This document shows, piece by piece, positions 1 through 64,000 of a DNA stretch of 64,000 bases. How positions within the stretch are numbered: the first letter of the stretch is position 1; each line of letters opens with the position of its first letter. The position numbers and the translations under genes are program-made. The DNA lies in assembly GCA_005878835.1 (NCBI GenBank), contig VBMV01000059.1, forward strand, positions 1 through 64,000. Reading direction: 5' to 3'. The stretch is from Gammaproteobacteria bacterium. GTDB taxonomy: Bacteria > Pseudomonadota > Gammaproteobacteria > Steroidobacterales > Steroidobacteraceae. The notes under the pieces are model-generated. The model did not search any database, had not been told where the DNA came from, and saw nothing but the letters and a program-made list of their open reading frames with translations.

Positions 1-1287
1 GAACTCGTCACCGCCGAGGCGCCCGACCGTGTCGCTGTCGCGCACCGCGTCGCGCAGCAGCTTGGCGACCTCGCGCAGCATGCTGTCCCCGGCGAGGTGA
101 CCGCTGGTGTCGTTGACGAGCTTGAAGCGATCGAGGTCGAGATAACACAGCACGTGCTGGCCATCGCCGCGGTGCCCGCTCTCGATCGCCTCCGCCAGGC
201 GCCGCTCGAACTCGCGGCGATTGACGAGACCGGTGAGCGCGTCGTGCGTCGCCTGGTACGACATCTGGCGGGCGAGGCCGCGCATTTCGGTGACGTCATG
301 CAGCAGCACCACTGCACCGAGCAGCTCCTGGGCGCTGTTGCGGATGGGCGAGGCCGACAGCTCGATGGAGCGCTCGCTGCCGTTGGTGCGCGACAGCAGC
401 AGCGCCCGGCGGCTCAAGTTGACGGGTGCGCCGGTGGTGAGCGCCTGGTGCACCGGATCGGACAGCAGCCGCCGGTCGGTCTCGTCGACGAGACTCACGA
501 TCTCCTCGAGGAGCTTGCCCTGGGCCGCGCTCGCGGCGCTGCCGGTGAGCTGCTCGGCGGCGGGGTTCAGGAAGCTGATGCGGCCGTCCTTGTCGGTGGT
601 GATGATCGCCTCCGCCAGTGACTGCAGCGCCAGCAGCTGTGGCTCGGCGGCGGCGCCCTCGCCCGCCACCCGCAGTGCCGGAGTCGTCTGCGTGGGAATG
701 ATCTCCACTCCGGTGATCAACAGCGCGTGGCCGGGGTGAAAATCGACCGGCGCGGAGCTGATCTCCAGGCGGCTCACCTGGCCCTGCAACCCGACCATCT
801 CGATTTCGTAGCGCTCGGCGGCGGGTTCCCCGGCGAGGCGGCGGCGGATGTTCTCGCCCACCAGCTCGGAGTATTCCGGCGGCACCAGATCCGCCAGACG
901 GCGTCCGATGAGCTCCACGCGATCGACGCCGATCAGGCTCGCGAACTGCCGGTTGGCGTACAGGATCACCTCCCTGTGCAACAGCACTGCCTCGTGAATG
1001 CGGTCGCCCAGGTCGGTGAACAGTCTGGGTGCCTGGGCGGCATCGCGCTCCGTGCCGCCTCTGGCGCGCCTCAGCAGGTGATTGACGGCCGTGACCAGGC
1101 CCGCGATTTCAGCCTTGTCGCTGCCGCGATCCAGCCGCTCGGGGATCGGCCCGCCGGCGGCGATGCGCAGCAGTTGCTGCGACAGCTGCCCAATGCTGTG
1201 CAACTCGCGACGCTGCAACCCATAGAGCACCAGGAGCAGAGCGGCGACGAGCGCCAACAGCAGGCACAACAGCCCAAGGATCGACAT
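1..1287 (-). CDS. PAS domain-containing diguanylate cyclase, C-terminus truncated by window edge
   Basis: Not in the ORF track because it runs off the left edge. Reverse complement from ATG at 1287 reads MSILGLLCLLLALVAALLLVLYGLQRREL... (TM), two PAS-like segments, then DALTGLVNRREFERRL...YLDLDRFKLVNDTSGHLAGD...LGGDEF. The GGDEF motif is encoded at 15..1. Confidence 0.93.
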   Translation of the reverse strand, partial: MSILGLLCLLLALVAALLLVLYGLQRRELHSIGQLSQQLLRIAAGGPIPERLDRGSDKAEIAGLVTAVNHLLRRARGGTERDAAQAPRLFTDLGDRIHEAVLLHREVILYANRQFASLIGVDRVELIGRRLADLVPPEYSELVGENIRRRLAGEPAAERYEIEMVGLQGQVSRLEISSAPVDFHPGHALLITGVEIIPTQTTPALRVAGEGAAAEPQLLALQSLAEAIITTDKDGRISFLNPAAEQLTGSAASAAQGKLLEEIVSLVDETDRRLLSDPVHQALTTGAPVNLSRRALLLSRTNGSERSIELSASPIRNSAQELLGAVVLLHDVTEMRGLARQMSYQATHDALTGLVNRREFERRLAEAIESGHRGDGQHVLCYLDLDRFKLVNDTSGHLAGDSMLREVAKLLRDAVRDSDTVGRLGGDEF

Positions 1288-1523
1288 CTACCTTCTTCTT
1301 CAAGCCTTCCGCTTGGTTTTACCGCGCGGTCCTGTCAGGCACTCTAATTCGATTTGTCGCGCCTGAGGCTTGCGGTCCAGGCAAGCATAGCGCACGCACC
1401 CCCTCGCCCCGTCGGTATTTCACCATATCTCGTCGCAAGCCCGCTTGGCAGCGCGAGGGAAAACCCTTAACTTCTCCGGCCTTTTCAACGTACAAGCAAT
1501 AAGTCCAATTCCGAGGCCAGACG

Positions 1524-2174
1524 ATGCACACCTCCGATGCCCGCGAACAGATGATCGAGCAGCAGGTGCGCGCGTGGGACGTGCTGGACGCTCGTGTGCT
1601 GGAGGTCATGCGCCGGGTACCACGCGAGCTGTTCGTCCCGCCCGGACAGCGCTACCGCGCCTATGCCGATGTCGAGGTGCCGCTGGCGCGCGGGCAGCAT
1701 ATGTTGCGCCCCAGCGTGGCCGGCAGGCTCCTGCAGGCGCTGCTGCCCGAGGCCGGCGAGGCGGTGCTGCAGATCGGGGCCGGCAGCGGATTCGTCACGG
1801 CGTGCCTGCGCGCCATGGCGCAGCAGGTGCGCTCGCTGGAGATCTTTCCGGAGCTGGCGGACGCGGCGCGCCACAATCTCGCGGCCCTCGGTATGCGGGA
1901 TGTCGAGGTACTGGACGCGGATGCGCTCGCCACCGACAGCGGCGCGCGTTACGGCGCCATTGCGCTGAGCGCTTCGCTGCCGCTCTACGATGCGCGCTTC
2001 GAGCGCATGCTCAGGCCCGGCGGGCGGCTGTTCGTGGTGGTCGGCGAGGCGCCGGTCATGGAAGCACGCCTCGTGCGCCGCACGGCCGAGGACGCCTGGA
2101 GCACCGAGAGCCTGTTCGAGACGGTGATCGACCCGCTGGTGCACGCCGTGCGGCCAGCGGGGTTCACTTTTTGA
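1524..2174 (+). CDS. protein-L-isoaspartate O-methyltransferase family protein
   Basis: MIEQQVRAWDVLDARVLEVMRRVPRELFVPP plus VLQIGAGSGFVTACL SAM-binding motif. Confidence 0.9.
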   Translation: MHTSDAREQMIEQQVRAWDVLDARVLEVMRRVPRELFVPPGQRYRAYADVEVPLARGQHMLRPSVAGRLLQALLPEAGEAVLQIGAGSGFVTACLRAMAQQVRSLEIFPELADAARHNLAALGMRDVEVLDADALATDSGARYGAIALSASLPLYDARFERMLRPGGRLFVVVGEAPVMEARLVRRTAEDAWSTESLFETVIDPLVHAVRPAGFTF

Positions 2175-2213
2175 CCCGGATCCGCCCCTGCAGTTTTGAA
2201 TGAAGGGAATGCC

Positions 2214-3683
2214 ATGAATCGTGCCTCGACTCTCGCACTGGTGTTACTCGCGTTTTCGGGCGCCGCGCCCGCCAAGGATCTGGTAGGGGTGTTCGAAGAC
2301 GCGGTGCACAATGACCCGGTCATCCGCCAGGCCGATGCCAACCGGCTCGCGGCGCGCGAGGCTCGCCCCCAGGCCCTGGCGGCGCTGCTGCCGCAGCTGA
2401 GCGGCACCGCGGGCATCTCGGGCGCTCACAGCGCTGGATATCAGGACCAGGTCTTCCAGCCCCCGACGGCAGAACGGTTTCAGATCACGACCGATACGAA
2501 CACCAGGCAGTGGGCGGTGAATCTGCGGCAGAACGTGTTCTCGTGGGCGAACTGGATGGCGCTCAAGGAAGCCGGCCGCGAGGTCGCCCAGGCCGAGGCC
2601 ACCTACCAGGCCGCCGAGCAGCAGCTGATCCTGCGCGTCGCGCAGGCCTACTTCAACGTGCTGGCCGCCGAGGACGGGCTGGAAGCCAACCAGGCGTCCC
2701 TCGAAGCCATCTCCCGCCAGCTCGATCAGGCGAACAAGCGCTTCGAGGTGGGGCTCATCGCCATCACCGATGTACAGGAAGCCAAGGCGGCGCGCGACAC
2801 CGCGGCCGCGGCCGTGATCGCCGCCAAGCGCACGCTCGCGACCTCCGAGGACCAGCTGCAGGAAATCACCGGCGAGAAGTACCCGCAGCTCGCCAAGCCC
2901 GGCGCCGACATGACGCTGAAGAGCCCGGAGCCCGCCGACGAGAGCCGCTGGGTCAGCATCTCCCTGGAGCAGAACCTGTCGCTCATCTCCAGCCGCCTGG
3001 GGGCGGAGATCGCGCGCGACAACGTGCGCATCGCCGTCGGCGGCCATTTCCCGACGCTCGACCTGGTCGCGGGACGCTCGTACACGCAGACCAGCGCCAG
3101 CGAGATCATCAACCTGCCACCGCCAGTACCGCAGACCTCCACGTCCACCCCCATCGACAGCAAGCTCAACGACCGCCAGATCGCACTGCAGCTCACCGTG
3201 CCTTTGTTCGCGGGCGGCCTGACTCAGTCGAAGGTGCGTCAGACCCAGTACCTGTGGATCGCCGCCAGGGAAGCGGTCGTGCAGAGCTCACGCGCCACCG
3301 AGCGTCAGGCGCGCGACGCCTACCTCGGCGTGATCAGCGGCATCGCACGCGTGCAGGCGCTGCGCCAGGCGCTCGAGTCGAGTCAGACGGCGCTCAAAGC
3401 CACCGAGGCGGGCTACGAGGTCGGCACCCGCACGGCGGTCGACGTCCTCAACTCGCGCAAGACCCTGGTGCAGGCGAAGACCGACTACTCCGGCAGCCGC
3501 TACGATTACATCGTGAGCGTGCTGCAGCTGCGCCTGGCGGCCGGTAACCTCGACCGCGCGCAGCTCGCCGACATCAACAACTGGCTGACGGTGGCGGCGC
3601 CGACCTCGCCCGCGGAAGCGACGCCCGAGAGCCTCGCGCCCACCGTCCCGCCGGCAGCGCCGCCACCGCGCGCGAAGCCCTGA
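2214..3683 (+). CDS. tolC: TolC family outer membrane channel protein
   Basis: Signal peptide MNRASTLALVLLAFSGAAPA; TolC-like repeats (VFEDAVHNDPVIRQADANRLAAREARPQALAALLPQL..., GTRTAVDVLNSRKTL). ORF opens at 2196; ATG 2214 preferred. Confidence 0.92.
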   Translation: MNRASTLALVLLAFSGAAPAKDLVGVFEDAVHNDPVIRQADANRLAAREARPQALAALLPQLSGTAGISGAHSAGYQDQVFQPPTAERFQITTDTNTRQWAVNLRQNVFSWANWMALKEAGREVAQAEATYQAAEQQLILRVAQAYFNVLAAEDGLEANQASLEAISRQLDQANKRFEVGLIAITDVQEAKAARDTAAAAVIAAKRTLATSEDQLQEITGEKYPQLAKPGADMTLKSPEPADESRWVSISLEQNLSLISSRLGAEIARDNVRIAVGGHFPTLDLVAGRSYTQTSASEIINLPPPVPQTSTSTPIDSKLNDRQIALQLTVPLFAGGLTQSKVRQTQYLWIAAREAVVQSSRATERQARDAYLGVISGIARVQALRQALESSQTALKATEAGYEVGTRTAVDVLNSRKTLVQAKTDYSGSRYDYIVSVLQLRLAAGNLDRAQLADINNWLTVAAPTSPAEATPESLAPTVPPAAPPPRAKP

Positions 3684-3687
3684 AGGC

Positions 3688-4959
3688 TCACGGCTCGTTC
3701 AGCAGCGGTTCGATCAACCCCAGGAGCTTGCCGAGCGCACCGCGGTTGCTGTCCACCGAGGCGCGTCCCTGCGCACCGATACGCACCCGGGCCTCCGGGT
3801 TCGCCAGCAGCGCGCTGACGCGCGCGCCGAGCGTGGCGGCGTCGCGCACGATCTCGGCGGCGCCGCCGGCGATCAGCAGACGCGCGATTTCCTCGCTGTT
3901 GGAGTTGTACGGGCCGGTCAGGATCGGCACCCCGAGCGCGGCCGGTTCGAGCAGGTTGTGGCCGCCGATCGGCACCAGGCTCCCGCCCACGAAGGCGACA
4001 TCGGCGGCCGCGTAGAAATCCAGCAGCTCCCCGAGGGAGTCGAGCAGCAGCACCTCGCAGGTCTGCGCCGCGGCCGCGGCGCCCTGCGAGCGGCGCACGA
4101 AGCTCGCGCCGGCCTGGTGCAGTAATGCCGCGACCTCGGCGAAGCGCTGCGGATGACGCGGCGCCAGCACCAGCAGCGCTTCCGGGTGCAGCGCGCGCAC
4201 CCGCCGCTGCGCCTCGAGCAGCGCCTGCTCCTCGCCGCCACCGTGGGTGCTGCCTGCCACCCACAGCGCGCGGGCGTGCGCGTACTGCTCGCGCAGCCGC
4301 GCGCCGCGCTCCACGGTTCGCGGTGGCAGCTGGAAGTCGAACTTCAGATTGCCGGTCACGTGGGTGCTGGCAGGATCCGCGCCCAGCGCGTGAAAGCGCT
4401 CGGCATCGACCGCGCCCTGGGCCGCCACCACGGCCGCCTGCGACAGGGTGTCGCGAAACAGCGCTCCCAGGCGCCGATAGCGGCCGACCGAGCGCGCCGA
4501 GAGCCGCGCGCTGGCCAGCACCAGCGGTACGCGCCGCCGTGCGCACTCGCGGTACAGGTTCGGCCACAGCTCGGTCTCGACGATGACCGCGAGCCGCGGC
4601 TGCACGCGCGCGAAGAAGCGCCGCACCGCGCCGGGTAGATCGAACGGCACGTAGCGCACCTGCGCGGCGCCCCCGAACAGGGCCCGCGCCCGCGCGGCGC
4701 CGGTGGGCGTGACGGTCGTGACGGTCAGCGGCAGCTCCGGATAGCGCTGCCGCAGCACCCCCACCAGCGGCGCGCAGGCCTGCACCTCCCCCACCGAGAC
4801 CGCGTGGATCCACACCCCGTGCGGCACGGTCCGCGCGCCGAAGCCGAAGCGCTGGCGGAAGTTGCGCCAGTAGCCGCGATCTCTCAGACCGCGCCACAGA
4901 AACACGGCGCAGATGACCGGAGCGGCGAGATAGACGGCGAGCAGATAGACGAATCGCAA
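3688..4959 (-). CDS. waaA: 3-deoxy-D-manno-octulosonic acid (Kdo) transferase
   Basis: WIHAVSVGEVQAC, TTVTPTGAARARALFG, ETELWPNLYREC, GGSLVPIGGHNLLEPAALGVPILTGP are WaaA signatures. Confidence 0.96.
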   Translation of the reverse strand: MRFVYLLAVYLAAPVICAVFLWRGLRDRGYWRNFRQRFGFGARTVPHGVWIHAVSVGEVQACAPLVGVLRQRYPELPLTVTTVTPTGAARARALFGGAAQVRYVPFDLPGAVRRFFARVQPRLAVIVETELWPNLYRECARRRVPLVLASARLSARSVGRYRRLGALFRDTLSQAAVVAAQGAVDAERFHALGADPASTHVTGNLKFDFQLPPRTVERGARLREQYAHARALWVAGSTHGGGEEQALLEAQRRVRALHPEALLVLAPRHPQRFAEVAALLHQAGASFVRRSQGAAAAAQTCEVLLLDSLGELLDFYAAADVAFVGGSLVPIGGHNLLEPAALGVPILTGPYNSNSEEIARLLIAGGAAEIVRDAATLGARVSALLANPEARVRIGAQGRASVDSNRGALGKLLGLIEPLLNEP

Positions 4960-4977
4960 GTGAGCGCCCGGTGCGTT

Positions 4978-5712
4978 CTAAGGCGCCGGCGGCGCGCGCG
5001 GGGCAGAGCTCTCGCGGTAACCGTCGAGCAGTGCGTACCAGTCCGCCTCGCCGAAACGCTCCGGCGGCAGCGCCCAGGTGACCTTCTCCAGCGAGCGGCG
5101 CAGCCGCACCAGGTTGGTGTCGCACCACAACCCCGGCCGGCGCAGCTCGCAGCGATCGAAATCGATGAGGTACACGGCCTCCTCGCTCAGCAGCACGTTG
5201 TGCGCATTGAGGTCCGCATGGCACACCCCGAGGTCGTGGAATCTGCGGATGCAGCGGCCGATGGCAATCCAGGTGAGCACCGACAGCGCCCCGGTGCGCA
5301 GGCACTCGCTCAGCGAGCCGACTACGGCCACCCGCTCGGTGATGATGTCGCCGGTGTAGGTGAGGCCGTGGTGGCGGTAGCGCGCCGCGAGCGGCGCCGG
5401 CACCGGCAGCCCCGCACGATGCAGACGGTAGGTCAGCTGCCACTCCTCGAACGGCCGCGTGCTCTGCTCGCCCTGCCAGACGTAGCGATCGCCCGAGACG
5501 CGCGCGATCAGCCCGCCGCGCCGGTAGTGGCGCAGCACGTAGTCCTTGCCCGCGGATCTGACGAAATGGGTGGTGCCGCGGCCGCGCGCCGCGCCATCGA
5601 GCTCGCCGCGCGCCTCCCAGTACTTCGGGTCGAACCAGTTGGGACTCAAATTGCTCACGCGCGAGGCGTCATATAGCATGGCGCCGCCCGCGAGGGCGCC
5701 GTGTTTCACTTC
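4978..5712 (-). CDS. kdkA: 3-deoxy-D-manno-octulosonic acid kinase
   Basis: RGTTHFVRSAGKDYVLRHYRRGGLIARVSGDRYVW and CHADLNAHNVLLSEEAVYLIDFDRCE kinase motifs, adjacent to waaA. ORF is open to 5826; start is uncertain and likely near 5700. Confidence 0.9.
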   Translation of the reverse strand, partial: EVKHGALAGGAMLYDASRVSNLSPNWFDPKYWEARGELDGAARGRGTTHFVRSAGKDYVLRHYRRGGLIARVSGDRYVWQGEQSTRPFEEWQLTYRLHRAGLPVPAPLAARYRHHGLTYTGDIITERVAVVGSLSECLRTGALSVLTWIAIGRCIRRFHDLGVCHADLNAHNVLLSEEAVYLIDFDRCELRRPGLWCDTNLVRLRRSLEKVTWALPPERFGEADWYALLDGYRESSAPRAPPAP

Positions 5713-5751
5713 CGGGCCGAGCGCCCAGCGCCCGTTCACGAACCTGACTCC

Positions 5752-6804
5752 ATGATGCTGCCTTTCGCCGAACCGCCGCGCAGTGTGTGCATCCTCAGGC
5801 TGTCGGCGATCGGTGATACCTGCCACGTGGTGCCGATCGTGCGCACCTTACAGCAGGCGTGGCCCGCGACACAGCTGAGCTGGATCATCGGCAAGACCGA
5901 AGCAGGTCTCATGAGTCTCATCGAGGGCGTCGAGTTTATCACCGTGGACAAGCGCGCCAGCCTCACGGCCCTGCGCGCGCTGCGCGCTCGGCTGCGTGGC
6001 CGGCGGTTCGACGCGCTGCTGCACATGCAACTCGCGCTGCGCTCGAGCCTGGTGGCGCATTGCGTGCCGGCGGCCGTGAAGCTCGGCTTCGACCGTGCGC
6101 GGGCCCGCGAGCTGCAGTGGCTGTTCACCAACGCGCGCATCCCCGCGCAGCGCCGCGAGCACGTGCTCGACAGTTTTTTCGGCTTTCTCGCCGCACTGGG
6201 CATCCCCGAACGGCTGCTGCGCTGGGACCTGCCGCTGCCGGCGGCCGCGCGCGCCTACGCCGAGCGGCTGATCCCGGACGCGCGGCCCACGCTCATCATC
6301 AATCCGTGCTCGAGGCATGCACTGCGCAACTGGCGGGCGGCGCGCTACGCAGCGCTCGCGCAGCATGCCGCCCGCCGTCACGGCATGCGCGTGATCCTCG
6401 CCGGCGGACCGAGCGAGCTCGAGCGGCGCACCGGCGCCGAAATCGAGCAGGCCTACGGCAGCGGGCTCGTCAACCAGATCGGCAAGGACACGCTGCCCGA
6501 GTTGCTCGCGCTGCTGGCGCGCGCGCGGGTGCTGGTGAGCCCCGACTCCGGTCCGGTGCACATGGCGACCATGGTGGGCACCCCGGTGGTGGGGCTGTAC
6601 GCCGCCACCAACCCGGCGCGCAGCGGCCCGTATCTGTCGGGCCGTTGGTGCGTCGACGCGTACCCCGCGGCCGCGCGCGCCTTTCGCGGCTGTGAGTCCG
6701 GCGAGCTGCCGTGGAACCACAAGATCGAAGAGCCGGGCGTGATGGACCTGATCAGCGTCGCGCAGGTCACCGCGAAACTCGACGAGTTGCTGGGCCAAGG
6801 CTGA
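5752..6804 (+). CDS. glycosyltransferase family 9 / LPS heptosyltransferase
   Basis: RSVCILRLSAIGDTCHVVPIVRTLQQAWPATQLSWIIGK; VSPDSGPVHMATMVGTPVVGLYAATNPARSGPY. ATG 5752 or 5755 preferred over 5701. Confidence 0.92.
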   Translation: MMLPFAEPPRSVCILRLSAIGDTCHVVPIVRTLQQAWPATQLSWIIGKTEAGLMSLIEGVEFITVDKRASLTALRALRARLRGRRFDALLHMQLALRSSLVAHCVPAAVKLGFDRARARELQWLFTNARIPAQRREHVLDSFFGFLAALGIPERLLRWDLPLPAAARAYAERLIPDARPTLIINPCSRHALRNWRAARYAALAQHAARRHGMRVILAGGPSELERRTGAEIEQAYGSGLVNQIGKDTLPELLALLARARVLVSPDSGPVHMATMVGTPVVGLYAATNPARSGPYLSGRWCVDAYPAAARAFRGCESGELPWNHKIEEPGVMDLISVAQVTAKLDELLGQG

Positions 6805-6847
6805 CCCAAGCCACCGGCGGCGTAGCGCCGTAGCCAGCGCTGACCCG

Positions 6848-6876
6848 TTGACTCATATCAATGAGTCATCTAGACT
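6848..6876 (+). promoter_or_regulatory. putative vapBC promoter/operator with perfect 8-bp inverted repeat
   Basis: TGACTCAT(6849-6856)-ATCA-ATGAGTCA(6861-6868). TTGACT at 6848-6853, 17-bp spacer, TAGACT at 6871-6876. Confidence 0.5.
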
Positions 6877-6881
6877 ATGCC

Positions 6882-7139
6882 ATGGCTAAAAGACTGCAAG
6901 TGATTCTGCAGGACCCTGATTACCGGGAAATCCAGCGCATAGCTCGCCTTCGGCGCATGTCTATTGCCGAGTGGGTGCGGCAAGCGTTACGGGCGGCCCA
7001 ACGGCAGGAGCCCGGCACAGATGTCGGCAAGAAGCTCGACGCGGTGCGCGCCGCCGCGCGCCACGCCTACCCCACGGCGGATATTGACGAGATGCTCGCG
7101 CACATCGAGAGCGGCTACGGCTCTGCAGCGCCTCCGTGA
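6882..7139 (+). CDS. ribbon-helix-helix type antitoxin of a VapBC-like pair
   Basis: [42 protein letters not shown] fold; 4-bp overlap with a PIN toxin. ORF track start is 6861; 6882 preferred. Confidence 0.8.
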
Positions 7140-7531
7140 TCCTGGTCGACTCAAACATTCCGATGTATCTGATCGGCGCGCCTCACCCTCACAAGGCCGA
7201 TGCACAGCGATTGCTCGAGCGCCTGGTGAGCGACCGGCAGCGACTGGTGACGGACGCGGAGGTCCTCCAGGAGATACTGCACAGATATGCGGCCATCGAT
7301 CGCCGCGATGCCATTCAGCCGGCGTTTGATGCGCTGCTGGGCATCGTCGATCAGGTCCTGCCGATCGATCAGGTTGCCGCAGAACGTGCCAAGGAGATCG
7401 TCCTGGGGCGCACAGGTCTGTCGGCGCGTGATGCGCTCCACACAGCTGTAATGCAACGACACGGCATCGAGCGAATTCTCAGCTTCGATTCAGGCTTCGA
7501 CGGACTGCCGGGCATCCTCCGCGTATCCTGA
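7136..7531 (+). CDS. PIN domain toxin, VapC-like
   Basis: [14 protein letters not shown] ... [13 protein letters not shown] ... [28 protein letters not shown] conserved acidic PIN residues. Confidence 0.9.
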
Positions 7532-7558
7532 TTCGCAGCACCCCGCAGGATCACGCTC

Positions 7559-7951
7559 ATGAAAGACCTCCTGGTTCCCATCTCTCCGGGCGAGCTGCTG
7601 GACAAGATCACCATCCTCAGGATCAAGCAGGTGCGCATCCCTGAGGCCGCCAAGCTCGCCAACGTGAAGCTGGAACTTGCGCTGCTGGAGCAGACCTGGC
7701 GGGACTGCGGCTGCGCCGCGCAGGAGCTCGCCGCCGATGAGCGCGCGCTGCAGGACGTCAACGAGCGGCTGTGGGACATCGAGGATCGCATCCGCGACAA
7801 GGAGGCCAAACAGAGCTTCGATCGCGATTTCATCGAGCTGGCGCGCGCGGTGTACGTGTGCAACGACGAGCGCGCGGCGATCAAGAAGCGCATCAATGTG
7901 CTGCTCGGGTCGCGGCTGATCGAAGAGAAGTCGTACAAGCCGTATCGGTAG
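7559..7951 (+). CDS. DUF6165-like small coiled-coil protein
   Basis: MKDLLVPISPGELLDKITILRIKQVRI...IRDKEAKQSFDRDFIELARAVYVCNDERAAIKKRIN; matches recalled DUF6165 family pattern often near LPS genes. Confidence 0.75.
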   Translation: MKDLLVPISPGELLDKITILRIKQVRIPEAAKLANVKLELALLEQTWRDCGCAAQELAADERALQDVNERLWDIEDRIRDKEAKQSFDRDFIELARAVYVCNDERAAIKKRINVLLGSRLIEEKSYKPYR

Positions 7952-7968
7952 GCGCGGGGGTTGCTGCA

Positions 7969-10900
7969 GTGCGGATACACAAGTCATTGCTCGTGACGAC
8001 GCTCGGCTTCGTTCCCCTGGCGCTGCTCGCCCGTGCCGGCGCCGCCGAGCAGCAACCACCGGGCCTGTACGGCGATCTCGCCTGGCGCATGATCGGGCCC
8101 TTCCGCGGCGGGCGCACCCGCGCGGTAGCCGGGGTGCCCGCCCAGGAGCACGTGTTCTACATCGGCGCCGTCAACGGCGGGGTGTGGAAGACACAGGACG
8201 CCGGACGCACCTGGCAGCCGATTTTCGATTCTGAGCCCACGCAATCGATCGGTGCGCTCGCGGTGGCGCCTTCGGATCCGAACGTCCTCTACGTGGGCAG
8301 CGGCGAGGGTCTGCTACGCCCGGACCTCTCGGTCGGCAACGGCATCTACCGTTCCAGCAACGGCGGGGTGAGTTGGTCGCATCGCGGCCTCACCGACGCC
8401 CAGCAGATCCCGGAGCTCGCAGTCGACCCGGGCGATCCCAACCGCGTGTTCGCCGCGGTACTCGGTCACCCCTATGGTCCGAGCAGTGAGCGCGGCATCT
8501 ATCGCTCGCTCGACGGCGGGGCGAGCTGGGAGCGGGTCCTGTACCGCGATGAGAACACCGGCGGCTCGGCGGTGGCCATCGATCCGGCCGAGCCGCAGAC
8601 CGTGTACGCCGCGCTGTGGCAGTCGCGCCTTGGCCCCTGGGAGGACAAGAACGAGTTTCAGGGCACCGGCGGGGGGCTGTTCAAATCGAGCGACGGCGGC
8701 AGCACCTGGAAGCCGCTCGCGGCGGGACTGCCCAAGGATCTGGCGCAGATCAACATCGCCATTGCGCCGAGCGCGCCCCGGCGGCTGTATGCGACCGTCG
8801 GTACCACCGCGCCAGGGGAGTACTCCTCTGCCGAGGGGCTGGGGTTCTTCCGCTCCGACGACGGCGGCGAGAACTGGGCGCGGGTCACGCAGGACCCGCG
8901 GCCGGCGCTGCGCATCGGCGGCGGCGATCTGCCGGTGGTGCGCGTCGACCCCACCAACCCCGATGTTGTCTACAGCACCGGCCTGGTGACCGTGAAGTCC
9001 AGCGATGGCGGCAAGACCTGGCTGTCGCTGCGCGGCTCACCGGGCGGGGATGACTACCAGAGCCTGTGGATCAGCCCGAAAGACCCCCGCATCATCGCGC
9101 TGGTGAGCGACCAGGGCGCGATCGTGACCCTGAACGGCGGGCAGAGCTGGAGCTCCTGGCTCAACCAGCCGACCGCGCAGCTGTTTCACGTCAGCATCAC
9201 ACCGACCTTTCCCTATCGCGTGTGCGCCGGTCAGCAGGAAAGCGGCTCGGTGTGCATCGCCAGCCGCGGCAACGACGGCGAGATCACCGAGCACGACTGG
9301 CACCCCGTCGGGGCCATCGAGTACGGCTACGTCGCCCCCGATCCGCTCGACCCGGACGTCATCTACGGCGCCGGGCGCAACGAGGTGTCGAAGTTCCACG
9401 TCTCGACCGGGCAGGTGCAGAACGTCACACCGATCCCGGTGCGCGGGCCGGACGCCCGGGTCGATCGCACCGAGCCGCTCGCCTTCTCACCGCTCGATCC
9501 CCACACGCTGTTCTACGCGGCCAACCACCTGTACAAGACTCGCGACGGCGGTCTGACGTGGCAGACGATTAGCCCGGACCTCACGCGCGAAGCCGGCGTA
9601 CTGCCCGCGAGCGTCGGCACACTGCACCCCCCGGGGGCGGAGAAACAACGCGGCGTGATCTACGCCCTCGGACTCTCGGCGCGCAACATCGACACCCTGT
9701 GGGCCGGTACGGATGACGGCTTGGTATGGCTGACCCAAGACGGTGGGGCGCACTGGAGCAACGTCACCCCACCCGAGCTGGCGCCCTGGAGCAAGGTCAC
9801 GCAGATCGAGGCCTCGCATTTCGATGTCAACACCGCCTACGTCTCGGTGAGCCGCCTGCGCGTCGACGATCTACATCCGTACATTTATCGCACCGTCGAC
9901 GGCGGCAAGAGCTGGCAGTCGCTGTCCGGTGCGCTGCCGGATGCCCCGGTGAACGCGGTGCGCGAGGACCCGCAGCGCCGCGGCCTGCTGTACGCCGCCA
10001 CCGAGAACGCGGTGTGGATCTCCTTCGACGACGGGCAGCAGTGGCAATCGCTGCAGCTGAATCTGCCGCATACTTCGATGCGCGATCTCATCGTCCACGA
10101 CAACGATCTGGTTCTGGCGACCCACGGCCGCTCAATCTGGATCCTGGATGACATCTCCAGGCTCCGGCAGCTGCCCGCCGGCGGTGTGCACGTGGTCACC
10201 TTGTTCCGTCCCGCCACGGCGACACGCGTGCAGCGCAGCACCTGGTCCGACACCCCCATTCAGCCGGATGAGCCCACGGCCGCGAATCCTCCCGACGGCG
10301 CGGTGCTGGAGTTCTATCTGCCGCACGATGCCAAGGGGCCGGTGATGCTCGAGGTGCTCGACGGCAGCGGCAACCTGGTGCGGCGTTTCCGCAGCGACGA
10401 TGCGCCCGATCCGAGCCCCGCGGAGCTCGCGCGCGAGCTGATCCCGCAGTACTGGCTCAAACCCGCGCGTGTCCTGCCGGCGCAGGCCGGCGTGCACCGC
10501 TGGGTCTGGGATCTGCACTACCCGGCGCCCGTCGCGACCGCGCGCGGCTACCCGATTTCCGCCGTCCCCCATGCCACCCCGCGGGGCCCGGAAGGCCCGG
10601 TGGCCGTACCGGGACACTATCTGGTTCGCCTCACGGTCGAGGCTCGCCATTTCGAAGCGCCGCTCACAGTGCAGGCCGACCCGCGCGTAGCCCTGCCCAC
10701 GGGTGCCTACGACGAGCAGCTGCACGTGGCCACCGAGCTATCCGGACTCCTCAGCGAGAGCTCCCGCGCGGTGCTCGCGGCCCGATCCGAGCAGGCGCAG
10801 CTGAAAGCCCTGGCGCCCTCGGGCGCAACCGCCGATGCGCTTCACGCCTGGGGGACGCGACTCGCGCAGCTGTTAGGCTCGCCTGACAAGAAGCAGGGCG

Positions 10901-11181
10901 ACAAACCGGAGCAGGGCGAGCCAAAAATCCTCCTGCCGGCGTTGCAGGAGCGTATCGCGGCCCTCTATGCGGAAGTCAACCGCGGCGACGCCGCCCCGAC
11001 CGCCGCGCAACTGAGCGCAACGGCCACGGCACACCAGGCGCTCACGGATCTCCTGGGCAGCTGGCAGAAGCTGCAGGCCGATCTGGCCGCGCTCAACGCA
11101 ACACTGCGCGCAGCGAAGCTGGCCCCGATCCGCGCCGAGGTGCCGCCTCCCAGAGATCTCAACGTGGCGGATCGGGAGTGA
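7969..11181 (+). CDS. secreted BNR/sortilin (VPS10)-like repeat protein
   Basis: GTG start, signal sequence, repeated SxDGGxxW (Asp-box) motifs: TQDAGRTW, SSNGGVSW, SLDGGASW, SSDGGSTW, SDDGGENW, SSDGGKTW, TRDGGLTW, TVDGGKSW. Confidence 0.88.
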   Translation: MRIHKSLLVTTLGFVPLALLARAGAAEQQPPGLYGDLAWRMIGPFRGGRTRAVAGVPAQEHVFYIGAVNGGVWKTQDAGRTWQPIFDSEPTQSIGALAVAPSDPNVLYVGSGEGLLRPDLSVGNGIYRSSNGGVSWSHRGLTDAQQIPELAVDPGDPNRVFAAVLGHPYGPSSERGIYRSLDGGASWERVLYRDENTGGSAVAIDPAEPQTVYAALWQSRLGPWEDKNEFQGTGGGLFKSSDGGSTWKPLAAGLPKDLAQINIAIAPSAPRRLYATVGTTAPGEYSSAEGLGFFRSDDGGENWARVTQDPRPALRIGGGDLPVVRVDPTNPDVVYSTGLVTVKSSDGGKTWLSLRGSPGGDDYQSLWISPKDPRIIALVSDQGAIVTLNGGQSWSSWLNQPTAQLFHVSITPTFPYRVCAGQQESGSVCIASRGNDGEITEHDWHPVGAIEYGYVAPDPLDPDVIYGAGRNEVSKFHVSTGQVQNVTPIPVRGPDARVDRTEPLAFSPLDPHTLFYAANHLYKTRDGGLTWQTISPDLTREAGVLPASVGTLHPPGAEKQRGVIYALGLSARNIDTLWAGTDDGLVWLTQDGGAHWSNVTPPELAPWSKVTQIEASHFDVNTAYVSVSRLRVDDLHPYIYRTVDGGKSWQSLSGALPDAPVNAVREDPQRRGLLYAATENAVWISFDDGQQWQSLQLNLPHTSMRDLIVHDNDLVLATHGRSIWILDDISRLRQLPAGGVHVVTLFRPATATRVQRSTWSDTPIQPDEPTAANPPDGAVLEFYLPHDAKGPVMLEVLDGSGNLVRRFRSDDAPDPSPAELARELIPQYWLKPARVLPAQAGVHRWVWDLHYPAPVATARGYPISAVPHATPRGPEGPVAVPGHYLVRLTVEARHFEAPLTVQADPRVALPTGAYDEQLHVATELSGLLSESSRAVLAARSEQAQLKALAPSGATADALHAWGTRLAQLLGSPDKKQGDKPEQGEPKILLPALQERIAALYAEVNRGDAAPTAAQLSATATAHQALTDLLGSWQKLQADLAALNATLRAAKLAPIRAEVPPPRDLNVADRE

Positions 11182-11263
11182 GCGTGGGCGGCGCGCCGGC
11201 ACGCTCTGCGGCCAGGCCACACGCGAAAGAGCTGCGCCGCTGTCGGCAGCCGTCTGCCGTCCC

Positions 11264-11461
11264 TCAGCGCCGCAGGGTAAACTCCGCGCCGCAGTAGGGA
11301 CACTTTGCCCAGCCGCTCTCCTCGATGGGCAGATACACGCGCGGATGCGAGCTCCACAGGTACATCTGCGGCATCGGGCAGCACAGCGGCAGATCCTCGG
11401 CGCTGACCTGGTACTGGTTCTGCGCGTTGGGTTCGATGAGCGGTTTGGCCGCAGCGACCAT
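11264..11461 (-). CDS. zinc-finger domain-containing small protein (zf-CHCC-like)
   Basis: LPLCCPMPQMYLWSSHPRVYLPIEESGWAKCPYCGAEFTL with CPYCG motif. Confidence 0.85.
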   Translation of the reverse strand: MVAAAKPLIEPNAQNQYQVSAEDLPLCCPMPQMYLWSSHPRVYLPIEESGWAKCPYCGAEFTLRR

Positions 11462-11473
11462 GGGCGGGGCTGA

Positions 11474-14401
11474 TTATACCTGCGCACCCTGTGCCTCAGG
11501 GACCAGCGTCGCGTTCCACAGCCCTGTCACGGCGGCACGCGTGTCGCGGAAGTCCGCCGCCGGCACGATGGGCGCAGCGCCCTCGAGGGACAGCAGATGG
11601 GTGGCGGCGCGGTACTCGCGATAGGCCCGGGTGAGCAGGTCCACGCTCGCCTGCGGCACCAGGTTCGCAGAGGCCACCGACTCCAGCTGGCGGATGGTGT
11701 CGGAGAACATCGCCACCGGCGGGTACTCGCGCGCCCACAGCAGCGCCCAGTACTGGGCGAGGAACTCGATGTCGGCGATCCCGCCCGGGTCCTGCTTGAT
11801 GTCGAAGCGCTGCGCATCGCCCGCGGAGAGCTCGCGGCGCATGCGCTCGCGCATGTTGCGCACCTCCTCGCGCAGGCTGTCACGGCGCACGTGCTGGCAC
11901 AGTACCTCGAGCCGCACCCGCTCGAAGCGCGCGCACAGCTCGGGCGCGCCGGCCACGGCGCGGGCGTGCAGCAGCGCCTGGTGCTCCCAGGTCCACGCTT
12001 CCCGGCGCTGGTAGTCCGCAAACGCCTCGATGTTGGTGACCAGCAGGCCCCCCTTGCCGCTCGGGCGCAAGCGCACGTCGACCTGGTAGAGCCGACCGGC
12101 GGCGGAGTGCATGGTCAGCAGGTGCACGATACGTTGCGCGAGCCGCACGAAGAACAGCTGGTTGTCGATGGGACGCGCGCCGCTGGTCTCCTGATGCTCG
12201 CCGTGCGAGTCGTGCAGGAACACGAGGTCCAGATCGGACCCGTAGCCGAGCTCCATGCCGCCGAGCTTGCCGTAGCCCACCGCGCAGATGGCCACCGGGC
12301 GCGGGCCCTCACCGTCGCCGCAGGTCGGCACTCCGAACTGCGCGGTGATCTGCCGCCAGCCCAGCTGCAGGGCGCGCTCGACGATGAGTTCGGCGATGTC
12401 GGTGAGCCGGTCGCTCACCTGCATCAGGGGCAGCACGCCGGTGAGATCCGCGACCGCGACGCGAAACAGGGCCGCGCGCTGGAACTGCCGCAGGGCCTCC
12501 ACCTGCTGTTCGGGATCCTCGCTGCGCAGCTGCTCCATCCTGGATTCGAGCTCGCGCGCGAAGCCCGCACGGGTCGGCGGCTGCGACAGCAGCCGCGCAT
12601 CGATCAGCTCATCCAGCAGCAGCGGATGCGCGGCGATCTGCGCGGCGAGGAAATCCCCGTGACGACACAGCTGCACCAGGCGAGCGCGCGCCGCGCCGTT
12701 CTCGCGCAGCAGCGCGAAGTACGCCGAGCGCTTGCCCGTCGCCTCGATGATGGCGAGGATCCGTCGCAGCACGGGCAGCTGGGCGCTGCTCCCCGCGACG
12801 TCCGCGAGCAGCGCCGGCAGCAGGGCCTGCAGGCGCTTGCGCCCGGGCTCATCGAGCTTGCGCACCAGGGCCGAGGCGCGCAGCTCCAGCAGCAGGCGCG
12901 CGACTTCCGCGCTGTCTGTGAAACCGGCGCGCGCCAGCGCCTCCGCCAGCGCGGCGGTTTCCGCCTGGCTGTCCCAGAATCTTCCCAGATCGATGCGCAC
13001 GGCGCCCGGATCGGGCTGCGCCCCGCCCTGCACCAGCAGGCGAAAGTGGCGGCTGACCCGTGCGCGGTGCGCATCGAGCTCCTGCGTGAGCGCGGGCCAG
13101 TCGCGCGCATCCATGGCGAGCGCCAGGCGCTCGCGCGCCAGCGGCTCCGCCGGCAGCGAATGGACCTGCGCGTCGGCGAGCATCTGCAGGCGGTTCTCGA
13201 GCCGGCGCAGATAGACGTAGGCCGCCCGCAGCTCGCTCGTGGCCTCGGGCGGCAGCAGCTGCGACTCCCCGAGGCAGGCCAGCGCGGCGAGCAGCGATGG
13301 TGTCTGCAGGCGCTGATCGCGGCCGCCGCGCGTGAGCTGCAGCGCCTGCACGATGAATTCGATTTCGCGGATGCCGCCCGGACCGAGCTTGACGTGATCG
13401 GCGAGCTCGCGCCGCTGCACTTCGCGCTCGATGAGGGTCTTCATCTCCCGCAGGCTCTCGAACACGCCGTAGTCCAGATAGCGGCGGTAGACGAACGGCC
13501 GAATGGCTGCCGCGTCGATTTCCGCGTAACGCTCGGCACCGGTGACCGGGCGGGCCTTGACGTACGCGTACCGCTCCCAGTCGCGCCCGTGGCGCGGCAG
13601 GTAATCCTCGAAGGAGGCGAAGCTCGCCACCAGGGGACCCGAGTCCCCGAAAGGTCGCAAGCGCAGATCCACGCGCAGCACAAAGCCCTCGGAGGTCGGC
13701 GTCTCCAGCAGCCGCACCAGCGCCTGTCCCAGGCGCGTGAAGAATTCCTCGTTGGCAGCGCCGCGCGGCCCGTCGGTCTCACCATGCTCGGGAAACAGCA
13801 GCACCAGATCGACGTCGGAGGAGAAATTCAGCTCGCCGCCGCCGAGCTTCCCCATGCCGATGACGATGAGGGGCTGAACCTCGCCGGCCGCCGAGCGCGG
13901 TTCGCCGTAGCGGGCCACGAGTGCGCGGCGGGCGTGAGCCAGCGCCGTGCCGATCGCCGCATCGGCAAAAGCCGTGAGATCGGCGAGTGTCTCGCAGAGA
14001 TCCGCCCAGCCGGCCAGATCCCGCCAGGCGATGCGTGTGAGCTCGCGCCGCCGCCAGCGGCGCAGCTCGGCCTGGAAGAGCGCCTCGGGTGTCGCCGGGT
14101 CCGCAGGCGGCGGGGCGCGCGCCGCAAAGTCCGCCGCAGCGAGGCGCCGCTGCAGGTCGCCGCCGACGAGGCTGGCGAAGCACTGGGCATCGCGCACGCA
14201 GGATTGCGCCACGAAGTCACTGGCGGCGAATACCACCTGGATCGAGTCGCGAATGGCGGGCGGCGCGGCGCCGAGCGCCGCTCGCGCGGCCTCGTCGGCG
14301 TTGAGCGCCTCGAGCGAGCCCGCGACGAGAGCGGCGAGCTCCGCGCTGAGCGGGGTCCCCAAATCGCGCCTCTGGCTGAAGGCTGAAAGCTCTCCCGTCA
14401 C
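11474..14401 (-). CDS. glnE: bifunctional glutamine synthetase adenylyltransferase/adenylyl-removing enzyme
   Basis: Two nucleotidyltransferase signatures: GMGKLGGGELNFSSDVDLVLLFPE and GYGKLGGMELGYGSDLDLVFLHD. Confidence 0.97.
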   Translation of the reverse strand: MTGELSAFSQRRDLGTPLSAELAALVAGSLEALNADEAARAALGAAPPAIRDSIQVVFAASDFVAQSCVRDAQCFASLVGGDLQRRLAAADFAARAPPPADPATPEALFQAELRRWRRRELTRIAWRDLAGWADLCETLADLTAFADAAIGTALAHARRALVARYGEPRSAAGEVQPLIVIGMGKLGGGELNFSSDVDLVLLFPEHGETDGPRGAANEEFFTRLGQALVRLLETPTSEGFVLRVDLRLRPFGDSGPLVASFASFEDYLPRHGRDWERYAYVKARPVTGAERYAEIDAAAIRPFVYRRYLDYGVFESLREMKTLIEREVQRRELADHVKLGPGGIREIEFIVQALQLTRGGRDQRLQTPSLLAALACLGESQLLPPEATSELRAAYVYLRRLENRLQMLADAQVHSLPAEPLARERLALAMDARDWPALTQELDAHRARVSRHFRLLVQGGAQPDPGAVRIDLGRFWDSQAETAALAEALARAGFTDSAEVARLLLELRASALVRKLDEPGRKRLQALLPALLADVAGSSAQLPVLRRILAIIEATGKRSAYFALLRENGAARARLVQLCRHGDFLAAQIAAHPLLLDELIDARLLSQPPTRAGFARELESRMEQLRSEDPEQQVEALRQFQRAALFRVAVADLTGVLPLMQVSDRLTDIAELIVERALQLGWRQITAQFGVPTCGDGEGPRPVAICAVGYGKLGGMELGYGSDLDLVFLHDSHGEHQETSGARPIDNQLFFVRLAQRIVHLLTMHSAAGRLYQVDVRLRPSGKGGLLVTNIEAFADYQRREAWTWEHQALLHARAVAGAPELCARFERVRLEVLCQHVRRDSLREEVRNMRERMRRELSAGDAQRFDIKQDPGGIADIEFLAQYWALLWAREYPPVAMFSDTIRQLESVASANLVPQASVDLLTRAYREYRAATHLLSLEGAAPIVPAADFRDTRAAVTGLWNATLVPEAQGAQV

Positions 14402-14444
14402 GGCAAGCGCGATTTCGTGGGTGGTTGATCCCGACCGCCCGCGG

Positions 14445-15296
14445 TCAGTTCCAGATGTTGCCCCCGAGATCGTGGAACGCCGCGGTGTCGGCCCGACGAC
14501 TCAGGCCCCTGAAGCGCGAGGATGCGGCATACACCTGCGCACCATCCGAGGCATCGATCGAGGCCGCATCGCCCTCGATCAGGCTGTTGTCGATGTGGAC
14601 GTTGGCGTGGCGGGCCGTGACCCCGACCCCGGTGGCGCTGATGTGGCTGTTGGTGATGTGAATCTCGCAGCCGTCTTGCGCGCTCACCGCGTCGCCGTCG
14701 AACTCGAGGTTGCGGTTGTCGATGTGCAGCAGACGTGAGCCCTGGCACACGATCGGCTCGTGGCGCCGCTCCACGGCGGCGCTGGTGACGGCGCTATCGC
14801 GCACCCGCCCGCCCGCGGCCGGCGCTGCGGTGGAGGCAGCCTTGATGGTGTAGCCCGGTCCTTCCTTCAACACTCGTCCGCCACCCGCCGACGCGGCCGG
14901 CGCTGCCGCCGCAGGCCGTGAGGACTGCGCGCCGGAGTCTTCCGGGGCCGCGGCTTCGCCGGCGCCGGCGAGCGGGCCGTTGTCGGCGCTGACCGGCGCC
15001 GTTGCGGCTGGCGCAGCCGTGTCGGCCGCCGCCGCGACTGCCGGCGCTTTCGCCGCGAGCGCCGGGCCGGCGATCAGCTCATCCGCGCGCATCATGCGCA
15101 ACTCGCCCGTGTCCTTCACCCGCACCGTGAAGGTGCGGCTCTGCTGGTCGGCGGACACGACTTCGATCCGGTCGTTGCGCGCGAGCGCCGCCCGCGCCCA
15201 GCTCATCTCGTCCTGGCCTTGCTGCGCGCACGCGGCGAGCGCCAGGACGGCAAGGCACGCGGCGCCCCGCAGGGCTCGGTAGCAGACAGTAGCCAT
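14445..15296 (-). CDS. putative lipoprotein with C-terminal beta-helix-like repeats
   Basis: MATVCYRALRGAACLAVLALAAC lipobox; Ala/Pro-rich middle; C-term repeats HIDNRNLEFDGDAVSAQDGCEIHITNSHISATGVGVTARHANVHIDNSLIEG. Confidence 0.7.
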   Translation of the reverse strand: MATVCYRALRGAACLAVLALAACAQQGQDEMSWARAALARNDRIEVVSADQQSRTFTVRVKDTGELRMMRADELIAGPALAAKAPAVAAAADTAAPAATAPVSADNGPLAGAGEAAAPEDSGAQSSRPAAAAPAASAGGGRVLKEGPGYTIKAASTAAPAAGGRVRDSAVTSAAVERRHEPIVCQGSRLLHIDNRNLEFDGDAVSAQDGCEIHITNSHISATGVGVTARHANVHIDNSLIEGDAASIDASDGAQVYAASSRFRGLSRRADTAAFHDLGGNIWN

Positions 15297-15412
15297 GGTC
15301 GGCCTCCTGGTTAGGACGATAAACCTTAGGCGCAGGTGCGGGAAGTGGTTGCACCGCGACACGCCGCACTCACGGCCACCGGGGCCGCCGCGGAGGCGCG
15401 CGCAGGCCGCGC

Positions 15413-15442
15413 ATAAAAACAGGCCCCACTAGGTGGGGCCTG
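15413..15442 (-). terminator. intrinsic terminator for groESL (minus-strand reading)
   Basis: CAGGCCCCAC-TAG-GTGGGGCCTG (15420-15442), followed on the minus strand by a T-run (AAAAA at 15415-15419 on plus). Confidence 0.85.
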
Positions 15443-15576
15443 CAAGGAATGCGCGGAATAGGGGGTCTTGTTCCGCGGCTTTGGGGGCGGCGTCCGGCTG
15501 AGAACCGGACGCGAACCCTTGGCTGTTATGTTAATCGGCTGTTGATTACGGAATCGATACCTCTTTAGAGAGGGTC

Positions 15577-17226
<1,650 letters not shown>

Positions 17227-17520
17227 TTACTTGCCTTCAATCACGGCCATGACGTCTTCTTCGCGCATGACCACAAGCTCATCACCCTCGACCTTGACCT
17301 CGGTTCCGCTGTACTTGCCGAACAGGATCTTGTCGCCGACCTTGACGTCGAGCGGCCGCACATGGCCGTCCTCGAGAATCTTGCCCTTGCCGACCGCTAC
17401 GATCTTTCCCTGCACCGGCTTCTCGGCCGCGGTATCGGGAATCACGATGCCGCCCGGGGAGGTACGCTCCTCTTCCAGGCGCTTCACGATCACGCGGTCA
17501 TGAAGAGGACGAATCTTCAT
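17227..17520 (-). CDS. groES: co-chaperonin GroES
   Basis: [47 protein letters not shown]. Confidence 0.99.
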
Positions 17521-17579
17521 GGTTAACGCTCCTTAAAAGACTGCATGTGAATGGAAGAAATCATGCGCCCAGGCGGCTA

Positions 17580-17633
17580 TTAGCACTCCCCTGTCGCGGC
17601 TGCTAATAATAGGGAGGCGGCCGGCGAATTCAA
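17580..17633 (-). promoter_or_regulatory. groESL promoter with degenerate CIRCE operator
   Basis: TTAGCACTC-N9-GGCTGCTAA at 17580-17606 (2 mismatches to TTAGCACTC-N9-GAGTGCTAA). On minus strand, TTGAAT (17633-17628), 16-bp spacer, TATTAT (17611-17606). Confidence 0.75.
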
Positions 17634-17812
17634 GTCGTCTGAGGGGCTTTTTTGCGATCATGAGCGCTTTCAGGCGCCGGCAGACCGCCCAGGCGGGCGG
17701 TGGGGCGGGAACGGCAGGGGTGCCTTCCCGGGATGAACCGCAGTTCCTGCCACTCATCAAAAGGCTGAGCTATAAGACAGGCGAAGCGATTGAGTCCGCG
17801 CAAGGCATCGAC

Positions 17813-19690
17813 GTGATCAGGATTAGACATATTTCCACCGCCCTGCTGCTGATGAGCCTGGGGCTGCAGGTTCAGGGACAGAGCCCGGGTACGCAGGGTG
17901 CCGCCGCGCAGCCCGCCGCCGCCCAGCCCGCCGCCAAGGGGGGCATCAATGCGCTCCTGGACTCGGTCAAGACCAGCGGGGATGACTTTCTGCCCCCGGA
18001 CCGCGCCTTCCGTTTCGATGCACTGCCCGACGGTACCGACCGCGTGCGCCTCAACTGGGAGATCGCCGATGGCTATTACCTCTACCGCGCCCGAATCAAG
18101 GTCGTGACGCCGAGCCCGCGAGCGCAGCTCGGGGCGCCGCAGATGCCTCAAGGCCAGATCAAGACCGACGAGTACTTCGGCAGGCAGGAGGTCTACCACC
18201 ACGAGCTCGTCGCCACCGTGCCGGTGCTGCGGGCGAGCGGCGGCGCCTTCGAGCTGCCGCTGCAGGTGACTTATCAGGGCTGTGCCGAGGCGGGCCTGTG
18301 TTACCCGCCCATTACCAAGACCGTGACCGTGAATCTGTCCGCGGGCGCGACCTCCTCGGGCACGGCCTCTGCGGGCTCCTTCGTCCGGGGCGCCGGCGGC
18401 GGCGCCGAGCAGGACTGGTTCGCCTCGCTCATCCGCGCGGGCAATCCCCTCGTCATGCTGGGCTGGTTCTACCTCGCGGGACTCGCACTCGCATTCACCC
18501 CCTGCGTGCTGCCGATGGTGCCGATCCTCTCCGGGATCATCGCCGGGGGCGGCAGGACACTCGACACCGCGCGCGCCTTTGCGCTGTCGGTGAGCTACGT
18601 GCTCGGCATGGCGCTCACCTACACCCTCGCCGGCATTGCCTGCGCGGCCGCGGGCCGGCAGGTGCAGGCCGTGTTCCAGCAGTGGTGGGTGCTGACGCTG
18701 TTTGCGGCCCTGTTCGTGGTGCTCGCGCTCTCGATGCTCGGGCTGTTCACGCTGCAGATGCCGGTCGCCATCCAGACGCGCATCGCCAGCATCAGCAACC
18801 GCCAGTCCGCCGGCACCTTCGGCGGTGCCGCCGTCATGGGCGCGCTCTCGGCCCTTATCGTCACCACCTGCGTGGGACCGGCGCTCGTCGGAGCGCTGCT
18901 CGTGATCAGCCAGAGCGGGCAGGTGTCGCGCGGTGGCGCGGCGCTGTTCGCCATGAGCGTCGGCATGGGGACGCCGTTGCTGGTGGTCGGCGCCTCGGCG
19001 GGGCGGCTGCTGCCCAGGGCCGGACCCTGGATGGACCTGGTGAAGAAGCTCTTCGGCGTGATGATGCTCGCGCTCGCGGCGTGGATGCTCGCGCGCATCG
19101 TGCCGGAGCGCGTGGCGCTCTCGTTGTGGGCGGTGCCCGCGCTGATCCTGGCCTGGCTCCTGTGGTCGCAGACCCGCGGCCATTCCGCCGCCACCTGGAC
19201 GCTGCGCGCCGCGGGCGTGCTCGCCGGTCTGTACGGTGTGGCGCTTACCGCGGGCTCTGCGCTCGGCGGCACCGACCCGCTCGCGCCGATACCCGCCTTC
19301 GCCACCAAGGCCCGCGAGCTGCCGTTCCGCCGCATCGAATCGGTCGCCGATCTGGACCGCGAGGTCGCGCGGGCGAAGCTGCAGGGGCGCGGCGTGCTGG
19401 TGGATTTCTCGGCGGCCTGGTGCACCTCGTGCAAGGAAATGGAGCGCTACACCTTCACGGACCCGGACGTGCAGGCGGCGCTCAGCGCCGCGGTGCTGTT
19501 GCGGGCCGACGTGACGCACAACGACGCGGACGACCAGGCGCTGCTGAAGCGCTTCGGGATCTTCGGACCGCCAACCATCGCCTTCTACGGCGCGGACGGT
19601 GAGGAACGCACCCAGTATCGGGTCGTGGGGTACATGAAGGCGCAAGCCTTCGCCGCGCGCACCCGCGCCGCGCTGCACACGCCTCCGTGA
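17813..19690 (+). CDS. dsbD: thiol:disulfide interchange protein DsbD
   Basis: Signal peptide after GTG 17813; LAFTPCVLPMVPILSGII TM core; C-terminal VDFSAAWCTSCKEME thioredoxin domain. ORF opens at 17660. Confidence 0.95.
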   Translation: MIRIRHISTALLLMSLGLQVQGQSPGTQGAAAQPAAAQPAAKGGINALLDSVKTSGDDFLPPDRAFRFDALPDGTDRVRLNWEIADGYYLYRARIKVVTPSPRAQLGAPQMPQGQIKTDEYFGRQEVYHHELVATVPVLRASGGAFELPLQVTYQGCAEAGLCYPPITKTVTVNLSAGATSSGTASAGSFVRGAGGGAEQDWFASLIRAGNPLVMLGWFYLAGLALAFTPCVLPMVPILSGIIAGGGRTLDTARAFALSVSYVLGMALTYTLAGIACAAAGRQVQAVFQQWWVLTLFAALFVVLALSMLGLFTLQMPVAIQTRIASISNRQSAGTFGGAAVMGALSALIVTTCVGPALVGALLVISQSGQVSRGGAALFAMSVGMGTPLLVVGASAGRLLPRAGPWMDLVKKLFGVMMLALAAWMLARIVPERVALSLWAVPALILAWLLWSQTRGHSAATWTLRAAGVLAGLYGVALTAGSALGGTDPLAPIPAFATKARELPFRRIESVADLDREVARAKLQGRGVLVDFSAAWCTSCKEMERYTFTDPDVQAALSAAVLLRADVTHNDADDQALLKRFGIFGPPTIAFYGADGEERTQYRVVGYMKAQAFAARTRAALHTPP

Positions 19691-20418
19691 GCGATCCGCG
19701 GCCTTCGCCTGGCTGGCCTGGCGTGGTGGGGCTCGCCGCCGTGGTCCTGGCCTGCGCCGCCGGCGGCTTTCTGGTCTACCACCTCGCGAGCCCGCCGCGC
19801 GCGCGGCTGTACGCCGCACCCGCACCGGCGCCCCTGGCGGCTGCGAGCGCACCCGCGGAGCCCGCGCCAGGATCATCCCCGCCGGTTCGCAAGGTTCCCG
19901 AGGTGCTGCCGCCGCTCTCGCTCCCCGGGTTGGACGGCAGGCTTCACCGGCTGACCGACTGGAAGGACCGTATGCAGGTGGTCAATTTCTGGGCCAGCTG
20001 GTGTGAGCCCTGCCGGCGGGAAATTCCGCTCCTCAGGAGCCTGCGCCGCGAACGTGCAGCAGATCGGCTCGAAATTGTCGGCATCGCCATCGATTCTCGT
20101 GATGCGACCCAGACGTATGCCCGGAGCAGCGGAATCGACTATCCGGTGCTGGTCGGCGAGCAGGGGGGGCTGGAGGCCGCCGCGGCCTTTGGCATGGATC
20201 CCGTCCTGCCCTTCAGTGTGTTCGCCGACCGCGCCGGCAGGATTGTCGCGGTGAAAGTCGGCGAGTTGCACCGGAACGAGGCCGACCTCATCCTTGACCG
20301 CATGCACGACCTGGACCAGGGACGCCTGAGCCTGAGCACCGCCCGGGAACAGATCGCGACCGGGCTCGACCACCTCACCGTGCGAAGGCCTCCCGCGGGG
20401 GGCGGCGCTGCGCAATAG
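19687..20418 (+). CDS. TlpA-like membrane-anchored thioredoxin
   Basis: N-terminal TM; LPGLDGRLHRLTDWKDRMQVVNFWASWCEPCRREIPLLR with WCEPC motif; 4-bp overlap with dsbD. Confidence 0.93.
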   Translation: MSDPRPSPGWPGVVGLAAVVLACAAGGFLVYHLASPPRARLYAAPAPAPLAAASAPAEPAPGSSPPVRKVPEVLPPLSLPGLDGRLHRLTDWKDRMQVVNFWASWCEPCRREIPLLRSLRRERAADRLEIVGIAIDSRDATQTYARSSGIDYPVLVGEQGGLEAAAAFGMDPVLPFSVFADRAGRIVAVKVGELHRNEADLILDRMHDLDQGRLSLSTAREQIATGLDHLTVRRPPAGGGAAQ

Positions 20419-20532
20419 ACCCGGTCCTGCCAGATCCTGGCAAATCGCAACAAGAAATAGCCTGATGGGGGCGAATTAGGTTACATTCGCGCCGGTTCGC
20501 TTAAGGACGACTCACAAAGAAGTCACGCCCCC

Positions 20533-20979
20533 ATGGCCCGAGTGCTGTTGTTGAACGGCCCGAACCTCAATCTGCTCGGGACCCGGGAACCGGCGGTGTA
20601 TGGCGCCGACACACTCGAGTCGATCGAGAAGCGCACGGCGGCGGTTGCCCGCGAGCTCGGACACGAGCTGATCGCGTTCCAGACTAACGCCGAACACGAG
20701 CTGATCGATCGCATCCATCGGGCCCGCACCGAGGCTGTGGCGTTCATGATCGTCAACCCGGGCGCCTTCACGCACACCAGCATTGCGCTGCGCGACGCGC
20801 TGCTCGGCACCGGCGTGCCGTTCATTGAAGTACACCTGTCCAACACGCACGCCCGCGAGCCGTTTCGCCGGCATTCCTATCTGTCGGACATCGCGGTGGG
20901 GGTCATCACCGGGCTGGGGGCGTTCGGCTACGAGGCGGCCGTGCGCGCCGCCGCGCAACGGCTCGCCGCCTCCGCCTGA
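20533..20979 (+). CDS. aroQ: type II 3-dehydroquinate dehydratase
   Basis: [65 protein letters not shown]. Confidence 0.98.
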
Positions 20980-21025
20980 GGCCTGCGCGTTTTTCGCTTT
21001 CTGATTCCTTGGGGGCATTCCCGGC

Positions 21026-21502
21026 ATGGACATTCGAAAAATCAAAAAGCTGATCGAGTTGCTGGAGGAGTCCGGCATCGCGGAAATCGAGATCAAGGAA
21101 GGGGAAGAGGCGCTGCGCATCAGCCGCATGCCCGCAGGCACCGCCACCGCACACCAGGCTGCGCAGGTCCATGTGGCGGCCCTCCCGGCCGGCGCGGTCG
21201 GCGCTGCCGCCACGGCGACCGCGGCGTTGCCCGCCGCCGAGAGCGCTGCCCCCAAACCCAAGCCCAACGAGCACGTGATCACAGCTCCCATGGTGGGCAC
21301 TTTCTACGGCTCACCCTCCGCGGGTGCGAAGGCCTTCGTCGAGATCGGCGATGAAATCAAGGTCGGCCAGGTGCTGTGCATCATCGAGGCCATGAAGATG
21401 ATGAACCAGATCGAAGCCGACAGGGCCGGTCGCATCACCTCGGTCATGGCCCAGAACGGCGATCCGGTCGAGTTCGGCCAGCCGCTGTTCGTCGTCGAAT
21501 AA
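21026..21502 (+). CDS. accB: acetyl-CoA carboxylase biotin carboxyl carrier protein
   Basis: [28 protein letters not shown]; biotin motif [14 protein letters not shown]. Confidence 0.98.
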
Positions 21503-21509
21503 GCGCCCC

Positions 21510-22853
21510 ATGATCGAGAAGATCGTCATCGCCAACCGCGGCGAGATCGCGCTGCGGATCCTGCGTGCCTGCCGGGAGCTCGGCATCAAGACCGTGGCGG
21601 TGCACTCCACCGCCGACTACAGCCTCAAGCACGTGCTGCTCGCCGATGAATCGGTATGCATCGGGCCGCCGCCCTCCTCCGCCAGCTATCTCAACATGCC
21701 GGCGATCATCAGCGCGGCGGAAGTCACCGACTCGGTCGCGATCCACCCCGGCTACGGCTTCCTGTCCGAGAACGCCGACTTCGCCGAGCGGGTGGAGAAA
21801 AGCGGCTTCGTGTTCGTCGGCCCCAAGGCGGAGACCATCCGTGTCATAGGCGACAAGGTGTCGGCGATCCGGATCATGAAATCGCACGGCGTGCCGTGCG
21901 TGCCGGGCTCCGATGGCCCGCTGGGCGAGGACGCGGACGAGAACCTGCGCATCGCGCGCGACATCGGTTACCCCGTGATCATCAAGGCATCCGGCGGCGG
22001 CGGCGGGCGCGGCATGCGCGTGGTGCACACCGAGGCCTCGCTCCTGAACGCGATCGGCATCACGCGCGCGGAAGCGCGCGCAGCCTTCGCCAACGACCAG
22101 GTCTACCTGGAGAAATTCATGGAGCGGCCGCGGCACATCGAATTCCAGGTGCTGGCGGACGCGCACGGCAACGTCATCCATCTGGGCGAGCGCGATTGCT
22201 CGATGCAGCGGCGCCACCAGAAAGTGCTCGAGGAGGCGCCGGCACCGGGCATCACCGTGCGCCAGCGGCGCTTCATGGGGGAGCGCTGCGTGGAAGCCTG
22301 CCGCGCGGTCGGCTACCGTAGTGCCGGCACCATGGAGTTCCTGTACCAGGATAACGAGTTCTACTTCATCGAGATGAACACCCGCATCCAGGTCGAGCAC
22401 CCGGTGACCGAGCTGATCACCGGGATCGACCTGGTGAAGGCGCAACTGCTGGTCGCCGCCGGCGAGCGTCTGCCGTACACGCAGGGCGACGTGCAGATCC
22501 GCGGTCATGCCATGGAATGCCGCATCAACGCGGAGGATCCCAAGACCTTCATGCCATCCCCTGGCCCCATCCGGCTATGGCACGCCCCGGGTGGTCCCGG
22601 CATCCGCGTCGACAGCCACGTGTACTCCGGCTACAACGTCCCGCCCTACTACGATTCGCTGGTGGGCAAGGTCATCGCCCACGGCGACACGCGCGAGACC
22701 GCCATCGCGCGCATGAAGAATGCGCTGGCCGAAATGGTGATCGAAGGCATCAAGACCAACGTGGCGTTGCACCAGGAGATCTGCAACCACGCGGCCTTCC
22801 AGAAGGGCGGCACCGACATCCACTACCTCGAGCGACGGCTGGGTCTGCGCTAG
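21510..22853 (+). CDS. accC: acetyl-CoA carboxylase biotin carboxylase subunit
   Basis: [50 protein letters not shown]. Confidence 0.99.
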
Positions 22854-22856
22854 GCG

Positions 22857-23735
22857 GTGGCCGCGTACCTGGAGTTGACGTTCGATCTCGGACCGCTGGA
22901 TCCGCAAGCCGCGGAAGACGCCTGCTGGGCCTGCGGCGCGAGTGCGGTCACGTTCGTCGACGCACGTGATGATGCGGTGCTCGAGCCCCTGCCCGGAGAG
23001 TTCCGTCTGTGGCCGCGGACCCGTCTGAAGTGCCTGTTCGTGCAGGCCCACGACGCCTCCGGCAGCAGGCGCGCGCTCGCTGCGGCGCTGGGTCTGGACC
23101 CGGACCTCATCGGCGTGCACGAGCTCCCCGAGCGCGTCTGGGAGCGCGAGTGGCTCGCAGACTTTCACCCGCTGCGCTTCGGACGGCGTCTGTGGGTATG
23201 CCCACACCATGAGCGCGTCGCCGAGCCCGGCGCGGTCGTGGTCGCGCTCGATCCGGGGCTGGCGTTCGGCACCGGCACTCATCCGAGCACGGCGCTGTGC
23301 CTGACGTGGCTCGACGCGCACCTCGCGCCCGGTGCATGCGTCATCGACTACGGCTGCGGCTCGGGCGTACTGGCGCTTGCGGCAGCAAAGCTCGGGGCGG
23401 CGCGGGTGCACTGCTTCGATATCGATCCCCAGGCCCTCACGGCGGCGCGCGCCAATGCCCGGGCGAACGGCGTGGCGCGGCAGGTGCGGGTGTACGATCG
23501 CCCCGACACACTGCCGGCCGCGGCCGATGTGCTGCTGGCGAACATTCTGTCGGAGCCCTTGTGCACGCTGGCGCCGCGCTTCGCGTCACTGCTGCGCGCG
23601 CACGGAGAAGTGGTGCTCGCGGGACTCATGCAGCACGAGGTCGCCGACGTGACAGCCGCTTACGCAACGTGCTTTGATGTCGCCCCGTTCGGCGAGCGCG
23701 ACGGGTGGGTGGGGCTCGCCGGACGCCGCCATTGA
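22857..23735 (+). CDS. prmA: ribosomal protein L11 methyltransferase
   Basis: GTG start; LAFGTGTHPSTALCLTWLD; VIDYGCGSGVLALAAAKLGA; VLLANILSEPL. Confidence 0.96.
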   Translation: MAAYLELTFDLGPLDPQAAEDACWACGASAVTFVDARDDAVLEPLPGEFRLWPRTRLKCLFVQAHDASGSRRALAAALGLDPDLIGVHELPERVWEREWLADFHPLRFGRRLWVCPHHERVAEPGAVVVALDPGLAFGTGTHPSTALCLTWLDAHLAPGACVIDYGCGSGVLALAAAKLGAARVHCFDIDPQALTAARANARANGVARQVRVYDRPDTLPAAADVLLANILSEPLCTLAPRFASLLRAHGEVVLAGLMQHEVADVTAAYATCFDVAPFGERDGWVGLAGRRH

Positions 23736-23757
23736 CACCCCGCAACGCAGCCCTGTC

Positions 23758-25164
23758 ATGTTCACAGTCTGTCCAAAGTGTGCCCTGACCCTGGTGGTGA
23801 GCGCCGAGGATCTGCGCGTCGCCCAGGGTTATGTGCGCTGCGGGCGCTGCTCGAGCGTGTTCAATGCGCTCGCGCGATTGACGGAGGAGGGACAAATCGC
23901 CGCGGAGAGCGTCGAGACTGAACCGCCGGCCCCTGCGGCCTCGCCGACCCCACCGCCTGCGCCCCCCAATGCCTCGCCGCAGAGCGTGACGGACGAGGAC
24001 GCGATCCCTGAGGACGCGCTCGAGTTCGATCCCACCACGACCGATGTGGCTTCCGTGTTCGTCGAACCGCCGCCGAACCCGCTGTGGACGGCGGCGACGG
24101 GAACCTTCAAGGCCATGGTCGCCGCGAATCAGGAGGCCGCGCCGGCGCAGCAATCCGACTCGCGCAGTGAGGAGGCCGCGCCGGCCCAGGACTCCGATTC
24201 CCAGGTCGATGTGGAGCTCGACGCGGAGTTACTGGCCTCCATATTGCACATCGACCTCCCGGAGCCCCCGGCCGCACGGGAAACGCCGCCGCCCGCCGCT
24301 CGGCAGGCGCCGCCGCCGGCCCCGCGGGAAATGCCGCCGCCCGCCGCTCGGCAAGCAGCGCCGCCGGCCCCGCGGGAAACACCACCGCCCGCCGCTCGGC
24401 AAGCAGCGCCGCCGGCCCCGCGGGAAACACCACCGCCCGCCGCTCGGCAAGCAGCGCCGCCGGCCCCGCGGGCTCCACCGCCCGCCGCCGCGCAGGAGGC
24501 ACCGCGACCCGCCGCGCGGGAAACCCCGCCCCCAGGGCCCGCACCCGAAGCCCCCGTGACAGCTCGCAGCGTAGCGAGTCAGGCACGAGCCCCGCGCAGG
24601 ATGCGGCTCGGGGAGGACCTGAGCGCGAGCACGAGAACGGCGCGCCTGCTGCCGCACCTGTGGCACGCCGGCAGCGGCCTTGCGGTGCTGCTGTTGCTCG
24701 CGCAAATCGTGAACCACTATCGTGACGAGCTCGCCGCCACGACGCGCTTCCACCGCCCGATCACCGCGTTGTACGCGTCCCTCGGCGTACGGCTGGCGCC
24801 GCACTGGGACCTGCGGGCGTATGAAGTGCACCAGCTCGGCGCGTCGGTGGAACCGGCGAGCGCCGGTCTGATCACGGTACGCGCCAGCGTCAAGAACGCA
24901 GCAGCGCAGCCCCAGCCCCTGCCGGTGCTGCGGGTCACTCTGCAGGATCGCTTCGGCAACCGGATCGCGGCGCGCGACGTGGCACCGCCCATGTACCTGC
25001 CGCACGCCACGCCCGGGTCGGCTTTTCTATCCGCGGGCCAGCGCATCGACGCGGAGATGGGGTTCGTGGATCCGGGCGCCAATGCCGTCGGATTCGAGAT
25101 CGACGCCTGTCTGCCCGCCAGCGGCGGCGAGGTCACCTGCGCCAACGACGCCATCGCGCGCTAG
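23758..25164 (+). CDS. zinc-ribbon / DUF3426 domain protein with Pro/Ala-rich repeats
   Basis: MFTVCPKCALTLVVSAEDLRVAQGYVRCGRCSSVFNAL (MJ0042-type zinc ribbon), one TM, C-term DUF3426-like NAAAQPQPLPVLRVTLQDRFGNRIAARD. Confidence 0.88.
   Translation: MFTVCPKCALTLVVSAEDLRVAQGYVRCGRCSSVFNALARLTEEGQIAAESVETEPPAPAASPTPPPAPPNASPQSVTDEDAIPEDALEFDPTTTDVASVFVEPPPNPLWTAATGTFKAMVAANQEAAPAQQSDSRSEEAAPAQDSDSQVDVELDAELLASILHIDLPEPPAARETPPPAARQAPPPAPREMPPPAARQAAPPAPRETPPPAARQAAPPAPRETPPPAARQAAPPAPRAPPPAAAQEAPRPAARETPPPGPAPEAPVTARSVASQARAPRRMRLGEDLSASTRTARLLPHLWHAGSGLAVLLLLAQIVNHYRDELAATTRFHRPITALYASLGVRLAPHWDLRAYEVHQLGASVEPASAGLITVRASVKNAAAQPQPLPVLRVTLQDRFGNRIAARDVAPPMYLPHATPGSAFLSAGQRIDAEMGFVDPGANAVGFEIDACLPASGGEVTCANDAIAR
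24277..24468 (+). repeat. four tandem 48-bp repeats (16-aa unit REtPPPAARQAaPPAP)
   Basis: Units at 24277-24324, 24325-24372, 24373-24420, 24421-24468; the last two appear identical at the DNA level. Confidence 0.9.
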
Positions 25165-25172
25165 GCCACGCC

Positions 25173-26171
25173 GTGGGGTGTCACTTGCGGATCGGACCCT
25201 ACCTCCTGCCCTCAGCGGTCGTGCTCGCGCCCATGGCCGGCGTGACCGATCGCCCGTTCCGTGTCCTGTGCCGCCGACTCGGCGCGGGGCTGGCCGCCTC
25301 CGAGATGATCACCTCGGACACGCGGCTGTGGCATACGCCCAAATCGCGCCATCGCATGAACCACGAGGGCGAGCCCGAGCCGCGCGTGGTGCAGCTGGCC
25401 GGCGCCGACCCGCAGGCGCTAGCGGAGGCGGCGCGCGCCAACGTGGCCCTCGGCGCGCAGCTCATCGATCTGAACATGGGGTGTCCGGCAAAAAAAGTGT
25501 GCGGCAGGCTGTGCGGCTCGGCGCTGCTCACCGATGAGACGCTGGTGGCGCGCATTCTGCAGGCGGTCGTGAACGCGGTCGACGTGCCCGTGACCCTCAA
25601 GATCCGCACCGGCTGGGACCGTGAGCACAGAAACGGCGCGAACATTGCATACATCGCGCAGGAGTGCGGCATCGCCGCGCTCGCGGTGCACGGCCGCACG
25701 CGCGCGGATTTTTATGAAGGCGCGGCGGAGTACGACACGATCCGCGCCATCAAGTCACGCGTGCGCATTCCGGTGTTCGCGAACGGCGACATCACTACGC
25801 CGCAAAAAGCGCGCGAGGTACTTGATTTCACGGGCGCAGACGGAGTAATGATCGGGCGCGCCAGTCATGGTGCCCCATGGATCTTCCGCGCGGTCAACGT
25901 GCACCTGGAAAACGGAATTGCGCCGCCGCCGCTGCTGCGCGCCGACCTGCGTGATATCATTCTGGCGCATCTCGACTCCCTGTACTTCTTTTACGGCGAG
26001 GAGAGTGGAGTCCGGATCGCGCGCAAACATCTCGGCTGGTATTGCGGCCTGCTGGATGAGCCGGCGGAGATTCGCCGGGACCTGATGGGGGCTGCGAGCA
26101 CGGCCGCACAGTTCGCGCACGCGCTTAAGCATTTCGAGAGCTGGGTGAGTGAGGCTGCCGTGGCAGCCTGA
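25173..26171 (+). CDS. dusB: tRNA-dihydrouridine synthase B
   Basis: LAPMAGVTDRPFRVLCRRLGAGL; IDLNMGCPAKKVCGRLCGSALL; AVHGRTRADFYEG. Confidence 0.96.
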   Translation: MGCHLRIGPYLLPSAVVLAPMAGVTDRPFRVLCRRLGAGLAASEMITSDTRLWHTPKSRHRMNHEGEPEPRVVQLAGADPQALAEAARANVALGAQLIDLNMGCPAKKVCGRLCGSALLTDETLVARILQAVVNAVDVPVTLKIRTGWDREHRNGANIAYIAQECGIAALAVHGRTRADFYEGAAEYDTIRAIKSRVRIPVFANGDITTPQKAREVLDFTGADGVMIGRASHGAPWIFRAVNVHLENGIAPPPLLRADLRDIILAHLDSLYFFYGEESGVRIARKHLGWYCGLLDEPAEIRRDLMGAASTAAQFAHALKHFESWVSEAAVAA

Positions 26172-26208
26172 CGAACGGTTTTTCCCTTGGGTGGGGAGGG
26201 GACTCACA

Positions 26209-26502
26209 ATGACCGCAAAGAAAAAGGCGCGGACTCGCGAAGCCATTGTCGCCAGAGTCAACGGGCGGGAACTGCCGCTGCGCAACCACGCCGAGCGCGC
26301 CTTGAGCGATTACTTCACCAGCCTGAACGGTCACCGGCCCGCCCGTCTCTACGACCTGGTGCTGCGCGAGATCGAGGAGCCGCTGTTTCGCGTCGTGCTC
26401 GATTACGCGCACGGCAACCAGAGCCGCGCCGCAGACATTCTCGGCATCAACCGCGGCACCCTGCGCAAGAAATTGAAGCAGTTCGGGCTTGCCGGCTCCT
26501 GA
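26209..26502 (+). CDS. fis: DNA-binding protein Fis
   Basis: LRNHAERALSDYFTSLNGHRPARLYDLVLREIEEPLFRVVLDYAHGNQSRAADILGINRGTLRKKLKQFGL; follows dusB. Confidence 0.96.
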   Translation: MTAKKKARTREAIVARVNGRELPLRNHAERALSDYFTSLNGHRPARLYDLVLREIEEPLFRVVLDYAHGNQSRAADILGINRGTLRKKLKQFGLAGS

Positions 26503-26541
26503 AGCCGCAGGCCCGCTCACCGCCGCCGGCGCCTTTGAGGG

Positions 26542-28116
26542 ATGAAGCCCATGCCGCCGCCGGTACGCCGCGCGCTCCTCTCGGTTTCCGACAAGACCGG
26601 CCTCGTCGAGCTGGCGCGCGAGCTCGCCAGACGCAACATCGAGATCCTGTCCACCGGCGGCACGGCGCAGCTGCTCACACACAACGGCGTGCCGGTGCGC
26701 GAGGTCGCCGCCTACACCGGCTTTCCCGAGATCATGGACGGTCGGGTCAAGACCCTGCATCCGCGGATTCACGGTGGTCTCCTGGGCCGCCGCGGCGTGG
26801 ACGACGCCGTCATGGCGCAGCACGCCATCGCGCCCATCGATCTGCTGGTGGTGAATCTCTACCCGTTTGCAGCCACGGTGGCCCGGCCCGGCTGCCGCTA
26901 CGCCGACGCCGTGGAGAACATCGACATCGGCGGGCCGGCGATGCTGCGCGCCGCGGCGAAGAACCATGAATCGGTGCTGGTCGTCGTCGATCCGGCGGAC
27001 TATCCGCTGCTGCTCGCCGAGCTCGACACGCACCAGGGGGGGAGTGAGTTCGCCACGCGCGCCCGCCTCGCCGCCAAGGCCTTCTCCCATACCGCCCACT
27101 ACGACGCCCGGGTCGCCGCCTACCTCAGCTCACAGCAGGCGCCCCCGGGCGAGACGTTCCCCGCGACCCTGTCGCTGATGTTCGAGAAGGTGCAGGACCT
27201 GCGTTACGGGGAAAATCCGCACCAGAGCGCGGCGCTGTACCGCGAGCCTGCCGGGCGTGGCGCAGGGGTTGGCGCCGCGCGCGTGCTGCAGGGCAAGGAC
27301 CTTTCCTACAACAACATCGTGGACGCGGATACCGCCATCGAGTGCGTGCGCCAGTTCGCGCAGGCCGCCTGCGTCATCGTCAAGCACGCCAACCCCTGCG
27401 GGGTCGCCGTGGCGGCCACACCGCTGGACGCCTACGAGGCTGCCTACCGCACCGATCCGGCTGCCGCGTACGGCGGCATCATCGCCTTCAACCGCGAGCT
27501 CGACGCGGCCACCGCGACCGCGGTCCTCGAGCGCCAGTTCGTGGAAGTGCTGGCGGCACCCGCCGTGCACGCCGCCGCCGCGCGCGTGCTGGCGGGCAAG
27601 CCCAACGTGCGGGTGCTGGTGCCGGGGGAGCGGCCACAGGTCGACGGTGTCGAAGTCGAGCTGCGCAGCGTGAGCGGTGGGCTGCTGGCGCAGTCGCGCG
27701 ATCTGGCGGGGCTGCCGGCAGGCGAGCTCACCGTGCCCACGCGCCGTAAGCCGACGAGTGCCGAGCTCGCCGACCTGCGCTTCGCCTGGGCCGTGTGCAA
27801 GTTCGTGAAATCCAACGCCATCGTATTTGCGCGCGCCGGCGCCACCATCGGCGTCGGCGCAGGTCAGATGAGCCGCGTGTACTCCACACGCCTCGCCGCG
27901 ATGAAGGCCACGGATGAAGAGCTCACGGTGGCCGGCTCGGTCATGGCCTCGGATGCGTTCCTGCCGTTTCGCGACAACCTCGACGTGGCCGCCGGCTACG
28001 GTATCCACGCCGTGATCCAGCCGGGCGGCAGCAAGCGCGATGCGGAGCTCATCGCGGCCGCCGATCAACATGGCATGGCCATGGTGTTCACCGGCATACG
28101 CCACTTCCGGCACTAG
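26542..28116 (+). CDS. purH: bifunctional AICAR formyltransferase/IMP cyclohydrolase
   Basis: [55 protein letters not shown] end. Confidence 0.98.
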
Positions 28117-28194
28117 GCTGAGGTCCCACGTAGTGAGCATCTTGATGAGCGACCCCTGGCGGCGGTCGTGCAGCGCTCAATTTCGTGGGGTGCC

Positions 28195-29484
28195 ATGAAG
28201 GTTCTGATCGTCGGCGCGGGTGGCCGTGAGCACGCGCTCGCCTGGAAGTGCGCCGCCTCGCCGCGCGTCACGAGCGTGCTGGTGGCTCCCGGCAACGCGG
28301 GCACCGCGGCGGAAGCCAAGGTACGCAACGTGAACGTCGCGGCGGAGGACGTCGCGGGGCTGGTGCAGCTGGCAGCCTCCGAGCAGGTCGACCTCACCAT
28401 CATCGGACCGGAGGCACCGCTGGTGGCAGGCGCGGTCGACGCATTCGCCGCGCGCGGACTCAAGTGCTTCGGACCGAGCAAGGCGGCCGCGCGGCTCGAG
28501 GGCTCCAAGGCCTTTGCCAAGGAATTCCTGCGGCGCCATCGCATTCCGACGGCGAGCTCCGCGACCTTCACGCGCGACAGCTTCGATGCCGCGTGGCTGC
28601 GCAGCCAACGCGCGCCGCTGGTGGTCAAGGCGAGCGGCCTGGCCGCCGGCAAGGGCGTGGTGATCGCCCCCTCCATCGAGGAGGCGCGCACCGCGGCGCA
28701 GGCGATGTTCGCCGGCCAGTTCGGCGAGGCCGGCCGCGAGGTGGTGATCGAGGAGTTCCTGCCCGGCGAGGAGGCGAGCTTCATCGTCATGGCGGACGGC
28801 ACGCACAGCCTGCCGCTCGCCAGCTCCCAGGATCACAAGCGCCGCGACGACGGTGATCGCGGACCCAACACCGGCGGCATGGGCGCCTATTCTCCGGCGC
28901 CGGTAGTCACCCCGGCGCTGCACACCCGTATCATGCGCGAGGTCATCGACCCCGCTATCCGCGGACTGGCCGCCGACGGCATGCCTTACACCGGCTTCCT
29001 GTACGCCGGACTCATGATTGCCGCCGACGGCACGCCGAACGTCCTGGAGTTCAACTGCCGCTGCGGCGATCCGGAAGCGCAACCTATCCTCATGCGCCTG
29101 CAGTCCGATCTCACGCTGTTGTGCGAGGCGGCGCTGCGCGGCGCGCTCGACACCGTCGGCGCGCAGTGGGATCCGCGCGCGGCGCTCGGCGTAGTTCTGG
29201 CCGCGGCCGGCTACCCGGACAAGGTGGGGAAGGGCGACGTCATCGAGGGTCTGGAGCGCGCCGCCCGCCTGCCGGGCAAGATCTTTCACGCCGGCACCAG
29301 GCTCGAGGCCGGCAAGGCGCTGACCAACGGCGGTCGCGTGTTGTGCGCGGTCGGGCTCGGCGCCAGCGTCGCTGAGGCGCAGCGTGCGGCCTATGCGCTG
29401 GCGGACACGGTCCACTGGACCGGTGTGCAGTACCGGCGCGACATCGGCTATCGCGCCGTGCAGCGCGAGCCGCCTAGAAGCTGA
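28195..29484 (+). CDS. purD: phosphoribosylamine-glycine ligase
   Basis: MKVLIVGAGGREHALAWKCA; FGPSKAAARLEGSKAFAKEFL; QDHKRRDDGDRGPNTGGMGAYSP. Confidence 0.98.
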   Translation: MKVLIVGAGGREHALAWKCAASPRVTSVLVAPGNAGTAAEAKVRNVNVAAEDVAGLVQLAASEQVDLTIIGPEAPLVAGAVDAFAARGLKCFGPSKAAARLEGSKAFAKEFLRRHRIPTASSATFTRDSFDAAWLRSQRAPLVVKASGLAAGKGVVIAPSIEEARTAAQAMFAGQFGEAGREVVIEEFLPGEEASFIVMADGTHSLPLASSQDHKRRDDGDRGPNTGGMGAYSPAPVVTPALHTRIMREVIDPAIRGLAADGMPYTGFLYAGLMIAADGTPNVLEFNCRCGDPEAQPILMRLQSDLTLLCEAALRGALDTVGAQWDPRAALGVVLAAAGYPDKVGKGDVIEGLERAARLPGKIFHAGTRLEAGKALTNGGRVLCAVGLGASVAEAQRAAYALADTVHWTGVQYRRDIGYRAVQREPPRS

Positions 29485-30331
29485 AGCGCACGAACGCTTC
29501 CGGGCCGCTGATGCTCAGCGCGAACGCGCCCGGAAAGGTGCCGCTTCTGCGGTTGAGCGAGGTGCGGATCGACGCGTAGCCCAGGCCGATGGCGAAGTTG
29601 GGATTCCAGCGGTACTGGAGGTCCTCGTGGCTGTCGGCATACCAGCCGCGAAACCCGCCGAGGGTCGCCTTGAGGTACGCGCCCCGCACGATCGCCGCCC
29701 AGCGCTGGGAGACGACCCACGTCAGATCGAGCGGCAGGGCGGGAAACGGGGTCGCCGCCGTCACCTCCTGGCGCTGGTTCTGCGCCGGCACCTCTCCGAT
29801 CGCATCCACCTGCAGGAAGTAGATCCCGAGGCCCGTTGCGACCTCGAAACGATCGTTGCGAAAGAGCGAGTAGCTGTACGTGATATCGAACTGGCGCCAG
29901 TCGAGCGAGGTCAGCATCTGCTGCCCGGCGGTGAAGGTCTGGTTGCCGAAGACGACGTCCTTGGCAAGCGCCCTGTTCCCCGAGCGATCGGCCTCGAAGT
30001 AGTCGACCCGCACCTTGCCGCGCTCGCGCAGCCGGAACATGAATTCCACACGCCCCTGCTGCAGGCGGTTGGGAAGTCCCAGGTCGTTCTCGCCGTTCAC
30101 CGGCGTGCCGGTCATACCCTGGAAAGACCGATCGACCCGGAAGTTGCTCCGGACCTGCGGGTCATAGAGAGTGCCGCGAATGTAGAAATGATCCGTGATG
30201 GGGCTGCGGGTCTCGTGCCGGTGCGGCGGCAGCGGCGCCCCGGAATTCGGATCGTGGTCGTCCTCGGCAAACGCCGCTGCGGTCGGTACGCCCAAGATCA
30301 CCGCGGCGACCGCGAGCCAATTGCGCATGCG
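29474..30331 (-). CDS. outer membrane beta-barrel protein of unknown function
   Basis: Signal peptide MRNWLAVAAVILGVPTAAAFA; alternating aromatic strands; terminal FVRFSF. Confidence 0.65.
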   Translation of the reverse strand, partial: RMRNWLAVAAVILGVPTAAAFAEDDHDPNSGAPLPPHRHETRSPITDHFYIRGTLYDPQVRSNFRVDRSFQGMTGTPVNGENDLGLPNRLQQGRVEFMFRLRERGKVRVDYFEADRSGNRALAKDVVFGNQTFTAGQQMLTSLDWRQFDITYSYSLFRNDRFEVATGLGIYFLQVDAIGEVPAQNQRQEVTAATPFPALPLDLTWVVSQRWAAIVRGAYLKATLGGFRGWYADSHEDLQYRWNPNFAIGLGYASIRTSLNRRSGTFPGAFALSISGPEAFVRFSF

Positions 30332-30523
30332 CTTCCGGACTCCTTCCCGCTTCGCCAAGCGGGTTGCGCGCATCTTACTGATTCGCGGGCACGATGTGCC
30401 AGCGTCGCCGGGCGGCGACTGACCTGCGCGCGCGCGACGATTTGGCGGGCTGTTGGAACGCGATTGCGAGCGCCGCGAAGGTGCGCGCTGGTGAGCGCGC
30501 GGCTGGAGCGCGGTGAGCGGGCT

Positions 30524-31963
30524 TCAGCGCTTCATCGCCTCGAAGAAATCCCCGTTCGACTTGGTGTCTTTCATCTTGTCGAGCAGGAATTCGATCGCGG
30601 CGAGCTCGTCCATGGGGTGCAGGAGCTTGCGCAGGATCCACATCTTGGCGAGCTCGCCCTGGTCGGTGATGAGCTCTTCCTTGCGCGTGCCGGAGCGGTT
30701 GATGTTGACCGCCGGGAATACGCGCTTCTCGGAGATGCGCCGGTCGAGATGGATTTCGCTGTTGCCGGTGCCCTTGAACTCCTCGTAGATGACGTCGTCC
30801 ATCTTCGAGCCGGTATCGATGAGCGCCGTGGCGAGGATCGTGAGACTGCCGCCTTCCTCGATATTGCGCGCCGCGCCGAAGAAGCGCTTGGGACGCTGCA
30901 GCGCGTTGGCATCCACGCCGCCGGTCAGCACCTTGCCGGAGGACGGCACCACGGTGTTGTAGGCGCGCGCCAGCCGGGTGATCGAATCCAGCAGGATCAC
31001 CACGTCCTTCTTGTGCTCCACCAGACGCTTGGCCTTCTCGATGACCATCTCCGCCACCTGCACGTGGCGGGCGGCGGGCTCGTCGAAGGTGCTCGACACC
31101 ACCTCGCCCTTCACGGTGCGCTGCATCTCGGTGACTTCCTCCGGCCGCTCGTCGATGAGCAGCACGATAAGGATGACCTCGGGATGGTTGGAGGTGATGG
31201 CGGTGGCGATGTTCTGCAGCAGCATCGTCTTACCGGCCTTCGGCGGGGAGACGATCAGGCCGCGCTGGCCCTTGCCGATGGGCGCGACCAGGTCGATGGT
31301 GCGCGCGGTCAGATCCTCGGTGGAGCCGTTTCCGCGCTCGAGCTTCAGGCGCTTGGTCGGATGGAACGGTGTCAGGTTCTCGAACAGCACCTTGTTGCGC
31401 GAGCTCTCGGGCGAATCGAAGTTGATCTCGCCGACCTTCAGCAGCGCGAAATAGCGCTCGCCGTCCTTCGGCGGGCGGATGAGCCCCGAGATGGTGTCGC
31501 CGGTGCGCAGGTTGAAGCGGCGGATCTGGCTCGGGCTCACGTAGATGTCGTCGGGACCGGCCAGGTAGGAGCCGTCGGCCGAGCGCAGGAAGCCGAAGCC
31601 GTCCTGCAGGATCTCGAGCACGCCGTCGCCGTAGATGTTCTCGCCGTTGCGCGCGTGCGCCTTCAGGATCGAGAAGATGATGTCCTGCTTGCGCGAGCGG
31701 GCCAGACTCTCCAGCCCCATCGATTCGGCCTGCTTGACCAGCTCGTGGATGGGCTTGGACTTGAGCTCCGTCAGGTTCATCGAGCTGCGCGACTGCGTCA
31801 GCTCCGCCGGGCTTATGATCTCGGAGTCGTCGGCGTCGAACACCTCCGGCTCGTGCATCATCTCATCGGGGCGTCCGCCATTATTGCCACGATTGCCGTC
31901 ACGATTGTGGCGTGGGCCCTTGTTGGGCCGGTTGCGGCCCTGATTGCCGAGATAGCCTCTCAC
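30524..31963 (-). CDS. rho: transcription termination factor Rho (possible N-terminal extension)
   Basis: [24 protein letters not shown] (31780) through [27 protein letters not shown] at 31963 overlaps trxA stop and adds 61 aa of N/R/G-rich sequence. Confidence 0.97.
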
Positions 31964-32289
31964 AGGTTGCTGTCCAGAAATGCCGAAAGTTGCGATTTGG
32001 ATACGGCGCCGACCTTCTGCGCCTCGACCGTGCCGTTCTTGAACAGAATCAGCGTCGGGATGCCGCGGATGCCGAACTTGGGCGGTGTCTGCGGGTTCTC
32101 GTCGATGTTGATCTTGGCGACCTTGATGCGATCGAGGTACTCGCTGGCGATCTCATCCAGGATCGGGGCGATCATCTTGCACGGGCCGCACCACTCGGCC
32201 CAGAAGTCCAGCAGCACCGGCTTGTCGGACTTCAGGACGTCCTGGGAAAACGTGGCGTCTGTAGTATGCACAATGTGCGGGCTACTCAC
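31960..32289 (-). CDS. trxA: thioredoxin
   Basis: [40 protein letters not shown]. Confidence 0.98.
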
Positions 32290-32565
32290 GCGGTTTCAAC
32301 CTCCGTCAATGCAGAGCACAATAAAATCGCCTGGAAATTGGGAATCCACGAGCGGGTTGGCACCAGGTGCCCGAAAAGCGATGCCAGAAACACCCGCCAA
32401 ACGGTTACACTAATAACTCGTGATTGAGTATGGACTTTAGGGAATTAAGGAAACTGCGTCGGCAGGTGCGGGCCTAGGTTGGCCCACTGACTGACACACT
32501 TTGTAGCGCTTCCGGGCCGCATTTGCAAGCCTCCGGCGCGTTTTCCGCTCACACTCCAGACCTTT

Positions 32566-33915
32566 TTGATGACTGACTCACATTCCGGTTCCGTCGAATT
32601 CGCCTCGCTGGGCCTGCTACCCAAGGTCATGGCCGGCATCCGCCAGGCAGGCTTCACTCACTGCACGCCCATCCAGGCGCAGACGCTGCCGATTGCGCTG
32701 GCCGGCCGCGACGTCGCCGGCCAGGCACAGACCGGCACCGGCAAGACGGCCGCCTTCCTCGTCGCGCTGTACCAGGCGTTGCTCACGCGTCCCGCGGCGG
32801 GGAATCGCAGCCCCACCTCCATCCGCGCACTCATCGTGGCGCCCACGCGCGAGCTCGCGGTACAGATCCATCACGATGCGCTCACCCTCGGCGCCCACAC
32901 CGGGCTCAGGCACCTGGTGGTGTTCGGTGGCATCGACTACGAGAAGCAGCGCCTGGAACTCAGCCAGGGGTGCGAGGTGCTGATCGGCACGCCGGGGCGG
33001 CTGATCGATTACTTCAAGCAGCACGTGTACGACCTGCGGCACGCCCAGGTGCTGGTGCTCGATGAGGCCGATCGCATGTTCGATCTGGGCTTCATCGCCG
33101 ACATCCGCTACATCCTGCGGCGCCTGCCCCATCCCGAGCGGCGCCAGTCCATGCTGTTCTCGGCCACGCTCTCGCACCGCGTGCTCGAGCTCGCCTACGA
33201 GCACATGAACAACCCGGAAACAGTGCGCATCGAGCCGGACAAGATGACCGTTGATGAGGTGCGCCAGCTCATGTACTACCCCTCCATGGAGGAGAAGGTG
33301 CCGCTGCTCATCGGGCTGCTGCACCAGAGCGAGGCGGTGCGCACCATGGTGTTCGTGAACACCAAGCGCATGGCCGAGCGGCTCGAGAGCACGCTCAAGG
33401 CCAACGGCTTCAGTGCCCAGGCGCTCTCCGGGGACGTGCCGCAGAACAAGCGCCTGCGCTTCCTGCGCGACTTCCACGACGGCAAGCTCGCCGTCCTGAT
33501 CGCCACCGATGTGGCCTCGCGCGGCCTGCACATCCCGGACGTCAGCCACGTGTTCAACTTCGACCTGCCGCAGGACGCGCCCGACTACGTGCACCGCATC
33601 GGCCGCACCGCCCGCGCCGGCGCCGAGGGCGACGCCATCAGTTTCGCGTGCGAGGAGTACGCGGTGTCGCTGCCGGAAATCGAGAGTTATGTCGGGCATA
33701 AGATCCCGTTCGCCCCGATCGCCCCGGAGCTGCTGGCCACCGGCGTGGTGGCGGGCGCACCGGTGCACTCACACCGGCCCCACCGCCCCGGCGACCGCCG
33801 TCACGGCGGCGGCTCGCACGGCGGCGGCTCGCGCGGCGGCGGCTCGCACGGCGGCGGTCCCCGGGGCCACAAGGGGTCACACGCGGGCCGGTCGCACCGC
33901 GGACGGGGTCGCTGA
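32566..33915 (+). CDS. rhlB: DEAD-box ATP-dependent RNA helicase RhlB-like
   Basis: [38 protein letters not shown]; divergent from trxA-rho as in enteric bacteria. Confidence 0.9.
33802..33861 (+). repeat. four tandem 15-bp repeats ([10 protein letters not shown]) in the RhlB C-terminal tail
   Basis: cacggcggcggctcg x2, cgcggcggcggctcg, cacggcggcggtccc. Confidence 0.88.
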
Positions 33916-34055
33916 AGCCTGGGGCCGCGGCTACGGGCGCTGCCGCCGTGGCACTCGGGGCGTCGCTTGAGCTAAGCTCAGCGTTTTGGCGGCCGCCGCC
34001 AGCAGCCCCAGGCCGTCCAAAGCCCATTCAGCTTTCGATCGTGGGCCGTTCCCGT

Positions 34056-34280
34056 ATGGCGGAAATCGAAGACAACGTCGACCGCGAGCTGTTCCGCAAC
34101 GTGGAAAAACTGCGTCAGTTGCGCATCGAACATCGTGATCTCGATGAGGTCATCTCCCGCCTGTCACTCGACCTGCACGTGGATGAGCTGCAGCTGAAGC
34201 GCCTGAAGAAGCGCAAGCTCATGCTCAAGGATCAGATCGCGCGCCTGGAGAGCCAGCTGATCCCGGATCTCAATGCCTGA
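34056..34280 (+). CDS. YdcH / DUF465 family small coiled-coil protein
   Basis: ELFRNVEKLRQLRIEHRDLDEVISRLSLDLHVDELQLKRLKKRKLMLKDQIARLESQLIPD. Confidence 0.9.
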   Translation: MAEIEDNVDRELFRNVEKLRQLRIEHRDLDEVISRLSLDLHVDELQLKRLKKRKLMLKDQIARLESQLIPDLNA

Positions 34281-35650
34281 TGGATAGCGCCGACAGCGCG
34301 GTAAGCGCGATCCTGCTGCGGCTGACGTCCCCGCAAGTGCTCGGCGCAGTGCTCGCGCTGCTGGTCGCAGGCGTGATCGCGCTGCTGGTTGCGCGGGCGC
34401 TGCGCGTGCGGCGCGCACGTGGCGCTACGGCCGCGCAGCACCGGCCACACTGGCTGGACCACACGCTCGAGGGGGCGCTCATCCTGGCGCCGCTGATGGC
34501 GGCGCTCGCCACACTGCTGGCCGGGCACGCGGCGCTGGCCGCGCTCGCCACGCCCACGGCAGTCATCGACGGCGCGCTCAAGATCGTCGGCGCGCTGGCG
34601 CTGCTGCGCTTCGGCGTCTACCTGCTCGGCCGGATGCTCGGCCCGGAGTCCTGGCTTGGCACCCGGGAAAATCGCATCACGTTCGTGTTGTGGGTGATCG
34701 CGGGGGTGGCGCTGCTCGGCTGGCTGGATGCGCTCGAGGCCGCCCTCAACCGCGTCAGCCTGCTTCCGGGACGAACGCAGTTGAGCCTGTGGGGCCTGCT
34801 GAAGGGCCTCACGATAGTCACCGCCTTCCTGGTCGTGACGAGCCTGATCGCGCGCGCGATCGAGCGCCACGTCATGCGGCTCGACCAGCTGGCCGTGTCG
34901 ACCCGGGTCGGAGTCTCCAAGTTCGCCTACTTCCTGTTGCTGGGGCTGGGCACGCTGCTGGGGATCAACGCCGCCGGCGTTGATGTGACCACGCTCAACG
35001 TGCTCACCGGCGCCATCGGCCTGGGGCTGGGCTTCGGTCTGCAGTCGGTCGCGAGCAACTTCGTCAGCGGCTTCGTGCTGTTGATGGACAAGTCCATCAA
35101 GCCCGGCGACGTCATCAGCTTCACCACGGGGACGAGCGGGGCGAGCGCCGGCAACTTCGGCTGGGTACAGGAGCTGCGCGGCCGCTACGTGGTGGTGCGC
35201 GACCGCGACGGGGTGGACACCCTGGTACCGAACCAGAACCTGATCACCAGCCCGTTCATCAACTGGAGCTACTCGGATCAGCGGGTACGCCTGAAGCTGC
35301 CGGTAACCGTCAGTTACGACGACGATCCGGAAGTGGCGCTGCAGCTGCTGCTGCAGGCGGCCGAGAATCACCCGCGCATCCTGCGCGATCCGCCGGCGGT
35401 GTCGCGTCTGATCAGCTTCGAGGCTTACGGCATGCTGCTGGAAGTGCGCTTCTGGATCGCCGACCCGGTAAACGGCGTCAACAACGTGCGCTCGGATGTG
35501 AACCGCGCGATCTGGCGCATTTTCCGCGCCCATGGCGTGACGATTCCGGTGCCGCAGCAGGAAATGCGCCTGCTGCCGCGCCGCCCGGCGCGCTCTCTGC
35601 CCGATACGCTGCCGCGCGGGCCGAGCGGCCTCGACCAGGCCGCCGACTGA
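34280..35650 (+). CDS. MscS-family mechanosensitive ion channel
   Basis: LTGAIGLGLGFGLQSVASNFVSGFVLLMDKSIKPGDVI pore/beta-domain signature; multiple TMs. Confidence 0.93.
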   Translation: MDSADSAVSAILLRLTSPQVLGAVLALLVAGVIALLVARALRVRRARGATAAQHRPHWLDHTLEGALILAPLMAALATLLAGHAALAALATPTAVIDGALKIVGALALLRFGVYLLGRMLGPESWLGTRENRITFVLWVIAGVALLGWLDALEAALNRVSLLPGRTQLSLWGLLKGLTIVTAFLVVTSLIARAIERHVMRLDQLAVSTRVGVSKFAYFLLLGLGTLLGINAAGVDVTTLNVLTGAIGLGLGFGLQSVASNFVSGFVLLMDKSIKPGDVISFTTGTSGASAGNFGWVQELRGRYVVVRDRDGVDTLVPNQNLITSPFINWSYSDQRVRLKLPVTVSYDDDPEVALQLLLQAAENHPRILRDPPAVSRLISFEAYGMLLEVRFWIADPVNGVNNVRSDVNRAIWRIFRAHGVTIPVPQQEMRLLPRRPARSLPDTLPRGPSGLDQAAD

Positions 35651-35666
35651 AGAAAACGCAGGCGCA

Positions 35667-36092
35667 GTGTCACTGCAGGTCGCCGCTGGCATCGAGATTC
35701 CGGACCGCGAGCTGTCGCTGTCGTTCGTGCGCGCGAGCGGCCCGGGCGGCCAGAACGTCAACAAGGTCGCCACCGCGGTGCAGCTGCGCTTCGATCTCGC
35801 GCGCAGCGCGGCGCTCCCGGAGGCCGTCAAGGCGCGCCTCAGGGCCCTGAGCGGGCGGCGCCTCACCGCCGAGGGCGCGATCCTCATCATCGCGCGCAAC
35901 CACCGCACCCAGGAGCACAACCGCCGCGAGGCGCAGGAGCGGCTCGGCGACCTGATCCGCCGCGCACTCACGGCCCCGAAACCGCGTAAGGCCACCAAAC
36001 CCACGCGCGCGGCGCGCGAGCGCCGCCTTGAGCACAAGACGCGCTTGCGGCGCACCAAGCGCCTGCGCGCCAGGCCGGGCTGGGACGAGTGA
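35667..36092 (+). CDS. arfB: alternative ribosome-rescue peptidyl-tRNA hydrolase ArfB
   Basis: SFVRASGPGGQNVNKVATAVQLRFD (GGQ); basic C-tail KTRLRRTKRLRARPGWDE. Confidence 0.93.
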   Translation: MSLQVAAGIEIPDRELSLSFVRASGPGGQNVNKVATAVQLRFDLARSAALPEAVKARLRALSGRRLTAEGAILIIARNHRTQEHNRREAQERLGDLIRRALTAPKPRKATKPTRAARERRLEHKTRLRRTKRLRARPGWDE

Positions 36093-36120
36093 GCATCGTG
36101 CCATGGCCCCGCGGGCCGCA

Positions 36121-36156
36121 TTGACAGCTTTCGGCTCATGGGAATAACATTGTTAT
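36121..36156 (+). promoter_or_regulatory. putative mazEF promoter/operator with perfect 6-1-6 inverted repeat
   Basis: TTGACA (36121-36126), TAACAT (36145-36150); ATAACA-T-TGTTAT at 36144-36156 overlaps the -10. Confidence 0.6.
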
Positions 36157-36160
36157 CACG

Positions 36161-36418
36161 ATGAAATCCCTTAACGTGACCGTGCGCCGCATCGGCAACT
36201 CTCAGGGGGTCGTCATCCCCAAGCCCTTCCTGTTGCAGGCGGGCCTGGCCGGCGAGGCGGAGATGGCGGTCGAGCGCGGCGCCATCGTGCTGCGCAAGCC
36301 GCGCAAGCGGGTCCGCGAGGGCTGGGCCGCCGCGGCTCGGGCAATCGCAGGCGCCGGCGAGCATGAGTTGCTGATGGGTGAGTTCAGCAACGCCGGCGAT
36401 GCGGAGCTCGCCTGGTGA
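36161..36418 (+). CDS. AbrB/MazE-type antitoxin
   Basis: MKSLNVTVRRIGNSQGVVIPKPFLLQAGL swapped-hairpin motif; overlaps MazF-like toxin. Confidence 0.9.
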   Translation: MKSLNVTVRRIGNSQGVVIPKPFLLQAGLAGEAEMAVERGAIVLRKPRKRVREGWAAAARAIAGAGEHELLMGEFSNAGDAELAW

Positions 36419-36732
36419 AACGGGGCGAGATCTGGCTCATCAACCTCGATCCGACCGTCGGCAGCGAAATCCGCAAGTCGCGGCCGTGCGTCATCGTCTC
36501 GCCGCCCGAACTGAACCGCTACTTGCGTACCGTCATCGTGGCTCCGATGACGAGCAAGGGTTTCGCCGCCCCCTTCCGCGTCCCGGTCACCCACGCAGGT
36601 ACGAAGGGATTGATCGTGCTCGATCAGCTGCGGGCGGTTGACAAGATGCGGCTCGCGAAGCGGCTCGGTACAGTGAGCGGAAGAACACTGGGGGCGGTTC
36701 TGACAAAGCTGCAGGAAGTCTTTGCTCCATGA
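36415..36732 (+). CDS. MazF/PemK-type endoribonuclease toxin
   Basis: MKRGEIWLINLDPTVGSEIRKSRPCVIVSP; VIVAPMTSKG; GLIVLDQLRAVDKMRL. Confidence 0.94.
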   Translation: MKRGEIWLINLDPTVGSEIRKSRPCVIVSPPELNRYLRTVIVAPMTSKGFAAPFRVPVTHAGTKGLIVLDQLRAVDKMRLAKRLGTVSGRTLGAVLTKLQEVFAP

Positions 36733-36818
36733 TGTCCACCCTCTGATGTCCACCCTCTGAGCTGCCCTTCGCGACACGCAAAGAACCCCACGACCAACAC
36801 CGCACCGCCACGAAGATC

Positions 36819-37292
36819 ATGTACGCATCCGCCACGATGGCCATTCTTCACCACCTCGCCGCCTTCACGCTGGTCGCGGCGCTGGCGGTGGAAGTCGCAC
36901 TGTTCAAGCCGCCGTTGTCGCCGGTTCAGGCGCGACGGCTGCTGCGCACCGACTTCATTTTCGGCGCGGCTGCGACCGTGGTGCTGGTGGTGGGAATGCT
37001 GCGCGTCGCGTTTTTCGAGAAGGGACGCGAGTACTACTGGCACGACCTGTACTTTCTCGTCAAGTTCGGCGCGTTCATCGCCGCGGCACTGATCTCGATC
37101 TATCCGACCCTGACGTTCCTGTCCTGGAGCAGGGGCCTCAAGGCCGGCGTGGCCCCCGAGGTGCCGGAGGCGCGTACCCGGCGCGTGCGGCTGTGCCTGA
37201 TGCTCGAGCTCACCGCGATCGTGGTGATTCTCGCCTGTGCGGCGCTCATGGCGCGCGGCTTCGGGTACTTGGCACTAGGCAGAGCGCCGTGA
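36819..37292 (+). CDS. DUF2214 family membrane protein
   Basis: MAILHHLAAFTLVAALAVEVALFKPPLSPVQARRLLRTDFIFGAAA...GREYYWHDLYFLVKFGAFIAAALISIYPTLTF; 4 TMs. Confidence 0.85.
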   Translation: MYASATMAILHHLAAFTLVAALAVEVALFKPPLSPVQARRLLRTDFIFGAAATVVLVVGMLRVAFFEKGREYYWHDLYFLVKFGAFIAAALISIYPTLTFLSWSRGLKAGVAPEVPEARTRRVRLCLMLELTAIVVILACAALMARGFGYLALGRAP

Positions 37293-39653
37293 GGCTGCTG
37301 CGCCCAGGCCCTGCGGGTGGATCAGCCACGCGGCCAGCGCCGGCAGCAGGATGATCGCGGCCAGCATGTTCACCAGGAACATGAAGGTCAGCATGATGCC
37401 GATGTCGGCCTGGAACTTCAGCGGCGAGAACACCCAGGTGGCGACCCCGATGGCAAGCGTGATGCCGGTGAAGATGATGCTGGCGCCGGTGACGCGCAGC
37501 GTGCGCTCGTAGGAGTCGCGCACCGACAGTCCCTGGTGCAGGAATTCCTGCAGGCGGCTGAAGAGATAAATGCCGTAGTCGACGCCGATGCCGGCGCCGA
37601 GCGCCACCATCGGCAGCGTGGACACCTTGAGGCCGATGCCGACCACGGCCATGACCGCGTACACCAGCACCGATACCAGCGCCAGCGGCAGCACCACCAG
37701 GATGGTGCCCACCACGGAACGGAAGGTCAGCAGGCACATGGCGAGCACCGCCGCGAACACGCCCGTGAGGATCATCATCTCCTTGGCCTTCACGGTCGCG
37801 TTGGTGGCCGCCATCACCCCGACGTTTCCCGCGGCCAGGCGCACCTGGGCGCCGGCGACCGGGTTGGCGTCGCGCCAGCCCTTCACGGCGCTCACGACCC
37901 GCTCGATCGTGCCGGCGCGGTGGTCGGCCAGGAACATCATCACCGGCACGACGTCGCAGTTGTCATTGAGGAGCCCCGTGCTGGTCTCGATATAACGCGT
38001 CGACTGAGTCAGCTGGGTCTGCTCGCGCGGGATGCTGCGCCACTTGAGGCTCCCCTCGTTCCAGCCGGCGATCGCGATCTTGGCGATGAAGGGGAGCGTG
38101 ATGACGTCCTGCACGCCCGTGACGTTGCGCATGTGCCAGCCGAAGCGGTCGACCGCGCTCATCAGCTCGTGACTGACGCACACCGGCTCGCTCGACTCCA
38201 CGATCGCGGTGAGCACGTCGACGCCGATGCCGAACCTGGAGGTGATGACGTCGTTGTCGCGGTTGTAGCGCGAGTCGGGGCGCAGCTCCGGCACGCCCGT
38301 CTGGGTGTCGCCGATCGGGGTCGCGCGCCCCTTCCACGCCCCGAGCGCCGCGAGCACGGCGGCGAGCGCAATGACGGCGAGCGCCGGGCCCCGGCCGGTG
38401 ATGCCGGACAGGCGCGGCCACAGCGCCGCCAGGTAGGCGCTGCGCCGCTGCACCCGCGCGCGATAACCGGCATCGAAGCGTACGTAGGAGACCAGCACCG
38501 GCAGCAGCACCAGGTCGGTCAGAATGACGATCGCGACGCCGATGCTCGCGGTAATCGCCATCTCGCGAATCACCGGCACCGGAATCATGAGAATGGTGAC
38601 GAAACCCACCAGGTCCGCGAGCAGCGCAACGACCGCCGGTGCCAGCAGCTGCCGGAACGTGCGGCGCGCGCTCTCCATGCTGCCCAGGCCCGCGAACGCG
38701 GCGTCGCCCACGGCGCTGATCTTCTGCACACCGTGACTGACGCCGATCGCGAACACCAGGAACGGCACCAGCAGGCCGACGGGGTCGATGCCGTAACGCA
38801 GCAACACCAGCGCGCCCAGCTGCCAGATCACCGCTACCGCTGAGCACAGCACCGGCACGAAGGCAACGCGCCAGGACTGGCAGTACAGGCGCACCGCCAG
38901 CAGCGTCAGCACCAGCGTGATCGCCGCAAACAGCACCACCGAGTCGGCCCCGTCGGCAATGTCGCCCATCACCTTGGCAAAGCCGATCATGCGCACGTCG
39001 ATGCCGTGGCCCTCGATGCCCTGGCGCACCTGCCGTTCCAGCTCGTGCGCAACCTTGATCGGATCGACCGGCCGGCCCTGCGCATCCTGATCGAGCACGA
39101 TCGCGCTCACCAGGGCGCCGGAGAAATCGCTGGCCACCAGGCGCCCGATGATGCCGGCCTTGCGGATGTTGTCGCGCACCCGCGCCATGTTCGCGGCGGT
39201 GGGCGTGAAGTCCGCCGGTATGACGTTGCCGGCCTCGATGCCTTCCTCGACCACCTCGAGGTAGCGCACGTTGGGGGTGAAGATCGACTGCACGCGCGTG
39301 CGGTCGATCCCGTCCATGACGATCACTTCGTCGGTGGCCTGGCGCAGCGCGGCGAAGAATCCGGGCGTGAACATGTTGCCGTCGCGCGCGATGAGCGCGA
39401 TCAGTACGCGGTTGGCGCCGCGAAACTCCGCCACCCTCGGGTCCAGGTAGGTGCGCATGTACTCGTGCCGCAGCGGCAGAGTCTTGTTGAACGAGCAATC
39501 GATGCGCAGGCCGCGCACCGCCACCGCGGCGAGCAGCGCCGTGCCGAGCGCGAACAGCGCGAGGATCGGCGTACGCTGGCCGAAGATCAGCCGCTCGAGC
39601 CGTCCGGTGAGCGCGCCGGGCACGACCTCGCCACCGAGGCCTGCGCCCGCCAT
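37275..39653 (-). CDS. MMPL/RND family transporter
   Basis: ~12 TMs in two halves; SVVLFAAITLVLTLLAVRLYCQSW; VSTLPMVALGAGIGVDYGIYLFSRLQE; TGASIIFTGITLAIGVATWVFSPLKFQADIGIML. Confidence 0.93.
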   Translation of the reverse strand: MAGAGLGGEVVPGALTGRLERLIFGQRTPILALFALGTALLAAVAVRGLRIDCSFNKTLPLRHEYMRTYLDPRVAEFRGANRVLIALIARDGNMFTPGFFAALRQATDEVIVMDGIDRTRVQSIFTPNVRYLEVVEEGIEAGNVIPADFTPTAANMARVRDNIRKAGIIGRLVASDFSGALVSAIVLDQDAQGRPVDPIKVAHELERQVRQGIEGHGIDVRMIGFAKVMGDIADGADSVVLFAAITLVLTLLAVRLYCQSWRVAFVPVLCSAVAVIWQLGALVLLRYGIDPVGLLVPFLVFAIGVSHGVQKISAVGDAAFAGLGSMESARRTFRQLLAPAVVALLADLVGFVTILMIPVPVIREMAITASIGVAIVILTDLVLLPVLVSYVRFDAGYRARVQRRSAYLAALWPRLSGITGRGPALAVIALAAVLAALGAWKGRATPIGDTQTGVPELRPDSRYNRDNDVITSRFGIGVDVLTAIVESSEPVCVSHELMSAVDRFGWHMRNVTGVQDVITLPFIAKIAIAGWNEGSLKWRSIPREQTQLTQSTRYIETSTGLLNDNCDVVPVMMFLADHRAGTIERVVSAVKGWRDANPVAGAQVRLAAGNVGVMAATNATVKAKEMMILTGVFAAVLAMCLLTFRSVVGTILVVLPLALVSVLVYAVMAVVGIGLKVSTLPMVALGAGIGVDYGIYLFSRLQEFLHQGLSVRDSYERTLRVTGASIIFTGITLAIGVATWVFSPLKFQADIGIMLTFMFLVNMLAAIILLPALAAWLIHPQGLGAAASRRSA

Positions 39654-40765
39654 CAGCGCGCGCCGGGCGCGCCGCCGGGCGCGTCCTTCAGGCTGATGAG
39701 TCCGGCGCCGCCTTCACCGACCACCGCGAGCTCGGTCGTGCCCACCGGCACCGCGGCGGCGAGCCCGGCCCGATCGCTCTGCTGCACCAGGGTGAAGCTC
39801 GCCCCGCGGTCGTGACTGACGAGCAGCACGCCGGAAAGGCCCACGATGGCGACGCCGGCATCGTCAAAGCGGGCCGCGCCGTCGAGCATGGCCACCGTGC
39901 CGGTTTCGATCCTGCGCCAGCTGGAACCCGCGTCCTCGGAGCGGTAAAGGTGGCCGCGCAGGCCGAACGCCAGCAGCGCCTCGCCCGGCAGCGGCAGCAC
40001 ACCGAAGAACGATCCCTCGTATGGGGAGCTGAGCTCACGCCAGTTCGCGCCGCCGTCGTCGGAGCGGTACAGGTGCCCGGCCTCGCCGGCGATATACAGC
40101 CGTGAAGCGCCGGCGGACACGATGCGGTTGAGGTGATAGCCGCCTCCCGCCGCGCCCTGCGCCGCGGTGAGCGCCGACGCCGCGGGACGCGCGTGCGCCC
40201 CGGCAGGCGGTGCGGGCGCGAACCTGCGGGCCGTCCAGCTCGCGCCACCGTCCGCGCTCGTGAGGTAGGCGCCGTAGGCACCGACGGCGATCGCCCGTCC
40301 GCCGCTGCCACACCATACGTCCAGCAGCGGGCGCTGCGCCTCGGGTGCGTAGTGGGTGCGCCTCCAGGTGCGTCCGGCATCTGCGGTGGCGAGAATGACC
40401 TCGTCGTGGCCGACCGCCACCCCGCGCCCGGCATCCTGAAAGCACACCCCGGTGAGCAGCGCCTGGGTCGGCACATCAAGCGCCTGTGTCCAGCTTCTGC
40501 CGCGGTCGTCCGAGAGCACGATGATGCCGCGGTCGCCCACCGCGACCAGCCGCGGGCCGGCCGTCGCGACCGCGATCAGGAGCGACTGCGCGGCCAGGCG
40601 CGCGGGCTCGGCGGACTGCACGGGCGGCTGTACGGCGGGTGCGCGCTCCCAGCCGACCACAGCAAGCGCAGACGCGAGAGCGAAAAAGGATTTTCGGGGG
40701 GCCGCGCTGGCGTTGCGTCCCGCGCTTGAGCGAACGCGGACCCCCTGGCCCGGTCCCCTGTCCAC
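39653..40765 (-). CDS. YCF48/PSII-assembly-factor-like beta-propeller protein
   Basis: RLVAVGDRGIIVLSDDRGRSWTQ, AVGAYGAYLTSADGGASWTAR, LYIAGEAGHLYRSDDGGANWREL repeats. GTG 40765 start inferred in frame; the longer track ORF (to 42136) overlaps DUF1329 out of frame. Confidence 0.88.
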   Translation of the reverse strand: MDRGPGQGVRVRSSAGRNASAAPRKSFFALASALAVVGWERAPAVQPPVQSAEPARLAAQSLLIAVATAGPRLVAVGDRGIIVLSDDRGRSWTQALDVPTQALLTGVCFQDAGRGVAVGHDEVILATADAGRTWRRTHYAPEAQRPLLDVWCGSGGRAIAVGAYGAYLTSADGGASWTARRFAPAPPAGAHARPAASALTAAQGAAGGGYHLNRIVSAGASRLYIAGEAGHLYRSDDGGANWRELSSPYEGSFFGVLPLPGEALLAFGLRGHLYRSEDAGSSWRRIETGTVAMLDGAARFDDAGVAIVGLSGVLLVSHDRGASFTLVQQSDRAGLAAAVPVGTTELAVVGEGGAGLISLKDAPGGAPGAR

Positions 40766-40809
40766 GGCGGCCACCAAAATCCTGTTTTTGCGCGCGCGAA
40801 TGCGCGCCC

Positions 40810-42174
40810 CTAGCGGATTCCGCGCCGCTCCAGCACGCTCGGTTGGTAGTCGGCGGCCGTGCGCTTGATGTTGAAGTCGTAGGACCTGGGCTCCTCGCTC
40901 TGCAGCCCGAGCGCCAGATAGCGCCCGTTCGACAGATCCATGACGAGCTCCAGATCCGTCCACAGCGCCGGCAGGTCGTAGTAGCTCATGGCGTGCCCTT
41001 CCTGCACCCGATACAGCTGTCCGCGCGTGTCGTAGCAGTCCACGGCGAGGATCTGCCAGGAATCTTCGTCCACGTACAGCGTGCGGCGGCTGTACAGGTG
41101 GCTCACGCCGTGCTTGAGCGTCGAATCCACCACCCAGACGCGATGCAGCTCGTAGCGCGCCAGGTCCTGGTTGATGTGGTTCCTGTGCAGCAGCTCGCCG
41201 TACTTGAGCTTGCCGTCCTGCAGGCGGTAGGCATTGTAGGGAACGTAGATCTCTTTCTTGCCGATGAGCTTCCAGTCGTAGCGCTCGGGGCTGCCGTTGT
41301 ACATGTCGAACTGATCGGAGGTACGCAGGTTGTCGGAGTTCGTGCCCGGGTTGTCGAAGGCGACGTTCGGCGCGCGTCGCACCCGGCGCTGGCCCGGGTT
41401 GTAGACCCACGCGCGCCGCGCTTCCTTCGCCTGATCGAGCGTCTCCTGCACCAGCAGCACCTCGCCCGCCAGGCGCGCCGGCGCGGTCGTCTCCTGCGTG
41501 AAATACAGCAGGATGTTGTTGAGCGCCGCTTCCGTCATGCCCGGCTGGTAGTACTGGAAGTAGAACTCCTCCTTGAAGTTGACCAGCGTGTAGGCGCCGC
41601 CGGCGGTGAGCGGCGCCTGCCCCACCTGCAGCGCCGCCGCCAGGCCCCGATAACGCGTGACGTGGTTCCAGAACACCTCCACGCCGGCCTTCGGTATGGG
41701 GAACGGTGTGCCGCCGATCGCACCGCTCACTCCGTTGCCGTCCGGAACGAGCCTGGCGCTGGTCGCATTGCGCCGGGTGGCTTCGTAGATGCGCTGCGGC
41801 GCGGCCGCGCTGCGATGCGTCGGATAGACCACCATCTTGTAGTCCGGGTAGGTCTTGAACAGTGCCTTGTGACCCTCGGTGAGCTTGGCGGCGTACTGGC
41901 TGCTGTTGGCCGCGGTGATGCTGAACAGCGGCTTGTCGCCGGCGTACGGGTCGGGGTAGTGATCCCCGGCGTGATAGCCGGGGAAGCCGGCTTCGGCCGC
42001 GGATTTCAGGCCGCCGGTCCAGGCGGGAATGCTGCCGTCGGTGTTGGCGGCTTGCTCGCCGCCGAGGGGCGTGAGCTCCGCACCCAGACGCGCGGCCTCC
42101 TCCGGGCTGACCGCCCCGAAGGCCGCGGGTGCGCACAGCAGTGCTGCTGCAGCCAACCGGATCAGAGTCTTCAT
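40810..42174 (-). CDS. DUF1329 domain-containing periplasmic/outer membrane lipoprotein-like protein
   Basis: MKTLIRLAAAALLCAPAAFGAVSPEEAARLGAELTPLGGEQAANTDGSIPAWTGGL start and overall pattern typical of DUF1329. Confidence 0.92.
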   Translation of the reverse strand: MKTLIRLAAAALLCAPAAFGAVSPEEAARLGAELTPLGGEQAANTDGSIPAWTGGLKSAAEAGFPGYHAGDHYPDPYAGDKPLFSITAANSSQYAAKLTEGHKALFKTYPDYKMVVYPTHRSAAAPQRIYEATRRNATSARLVPDGNGVSGAIGGTPFPIPKAGVEVFWNHVTRYRGLAAALQVGQAPLTAGGAYTLVNFKEEFYFQYYQPGMTEAALNNILLYFTQETTAPARLAGEVLLVQETLDQAKEARRAWVYNPGQRRVRRAPNVAFDNPGTNSDNLRTSDQFDMYNGSPERYDWKLIGKKEIYVPYNAYRLQDGKLKYGELLHRNHINQDLARYELHRVWVVDSTLKHGVSHLYSRRTLYVDEDSWQILAVDCYDTRGQLYRVQEGHAMSYYDLPALWTDLELVMDLSNGRYLALGLQSEEPRSYDFNIKRTAADYQPSVLERRGIR

Positions 42175-42221
42175 TGCAGCCCCTCCATTATTCGCGCGCC
42201 CGCGCCGGCCCGCGCGGCTGG

Positions 42222-44327
42222 TCAAAACGAGTATTTGATACTGGCCGCAACGAAATCGCGATCGTTGGCGAGGTTGTACTGGCCGGCGCCACCGTATTGT
42301 GTGTAGGACACGTCGAAGTCCCACTTGGAGCGCAGGCTCGCACCGAGGCCCACGCTGAGCGCATGACGGCCCTCGATGAAGTTACCGCCCGGACCGGGGG
42401 AGACCCCCTTCACGTCATGGCTCCAGGTGAAATGCGGCAGCAGGTTCAGTGCGCCGAGAGCGTTGTCGTACTCGAGCCGGCCGGCGATGACGTAGCCCCA
42501 GGAGAGCTTGTCGGGAAACGCGTAGCCGGGCTCCACCAGGGTGGGAAACTCCGGATAGCCGCCGAGACTGGGATTGCCGCTCAGGTTCGTGCCGGGGCCG
42601 TCGTAGCGCAGACCGCGACCGACCGGCCCACCGTTGAACTCATCCTCGAGGCCCGGGATGTAATCGGCCGCGGCCTCGAACAGCAGCACCGCCTGGGAGG
42701 CCTTCAGGACGTTGGCGAACACCTGCGTGGCGGTGAACTGGGCCTGCCAGGTGTTCTTGAGCTCCCAGCCGCGGATGACCTGGCCGAGGCCAAAGGAGCC
42801 GAGCTGGTTGCACCCGGTGATAGGAGTCACGCCCTGGATACACACGCCTGGCGAGCTCACCGGCTCGCCGAGCAGCCTCGCGATCCCCGACTCGAAGGGC
42901 GTGAGAGATGCGTAGATGAGCTCGACGTCATCGAGCTGCAGCGGCACGTTGTGACGGAACGTGACCTCGCCCTGCAGCGCGGTGCCGGTCTTCTGGATCT
43001 GCGTGTTGAAGGACACGCCGAGCATCCTGATGTCCTGCGGGAATTCCTCGAACAGGCCGGCCGTCTTGCCGTACTCGTGGGTCGCGATGTTGCTCGCCTG
43101 GTTGGTTACATTGCCGCCCGCGAGCAGGGTGTTGGCGCCGATGGTGGCGTATTGCTGCGCGGTCGCGGCGCTCAGGTTGCCGCCCAGGGCCGCGGCACGC
43201 TGCTGGCCGACGGCGGCCCCGGTAGCGACGGCGGCTGCGAACGGCAGGCCCGCGGCCAGCGCCTGGGCCGCCGCGGCGACGGCGTTGACCGCGCCGAAGG
43301 CATTGCCGAAGCCCGCCTGCGAGCCGGTCATCGCCGACACCACCGGCAGGCGGCTGCTGTAGTTCAGGAAGTAGAGGCCGAGCTGCGTGCCCTGGCTGAA
43401 GTTCGGCAGGTAGAGCTTGAAGTTCACGCCGAACTGGCCGGATTCGGACGGCTTCTTGTCCGGCAGGCGGCTGTAGGCCTGGAAGTCGCCGATCAGGGCG
43501 CCGCCCAGCGGACGGAAATCCACGCCCTGGTCGGAAATCGCTCCAAAACCCAGGAACACTCGATTGCCCCCCGGGCCGGCGAAGTCGCTGGTGCTGAAGT
43601 ACGCCCCGTCGGGCTCGATGATGTCCTCGTGCCAGTCGAACAGGTACAGCAACTGGGTGCTCAGGTTCTTCGACAGCTGCAGATTGAACACCGCCATCTC
43701 ATCCGGCAGCAGCGCCTGCTTGAGCTCCGCCCCGGGCACCTGCAGCGCCGTCACGTCGAAGTGGTTGACCTCGTTGAGGCCGCCCGGAATATAGGTGCTC
43801 TCGCCCCAGTCCACGACCTGCCGGCCGAGGCGCATCTCCGCGGGCATGGTGCCGAGATTGAAGCGCCAGAACCCAAACGCATCCAGCAGGCGCGTGTAGC
43901 TGCCGACCACGCCCTTGGCGTCATGGGTCAGCTGAATGTGATCGGTGGTGGCGTTCATGACCTCGAAATCGTAGAGGCCGGAGCCACGCAGGAAGATTCC
44001 GCCCTGCTCCTTGTAGTTGAGCGCGATCTCGCTGACGCCCGTGAGCGCCTCGCTGAAGGCGGCCTTTTTCCGGTAGTTGAGCTCGCCGTCATCGATGTTG
44101 GGGGAGTATCCGCAGCCGCCGTCGGCGATCGCAACGAGACGGCAGTCGAGGCCCGAGACGCGCCAGGCCTGGCCGTAGCCGATCGTGGTGTCCCAGCTGC
44201 CGGTCCAGTCTCCGGAGCTGCTCTGGAAGCTGACGGCCTGCGCGCTCGGCCAGCCGCCCGCGGCGAGCACGGCGGCGAGCGCCATGACGGTGAGCCGCGG
44301 ACCGCGCCCGGTGTGACCTTTCCTCAT
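42222..44327 (-). CDS. DUF1302 domain-containing outer membrane protein
   Basis: SGDWTGSWDTTIGYGQAWRVSG; VVDWGESTYIPGGLNEVNHFDVTALQVPGAELKQALLPDEMA; terminal VAASIKYSF. Confidence 0.92.
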   Translation of the reverse strand: MRKGHTGRGPRLTVMALAAVLAAGGWPSAQAVSFQSSSGDWTGSWDTTIGYGQAWRVSGLDCRLVAIADGGCGYSPNIDDGELNYRKKAAFSEALTGVSEIALNYKEQGGIFLRGSGLYDFEVMNATTDHIQLTHDAKGVVGSYTRLLDAFGFWRFNLGTMPAEMRLGRQVVDWGESTYIPGGLNEVNHFDVTALQVPGAELKQALLPDEMAVFNLQLSKNLSTQLLYLFDWHEDIIEPDGAYFSTSDFAGPGGNRVFLGFGAISDQGVDFRPLGGALIGDFQAYSRLPDKKPSESGQFGVNFKLYLPNFSQGTQLGLYFLNYSSRLPVVSAMTGSQAGFGNAFGAVNAVAAAAQALAAGLPFAAAVATGAAVGQQRAAALGGNLSAATAQQYATIGANTLLAGGNVTNQASNIATHEYGKTAGLFEEFPQDIRMLGVSFNTQIQKTGTALQGEVTFRHNVPLQLDDVELIYASLTPFESGIARLLGEPVSSPGVCIQGVTPITGCNQLGSFGLGQVIRGWELKNTWQAQFTATQVFANVLKASQAVLLFEAAADYIPGLEDEFNGGPVGRGLRYDGPGTNLSGNPSLGGYPEFPTLVEPGYAFPDKLSWGYVIAGRLEYDNALGALNLLPHFTWSHDVKGVSPGPGGNFIEGRHALSVGLGASLRSKWDFDVSYTQYGGAGQYNLANDRDFVAASIKYSF

Positions 44328-44455
44328 GTGTCCCCCTGCTTTCCCTGAGGCCTCAAGGACGCGCACGTCGCCACGCCTGCGGGCTCAACGCCCTGAAGTC
44401 CGCCTGCTGAAGTCCGTCTGAAAGTCTGATTGCCTCGGTCTGCACCACCGTAGAG

Positions 44456-45022
44456 CTACTCGAAGGCGATCGCGGGCAGATCGAGTGCGATGAGGAAGTA
44501 TTCGAACAGGTACTGGATGACACGGATCTGATTGTGCAATCGATGATCGCTTTCCAGCAGGTGCAGGGCCGCCCGATACGCCTGCGCGAAGCGCACGCTG
44601 TGCTCGAAGGGCACCACCTCGTCGCGCCAGCCGTGCACCACGGCCGCCGGGCAGTCGAGCACGCTGGCGCGCAGCTCGGGCAGGCCCTGCATGTACAGCG
44701 CCGGCGCCATGAGGAACACGCCGCGGGCGTGCAGGAGCGACGCCGAGGTGACCGCGACGTAGCCGCCGAGACTCGAGCCGACCAGCACCAGGTCCCCGGT
44801 CAACTCCTTGCAGAAGTCCACCAGCCTGGCCACGCGCGCCCGCGGCTCATCGATCCCGCGGTAGTCGACCGAGTGCGCCAGGTAGCCTTCGCTGCGCGCC
44901 ACCTCCGCGAGCGCGGAGATCTTGCGCCCCCAGGGCCCGCTCTCCTGCCCGTGAGAGAACACCACGTGGCGGGAAGCCTCGGGCGCTTGCACGCCAGGCT
45001 CAGCGCTGTGAGCGGCACTCAT
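44456..45022 (-). CDS. alpha/beta hydrolase (YqiA/YcfP-like)
   Basis: VVFSHGQESGPWGRKISAL; VLVGSSLGGYVAV nucleophile elbow; HGWRDEVVPFEHSVRFA; LLESDHRL. Confidence 0.85.
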   Translation of the reverse strand: MSAAHSAEPGVQAPEASRHVVFSHGQESGPWGRKISALAEVARSEGYLAHSVDYRGIDEPRARVARLVDFCKELTGDLVLVGSSLGGYVAVTSASLLHARGVFLMAPALYMQGLPELRASVLDCPAAVVHGWRDEVVPFEHSVRFAQAYRAALHLLESDHRLHNQIRVIQYLFEYFLIALDLPAIAFE

Positions 45023-45033
45023 AAGCGCGAATA

Positions 45034-48000
45034 ATGCAGGCAATGGAAACGTTAAGCCAATCATCCCGGCGCCCGCCGGCGCAGGCGGCGGGCTGGCAGT
45101 TCTGGGTCGATCGCGGCGGTACGTTTACCGATGTCATCGGTCTGTCGCCCGCCGGCGAGCTGCACGTGCGCAAGGTGCCCTCGGCGAGCGCCGGTGGCGC
45201 GGCGGACGACCCGGGCTTGCGAGCGGTGCGCGCGATTCTCGCCGCCGCCGGCGCCGCCCCGCGTGCCGTGGCGGCGGTCAAGGTCGGGACCACCGTCGCG
45301 ACCAACGCGCTGCTCACGCGCAGCGGCGAGCCGGTGGTGCTGGTGACCAGCGCCGGTTTCGCCGATGCGCTGCGCATCGGTTACCAGAACCGGCCCGACA
45401 TCTTCGCGCGCGACATCGTGCTGCCCGAGCCCCTGTACGGCACCGTGATCGAGGCGCACGAGCGCATCGATGCGCACGGCGCGGTGCTGACGCCGCTGGA
45501 TGGGGCGCGCCTGCGCGCGGACCTCACCCGCGCGCGCCGCGCCGGTGCTCGCGCGGTGGCCATCGTCTTCCTGCATGGCTGGCGCCATCCGCAACACGAG
45601 CAGGAGGCAGCAAGCTGCGCACGCTCGCTCGGCTTCGAGGAAGTGTCGGTGTCGCACGAGCTGTCGCCGCTGGTGCGCTACGTCAGCCGCGGCGACACCA
45701 CGGTCCTCAATGCCTACCTCGCGCCGCCGCTGCGCAGCTACGTCGGCGCGCTGCACGAGCAGCTGCGCGCGCTCGATCCGCAGGTGCGCCTGACGCTCAT
45801 GCAGAGCAACGGCGGACTGGCGGCCGCGGAGAGCTTCCACGCCATGTCGAGCGTGTTGTCGGGGCCCGCGGGCGGGCTCATCGGCATGCGCTGGGTCGGG
45901 GAGCGCCTGGGCTACCCGCGCCTGATCGGCTTCGACATGGGCGGCACGTCCACGGACGTGTCACTGATCGACGGCGAGCTGCCGCAGCGCTTCGAGCACC
46001 TCATTGCCGGAGTGCGCCTGACCCAGCCGATGCTGGACGTGCACAGCATCGCCGCGGGCGGCGGTTCGGTGCTGAGCTTCAGGGACGGCCGCTTCGCGGT
46101 CGGCCCGGCCTCCGCGGGTGCGGACCCGGGGCCGGTGTGCTATGGGCGCGACGGACCGCTGACACTCACCGACGTGCAGGTGCTGCTCGGGCACCTGCGG
46201 CCCGACACCCTGCCCGCGCTCTTCGGGTGCGGCGGCCGCTCGCCCATCGATGCCGACGCGGTGGCGCGCCGCTTCGCCGCACTCACCGCCGAGCTCGGCG
46301 CGCAGGGCGCGCCCGGCGGCTCTGCCGAGAGGGTCGCCGAATCGTTCCTCGAGGTGGGGGTCGAGTCGATGGCGAACGCCATCCGCCAGGTATCCACCCG
46401 TCAGGGGCGCGATGCGGGCGAGTTCACGCTGTTCTGCTTCGGGGGCGCGGCCGGCCAGCACGCCTGCCGCGTCGCGCGCGCCGCCGGCGTGCGGCGCATT
46501 CTCGTGCATCCGCTGGCGAGCGTGCTGTCCGCCTTCGGCATCGGCGTGGCGGACCGCCTCGCCGTGCGCCGCGCGAGCCTGCGTCGGCTGCTCGACGAGC
46601 CCGGGCTCGCCGCGGCGCGCGCCGCGCTTGCCGCCCTCGAAGCGCAGGCGCGCGCTGAGCTCACCTCCCAGGGCGGTGAAGGCGGGCGCGTGCGCATCGC
46701 GCGGCTGCTGGAGCTGCGGGCCGGGGACAGCGACATCACGCTGTCGGTTCCGCTCGCGCCCCTGGATCAGGTGCGGCGGCGCCTGCACGCGGATCACCTG
46801 CTGCGCTTTGGCTTTGCCGCGCACACCCTCGCGGTGGTGATCGAGGCGCTGCGCGTGGAAGCGCGCCTCGCCTCGGTCGATGCCGCAACGCTCGCCATCC
46901 CGGAAGCCCCGGCGGTGGCCGAGCTGCCGCAGCGGGTGCGCGCCTGGTTCGGCGCCTGGCGCGAGGTGCCGCTCGTGGCCATGAGCGCGCTGCGCGGGGA
47001 GTTGCCGGGGCCGGCGCTGATCGTCGAGCCGCACAGCACGGTGGTGCTGGAAGAGGGCTGGCGTGCGCGGCGCCTCGTCGGCGGGGAGCTGCTGCTCGAG
47101 GATGACGGGGCGGCGCGCGCGGCGCTCGCCCCGGCGGTTGATGCCGCCCGCATCGAGATATTCAACAACCTGTTCATGCACATCGCCGAGCAGATGGGCG
47201 AGGTCCTCAGGGCGACCGCCCAGTCGGTCAATATCCGCGAACGCCTCGACTACTCCTGCGCCCTGTTCGACGGCGACGGCGGCCTGGTGGCCAACGCGCC
47301 GCACATGCCGGTGCATCTGGGCTCGATGGGCGCGAGCGTGCGCTCGGTCATCGCGGCGCAGCAGGCGCGGCTGCGTCCGGGGGACTCGTGGCTCCTGAAC
47401 AGTCCCTACCACGGCGGCACCCATCTGCCGGACATGACGGTGGTGACGCCGGTCTTCGTGGGCGGGCAGGCGCGGCCGGATTTCTTCGTCGCCTCGCGCG
47501 CGCATCACGCCGACATCGGCGGCGTGACGCCCGGCTCCATGCCGCCTTTCAGCCGCGCGATAGAGGAGGAAGGCGCGCTGTTCGAATGCTTTGCGCTGGT
47601 GAGTGCCGGGACGCTGCGCGAGAGCGAGTTGCGCGCGGCGCTCGCCGCTGGTCCCTGGCCGGCACGCAGGCCCGAGCAGAACCTCGCGGACCTGCGCGCC
47701 CAGCTGGCCGCCAACGCGCGCGGCATCGCCGAAATCGGCCGCGCCGTGCGGCGCCACGGTCTGGATACGCTGCGCGCCTACATGCGGCACGTGCAGGACA
47801 ACGCCGCGCAGTGCGTGCGCAACGCCATCGGGCGGCTGCAACCCGGCAGCTTCCGCTACGAAATGGACGGCGGCCAGCTGATCGCGGTGCGCGTCGACAT
47901 CGACCGCGAGCGGCGCCGCGCGCGCATCGATTTCACCGGAACCTCACCCCAGGGCGCGCACAACTTCAACGCCCCGCGCGCGGTGTGTACGGCGGCGGTG

Positions 48001-48666
48001 CTGTACGTGTTCCGTACGCTGATCGAGTGGCCGATTCCCCTGAACGAGGGATGCCTCGAGCCGCTGGAGATCGTCATTCCCGCCGGATCGCTCCTCGACC
48101 CGCGCCCGCCCGCGGCGGTGGCGGGAGGGAACGTGGAGACCTCACAGTGCATCGTCGATGCGCTGTACGCAGCGCTGGGAATTCTCGCCGCTTCCCAGGG
48201 AACCATGAACAACCTGACCTTCGGGGATGCGCACCTGCAGTACTACGAGACCATCGCCGGCGGCGCCGGCGCGGGGGCGGACTTCGACGGCTGCGACGCC
48301 GTGCAGACTCACATGACCAACTCGCGCCTCACCGACCCGGAGATCCTCGAGAGCGAGTTCCCGGTGCTGGTGCGGGAGTTCGCGATCCGCCGCGGCTCGG
48401 GTGGCGCCGGAAGGCACCGCGGCGGCGATGGCATCGTGCGGCGGCTGGAGTTTCGTGCCCCGTTCTCCGCAGCCTTGCTCGCCAATCACCGCCGCATTGC
48501 GCCCTTCGGGCTCGAGGGCGGGCAGCCCGGTGCCCGCGGTGAGGCGCGCATACGCCGCGCCGGCGGGGCGGTGGAGCCCCTGGGCGCCACGGCGCGCTTC
48601 GAGGTCGGACCGGCGGACGAGCTCCTCATCCTGACACCGGGTGGGGGTGGCTTCGGCTCACCGTAA
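45034..48666 (+). CDS. 5-oxoprolinase (fused HyuA/HyuB hydantoinase/oxoprolinase)
   Basis: FWVDRGGTFTDVIGLSP; GFDMGGTSTDVSLIDGE; HADIGGVTPGSMPPFS; C-terminal PGGGGFG. Confidence 0.94.
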   Translation: MQAMETLSQSSRRPPAQAAGWQFWVDRGGTFTDVIGLSPAGELHVRKVPSASAGGAADDPGLRAVRAILAAAGAAPRAVAAVKVGTTVATNALLTRSGEPVVLVTSAGFADALRIGYQNRPDIFARDIVLPEPLYGTVIEAHERIDAHGAVLTPLDGARLRADLTRARRAGARAVAIVFLHGWRHPQHEQEAASCARSLGFEEVSVSHELSPLVRYVSRGDTTVLNAYLAPPLRSYVGALHEQLRALDPQVRLTLMQSNGGLAAAESFHAMSSVLSGPAGGLIGMRWVGERLGYPRLIGFDMGGTSTDVSLIDGELPQRFEHLIAGVRLTQPMLDVHSIAAGGGSVLSFRDGRFAVGPASAGADPGPVCYGRDGPLTLTDVQVLLGHLRPDTLPALFGCGGRSPIDADAVARRFAALTAELGAQGAPGGSAERVAESFLEVGVESMANAIRQVSTRQGRDAGEFTLFCFGGAAGQHACRVARAAGVRRILVHPLASVLSAFGIGVADRLAVRRASLRRLLDEPGLAAARAALAALEAQARAELTSQGGEGGRVRIARLLELRAGDSDITLSVPLAPLDQVRRRLHADHLLRFGFAAHTLAVVIEALRVEARLASVDAATLAIPEAPAVAELPQRVRAWFGAWREVPLVAMSALRGELPGPALIVEPHSTVVLEEGWRARRLVGGELLLEDDGAARAALAPAVDAARIEIFNNLFMHIAEQMGEVLRATAQSVNIRERLDYSCALFDGDGGLVANAPHMPVHLGSMGASVRSVIAAQQARLRPGDSWLLNSPYHGGTHLPDMTVVTPVFVGGQARPDFFVASRAHHADIGGVTPGSMPPFSRAIEEEGALFECFALVSAGTLRESELRAALAAGPWPARRPEQNLADLRAQLAANARGIAEIGRAVRRHGLDTLRAYMRHVQDNAAQCVRNAIGRLQPGSFRYEMDGGQLIAVRVDIDRERRRARIDFTGTSPQGAHNFNAPRAVCTAAVLYVFRTLIEWPIPLNEGCLEPLEIVIPAGSLLDPRPPAAVAGGNVETSQCIVDALYAALGILAASQGTMNNLTFGDAHLQYYETIAGGAGAGADFDGCDAVQTHMTNSRLTDPEILESEFPVLVREFAIRRGSGGAGRHRGGDGIVRRLEFRAPFSAALLANHRRIAPFGLEGGQPGARGEARIRRAGGAVEPLGATARFEVGPADELLILTPGGGGFGSP

Positions 48667-50265
48667 AATCGCGGTCTCGATCTCCCACTCGACCCGGTGC
48701 TTCGCGGTCGCGGAGCGGTTCACCGACACCGGCCGCACCCGGCTCGTGCCGGCGCAATGCGTCACCAGCCAGGTGTCGAACACCCCCGGCTTGCTGCTGG
48801 CGAAACCGAACAGCAGGTTGAATTTGCCTTCGGCGAGAGTCTGCGGCCGGTTGACACGCTCATCGCTGATGACGAAGTGGCTCTGATCGGTGCCGGCGCC
48901 GGCAAAGGCGCCCTGCGCCGCCAGGGCGTCCAGAAAGGTCTCGACCCGGGCCTGGGCGCGCTGCCAGGTCGCAGGCCCATTATGTTCCAGCAGCACCCAG
49001 CGCGTGCCCTGCTCGATGCTCGCCGCCACGAACAGCGCCAGGCGCCGTGCCGAGAGGTACTGCCAGTCGCAGACACCGCCGCCCGCGCCCAGGGTGCGCG
49101 GGCTCACGTCGGGGCGCGAACCGACCCGCACCGACAGCAAGGTATTGACGCCCGCCTGCGCCAGCCGCATCCGATCGGCGTCGGACACCCCCACCGCCGG
49201 ACGCAACCCGGGACGCAGAATCGCCTCCTCGCTGTGCGCCCCCGCCCACACCGGCCAGGTCTCATCGGAGCGGGCGATCATGCCCGCCGCGGCGCCGCAG
49301 GAACCGAAGGTCTCTATGCGGCCGCGCAGCCGATCGAACGCCTGCACGCGCGGGTAGTACATGAGGGCGCTGTCGCTGCGGAACGGCCAGACCCGCAGGG
49401 CATCGAGCGCGGCGGGCGCGGACGTCCAGCTTGCTGGCGGGTCGACCAGCAGCAACGCCTGCCGGTCGCGGCACAGGCGCGCCGCCACCAGCAAGCTCGA
49501 CAGTCCCACATCGCGCTCGCGCGTCAACGGCGGGATGCACAGCAGGTTGAAGCGGGCGACGCCCTGCAGCGCAAACAGCCCGGTGCCGCTGCCGGCGGCG
49601 CCGATGATGTCGTAGTCGGTGAGCGGCGCGCCGTCATCCCCGTCGGGATTGGAGAGCGTGTAGCCGACCGCGACGCCCCCGGGTCCGCCGGCGGAGCGAT
49701 CCGGGCGCTGCGCGGGAACCGCACCCGCCACGCGCACCAGGCGCGATCCGAGCAGCAGGTCGGGGACGAAGCGGCCGGAAGCGGGCACCACCGACACGCG
49801 CCGGTAGATCTCCTGGTCTTCCACCAGCTCCGAGCCGGCGGTGCGCACGCGCTGCACCACCAGATTGAAGCGGTCGCGCTCGGCGCTGTTCAGGCCGTCA
49901 TAGTCCACCGAGGCGCGCAGGTACTCGCGCGAGCCGGGATTCACGGCCACCAGCTTGAGCTCGCTCCCGCCCGCCGGCAGGCAGAGGGTCGGCGGGCGCG
50001 CGCCGTTGGCGACGCGCACGATCAGTGCCTCGCGACCACCATTCTCGAAGAACTGCTCGACCGCGTAGGAGAGGGTCGAGGGCTGCCACAGGCCGCCGAA
50101 GTGCCGCTGGAACTCACTGAAGCTCGTGGTGCGCAGCGCCTGGTTGACCGGCCCCTTGAGGGTGCGGCCGACGAAAGCGGCGATTCCGGTGGGCACGCGC
50201 TCAATCGCGTGTTCGGTGCGGCTTTGTTGTACGAGTTCTACGCCGGACGCGGGGCTATCGGCCAC
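48658..50265 (-). CDS. contractile phage tail sheath-like protein (orphan)
   Basis: RVPTGIAAFVGRTLKGPVNQALRTTSFSEFQRHFGGLWQPSTLSYAVEQFFENGGREALIVRV (sheath N-term); TLGAGGGVCDWQYLSARRLALFVAASIEQGTRWVLLEHNGPATWQRAQARVETFLDALAAQGAFAG (sheath C-term). Confidence 0.9.
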   Translation of the reverse strand: MADSPASGVELVQQSRTEHAIERVPTGIAAFVGRTLKGPVNQALRTTSFSEFQRHFGGLWQPSTLSYAVEQFFENGGREALIVRVANGARPPTLCLPAGGSELKLVAVNPGSREYLRASVDYDGLNSAERDRFNLVVQRVRTAGSELVEDQEIYRRVSVVPASGRFVPDLLLGSRLVRVAGAVPAQRPDRSAGGPGGVAVGYTLSNPDGDDGAPLTDYDIIGAAGSGTGLFALQGVARFNLLCIPPLTRERDVGLSSLLVAARLCRDRQALLLVDPPASWTSAPAALDALRVWPFRSDSALMYYPRVQAFDRLRGRIETFGSCGAAAGMIARSDETWPVWAGAHSEEAILRPGLRPAVGVSDADRMRLAQAGVNTLLSVRVGSRPDVSPRTLGAGGGVCDWQYLSARRLALFVAASIEQGTRWVLLEHNGPATWQRAQARVETFLDALAAQGAFAGAGTDQSHFVISDERVNRPQTLAEGKFNLLFGFASSKPGVFDTWLVTHCAGTSRVRPVSVNRSATAKHRVEWEIETAILR

Positions 50266-50310
50266 TCAAGCGCCTTTCGGGATCTGGCCGCTCGACTCTA
50301 ACACAGCGTG

Positions 50311-50472
50311 TCAGCGGGTAGTCGGATTCTGGGCCGCTCCCGGCTCGCTGCGCTGCCGCGCGCCTTCCTCCCTGAGGCGCTGCGCCTCTTCGGCGCGCGC
50401 GCGTTCCAGATCCTCGCGCTTGCGCGCGATCTCCGCCAGCATCAGCTGCAGCCACTCGGACAGCGCCGTCAC
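50311..50472 (-). CDS. 53-aa predicted coiled-coil protein (not in ORF track)
   Basis: GTG 50472: MTALSEWLQLMLAEIARKREDLERARAEEAQRLREEGARQRSEPGAAQNPTTR*. Upstream GAGGAG about 8 nt from GTG. Sits 12 bp after the Ldt stop and 45 bp before the sheath start. Confidence 0.65.
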   Translation of the reverse strand: MTALSEWLQLMLAEIARKREDLERARAEEAQRLREEGARQRSEPGAAQNPTTR

Positions 50473-50484
50473 GGCGCACACTCC

Positions 50485-51729
50485 TCAGCCGCCATTCTTG
50501 GGGCGCGCCGGTGGCGCCTCGGCGGCGTCGGCCGGGGCATCGGCGGTCTGCTCGGGCGTATCCTCGGCCGGCGCGCCCGGCTCGATCTCGGACAGCATCT
50601 GCTTGAAGGAGGCTTCATCCATGGGCAGGTCCGACTTGCCATCCCAGGTGGAGCCTTCCGGAAGCACGTTCTGCACGCGCGGCGCCCCGGCCAGGACCTC
50701 ATCGACCGTAGCGTCGGAGGCGGTGATCGGGACGGGCACGCCGCGCGGAGCGCGCGCGAGCGCCGACACCAGCGTCCAGTCGACTTGGGTACCGTGCTCC
50801 TTCAGCTGCTGTTGCAGCGTCGCGGCCAGGGACTTGCTGAGGAGCCGCCGCTGGGCGTTCGCCCAGTCGCGCGTATCGTCCTCCAGAACGTCAAAGGGCT
50901 GCATGTACAGCTGCCCGTCACGCCAGCCGAACACGAACGGTTGATTGACCACGCGCACCTGGGTGCCGAGGGGCACCATGGCGAAGAACTGGGCGATGTC
51001 CTCCGGGTACAGGCGGATGCAGCCGTGGCTCGAACGCAGCCCGACGCCGGCTGGCTTATTGGTGCCATGAATCAGGTAGCTCGGCCACTGCAGGTAGAGC
51101 GCGTACTTGCCCAAGGGATTGTCCGGTCCGGGCCCGATCACCGGATCGAGATCCTCGCCGTTCTCGTGGTGCTCCTTGCGCACCGAGAGCGGCACGCGCC
51201 AGGTGGGATCCTGCTGGCGGCGCACGATCTTCGTGACGCCCTCCGGAGTTCGCCAGCCCACCTTGCCGATGCCGATGGGGTGCGTGAGCACGACGGGCGG
51301 TGCGCCGCGCCCGACCGGGGGATAGTAGAAGATCCGCATGGCCGCGATGTTGATCACGAGCCCGGTGCGCGGCGCGTTCGGCAGAATGAACTGCGACGGA
51401 ACCACGATCTCCCGGCCCTCCCCCGGCAGCCAGGGGTCGACCTTGGGATTGGCGCGCACGATCTCCTCGTACCCGACGTTGAAGCGACGTGCGATATCGC
51501 TGAGCGTGTCGTCCTTGCCGGCCGTCACCACCTGCACGACGCCGACGACGTCCTGAGCGGGGTCGAGCTCGAAGCGCTCGTTGGCCACTGGCGGGGGCAG
51601 CGCCGGCGCCGCCGGCGGGGCCGGCGCTGCGGGAGGCGCCGGGTGCCGCAACGGGGCGAAGAGCGAGCACCCCGCGATCAGCAGGCACGTCAGCGCGGCA
51701 GTAGCGCGGGCCGTGGAGGCAGCCTTCAT
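50485..51729 (-). CDS. L,D-transpeptidase lipoprotein with LysM-like and YkuD domains
   Basis: MKAASTARATAALTCLLIAGC lipobox; DTLSDIARRFNVGYEEIVRANPKVDPWLPGEGREIVVP LysM; HGTNKPAGVGLRSSHGCIRLYPEDI catalytic SHGCIRL. Confidence 0.96.
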   Translation of the reverse strand: MKAASTARATAALTCLLIAGCSLFAPLRHPAPPAAPAPPAAPALPPPVANERFELDPAQDVVGVVQVVTAGKDDTLSDIARRFNVGYEEIVRANPKVDPWLPGEGREIVVPSQFILPNAPRTGLVINIAAMRIFYYPPVGRGAPPVVLTHPIGIGKVGWRTPEGVTKIVRRQQDPTWRVPLSVRKEHHENGEDLDPVIGPGPDNPLGKYALYLQWPSYLIHGTNKPAGVGLRSSHGCIRLYPEDIAQFFAMVPLGTQVRVVNQPFVFGWRDGQLYMQPFDVLEDDTRDWANAQRRLLSKSLAATLQQQLKEHGTQVDWTLVSALARAPRGVPVPITASDATVDEVLAGAPRVQNVLPEGSTWDGKSDLPMDEASFKQMLSEIEPGAPAEDTPEQTADAPADAAEAPPARPKNGG

Positions 51730-51779
51730 GGTGGAATTATGACCGAGTTCGCCGGGGCGCGAAGGGCGTCGGTGATGCG

Positions 51780-52277
51780 CTACAGCAGCACGGGCTGGTT
51801 GGGCAGCTCGTGGTCGCTGTGGTGCCGCCCCGGGAAGTGCCGTCCCAGCAGTGCCGCCACGCCCTCGATACCCGCGATCGAGCCCTCGCCATAGCGCCTG
51901 GCGCGGTAGTGCAGCTCCATCTGCCGGCACACCGCCTGCCACTCAGGCTGCGCGATGCGCTCGGCGATGCCGCGGTCGGCGATGATCTCGACCACCCGGT
52001 CCGCCACGAGCACGTAGATGAGGACACCGTTGTTGTACGCCGTGTCCCATACGCCGAGCTGTCCGAACAGCTGCAGCGCGCGCGGCCGTGGCGGCAGATC
52101 GTGCCACAGCTCCGGCAGATCCAGGGCGGTCTCGACCACGAAGCGGATCTCCCCCGCATGCTGCGCTTCGCAGCGGCCGATGGCCTGCTCGATGGCGGCG
52201 CGAACCTGCGGCGTGAAGCGCCGGCGCGTGCTCCAGCGCGTGGTGGCGAGGTGGCGAATGAGGCGCAGGAATCGCAT
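51780..52277 (-). CDS. TPM domain-containing protein
   Basis: VRAAIEQAIGRCEAQHAGEIRFVVETALDLPELWHDLPPRPRALQLFGQLGVWDTAYNNGVLIYVLVADRVVEIIADRGI. Confidence 0.9.
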   Translation of the reverse strand: MRFLRLIRHLATTRWSTRRRFTPQVRAAIEQAIGRCEAQHAGEIRFVVETALDLPELWHDLPPRPRALQLFGQLGVWDTAYNNGVLIYVLVADRVVEIIADRGIAERIAQPEWQAVCRQMELHYRARRYGEGSIAGIEGVAALLGRHFPGRHHSDHELPNQPVLL

Positions 52278-52290
52278 GACCAGGTCCCTC

Positions 52291-53190
52291 CTACCAGCTT
52301 CCGGAGGCGCCGCCGCCCCCGAATCCTCCGCCACCACCGCTGAATCCACCGCCGCCGAATCCTCCGCCCCCGAGGCCGCCGCCGAATCCGCCGAAGCCCC
52401 CGGCACGCGGGTAGCTCGACCAGCCGCTGCCACGCGCCAGACCGCCGAGCAGCGTGAACAGGAACGCGCCCGCCGCGGCGAGCAGCGCCAGGAGCAGCGC
52501 GTAGCCGGCGATCCACACCAGCAGGCCCGTGCCGACCGCGGTGAAGGCCGAGCCCAGCGTGCGTCCGAAGACCGCGCGCAGCAGCACCGAACCGACAAAA
52601 ACGGCGAACAGCATCAGCGGCAAGGGGCTCGAGCCGTGCGCGCGCCGGCCGGACTGCCACTCGTGCTCGGGGGGCGGCAGCGGCTCGCCTTCGATGAGCT
52701 TCATCATCTGCTCGAGGCCGGCGTCGATGCCGGCGTAGTAATTGCCCTGGCGGAAGGCGGGCCGCAGGGTCTCCGAGATGATGCGGTTGCACATGGCATC
52801 GGTCAGGACACCCTCGAGACCATAGCCGACCTCGATGCGCACGCGGTGATCGTTCCTGGCAATGATCAGCAGCGCGCCGTCATCCACCTTGTGCCGGCCG
52901 AGCTTCCACTCATCGACCACCCGGATCGAGTACTGCTCGATCTGCTCCGGTTCGGTCGTCGCCACGAGCAGCAGCGCGAGCTGCGAGCCCTTGGCGGACT
53001 CGAACGCCGCGAGCTTCTGCTCGAGCGCGCTCTGCTGCTCCGCGCTCAGGGTACCGGTGAGATCGGTGACGCGCGCCGTCAGCTTCGGGATCGGCTGCAG
53101 GCCCTGCGCGCCCGGCATCACCCCAGGGCCCAGCAGCAGCGCCAGCGCCAGTCCCGCCCGCGCTCGGGCGCCGCTCGAGCCGGCGATCAT
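52291..53190 (-). CDS. TPM domain (YgcG-like) membrane protein with Gly-rich tail
   Basis: RVTDLTGTLSAEQQSALEQKLAAFESAKGSQLALLLVATTEPEQIEQYSIRVVDEWKLG; GGGFGGGGFSGGGGGFGGGGASGSW end; 4-bp overlap with lemA. Confidence 0.93.
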   Translation of the reverse strand: MIAGSSGARARAGLALALLLGPGVMPGAQGLQPIPKLTARVTDLTGTLSAEQQSALEQKLAAFESAKGSQLALLLVATTEPEQIEQYSIRVVDEWKLGRHKVDDGALLIIARNDHRVRIEVGYGLEGVLTDAMCNRIISETLRPAFRQGNYYAGIDAGLEQMMKLIEGEPLPPPEHEWQSGRRAHGSSPLPLMLFAVFVGSVLLRAVFGRTLGSAFTAVGTGLLVWIAGYALLLALLAAAGAFLFTLLGGLARGSGWSSYPRAGGFGGFGGGLGGGGFGGGGFSGGGGGFGGGGASGSW

Positions 53191-53843
53191 TTCGTCGCGG
53201 GTTGTCCCGGGGACGCCGCGGCAGCGGCCGGCGCGGCCGGTGCCCCGGGGGGCGAGGTGTCGAAGCTGACCGTCGGGGCGGTCGCGATCTGCTGCTCGTT
53301 GGCGACCTGGAAGCTCGGCTTCACCTGGAAACCGAACATCTTCGCCGTGAGATTGACGGGGAAGGAGCGCACCGTCACGTTGTAAGCCTGCACCGCCTGG
53401 ATGTAGCGATTGCGCGCCACGGTGATGCGGTTTTCAGTGCCCTCGAGCTGCGATTGCAGATCGCGGAAATTCTGGTCCGACTTCAGCTGCGGATAGTTCT
53501 CGACCACCACCATCAGGCTCTTCAGCGCCTGGGTGAGATCGCCCTGCGCGGCCTGGTACTTCTGGAACAGCTGCGGGTTATTGAGTACCTCGGGCGTCAC
53601 CTGGATGGAGCTCGCCCGGGCGCGCGCCTCGGTCACCCCGATCAGCACTTTCTGCTCCTGGGCCGCGTAGCCCTTCACGGTGTTGACGAGATTCGGGATG
53701 AGATCGGCCCGGCGCTGATACTGATTCACGACCTCGGACCAGGCCGCCTTGACGCCCTCGTCCTGTTGCTGCAGGGAGTTGTAACCGCAGCCTGACAGGC
53801 CCAGGACCGCGGCACCCACAAGGGCGAGAAACCACGCGCGCAT
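53187..53843 (-). CDS. lemA: LemA family protein
   Basis: GCGYNSLQQQDEGVKAAWSEVVNQYQRRADLIPNLVNTVKGYAAQEQKVL; ENRITVARNRYIQAVQAYNVTVRSFP. Confidence 0.97.
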   Translation of the reverse strand: MRAWFLALVGAAVLGLSGCGYNSLQQQDEGVKAAWSEVVNQYQRRADLIPNLVNTVKGYAAQEQKVLIGVTEARARASSIQVTPEVLNNPQLFQKYQAAQGDLTQALKSLMVVVENYPQLKSDQNFRDLQSQLEGTENRITVARNRYIQAVQAYNVTVRSFPVNLTAKMFGFQVKPSFQVANEQQIATAPTVSFDTSPPGAPAAPAAAAASPGQPATK

Positions 53844-53968
53844 CGAGTTCTCCTTGGCTTACCACCCGGTCCCCTGCGGCCAGGGGGCGGGGATTGTCAC
53901 ACGGAGGCAAGGGCGCGTCGATTGCGCCCGCGGCGCGGGCGGGGGCGGCCGGCGCGCGGGCCGGCGCC

Positions 53969-54000
53969 AAAAAAAACCCCAGGTTTTGAGGCCTGGGGTT
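53969..54000 (-). terminator. strong intrinsic terminator (minus-strand reading)
   Basis: Minus strand AACCCCAGG-CCTCAAA-ACCTGGGGTTTTTTTT-type structure: 9-bp stem (53975-54000) followed by T-run. Confidence 0.9.
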
Positions 54001-54048
54001 GATAAGGGCGGACCTTCGATGAAGGGAAGGAAGTCCGCCAGGGGATCT

Positions 54049-54261
54049 TCAGTGCAATCGCGCCCAGTGCAGGATCCGGATGTCCTCACAGTCCAGGTCG
54101 AAGCTCTGTGCCAGCAGCGCGCGCAGCTCACGGTTGGCGCGCGTGTTGCTGAGCGGCTCGCGCAGCTCGACTACGCCGCTCCATTCGCTGCCGCAGGGGG
54201 GGCTTTGCGCCTTGCCGCCGCCGGTGACGAAGTGCGTGTAGTACTTGGTAGCCACGGTCAC
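54049..54261 (-). CDS. small conserved-looking hypothetical protein, 70 aa
   Basis: MTVATKYYTHFVTGGGKAQSPPCGSEWSGVVELREPLSNTRANRELRALLAQSFDLDCEDIRILHWARLH; ends just before a strong terminator. Confidence 0.6.
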   Translation of the reverse strand: MTVATKYYTHFVTGGGKAQSPPCGSEWSGVVELREPLSNTRANRELRALLAQSFDLDCEDIRILHWARLH

Positions 54262-54360
54262 AGGTTAGTAGCCCCGCGCGGCATTCGTCCGTGAGATGTT
54301 CCACAGAACCCCCGATTTCTGTTAAAGGGATTGCGACATAATTCACAGGATTTCCGCCCC

Positions 54361-54870
54361 ATGAGTCGCTTAGCGCAAGCGTCGCCGGCGGGCTCGAAGT
54401 ACATCACGCCGGAGGGCGCGCGCCGCCTGCGCCTGGAGCTCGAGCTTCTCTGGCGCGACGAGCGCCCCAGGGTCTGCCAGGCGGTGGCGGCCGCCGCCGC
54501 CCAGGGGGACCGCTCCGAGAACGCCGAGTACACCTACGGCAAGCGCCGCCTGCGGGAAATCGACCGCCGGGTACGCTTCCTGCGCCGGCGGCTCGCGGGC
54601 ATGGTGGTGGTCGATCAGCCGCCCGCCGACCCGGCGCGCGTGTTCTTCGGGGCGTGGGTACTGCTCGAGTCGCAGGACGGAGCCCAGTCACGCTACCGCA
54701 TTGTCGGTCCCGACGAGTTCGACCGCGCCCCCGGCTACATCAGCATGGACTCGCCCCTCGGGCGCGCGTTGCTGCGCAAGACCCTCGACGACGAGGTGAT
54801 CGTGGAGGCTCCCGGGGGCAGCCGCGCGTACGTGATCGTGTCGATCGAGTACCCGCGCGACTCGCCGTGA
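54361..54870 (+). CDS. greB: transcription elongation factor GreB
   Basis: YITPEGARRLRLELELLWRDERPRVCQAVAAAAAQGDRSENAEYTYGKRRLREIDRRVRFLRRRL. Confidence 0.96.
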   Translation: MSRLAQASPAGSKYITPEGARRLRLELELLWRDERPRVCQAVAAAAAQGDRSENAEYTYGKRRLREIDRRVRFLRRRLAGMVVVDQPPADPARVFFGAWVLLESQDGAQSRYRIVGPDEFDRAPGYISMDSPLGRALLRKTLDDEVIVEAPGGSRAYVIVSIEYPRDSP

Positions 54871-54911
54871 GCCAGGCACGCCGGCGGCGCGCCGTTCACG
54901 CCGATCCGCGC

Positions 54912-56336
54912 TCACCAGAGCACGCGGACGTTCTTGAACTGCCAGGGGTCGTTGCGGTCGAGGTCCTCGGGGAACAATCGCTCGCGCTCGTGCAGCGGCG
55001 TCCAATCCGTGTACTCCCCGACCACCGGACCCAGATACGGCATGCAGATCTCGAGATTGCGGCGGAAATCCATCTCATCCGGCTCGATCACACCGAGATT
55101 GGGGTTCTCCATCGCCCACAGCGCCCCGGACAGCACCGCCGCACACACCTGCAGACTCGTGGCATTGTTGTACGGGGCGAGCTTGCGCGCCTCCCCGATC
55201 GACAGTTGCGAGCCGTACCAGTAGGCGTTCTTGCGGTGGCCGGCGAGCAGCACACCCAGCTCGTCGACGCCGCTCAGGATGTCGTCCATGAGGATGCGCT
55301 GGCGCTCCTGCTGCACGTAGTTGCGCCCGGCGAGCTCGTGCACCGACATCACGGCGGAGTCGCACGGGTGATAGGCATAGTGCACCGTGGGCCGGTACGC
55401 CACCTGCATGCCATCGCGCACCGTGAAGTAGTCCGCCATCGAGATGGACTCGCCGTGCGTGATGCACCAGCCGTGGAAATGGCCGGCGCCCGGCGTCCAG
55501 GTGCGCACGCGGGTGCCGGCGCCGGGCTGCGTCAGGTAGATCGCCGCCAGGCAGCCGGAGTCATGGCGCTTGCCGTCGCGCGGAAAGTTGCGCTCGTGCG
55601 TGCCCCAGCCCATCTCGCACGGCTGCGAGCCCTCGCCGACGAAGCCGTCGATCGACCAGGTGTTGACGAATTCGCCCGGCTGCTTCGGCTGGCCCGGGAT
55701 CTGCGTGTCGCGCTCGGCGATGTGGATGACTCTCACGCCGAGGCGGCGGGCCAGCTCGCCCCACTCGGCGCGCGAGCTGGGCTTGCCGGCCTCCACCTTG
55801 GTGTCGGCGGCGATGTTCAGCAGCGCCTGCTTCACGAAGTGCGACACCAGGCCCGGGTTGGCGCCGTGAGTGAGCACCGCGGTGGGAGCGCGCGCATTGC
55901 CGGCCCGCAACGCCAGCGCCTCCTCGCGCAGCACGTAATTGGTGCGCCGGGCGGCGGGGACGGTCGGGTCGGTGTAGCCGCCCGGCCAGGGCTCGATGCA
56001 CGTGTCCAGGTACATCGCGCCCTTTTCCCAGCACAGCTTGATGAGCGCGACGCTCGACACCTCGACCGAGACGTTGATGAGGAAATCCCCGCGCCCCAGC
56101 AGCGGATTGAGCACGCGGCGGTAGTTCTCGCGCGTGAGCCGCTCCTTGACGAACTTGACGCCGTACCTTGCGGCCTCCTCGTTCCCCTTGTCCTCCGCGG
56201 TCACGATCGTGAGGCGCTCGGGCGCAATGCCGATGTGCCGCAGGATCAGCGGCAGCACGCCCTGGCCGATGCTGCCAAAACCCACGAACAGGATCCGTCC
56301 TGGAAACTCGAGAAGAATCTTGTCATTGCTGCTCAT
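54912..56336 (-). CDS. hss: homospermidine synthase
   Basis: ILFVGFGSIGQGVLPLILRHI; TCIEPWPGGYTD; VLTHGANPGLVSHFVKQALL; GWGTHERNFP; long HSS-type length. Confidence 0.93.
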   Translation of the reverse strand: MSSNDKILLEFPGRILFVGFGSIGQGVLPLILRHIGIAPERLTIVTAEDKGNEEAARYGVKFVKERLTRENYRRVLNPLLGRGDFLINVSVEVSSVALIKLCWEKGAMYLDTCIEPWPGGYTDPTVPAARRTNYVLREEALALRAGNARAPTAVLTHGANPGLVSHFVKQALLNIAADTKVEAGKPSSRAEWGELARRLGVRVIHIAERDTQIPGQPKQPGEFVNTWSIDGFVGEGSQPCEMGWGTHERNFPRDGKRHDSGCLAAIYLTQPGAGTRVRTWTPGAGHFHGWCITHGESISMADYFTVRDGMQVAYRPTVHYAYHPCDSAVMSVHELAGRNYVQQERQRILMDDILSGVDELGVLLAGHRKNAYWYGSQLSIGEARKLAPYNNATSLQVCAAVLSGALWAMENPNLGVIEPDEMDFRRNLEICMPYLGPVVGEYTDWTPLHERERLFPEDLDRNDPWQFKNVRVLW

Positions 56337-56436
56337 GATGCGGCTTCAGTTCTCCCTTTGCGCCACGCAGGCGCGCGGCTATGAAGGGTATCATTCGCGC
56401 GGCGCAATTTCCGCGCTTGCCTTCTTGAGCGGTCGT

Positions 56437-57096
56437 TCAGCGCCAGTGAGGAGGATAGGTGCGCTCGTAGCCGGGCAGGGCCGCGACGCGCGCGAGCCAG
56501 CGGCCGAGCGACGGATAGTTCACCTCCACCGGCATGAAGCGCGAGGACAGCTCGCGCGCCTGCGGGCGCTCGAGCGCGCGCTTCAGCAGCTGGATGCCGG
56601 GAAAGATGACCATGTCGACCGCCGAGCAGGCATCGCCCACGATCCAGTCGGACTTCGACAGCCGTCCCTCGATGGTGCGCGCCTCGTTGGCGACCGCGTG
56701 CAACGCGTCCGTGATCTCATCGCCGGACAGATCCGCGTTGCCCTGAAATACCCCGGAGGCGATGGCGGTGAGCCGCGGCTCGATGTACGCCTGGTATTCG
56801 CAGATGACGCGCATGATGGTGCCGGCTTCCTCGGGCGTGCGGCCGAAGATCGGCGGCTGCGGGTACTTCAGGTCCAGGTAGTACAGGATCGCGAGCGACT
56901 CGAAGCACACGTAATCCCCGTCCTTGAGCACCGGCACGCGGCCGCGGGGATTGAGCGCCAGCATCTGCGGAGACTTGTGCTCCTGTTTGGAGAACTGCAG
57001 CAGGTGGCTCACGTAAGGCAGACGCTTGTACTCGAGCGCCAGCAACACGCGCCAGGCGAAGGGACTGCCACTGCCCCAGAAAAGCTCGATTGTCAT
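56437..57096 (-). CDS. glutathione S-transferase family protein
   Basis: [75 protein letters not shown]. Confidence 0.94.
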
Positions 57097-57191
57097 CGTG
57101 CCCCCGCGCCGAGGTGGTAGCTTCGATTGTAACGACAACCGCACAACGCCGAAAATGCATGCCAGCCGCCAAGCATAAGGACCGCCCCGCC

Positions 57192-58061
57192 ATGCCGACG
57201 ACGCTGATCGAGCCAGCTGCGCTGCGCGCGCATCTCGCCGATCCCGACTGGGTGATCGTCGACTGCCGTTTCGAGCTCGCGCGCCCTGAGTGGAGCGCGC
57301 TCGCCTGGGCCGCCGGACACATTCCAAACGCGCTGTACGCCCATCTGGATCGTGATCTGTCCGGAGCGCGCACCGCGCTCACGGGCCGCCATCCATTGCC
57401 GGCGATCGCGGCGCTCAGCGCCACGTTCGGGCGCTGGGGCATAGATAAAGAGGTGCAGGTCGTGGCCTACGACCAGGGCGTGGGCGCCTATGCCGCGCGG
57501 CTGTGGTGGCTGCTGCGCTGGCTCGGACATGAGCGGGCGGCGGTGCTCGACGGCGGCATCGGCGCGTGGGAGCGTGCCGGGTTGCCGCTCGAGGCGGCCG
57601 TCACCGTGCGCGCGCCACGGCGCTTCATGGCCGCCCCCGCCGAGGCTCTGGTGGTGACGACGCCGGCGCTCGCGCGCCTCGTCGCCGCCGGCGCCCTCAC
57701 GCGCGGGGAGCTGACGCTCGTGGACGCGCGCAGCGCCGATCGCTTCGCCGGTGAGAACGAGACGCTCGACCCGGTCGCGGGCCACATCCCCGGCGCGCGT
57801 AACCATCCGTTCGCGGGCAATCTTGATGCGCACGGGCGCTTCCTTGCCGCGCCCGAGCTGCGCCGGCGCTGGGCCGGTACGCTGCGCGAGCGCGCGCCAC
57901 AGACGCTGATTGCGATGTGCGGCTCCGGCGTCACGGCCTGCCACAACCTGCTCGCGCTCGAAGCCGCGGGGCTTCCCGGCGCGCGGCTCTACGCGGGGTC
58001 GTGGAGCGAGTGGATCCGCGATCCGGCGCGACCGGTGGCACGGGGTGGGGAAACTTCCTGA
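57192..58061 (+). CDS. sulfurtransferase (rhodanese / 3-mercaptopyruvate type)
   Basis: Two rhodanese domains; [58 protein letters not shown] active-site loop. Confidence 0.94.
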
Positions 58062-58105
58062 CGGGACACTCTTCCTGGTCGCGCAATTTTGATATAACGC
58101 GCCCC

Positions 58106-60085
<1,980 letters not shown>

Positions 60086-60092
60086 CCCGGCG

Positions 60093-60245
60093 CTAGAGAC
60101 GTACGCCGAACAGCGCCAGCAGCGCGAGCACGATGAACGCGCCGGCGGCGGCGCGGTGCACCCACTTGAGCGGCAGGGCCTTCGCCGCCGCCTCCCCCAA
60201 CAGCACCACCGGCACATCCGCCAGCATCATGCCGAGGGTGGTGCC
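60093..60245 (-). pseudogene. C-terminal remnant of a TMEM165/GDT1 (UPF0016) family membrane protein
   Basis: AGTTLGMMLADVPVVLLGEAAAKALPLKWVHRAAAGAFIVLALLALFGVRL resembles the GDT1 C-terminal repeat; upstream ORF sequence to 60410 shows no GDT1 N-terminal half. Confidence 0.65.
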
Positions 60246-60524
60246 GGCACTTGGTTTGCGTCCCGCAAAGGCCGGGAGTAGCATGCCAAGTGCGTTCGTA
60301 TCCGTCGTGGATGAGTGCGCTTTGTCGAATGTGTTGACTTCATCTCCCGCCTCGCGCTTCTCATCCGTGCGCGAACGCAGGTGCAGGCCGCTGGCCCAAG
60401 CGCTGCGCATTGACTGACCGCCGATCGTGTGCCTTGAAGCCTTGACCTGTTTGACTGTTCACGCGGTACATGCGACCGACCCGTGCGGCTCGCCGCTGTC
60501 CGCTTTTGCAAGAGAGACTTCCTG

Positions 60525-60806
60525 ATGACGACGATTTACGTGGGCAACCTGCCCTTCAACGCCACCGAGCAGGACGTGAAGGCCCTGTTTGAACGTCACG
60601 GCAAAGTGGAATCGGTGAAGCTCATCAACGACCGGGAAACCGGCAAACCGCGTGGTTTCGGATTCGTCGACATGCCCCAGGCCGAGGCGCAGAGCGCGAT
60701 CCAGGCCCTGAACGGCTTTCAGATGAACGGCCGGCCGCTGCGCGTCAACGAAGCACAGGAGCGCCCACAACGCCCCCGCCAGGGTGGCGGTCCGTTCCGC
60801 CGCTGA
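60525..60806 (+). CDS. RRM-domain RNA-binding protein
   Basis: MTTIYVGNLPFNATEQDVKALFERHGKVESVKLINDRETGKPRGFGFVDM with RNP2/RNP1; basic RPQRPRQGGGPFRR tail. Confidence 0.96.
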   Translation: MTTIYVGNLPFNATEQDVKALFERHGKVESVKLINDRETGKPRGFGFVDMPQAEAQSAIQALNGFQMNGRPLRVNEAQERPQRPRQGGGPFRR

Positions 60807-60832
60807 GCATTTGCGCAACTTTGCGGGACAGG

Positions 60833-60860
60833 AAAACCCCGCCGTGCGCGGGGTTTTCTT
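60833..60860 (+). terminator. intrinsic terminator after the RRM gene
   Basis: AAAACCCCGC-CGTGC-GCGGGGTTTTCTTT; near-symmetric A/T flanks. Confidence 0.88.
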
Positions 60861-60918
60861 TGGCGCACGCCCGCTGCCGTGCGCGGGACGTGCTCACCTG
60901 AAGCGAGGATGACCGACG

Positions 60919-61749
60919 ATGTTCGCCAACCCGAGACTGGCCGCAGCCACCATCGCCAGCGCGGTGCTGCTGGCCGCGTGCGCGGCCAACAACTCGCGCC
61001 AGACCACCGCCGCGGCGCTCACGGCCATCCTGGCGACCGACACGCGCTCGCAGGAGAACCGCGCGCGCGACGTCTACCGCCATCCGAAGGAAACGCTGCT
61101 GTTCTTCGGCCTGCGGCCCGAGATGAGCGTGCTGGAGGTGTGGCCGGAGCCGGGCTGGTATACGGAGGTGATCGCGCCGCTGGTGCGCGACAAGGGCAAA
61201 TACTACGCCGCGGTCATTGCGGCGGACCCCGAGAGCACGTACATCACGCAGCGTCTGGAGAAGTACCGCCAGGCGCTGGCCGCGCACCCGGAGCTCTACG
61301 ATCGCGTCGCGGTGGTGACCTTCCCGGCGGACGGCGGCGATGCCGTGCCGCCGGCATCGGTCGACATGGTCGTGACCTTCCGCAACATTCACAACTGGAT
61401 GGGGCGTGACATGGCCGCTCAGGCGTTCGCCACCATGTACCGCGCCCTCAAGCCCGGGGGCGTGCTGGGCGTGGTCGAGCACCGCGGCAATCCCGCCGTG
61501 GCGCAGGACCCGAAGGCGAAGAGCGGCTACGTCAACGAGGACTATGCGATCAGGCTGATCGAAGCACAGGGCTTCAGGCTGGTCGCCAAGTCCCAGGTGA
61601 ACGCCAACCCGAAGGACACCAAGGACTACGAGCAGGGAGTGTGGACCCTGCCGCCCACCTACCGCCTGGGCGAGAAAGACCGCGACAAGTACGCCGCCAT
61701 CGGCGAGAGCGACCGCTTCACGCTGCGGTTCGTGAAACCGCTGAAGTAG
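60919..61749 (+). CDS. exported/lipoprotein-like predicted SAM-dependent methyltransferase
   Basis: MFANPRLAAATIASAVLLAAC lipobox-like signal; MSVLEVWPEPGWYTEVIAPLV; VDMVVTFRNIHNWM; ALKPGGVLGVVEHRG. Confidence 0.85.
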   Translation: MFANPRLAAATIASAVLLAACAANNSRQTTAAALTAILATDTRSQENRARDVYRHPKETLLFFGLRPEMSVLEVWPEPGWYTEVIAPLVRDKGKYYAAVIAADPESTYITQRLEKYRQALAAHPELYDRVAVVTFPADGGDAVPPASVDMVVTFRNIHNWMGRDMAAQAFATMYRALKPGGVLGVVEHRGNPAVAQDPKAKSGYVNEDYAIRLIEAQGFRLVAKSQVNANPKDTKDYEQGVWTLPPTYRLGEKDRDKYAAIGESDRFTLRFVKPLK

Positions 61750-61752
61750 CCC

Positions 61753-63843
61753 TCACCACATGTCGCGCAGCCGCGCCGCGATGTCCATGCTCAGCGGTGC
61801 GCCGCTGTCGCGCAGAGCATCGCCGCCGGGGAGCGGCGCTGCGTGGAAGGCGAGCGCTGCGAGCGTCTTGTGCACCTTCTCGGTCATGAAGCGGCTGCGT
61901 CCGCCGTACACGTGCGCATCCGCCTGTCGTGACTGGTGGGTGAGATGAAACTTGAGCGGCACGATCAGGAGCAGGTCGTTCTGCGCGCGGGTGAGCGCGA
62001 CGTACAACAGCCGCCGCTCCTCCTCGATGAGCTCGGGTTTGCCGGTGGAGAACTCGGAAGGAAAGGTGCCATCCACGACGTTCAGCACGTAGACGGTGTC
62101 CCACTCCATGCCCTTCGCCGAATGGATGGTCGACAGCACCAGGTAGTCCTCATCGAGGCTCGGGCGGCCGGCGAGGTCGCTGGTGGCGTGCGGCGGATCG
62201 AGTGTGAGCTCGGTGAGGAAGCGTTCGCGCGACGGATACTGCCCCGATAGCGCCTCCAGCTGCTCGAGGTCCCCGAGCCGGGTGTGGAACTGCTCGTACA
62301 AGCGCTCGCAGTGCGGCCGGTACCATTCACGCGCCAGCTGCAGCTGCCCGGGCCAGGGCCGCTGCGCATCCCCGAGCGACTGCATGAGCTCGATCAGCCG
62401 CCGCCACTCGAGCTCCCCGGTCTCAGGCGGGCTGAAGGCCTTGAGCGCCTCGAAGGAGTGCGCTCCCGCCTCCAGCTGCTCGATCGCGGCGCGTGCGTTG
62501 ACCGGTCCCATCCCCGGCAGCAGCTGCAGGGTGCGGAACGCCGCCAGGGTGTTGCGCGGGTTGTCCGCCCAGCGCAGCACCGCCAGCAGGTCCTTCACGT
62601 GCGCCGCCTCGAGAAACCGCAGCCCGCCGTACTTCACGAACGGCACCTTGCGCTTCGCCAGCTCCACCTCCAGCAGGTCGCTGTGGCTTGCGCTGCGGAA
62701 CAGCACCGCCTGGCGCTTGAGCGGCACGTTCGCCTCGCGCCGCCTGAGCACCTCCTGGCACACGTATTCCGCCTGCGACTGCAGCTCGTCAACCGTGACG
62801 AGGCGCGGCCGCGTGCCCTCACCGCGTACCGACAGCAGGTACTTGCGATGCTGTCGCGGCGCCTCGGCCATGAGCGCGTTGGCGACGTCGAGCACCTGCT
62901 GGGTGGAGCGGTAGTTCTGCGCCAGCGTGACCACTTCGGCGGCTGGCTGGAAGCGCTCCGCAAAGCCGAGAATGTTTTCCACGGCGGCGGCGCGGAAGGA
63001 GTAGATCGCCTGGGCGTCGTCGCCGACCGCCGCCAGTCCCGCGCCGTCGGGCTTCAGCGCGTGCAGGATGTCGGCCTGCAGTCGGTTGGTGTCCTGGTAC
63101 TCGTCGACCAGCACGTGATCGAAGTGCGCGCCGATGTGCTGCGCCAGGCGTGGCTCGGACATCATCGCGTGCCAGTACAGCAGCAGGTCGTCGTAATCGA
63201 GGAGGCTCGCGTGCTGCTTCTGCTCCACGTACGCGCGGTACAAGCGCGTGAGCTCCTGCTCCCATTGCGCGCACCACGGGTAGTGCCGCTGCAGCGTCTC
63301 CTGCAGCGCGGTGTTGGTGTTGACGCGGTTGGAGTAGATCTGCAGGCAGGTCTCCTTGCGCGGGAAGCGCTGCTCCTTGCCCGCCAGCCCCAGCTCCTGG
63401 CGCAGACTGTCGATGAGGTCCGCGGCATCGGCGCGATCGATGACGCTGAAGTGCGGGTCGAGCTGCAGGTGCGGCGCGTAGTGCCGCAGCAGGCGGTTGC
63501 CGATGGAATGAAAGGTACCCGTCCAGCTCAGGCGTTGGGCGATGCTGTGGCTGACGCCGCCCAGGGGTTCGTTGAGCGCCTGGCGCGTGATTTCCTGCGC
63601 CCGGCGGCGCATCTCGGTGGCCGCGCGGCGCGTGAAAGTCAACATCATGATGCGGGCCGGATCCACGCCGTGGATCACCAGGTGAGCCACGCGATGCGCC
63701 AGCGTGTCGGTCTTGCCGGTGCCCGCGCCGGCGACGATCAGCAGCGGCCCAGCGCGGTAACCCTTCTCGGGCAGCGCCTGCCCATGGGTCACCGCCTTGC
63801 GCTGTGCGGGGTTGAGTTTTTCCAGGTGTGCTGCGGTGGCCAT
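61753..63843 (-). CDS. UvrD/Rep-family ATP-dependent DNA helicase
   Basis: LIVAGAGTGKTDTLAHRVAHLV; LTFTRRAATEMRRRA; VDEYQDTNRLQ; GDDAQAIYSFRAA; LSTIHSAKGMEWDTVYVLNVVDG; LLYVALTRAQNDL. Confidence 0.95.
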   Translation of the reverse strand: MATAAHLEKLNPAQRKAVTHGQALPEKGYRAGPLLIVAGAGTGKTDTLAHRVAHLVIHGVDPARIMMLTFTRRAATEMRRRAQEITRQALNEPLGGVSHSIAQRLSWTGTFHSIGNRLLRHYAPHLQLDPHFSVIDRADAADLIDSLRQELGLAGKEQRFPRKETCLQIYSNRVNTNTALQETLQRHYPWCAQWEQELTRLYRAYVEQKQHASLLDYDDLLLYWHAMMSEPRLAQHIGAHFDHVLVDEYQDTNRLQADILHALKPDGAGLAAVGDDAQAIYSFRAAAVENILGFAERFQPAAEVVTLAQNYRSTQQVLDVANALMAEAPRQHRKYLLSVRGEGTRPRLVTVDELQSQAEYVCQEVLRRREANVPLKRQAVLFRSASHSDLLEVELAKRKVPFVKYGGLRFLEAAHVKDLLAVLRWADNPRNTLAAFRTLQLLPGMGPVNARAAIEQLEAGAHSFEALKAFSPPETGELEWRRLIELMQSLGDAQRPWPGQLQLAREWYRPHCERLYEQFHTRLGDLEQLEALSGQYPSRERFLTELTLDPPHATSDLAGRPSLDEDYLVLSTIHSAKGMEWDTVYVLNVVDGTFPSEFSTGKPELIEEERRLLYVALTRAQNDLLLIVPLKFHLTHQSRQADAHVYGGRSRFMTEKVHKTLAALAFHAAPLPGGDALRDSGAPLSMDIAARLRDMW

Positions 63844-63975
63844 GGCTGCGCAGGCGGACTATACCTGCGGCCAACATCGGCTGGCGACCCAACGGCGCGC
63901 ACTGCGCCGCACCGCACACAACCGCGACACACGGCGCGGGTGCGCCGCCCGGCGGGCTGCGGTTAGGATGGCGGC

Positions 63976-64000
63976 ATGAAGCCCGACCGGCAGACCCTGC
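63976..64000 (+). CDS. possible start of a CDS truncated by the window edge
   Basis: ATGAAGCCCGACCGGCAGACCCTG... only ~8 codons visible. Confidence 0.3.

Follow-up and report, generated by a model that had tools for sequence, protein, structure and literature searches.

The window, a stretch of 64,000 nucleotides, encodes a full-length homologue of contractile tail sheaths that seems to be maintained without belonging to an injection machine. Its fold has been described before; its retention without such a machine is what is new. The reading as a whole, that of a domesticated sheath no longer part of a contractile injection system (CIS), is in our judgement probable. If true, a lone sheath that is widely kept and has degenerate arms would put a phage-tail module to a new functional use, and parts of phage tails would have a third fate in addition to the phage tail and the injection machine. 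To our knowledge, all characterised sheaths serve a tube-firing machine. No report of an orphan or order-wide tube-less sheath, or of the microprotein described below, was found in the openly accessible journal literature. CIS surveys require tube and baseplate genes (clusters without them are left out in PMC12210884), so a lone sheath is invisible to them. Coordinates of the features discussed are collected in Table 1.

Table 1 Features of the orphan sheath locus, with positions counted from the first nucleotide of the window.
Feature	Position	Strand	Remarks
5-Oxoprolinase	45034..48666	+	Converges on the sheath gene, 9-bp overlap
Orphan sheath homologue, 535 aa	48658..50265	-	GTG start; PDB phmmer, PHROG, AF2/Foldseek
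Degenerate C-arm and C-terminal extension found only in orphans (starting near codon 511), codons 471-535	48661..48855	-	
Region of the KAPAG..LNPxGVNCLR loop of CIS sheaths and C-domain helices, codons 331-470	48856..49275	-	32/82 CIS-invariant residues kept
N-terminal arm region, codons 1-22	50200..50265	-	CIS consensus PGVYxEEVPSGVRT gone
Unannotated 53-aa microprotein, (M)TALSEWLQLMLAEIARKREDLERARAEEAQRL...	50311..50472	-	GTG start; GAGGAG 8 nt upstream
LdtE-like LysM/YkuD L,D-transpeptidase, 414 aa	50485..51729	-	Lipoprotein-like signal (LIAGC)
Second TPM-domain gene	51780..52290	-	Upstream boundary approximate; assigned from relatives
TPM-domain protein	52291..53190	-	
LemA family protein	53187..53843	-	

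Identity of the sheath homologue

The open reading frame is present exactly as given in the first-pass annotation, and its reading there as a tail sheath was borne out by PHROG 23 (tail sheath; E 6e-31, spanning residues 6-484), by phmmer against the PDB (9ezm, 4e-33; 8bky, 9e-29; 8bl4, 4e-28), and by Foldseek with an AF2 model built from 43 homologues (pLDDT 85.5, pTM 0.83), which retrieved 9ezm at 2e-29 plus further sheaths among PDB and viral structures. Only sheath-type proteins were returned by the search of solved structures, with the haloarchaeal CIS sheath 9ezm on top. The model has the sheath fold with subtilisin-like and C-terminal domains, and the open reading frame is a genuine full-length contractile-sheath homologue, closest to CIS sheaths. 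Its GTG start is also used in close relatives. The proposed check by profile search had a divided outcome: PHROG 23 was positive, whereas in the Pfam scan Phage_sheath_1 (PF04984) scored 20 bits against a cut-off of 31.4 and no match to Phage_sheath_1C (PF17482) was reported. Annotation by Pfam only would therefore overlook the gene, and the zero matches of PF04984 in its own genome are due to the weak profile score and do not mean absence. NCBIfam and PADLOC gave nothing useful for the sheath.

The Streptomyces cytoplasmic CIS (Cis2; 8bky, 8bl4, 9gts/9gtp) and the haloarchaeal CIS of H. borinquense (9ezm) have sheaths of the same fold and domain order, with 20-25% identity to the orphan in structural alignment (9ezm and 8bky/8bl4 are described in PMC11566945 and PMC10066040). 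Those sheaths are components of complete machines whose tube, baseplate, and further CIS genes are all present, whereas the orphan is accompanied by none of these.

Residues kept and lost in orphan sheaths

Positions with a conservation of 90% or more among 12 CIS sheaths were scored in 22 diverse orphans and counted as kept when retained by the majority of orphans. Of these CIS-invariant residues, 19/22 were kept in domain I (N-terminal part), 13/14 in the outer domain, and 15/20 in the subtilisin-like domain; the corresponding counts were 2/13 for the N-arm, 9/32 for the KAPAG...LNPxGVNCLR loop, 23/50 for the C-domain, and 6/21 for the last strand and C-arm, so that the handshake arms of a functional contractile sheath are not conserved. 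In the AF2 model, residues 1-17 have a pLDDT < 50 and strands are predicted at residues 497-504 and 507-513. Orphans run 3-93 residues past the end of CIS sheaths (at least 11 in all but one), compared with 0-2 among CIS sheaths. A hairpin in which this extension folds back and complements itself is suggested only by the predicted strands; a CIS sheath modelled with AF2 as control (pLDDT 54, shallow alignment) does not allow comparison of the C-arm strand by structure. Conservation restricted to orphans was seen at Q138, Q151, Y202, Y218, R263, and R291, which lie in the outer and subtilisin-like domains; this suggests that selection shifted from the assembly surfaces toward other faces of the sheath.

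Structures of contractile systems show neighbouring subunits joined through a handshake of their N- and C-termini, by which the C-domain sheet in the next ring is augmented (PMC10457771), and a longer N-terminal linker blocks contraction (PMC10066040); the parts needed there are those that the orphans lost. Given the loss of arm and KAPAG-loop residues and the gain of a C-terminal extension, a canonical contractile sheath is unlikely.

Loss of the arm consensus does not prove loss of polymerisation, since certain sheath proteins can assemble into tubes on their own (PMC6357053). Like a polysheath, the orphan might polymerise unaided into a cytoplasmic filament or stack of rings that lacks a tube, a cytoskeleton-like structure with the microprotein as cap or nucleator. 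Such a filament would agree with the sheath fold kept in the AF2 model and Foldseek search, with the retained core of domain I, and with the precedent of a sheath that assembles in the absence of other viral proteins (PMC6357053); but the handshake arms and the C-domain platform by which subunits are joined (PMC10457771) are precisely the degenerated parts, and we hold it to be unlikely. The sheath gp053 of phage FV3, which forms polysheaths (PMC6357053), resembles the reading proposed for the orphan in that it can act without a tube in vitro; gp053 is, however, encoded by a complete phage and is not known to act alone in vivo, whereas the orphan is a stand-alone gene.

Degenerate arms on a conserved fold are also the expected look of a dominant-negative subunit, and the orphan could be an immunity or defence factor, an assembly-incompetent subunit that poisons the sheaths of invading myophages or injection machines. 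Against this, its distribution is core-like, its locus is a fixed housekeeping one without defence-island context, PADLOC gave no match, and its similarity is to extracellular CIS (eCIS) sheaths, with no tblastn match at 1e-5 among 50,697 INPHARED phage records. A defence role is improbable on these grounds.

Search for tube and baseplate partners

According to the first-pass annotation, no tube, gp25, J, or DUF4255 gene lies near the sheath, and this holds for the entire source genome (4.18 Mb, 186 contigs, 95% complete): no tube (PF06841), gp25 (PF04965), Baseplate_J (PF04865), Pvc16_N/DUF4255 (PF14065), or second sheath was found in genome-wide searches. The genome is therefore without the tube of an eCIS or cytoplasmic CIS, without the gp25 and gpJ baseplate of these systems or of a T6SS, and without the cap-associated Pvc16_N gene of an eCIS. 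Nor was a tube or baseplate gene recognised adjoining any orphan sheath.

Seven of 148 order genomes were matched by the tube profile. Four of these carry an orphan (G042, G059, G527, G552; a weak fragment in G059), and three of the four have the match beside a separate CIS-type sheath. In the other 97 of 101 orphan-bearing genomes no tube was matched, and gp25 was likewise unmatched. Neither was matched in the single-contig orphan carriers G058, G472, G488, G496, G503, and G513, which argues against incompleteness as the explanation. Among the 41 genomes of the genus, both tube and Pvc16_N were confined to G005, where they lie in a separate eCIS with its own second sheath (G005:C96:17568-38942; sheath, tube, Pvc16_N, gp25, gpJ-like) beside a kept orphan, a natural comparison.

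The sheaths of eCIS on replicons of Ensifer and Streptomyces (plasmid-borne) and Novosphingobium, and in other Gammaproteobacteria (comparison loci L095, L109-L111, L117, L121, L124-L129, L131, L132) form the sister clade and are about 35% identical to the orphan (P0001). A tube gene follows immediately downstream in the clusters examined, as it follows the CIS-type sheaths of L139-L141, whereas the orphans have none; the arm motifs PGVYxEEVPSGVRT and GFAPLKPAEFV, invariant in eCIS sheaths, are lost in the orphan, and no microprotein accompanies the eCIS sheaths.

The orphan might still work in a CIS whose tube and baseplate lie elsewhere and are too divergent for the profiles. Its fold is that of a sheath and the metagenome-assembled genomes (MAGs) are incomplete (95%), yet the tube profile, which does match in CIS clusters, is blank in the source genome and in nearly all orphan genomes, including the single-contig ones; gp25 is equally blank, and the arm, KAPAG-loop, and C-domain motifs are lost. 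This explanation is already largely refuted and we give it very little credence, which disfavours the suggestion made at first pass that the other parts are encoded elsewhere. No CIS of which this gene could be a decaying paralogue was found in the genome.

Distribution and evolution

The orphan profile matched 103 of 148 sampled order genomes (101 at > 200 bits; the six single-contig genomes among them), nearly always in single copy. In a maximum likelihood tree rooted with more distant CIS sheaths as outgroup, 18 orphan sheaths formed one clade (bootstrap 100, SH-aLRT 99), sister to the eCIS sheaths. Values of dN/dS were 0.15-0.29 against nine of ten relatives and 0.46 against the most distant, resembling those of the neighbouring transpeptidase. 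GC3 equals that of neighbouring genes, and nearly all homologues across the order are free of stops. Clade and distribution are most simply read as one capture close to the base of the order, from which losses in some families follow. Order-wide occurrence in single copy, vertical inheritance, purifying selection, a clade of its own, and degenerate arms support the domesticated sheath that had been put forward as the first of two alternatives. A decaying CIS or prophage remnant, to which the degenerate arms and the missing partner genes might point, is refuted by these conservation data (stop-free homologues, mostly low dN/dS, GC3 equal to neighbours, single clade), and neither phage neighbours nor patchy distribution nor decay was observed.

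Locus and microprotein

The 5-oxoprolinase and L,D-transpeptidase reported as flanking genes were both confirmed. The orphan occupies a conserved housekeeping locus, with the order LemA, TPM, TPM, L,D-transpeptidase, sheath, and converging 5-oxoprolinase shared by Steroidobacteraceae MAGs, in which a small alpha/beta hydrolase and then a glycerol-3-phosphate acyltransferase lie beyond the 5-oxoprolinase. The LemA gene is possibly the first of a co-directional run that ends with the sheath; the 5-oxoprolinase is probably a syntenic neighbour, functionally unrelated to it. In distant families a transpeptidase is often found upstream on the same strand (L084, L087, L089, L093, L094; L167-L172, L174-L179), and it is missing in some lineages (L081-L083, L086, L090, L091); the adjacency may reflect no more than synteny.

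Transpeptidase and sheath are separated by about 220 nt, a distance near-equal in close relatives, and this gap contains a microprotein gene that was absent from the first-pass annotation. It begins 12 nt past the transpeptidase stop, ends 45 nt ahead of the sheath start, and is preceded by a Shine-Dalgarno-like GAGGAG. Among 59 genome_contigs loci, 40 conserve the core of the microprotein, SEWLQLMLAEIARKREELERARAE; it was not found in the other 19, some of which are incomplete upstream; substitutions at codon positions 1, 2, and 3 number 109, 120, and 262. Nothing was found for it in Pfam, NCBIfam, or PADLOC. Rfam had no match at the locus, and folding of the gap was not clearly better than that of shuffled sequences (z -1.03), so the conserved gap is read as a protein gene, with no obvious RNA element.

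A microprotein profile gave 32 matches at E <= 1e-4 among the 148 order genomes, all 32 on the contig and strand of the orphan sheath and 80-4939 nt upstream of it, and none in 25 CIS loci. With significant matches in 32 of 148 genomes only and 19 of 59 loci blank, the microprotein is either dispensable or diverged past detection. It precedes the sheath even where the preceding gene encodes an M48 peptidase or alpha/beta hydrolase and no transpeptidase was found; since it tracks the sheath there and is missing from CIS loci, the pairing seems to go with the orphan sheath and not with the transpeptidase. Sheath and microprotein would presumably interact physically. The transpeptidase was considered as sheath partner and is the weaker candidate, as the microprotein accompanies sheaths without a neighbouring transpeptidase (L163-L166, L173).

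Proposed role

Under domestication, a sheath gene related to those of extracellular and cytoplasmic CIS would have been acquired in a single event close to the base of the gammaproteobacterial order to which Steroidobacteraceae belongs; the clade and its distribution are as observed, and the date and place of capture are what we infer from them. The gene would since have been inherited vertically as a single chromosomal copy, with scattered losses. The arm residues that lace subunits into a contractile tube have mostly been lost and the outer and subtilisin-like domains retained, and as contraction needs an arm mesh and a tube to drive, the orphan would no longer act as a contractile sheath. 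It is predicted to be cytoplasmic, no signal sequence being evident by eye, and may serve as a non-contractile scaffold or adaptor in the form of a monomer, small ring, or modified polymer. The retained outer and subtilisin-like faces would bind a cellular partner, and the co-encoded amphipathic microprotein might set assembly state or localisation, as regulator or anchor. The run of LemA, TPM, TPM, transpeptidase, microprotein, and sheath genes may indicate a link to envelope stress or maintenance, or could be synteny. This specific mechanism, a non-contractile cytoplasmic scaffold or adaptor with its microprotein and an envelope link, is put forward tentatively and is doubtful in its particulars. 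That most of the order employs a tube-less, arm-stripped sheath, paired with a helical microprotein (about 50 aa) dedicated to it, as a new cytoplasmic assembly or adaptor that does not inject and may take part in envelope upkeep, is a good possibility, if not quite an even one. The conserved microprotein offers a ready experimental handle on the orphan sheath.

Other sheath loci in the sample

The sheath at L092:9188-10708 (G056:C3) was rejected as an orphan because it is CIS-type by sequence and tree; in a wider quick tree it grouped with all eCIS sheaths at 100, with the other orphans all outside. It is a lone sheath of another type, whose arms are intact and which matches PF17482, located between an acyltransferase and a zinc dehydrogenase in a genome that gave no tube match with PF06841 and that also carries an orphan-type sheath. 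In L096 and L097, CIS clusters contain several sheath paralogues alternating with tube genes (sheath-tube-sheath-tube). CIS-type sheaths, in most cases next to a tube gene, are also encoded on the IMG/VR contigs L135-L141; these are listed as viral but are probably pieces of bacterial CIS. L076, a MAG with the title Rhodospirillales (Alphaproteobacteria), has an orphan sheath in a gene order like that of L094 and probably belongs to the same gammaproteobacterial order, having been wrongly labelled or binned. Downstream of the sheath in family f7 lie an ECF sigma factor gene (L087) and DUF1800/DUF1501 genes (L087/L088); in L173 a DUF1800 gene comes directly after it.

Follow-up and report, generated by a model that had tools for sequence, protein, structure and literature searches.

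An orphan sheath-fold protein inherited without detected tube or baseplate genes in the Steroidobacterales, and the small helical protein and L,D-transpeptidase encoded beside it

Introduction

To our knowledge, sheath proteins are known solely as parts of contractile machines. In the sheaths described, subunits are connected through the arms, and the C-terminal domain is turned towards the tube. The closest described relatives of the protein considered here are the sheaths of contractile injection systems (PHROG 23), which include the contracted sheath of H. borinquense (9ezm) and those of Streptomyces coelicolor (8bky/9gtp) and Anabaena (7b5h). The fold is the same and the homology is nearly full-length. 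In contrast to these sheaths, however, the protein described below is the product of a chromosomal core gene located beside envelope genes. A genome-wide survey of eCIS operons demanded linked core genes, at least four and later at least ten (PMC8213781), and a lone sheath therefore falls outside that survey by definition. A search of an open library, with incomplete coverage of the literature, returned no paper describing an orphan sheath unit.

A second described group bears on the locus. L,D-transpeptidases (Ldts) of the LdtE type (NF047955, PRK10190, PRK10260) share their LysM and YkuD domains and the SHGC-R motif with the Ldt encoded here, which differs from them in scoring below the equivalog level, in belonging to a paralogue clade of its own that is linked with the orphan sheath and in its variable C-terminal tail.

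The source DNA is contig VBMV01000059.1 (GCA_005878835.1) from a member of the Steroidobacteraceae, which the NCBI taxonomy places within the Steroidobacterales; the window is the whole stretch analysed, positions 1-64,000. Numbered families, genomes and loci carry the prefixes f, G and L, respectively. Counts derive from profile searches or tblastn, simple ORF calling having erred on some genes that overlap or are AT-rich (L045, L046, L055 and antisense frames of the window).

Gene order of the locus

Three genes on the minus strand form the centre of the locus. The Ldt gene occupies 50485-51729, with an ATG at 51729, a TGA ending at 50485 and a product of 414 aa. It is followed after 12 bp by a small ORF (sORF) of 53 aa at 50311-50472, which starts with a GTG at 50472 and whose stop ends at 50311. 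After a further 45 bp comes the gene of an orphan, i.e. tube-less, sheath-fold protein of 535 aa (48658-50265, start GTG 50265). Direct reading of the sequence places a GAGGAG resembling a ribosome-binding site at 50481-50486 (-), 8 nt 5' of the sORF GTG and overlapping the Ldt stop. All of these positions, codons and gaps, together with the strand, agree with the initial annotation, which had proposed a three-gene unit of Ldt, sORF and tail sheath.

Order and strand of the trio are maintained across the Steroidobacteraceae and in further families of the order. The trio is thus a conserved and ancient unit, so the possibility that it is limited to close strains, which had been put forward as grounds for abandoning the proposal, does not hold. 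Between Ldt and sORF the median gap is 14 bp, the stop of the one frequently overlapping the start of the other, and families 1 and 7 are alike in this; between sORF and sheath the median is 74 bp. Both medians are taken from a locus set that counts some genomes twice. Genes inserted variably within the trio encode, as named by sequence reading, an M1 peptidase, a glycosyltransferase, a rhomboid protein, a D-cysteine desulfhydrase and an EamA protein; order and strand nevertheless stay intact, even in family 11 (L224, L225), in which the trio extends over ~17 kb. Ldt is linked to the sheath in 34/36 loci of f1 and in all sampled loci of f2, f3, f7 and f15. Other genes of the block, encoding a hydantoinase, an alpha/beta hydrolase and a 65-aa protein, are also partly conserved, and as background synteny is to this extent retained, linkage alone is no proof of a common function.

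In the window, the unit is probably larger than the three genes first proposed. Upstream of Ldt on the same strand lie two genes for TPM-domain proteins, one at 51780-52277 (PF04536, E 2.8e-13 on 51780-52268; start by sequence reading) and the other at 52291-53190 (PF04536, E 1.7e-40), the latter ORF sharing 4 bp with that of a putative LemA-like lipoprotein at 53187-53843 (-), a name given by reading the sequence rather than by a family search. LemA-like homologues were found in 27 of the 36 Steroidobacteraceae loci and in none from other families. A strong terminator-like site on the minus strand, at 53975-54000, lies just 5' of the LemA-like gene, and from this gene down to the sheath the strand holds a single, weak one (52467-52484). 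Since the sole strong site precedes the LemA-like gene, a six-gene unit LemA-TPM-TPM-Ldt-sORF-sheath is plausible in the window, and in Steroidobacteraceae transcription of the unit is likely to begin with the LemA-like gene.

A further conserved small protein, of ~70 aa, is encoded 5' of the block in the window (54049-54261, -); relatives have 65 aa with KYYTHF near the start, and this protein is kept 5' of the block in families 1, 6, 7 and 15. On the other side, a convergent hydantoinase gene shares 9 bp with the 3' end of the sheath gene. It encodes hydantoinase A and B in a single-chain fusion of the 5-oxoprolinase type (45034-48666, +), and many families of the order have this fusion close to their orphan sheath.

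Descent and distribution of the orphan sheath

The orphan sheath matches PHROG 23 (E 6.3e-31) and the sequences of injection-system sheaths in the PDB, with values down to 4e-33 (9ezm), while scoring under the Pfam gathering cut-offs of PF04984 and PF17482 (20 against 31.4 and 15 against 26.9 bits). An AlphaFold model computed with 34 homologues (pLDDT 87, pTM 0.85) has as its best Foldseek match in the PDB the same contracted sheath, 9ezm (E 2.9e-29). The protein is a sheath by descent, as its identification as a tail sheath from the letters alone had supposed.

Within the Steroidobacteraceae, an orphan sheath is present in 132/150 genomes, including 86/96 good ones and all 25 genera, nearly always in single copy. 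Across the order, 77/117 genomes (65/89 good ones) carry a sheath, which in one of the 77 (G157) is an injection-system sheath and not an orphan. Absences cluster in whole groups, namely genus 13 of family 1 and families 9, 12, 13, 14 and 16, in samples across which genome completeness varies. Named relatives belong to the Steroidobacteraceae or to unclassified gammaproteobacterial or proteobacterial MAGs. No clear orphan sheath was found outside the order in samples of the class (369 genomes) and the phylum (399 genomes). The sheaths in these samples score at most 400 bits against the orphan profile, and where neighbours were read a gp19-type tube mostly stands alongside (the f77 contig is too short to tell); the phylum sample yielded a single match outside the order (G736, 280 bits).

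A search with the T4 gp19-type tube family (PF06841) and the gp25 baseplate family (PF04965) covered 32 genomes, 22 with an orphan sheath only and 10 injection-system controls. No tube was detected in the 22 orphan-only genomes, which include the source genome (G000) and seven single-contig assemblies, and no gp25 match over the cut-off, the single weak match below it being in G008, whereas both families were present in the 10 controls. Sharing the sheath component with eCIS operons, these genomes nevertheless have no tube or gp25 homologue and so lie outside the eCIS multi-gene definition. A tube or gp25 baseplate hidden elsewhere in the genome was also considered, and none was found in these searches with working controls.

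A maximum-likelihood tree built from 79 sheaths unites 65 orphans in a single clade (SH-aLRT 98), within which multi-member families are mostly monophyletic. Its sister comprises injection-system sheaths from other orders (SH-aLRT 99), which score about 180-400 bits against the orphan profile (f96, f92, f152 and others) and whose loci mostly have a gp19-type tube gene directly after the sheath. Both this tree and that of the Ldts are quick trees in which support is SH-aLRT only. The orphan sheath has one origin and has been vertically inherited.

Genuine injection systems also occur in the order. A few genomes contain clusters in which sheaths alternate with gp19-type tubes (L063, L064, L065, L066, L192, L193), and genomes of families 1 and 7 with such clusters carry the orphan sheath too. 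The second sheath of G169 (L190, G169:C3:378000-394500) has an in-frame stop, no tube was seen beside it, and in the tree it groups with injection-system sheaths, not orphans. In other gammaproteobacterial families, the loci L194-L196 and L198-L202 show a fixed order of sheath, gp19-type tube, a Cys-containing protein of 245 aa and further genes; the closest relatives of the orphan sheath are of this injection-system type.

A degenerate prophage or injection-system remnant would account for sheath homology in the absence of other tail genes. Reading frames are, however, full-length throughout the Steroidobacteraceae, pN/pS of the sheath is 0.31 among close relatives, the orphans form a single clade that tracks the families, and tblastn (1e-5) finds no match to the orphan sheath among 50,697 phage records. 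Purifying selection and order-wide retention lead to rejection of this explanation, whose probability is negligible. A scan of IMG/VR returned six relatives with 33-47% identity in the best segment.

Constraint on the sheath protein

Mean pairwise identity among the sister injection-system sheaths is 85% in the N-arm, 57% in the N-domain, 34% in the insertion, 56% in the core, 79% in the C-domain and 76% in the C-arm; the corresponding values among orphans are 21, 54, 46, 37, 33 and 28%. Because overall divergence and size are not the same in the two groups, the argument rests on how the regions rank inside each group rather than on absolute values. On this measure, constraint is inverted relative to the sister sheaths: the assembly arms, together with the C-terminal, tube-side domain, have drifted and are weakly constrained, whilst the N-terminal and insertion domains have been kept. 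Forty-six residues fixed in the sister sheaths are lost in orphans, the YPGVY arm among them. In the insertion domain, the conserved residues are R113, E114, R117, D121, N134, R139, Q151, E152, R187, D211 and D219. Family 11 orphans retain a more arm-like N-terminus.

This inversion makes a working contractile sheath unlikely in the orphans. Selection on assembly seems to have been relaxed, and that on the N-terminal and insertion domains maintained, since the drifted parts are those that link subunits and face the tube. The initial annotation had spoken of a sheath-like polymer, an idea against which the constraint pattern argues and which the missing tube and gp25 genes of the orphan-only genomes further weaken.

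The protein might nonetheless still polymerise into a filament lacking a tube, or into a tubule of the contracted type, and serve as an internal or membrane-linked structure. The retained fold, with its best match in a contracted sheath, would be in keeping with this, as would the many core residues that orphans still have in common with the sister group, and weakened arms would leave room for another kind of polymer or assembly. Against it, the subunit-linking N- and C-arms are the least conserved parts, the arm motif YPGVY..EEVPSG is degenerate in most orphans, no tube or gp25 baseplate gene was found, and in Streptomyces an insertion in the N-terminal linker is already enough to block contraction (PMC10066040). 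Continued polymerisation therefore appears improbable, though by no means negligible.

Sheath ancestry would also suit a decoy, an orphan subunit that poisons the sheath assembly of infecting contractile-tailed phages. Domesticated phage-derived proteins can indeed interfere with assembly. The gene is, however, core and vertically inherited rather than patchy, the surfaces needed for co-assembly have drifted, PADLOC-DB holds no family for Ldt, sORF or sheath at E 0.1, and the phage records are without a match; such an anti-phage or anti-injection role is very improbable.

A conserved one-helix protein

The sORF is modelled as a single helix over residues 6-42 with the core motif W7-x3-M11-L12-x-E14-x2-R17-K18, of which M1, W7, M11, E14 and R17 are invariant in a profile of 18 members. 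It was found in 21/36 Steroidobacteraceae loci and in families f2, f7 and f11, always upstream of the sheath and on the same strand. When 117 whole genomes were searched with the profile, all 23 matches with E <0.001 lay upstream of an orphan sheath, on the same strand and no more than 5 kb away, and no confident match occurred in genomes lacking it. Its pN/pS is 0.64 overall; for alignment codons 1-30 it is 0.50, compared with 1.07 and 1.66 when the two incorrect frames are read. The sORF is thus a coding one-helix protein, conserved as protein far beyond chance, without a match in Pfam, NCBIfam or PHROGs, and the adaptor or chaperone role first suggested for it is plausible. Neither it nor the sheath has an export signal visible by eye. 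The sORF is not recognisable in f15, f3, f6 or part of f1, and therefore cannot be essential everywhere.

A natural deletion bears on the grouping of the three genes. In G012 (L218), sORF and sheath are both absent. The LemA gene, the two TPM genes and Ldt remain intact there, and an alpha/beta hydrolase gene follows whose start overlaps with the Ldt stop. In most other Steroidobacteraceae loci this hydrolase gene lies near the sheath, in several directly after it. Joint loss with Ldt kept supports the sORF-sheath pair and a separable Ldt, on the strength of this one event.

The linked L,D-transpeptidase

The window Ldt was expected to combine LysM with an SHGC-R catalytic motif, and the domain searches bear this out (LysM, E 2e-5; YkuD, PF03734, E 5.2e-21). 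Across 22 homologues H221, S234, G236 and the catalytic C237 are invariant and H235 and R239 nearly so. Against NF047955 it scores 196.6 bits (E 5.6e-58), under the equivalog cut-off of 480 bits. A lipobox, LLIAGC (Cys21), is followed by Ser, which under the rule known from E. coli points to the outer membrane. Ldt thus has the appearance of a lipoprotein of that membrane, whereas sORF and sheath show no export signal, and in G012 it is separable from both; a direct coupling of the unit to peptidoglycan, as suggested at the outset, would be conjectural.

Two LysM-Ldts are encoded in the majority of genomes that have the unit. Those linked to the sheath group together (55 rows, SH-aLRT 99), distinct from the generic Ldts, as a dedicated paralogue clade. 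Genomes with an Ldt scoring at least 449 bits have an orphan sheath in 52/53 cases, an overlap that is not an independent test, since linked copies went into the profile and the families lacking the sheath are lineages of their own.

It could be that sheath and sORF cooperate and that Ldt is a mere neighbour through block synteny, the link to the cell wall being an accident of position. The deletion in G012 would fit this, as do f10, in which the sheath occurs without the linked Ldt (as it does in f5 and f8), and the similar retention of further block genes. Yet Ldt is the most persistent linked gene while the intervening genes change, the linked copy is always the sheath-linked paralogue and never the generic one, and sheath-less genomes of f6 (g42, g57) and f7 (g59) have the generic Ldt only. 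A purely positional association is the strongest competitor here, yet an unlikely one.

Proposed role and implications

The reading preferred here, to which we assign a probability of about 0.5, is that of a cytoplasmic scaffold, non-contractile and joined by a helical partner, within an envelope unit. A contractile injection system sheath would have been captured once, in an ancestor of the order, and then passed down vertically as a core gene, in single copy and with neither tube nor baseplate. The protein would most likely have stopped building a contractile sheath and would serve, either alone or in a small assembly of subunits, as a cytoplasmic scaffold or binding hub whose N-terminal and outer insertion domains may touch a putative partner. 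The sORF product is a conserved amphipathic helix whose most likely role is to bind this protein, be it as an adaptor, a cap or a small chaperone. Both would be co-transcribed with the dedicated, periplasmic Ldt paralogue and, in Steroidobacteraceae, with the LemA and TPM proteins, and because of this co-transcription a role in envelope upkeep or envelope stress is proposed.

These elements differ in strength. Computation establishes the ancestry of the sheath, its orphan status and its vertical inheritance, along with the conserved gene order, the pattern of constraint, the coding nature of the sORF and the paralogue clade of the Ldt, whereas the loss of polymerisation, binding between sORF and sheath, co-transcription and the envelope role are inferred. 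Exaptation of the sheath itself is very probable. That a non-contractile sheath-fold scaffold and a dedicated micro-protein are functionally coupled to a dedicated Ldt, forming an envelope system core to a whole gammaproteobacterial order, is a more tentative proposal, on balance doubtful.

A sheath that has been kept order-wide without its machine, with constraint moved off the assembly surfaces, offers a testable case of exaptation, in which a phage-tail part has entered a cell-envelope gene context. It also counsels caution in annotation, as a lone annotated phage tail sheath in a genome need not mean a prophage or an injection system. For the Steroidobacterales, an inherited core sheath without a machine points to an undescribed household job for the sheath fold.
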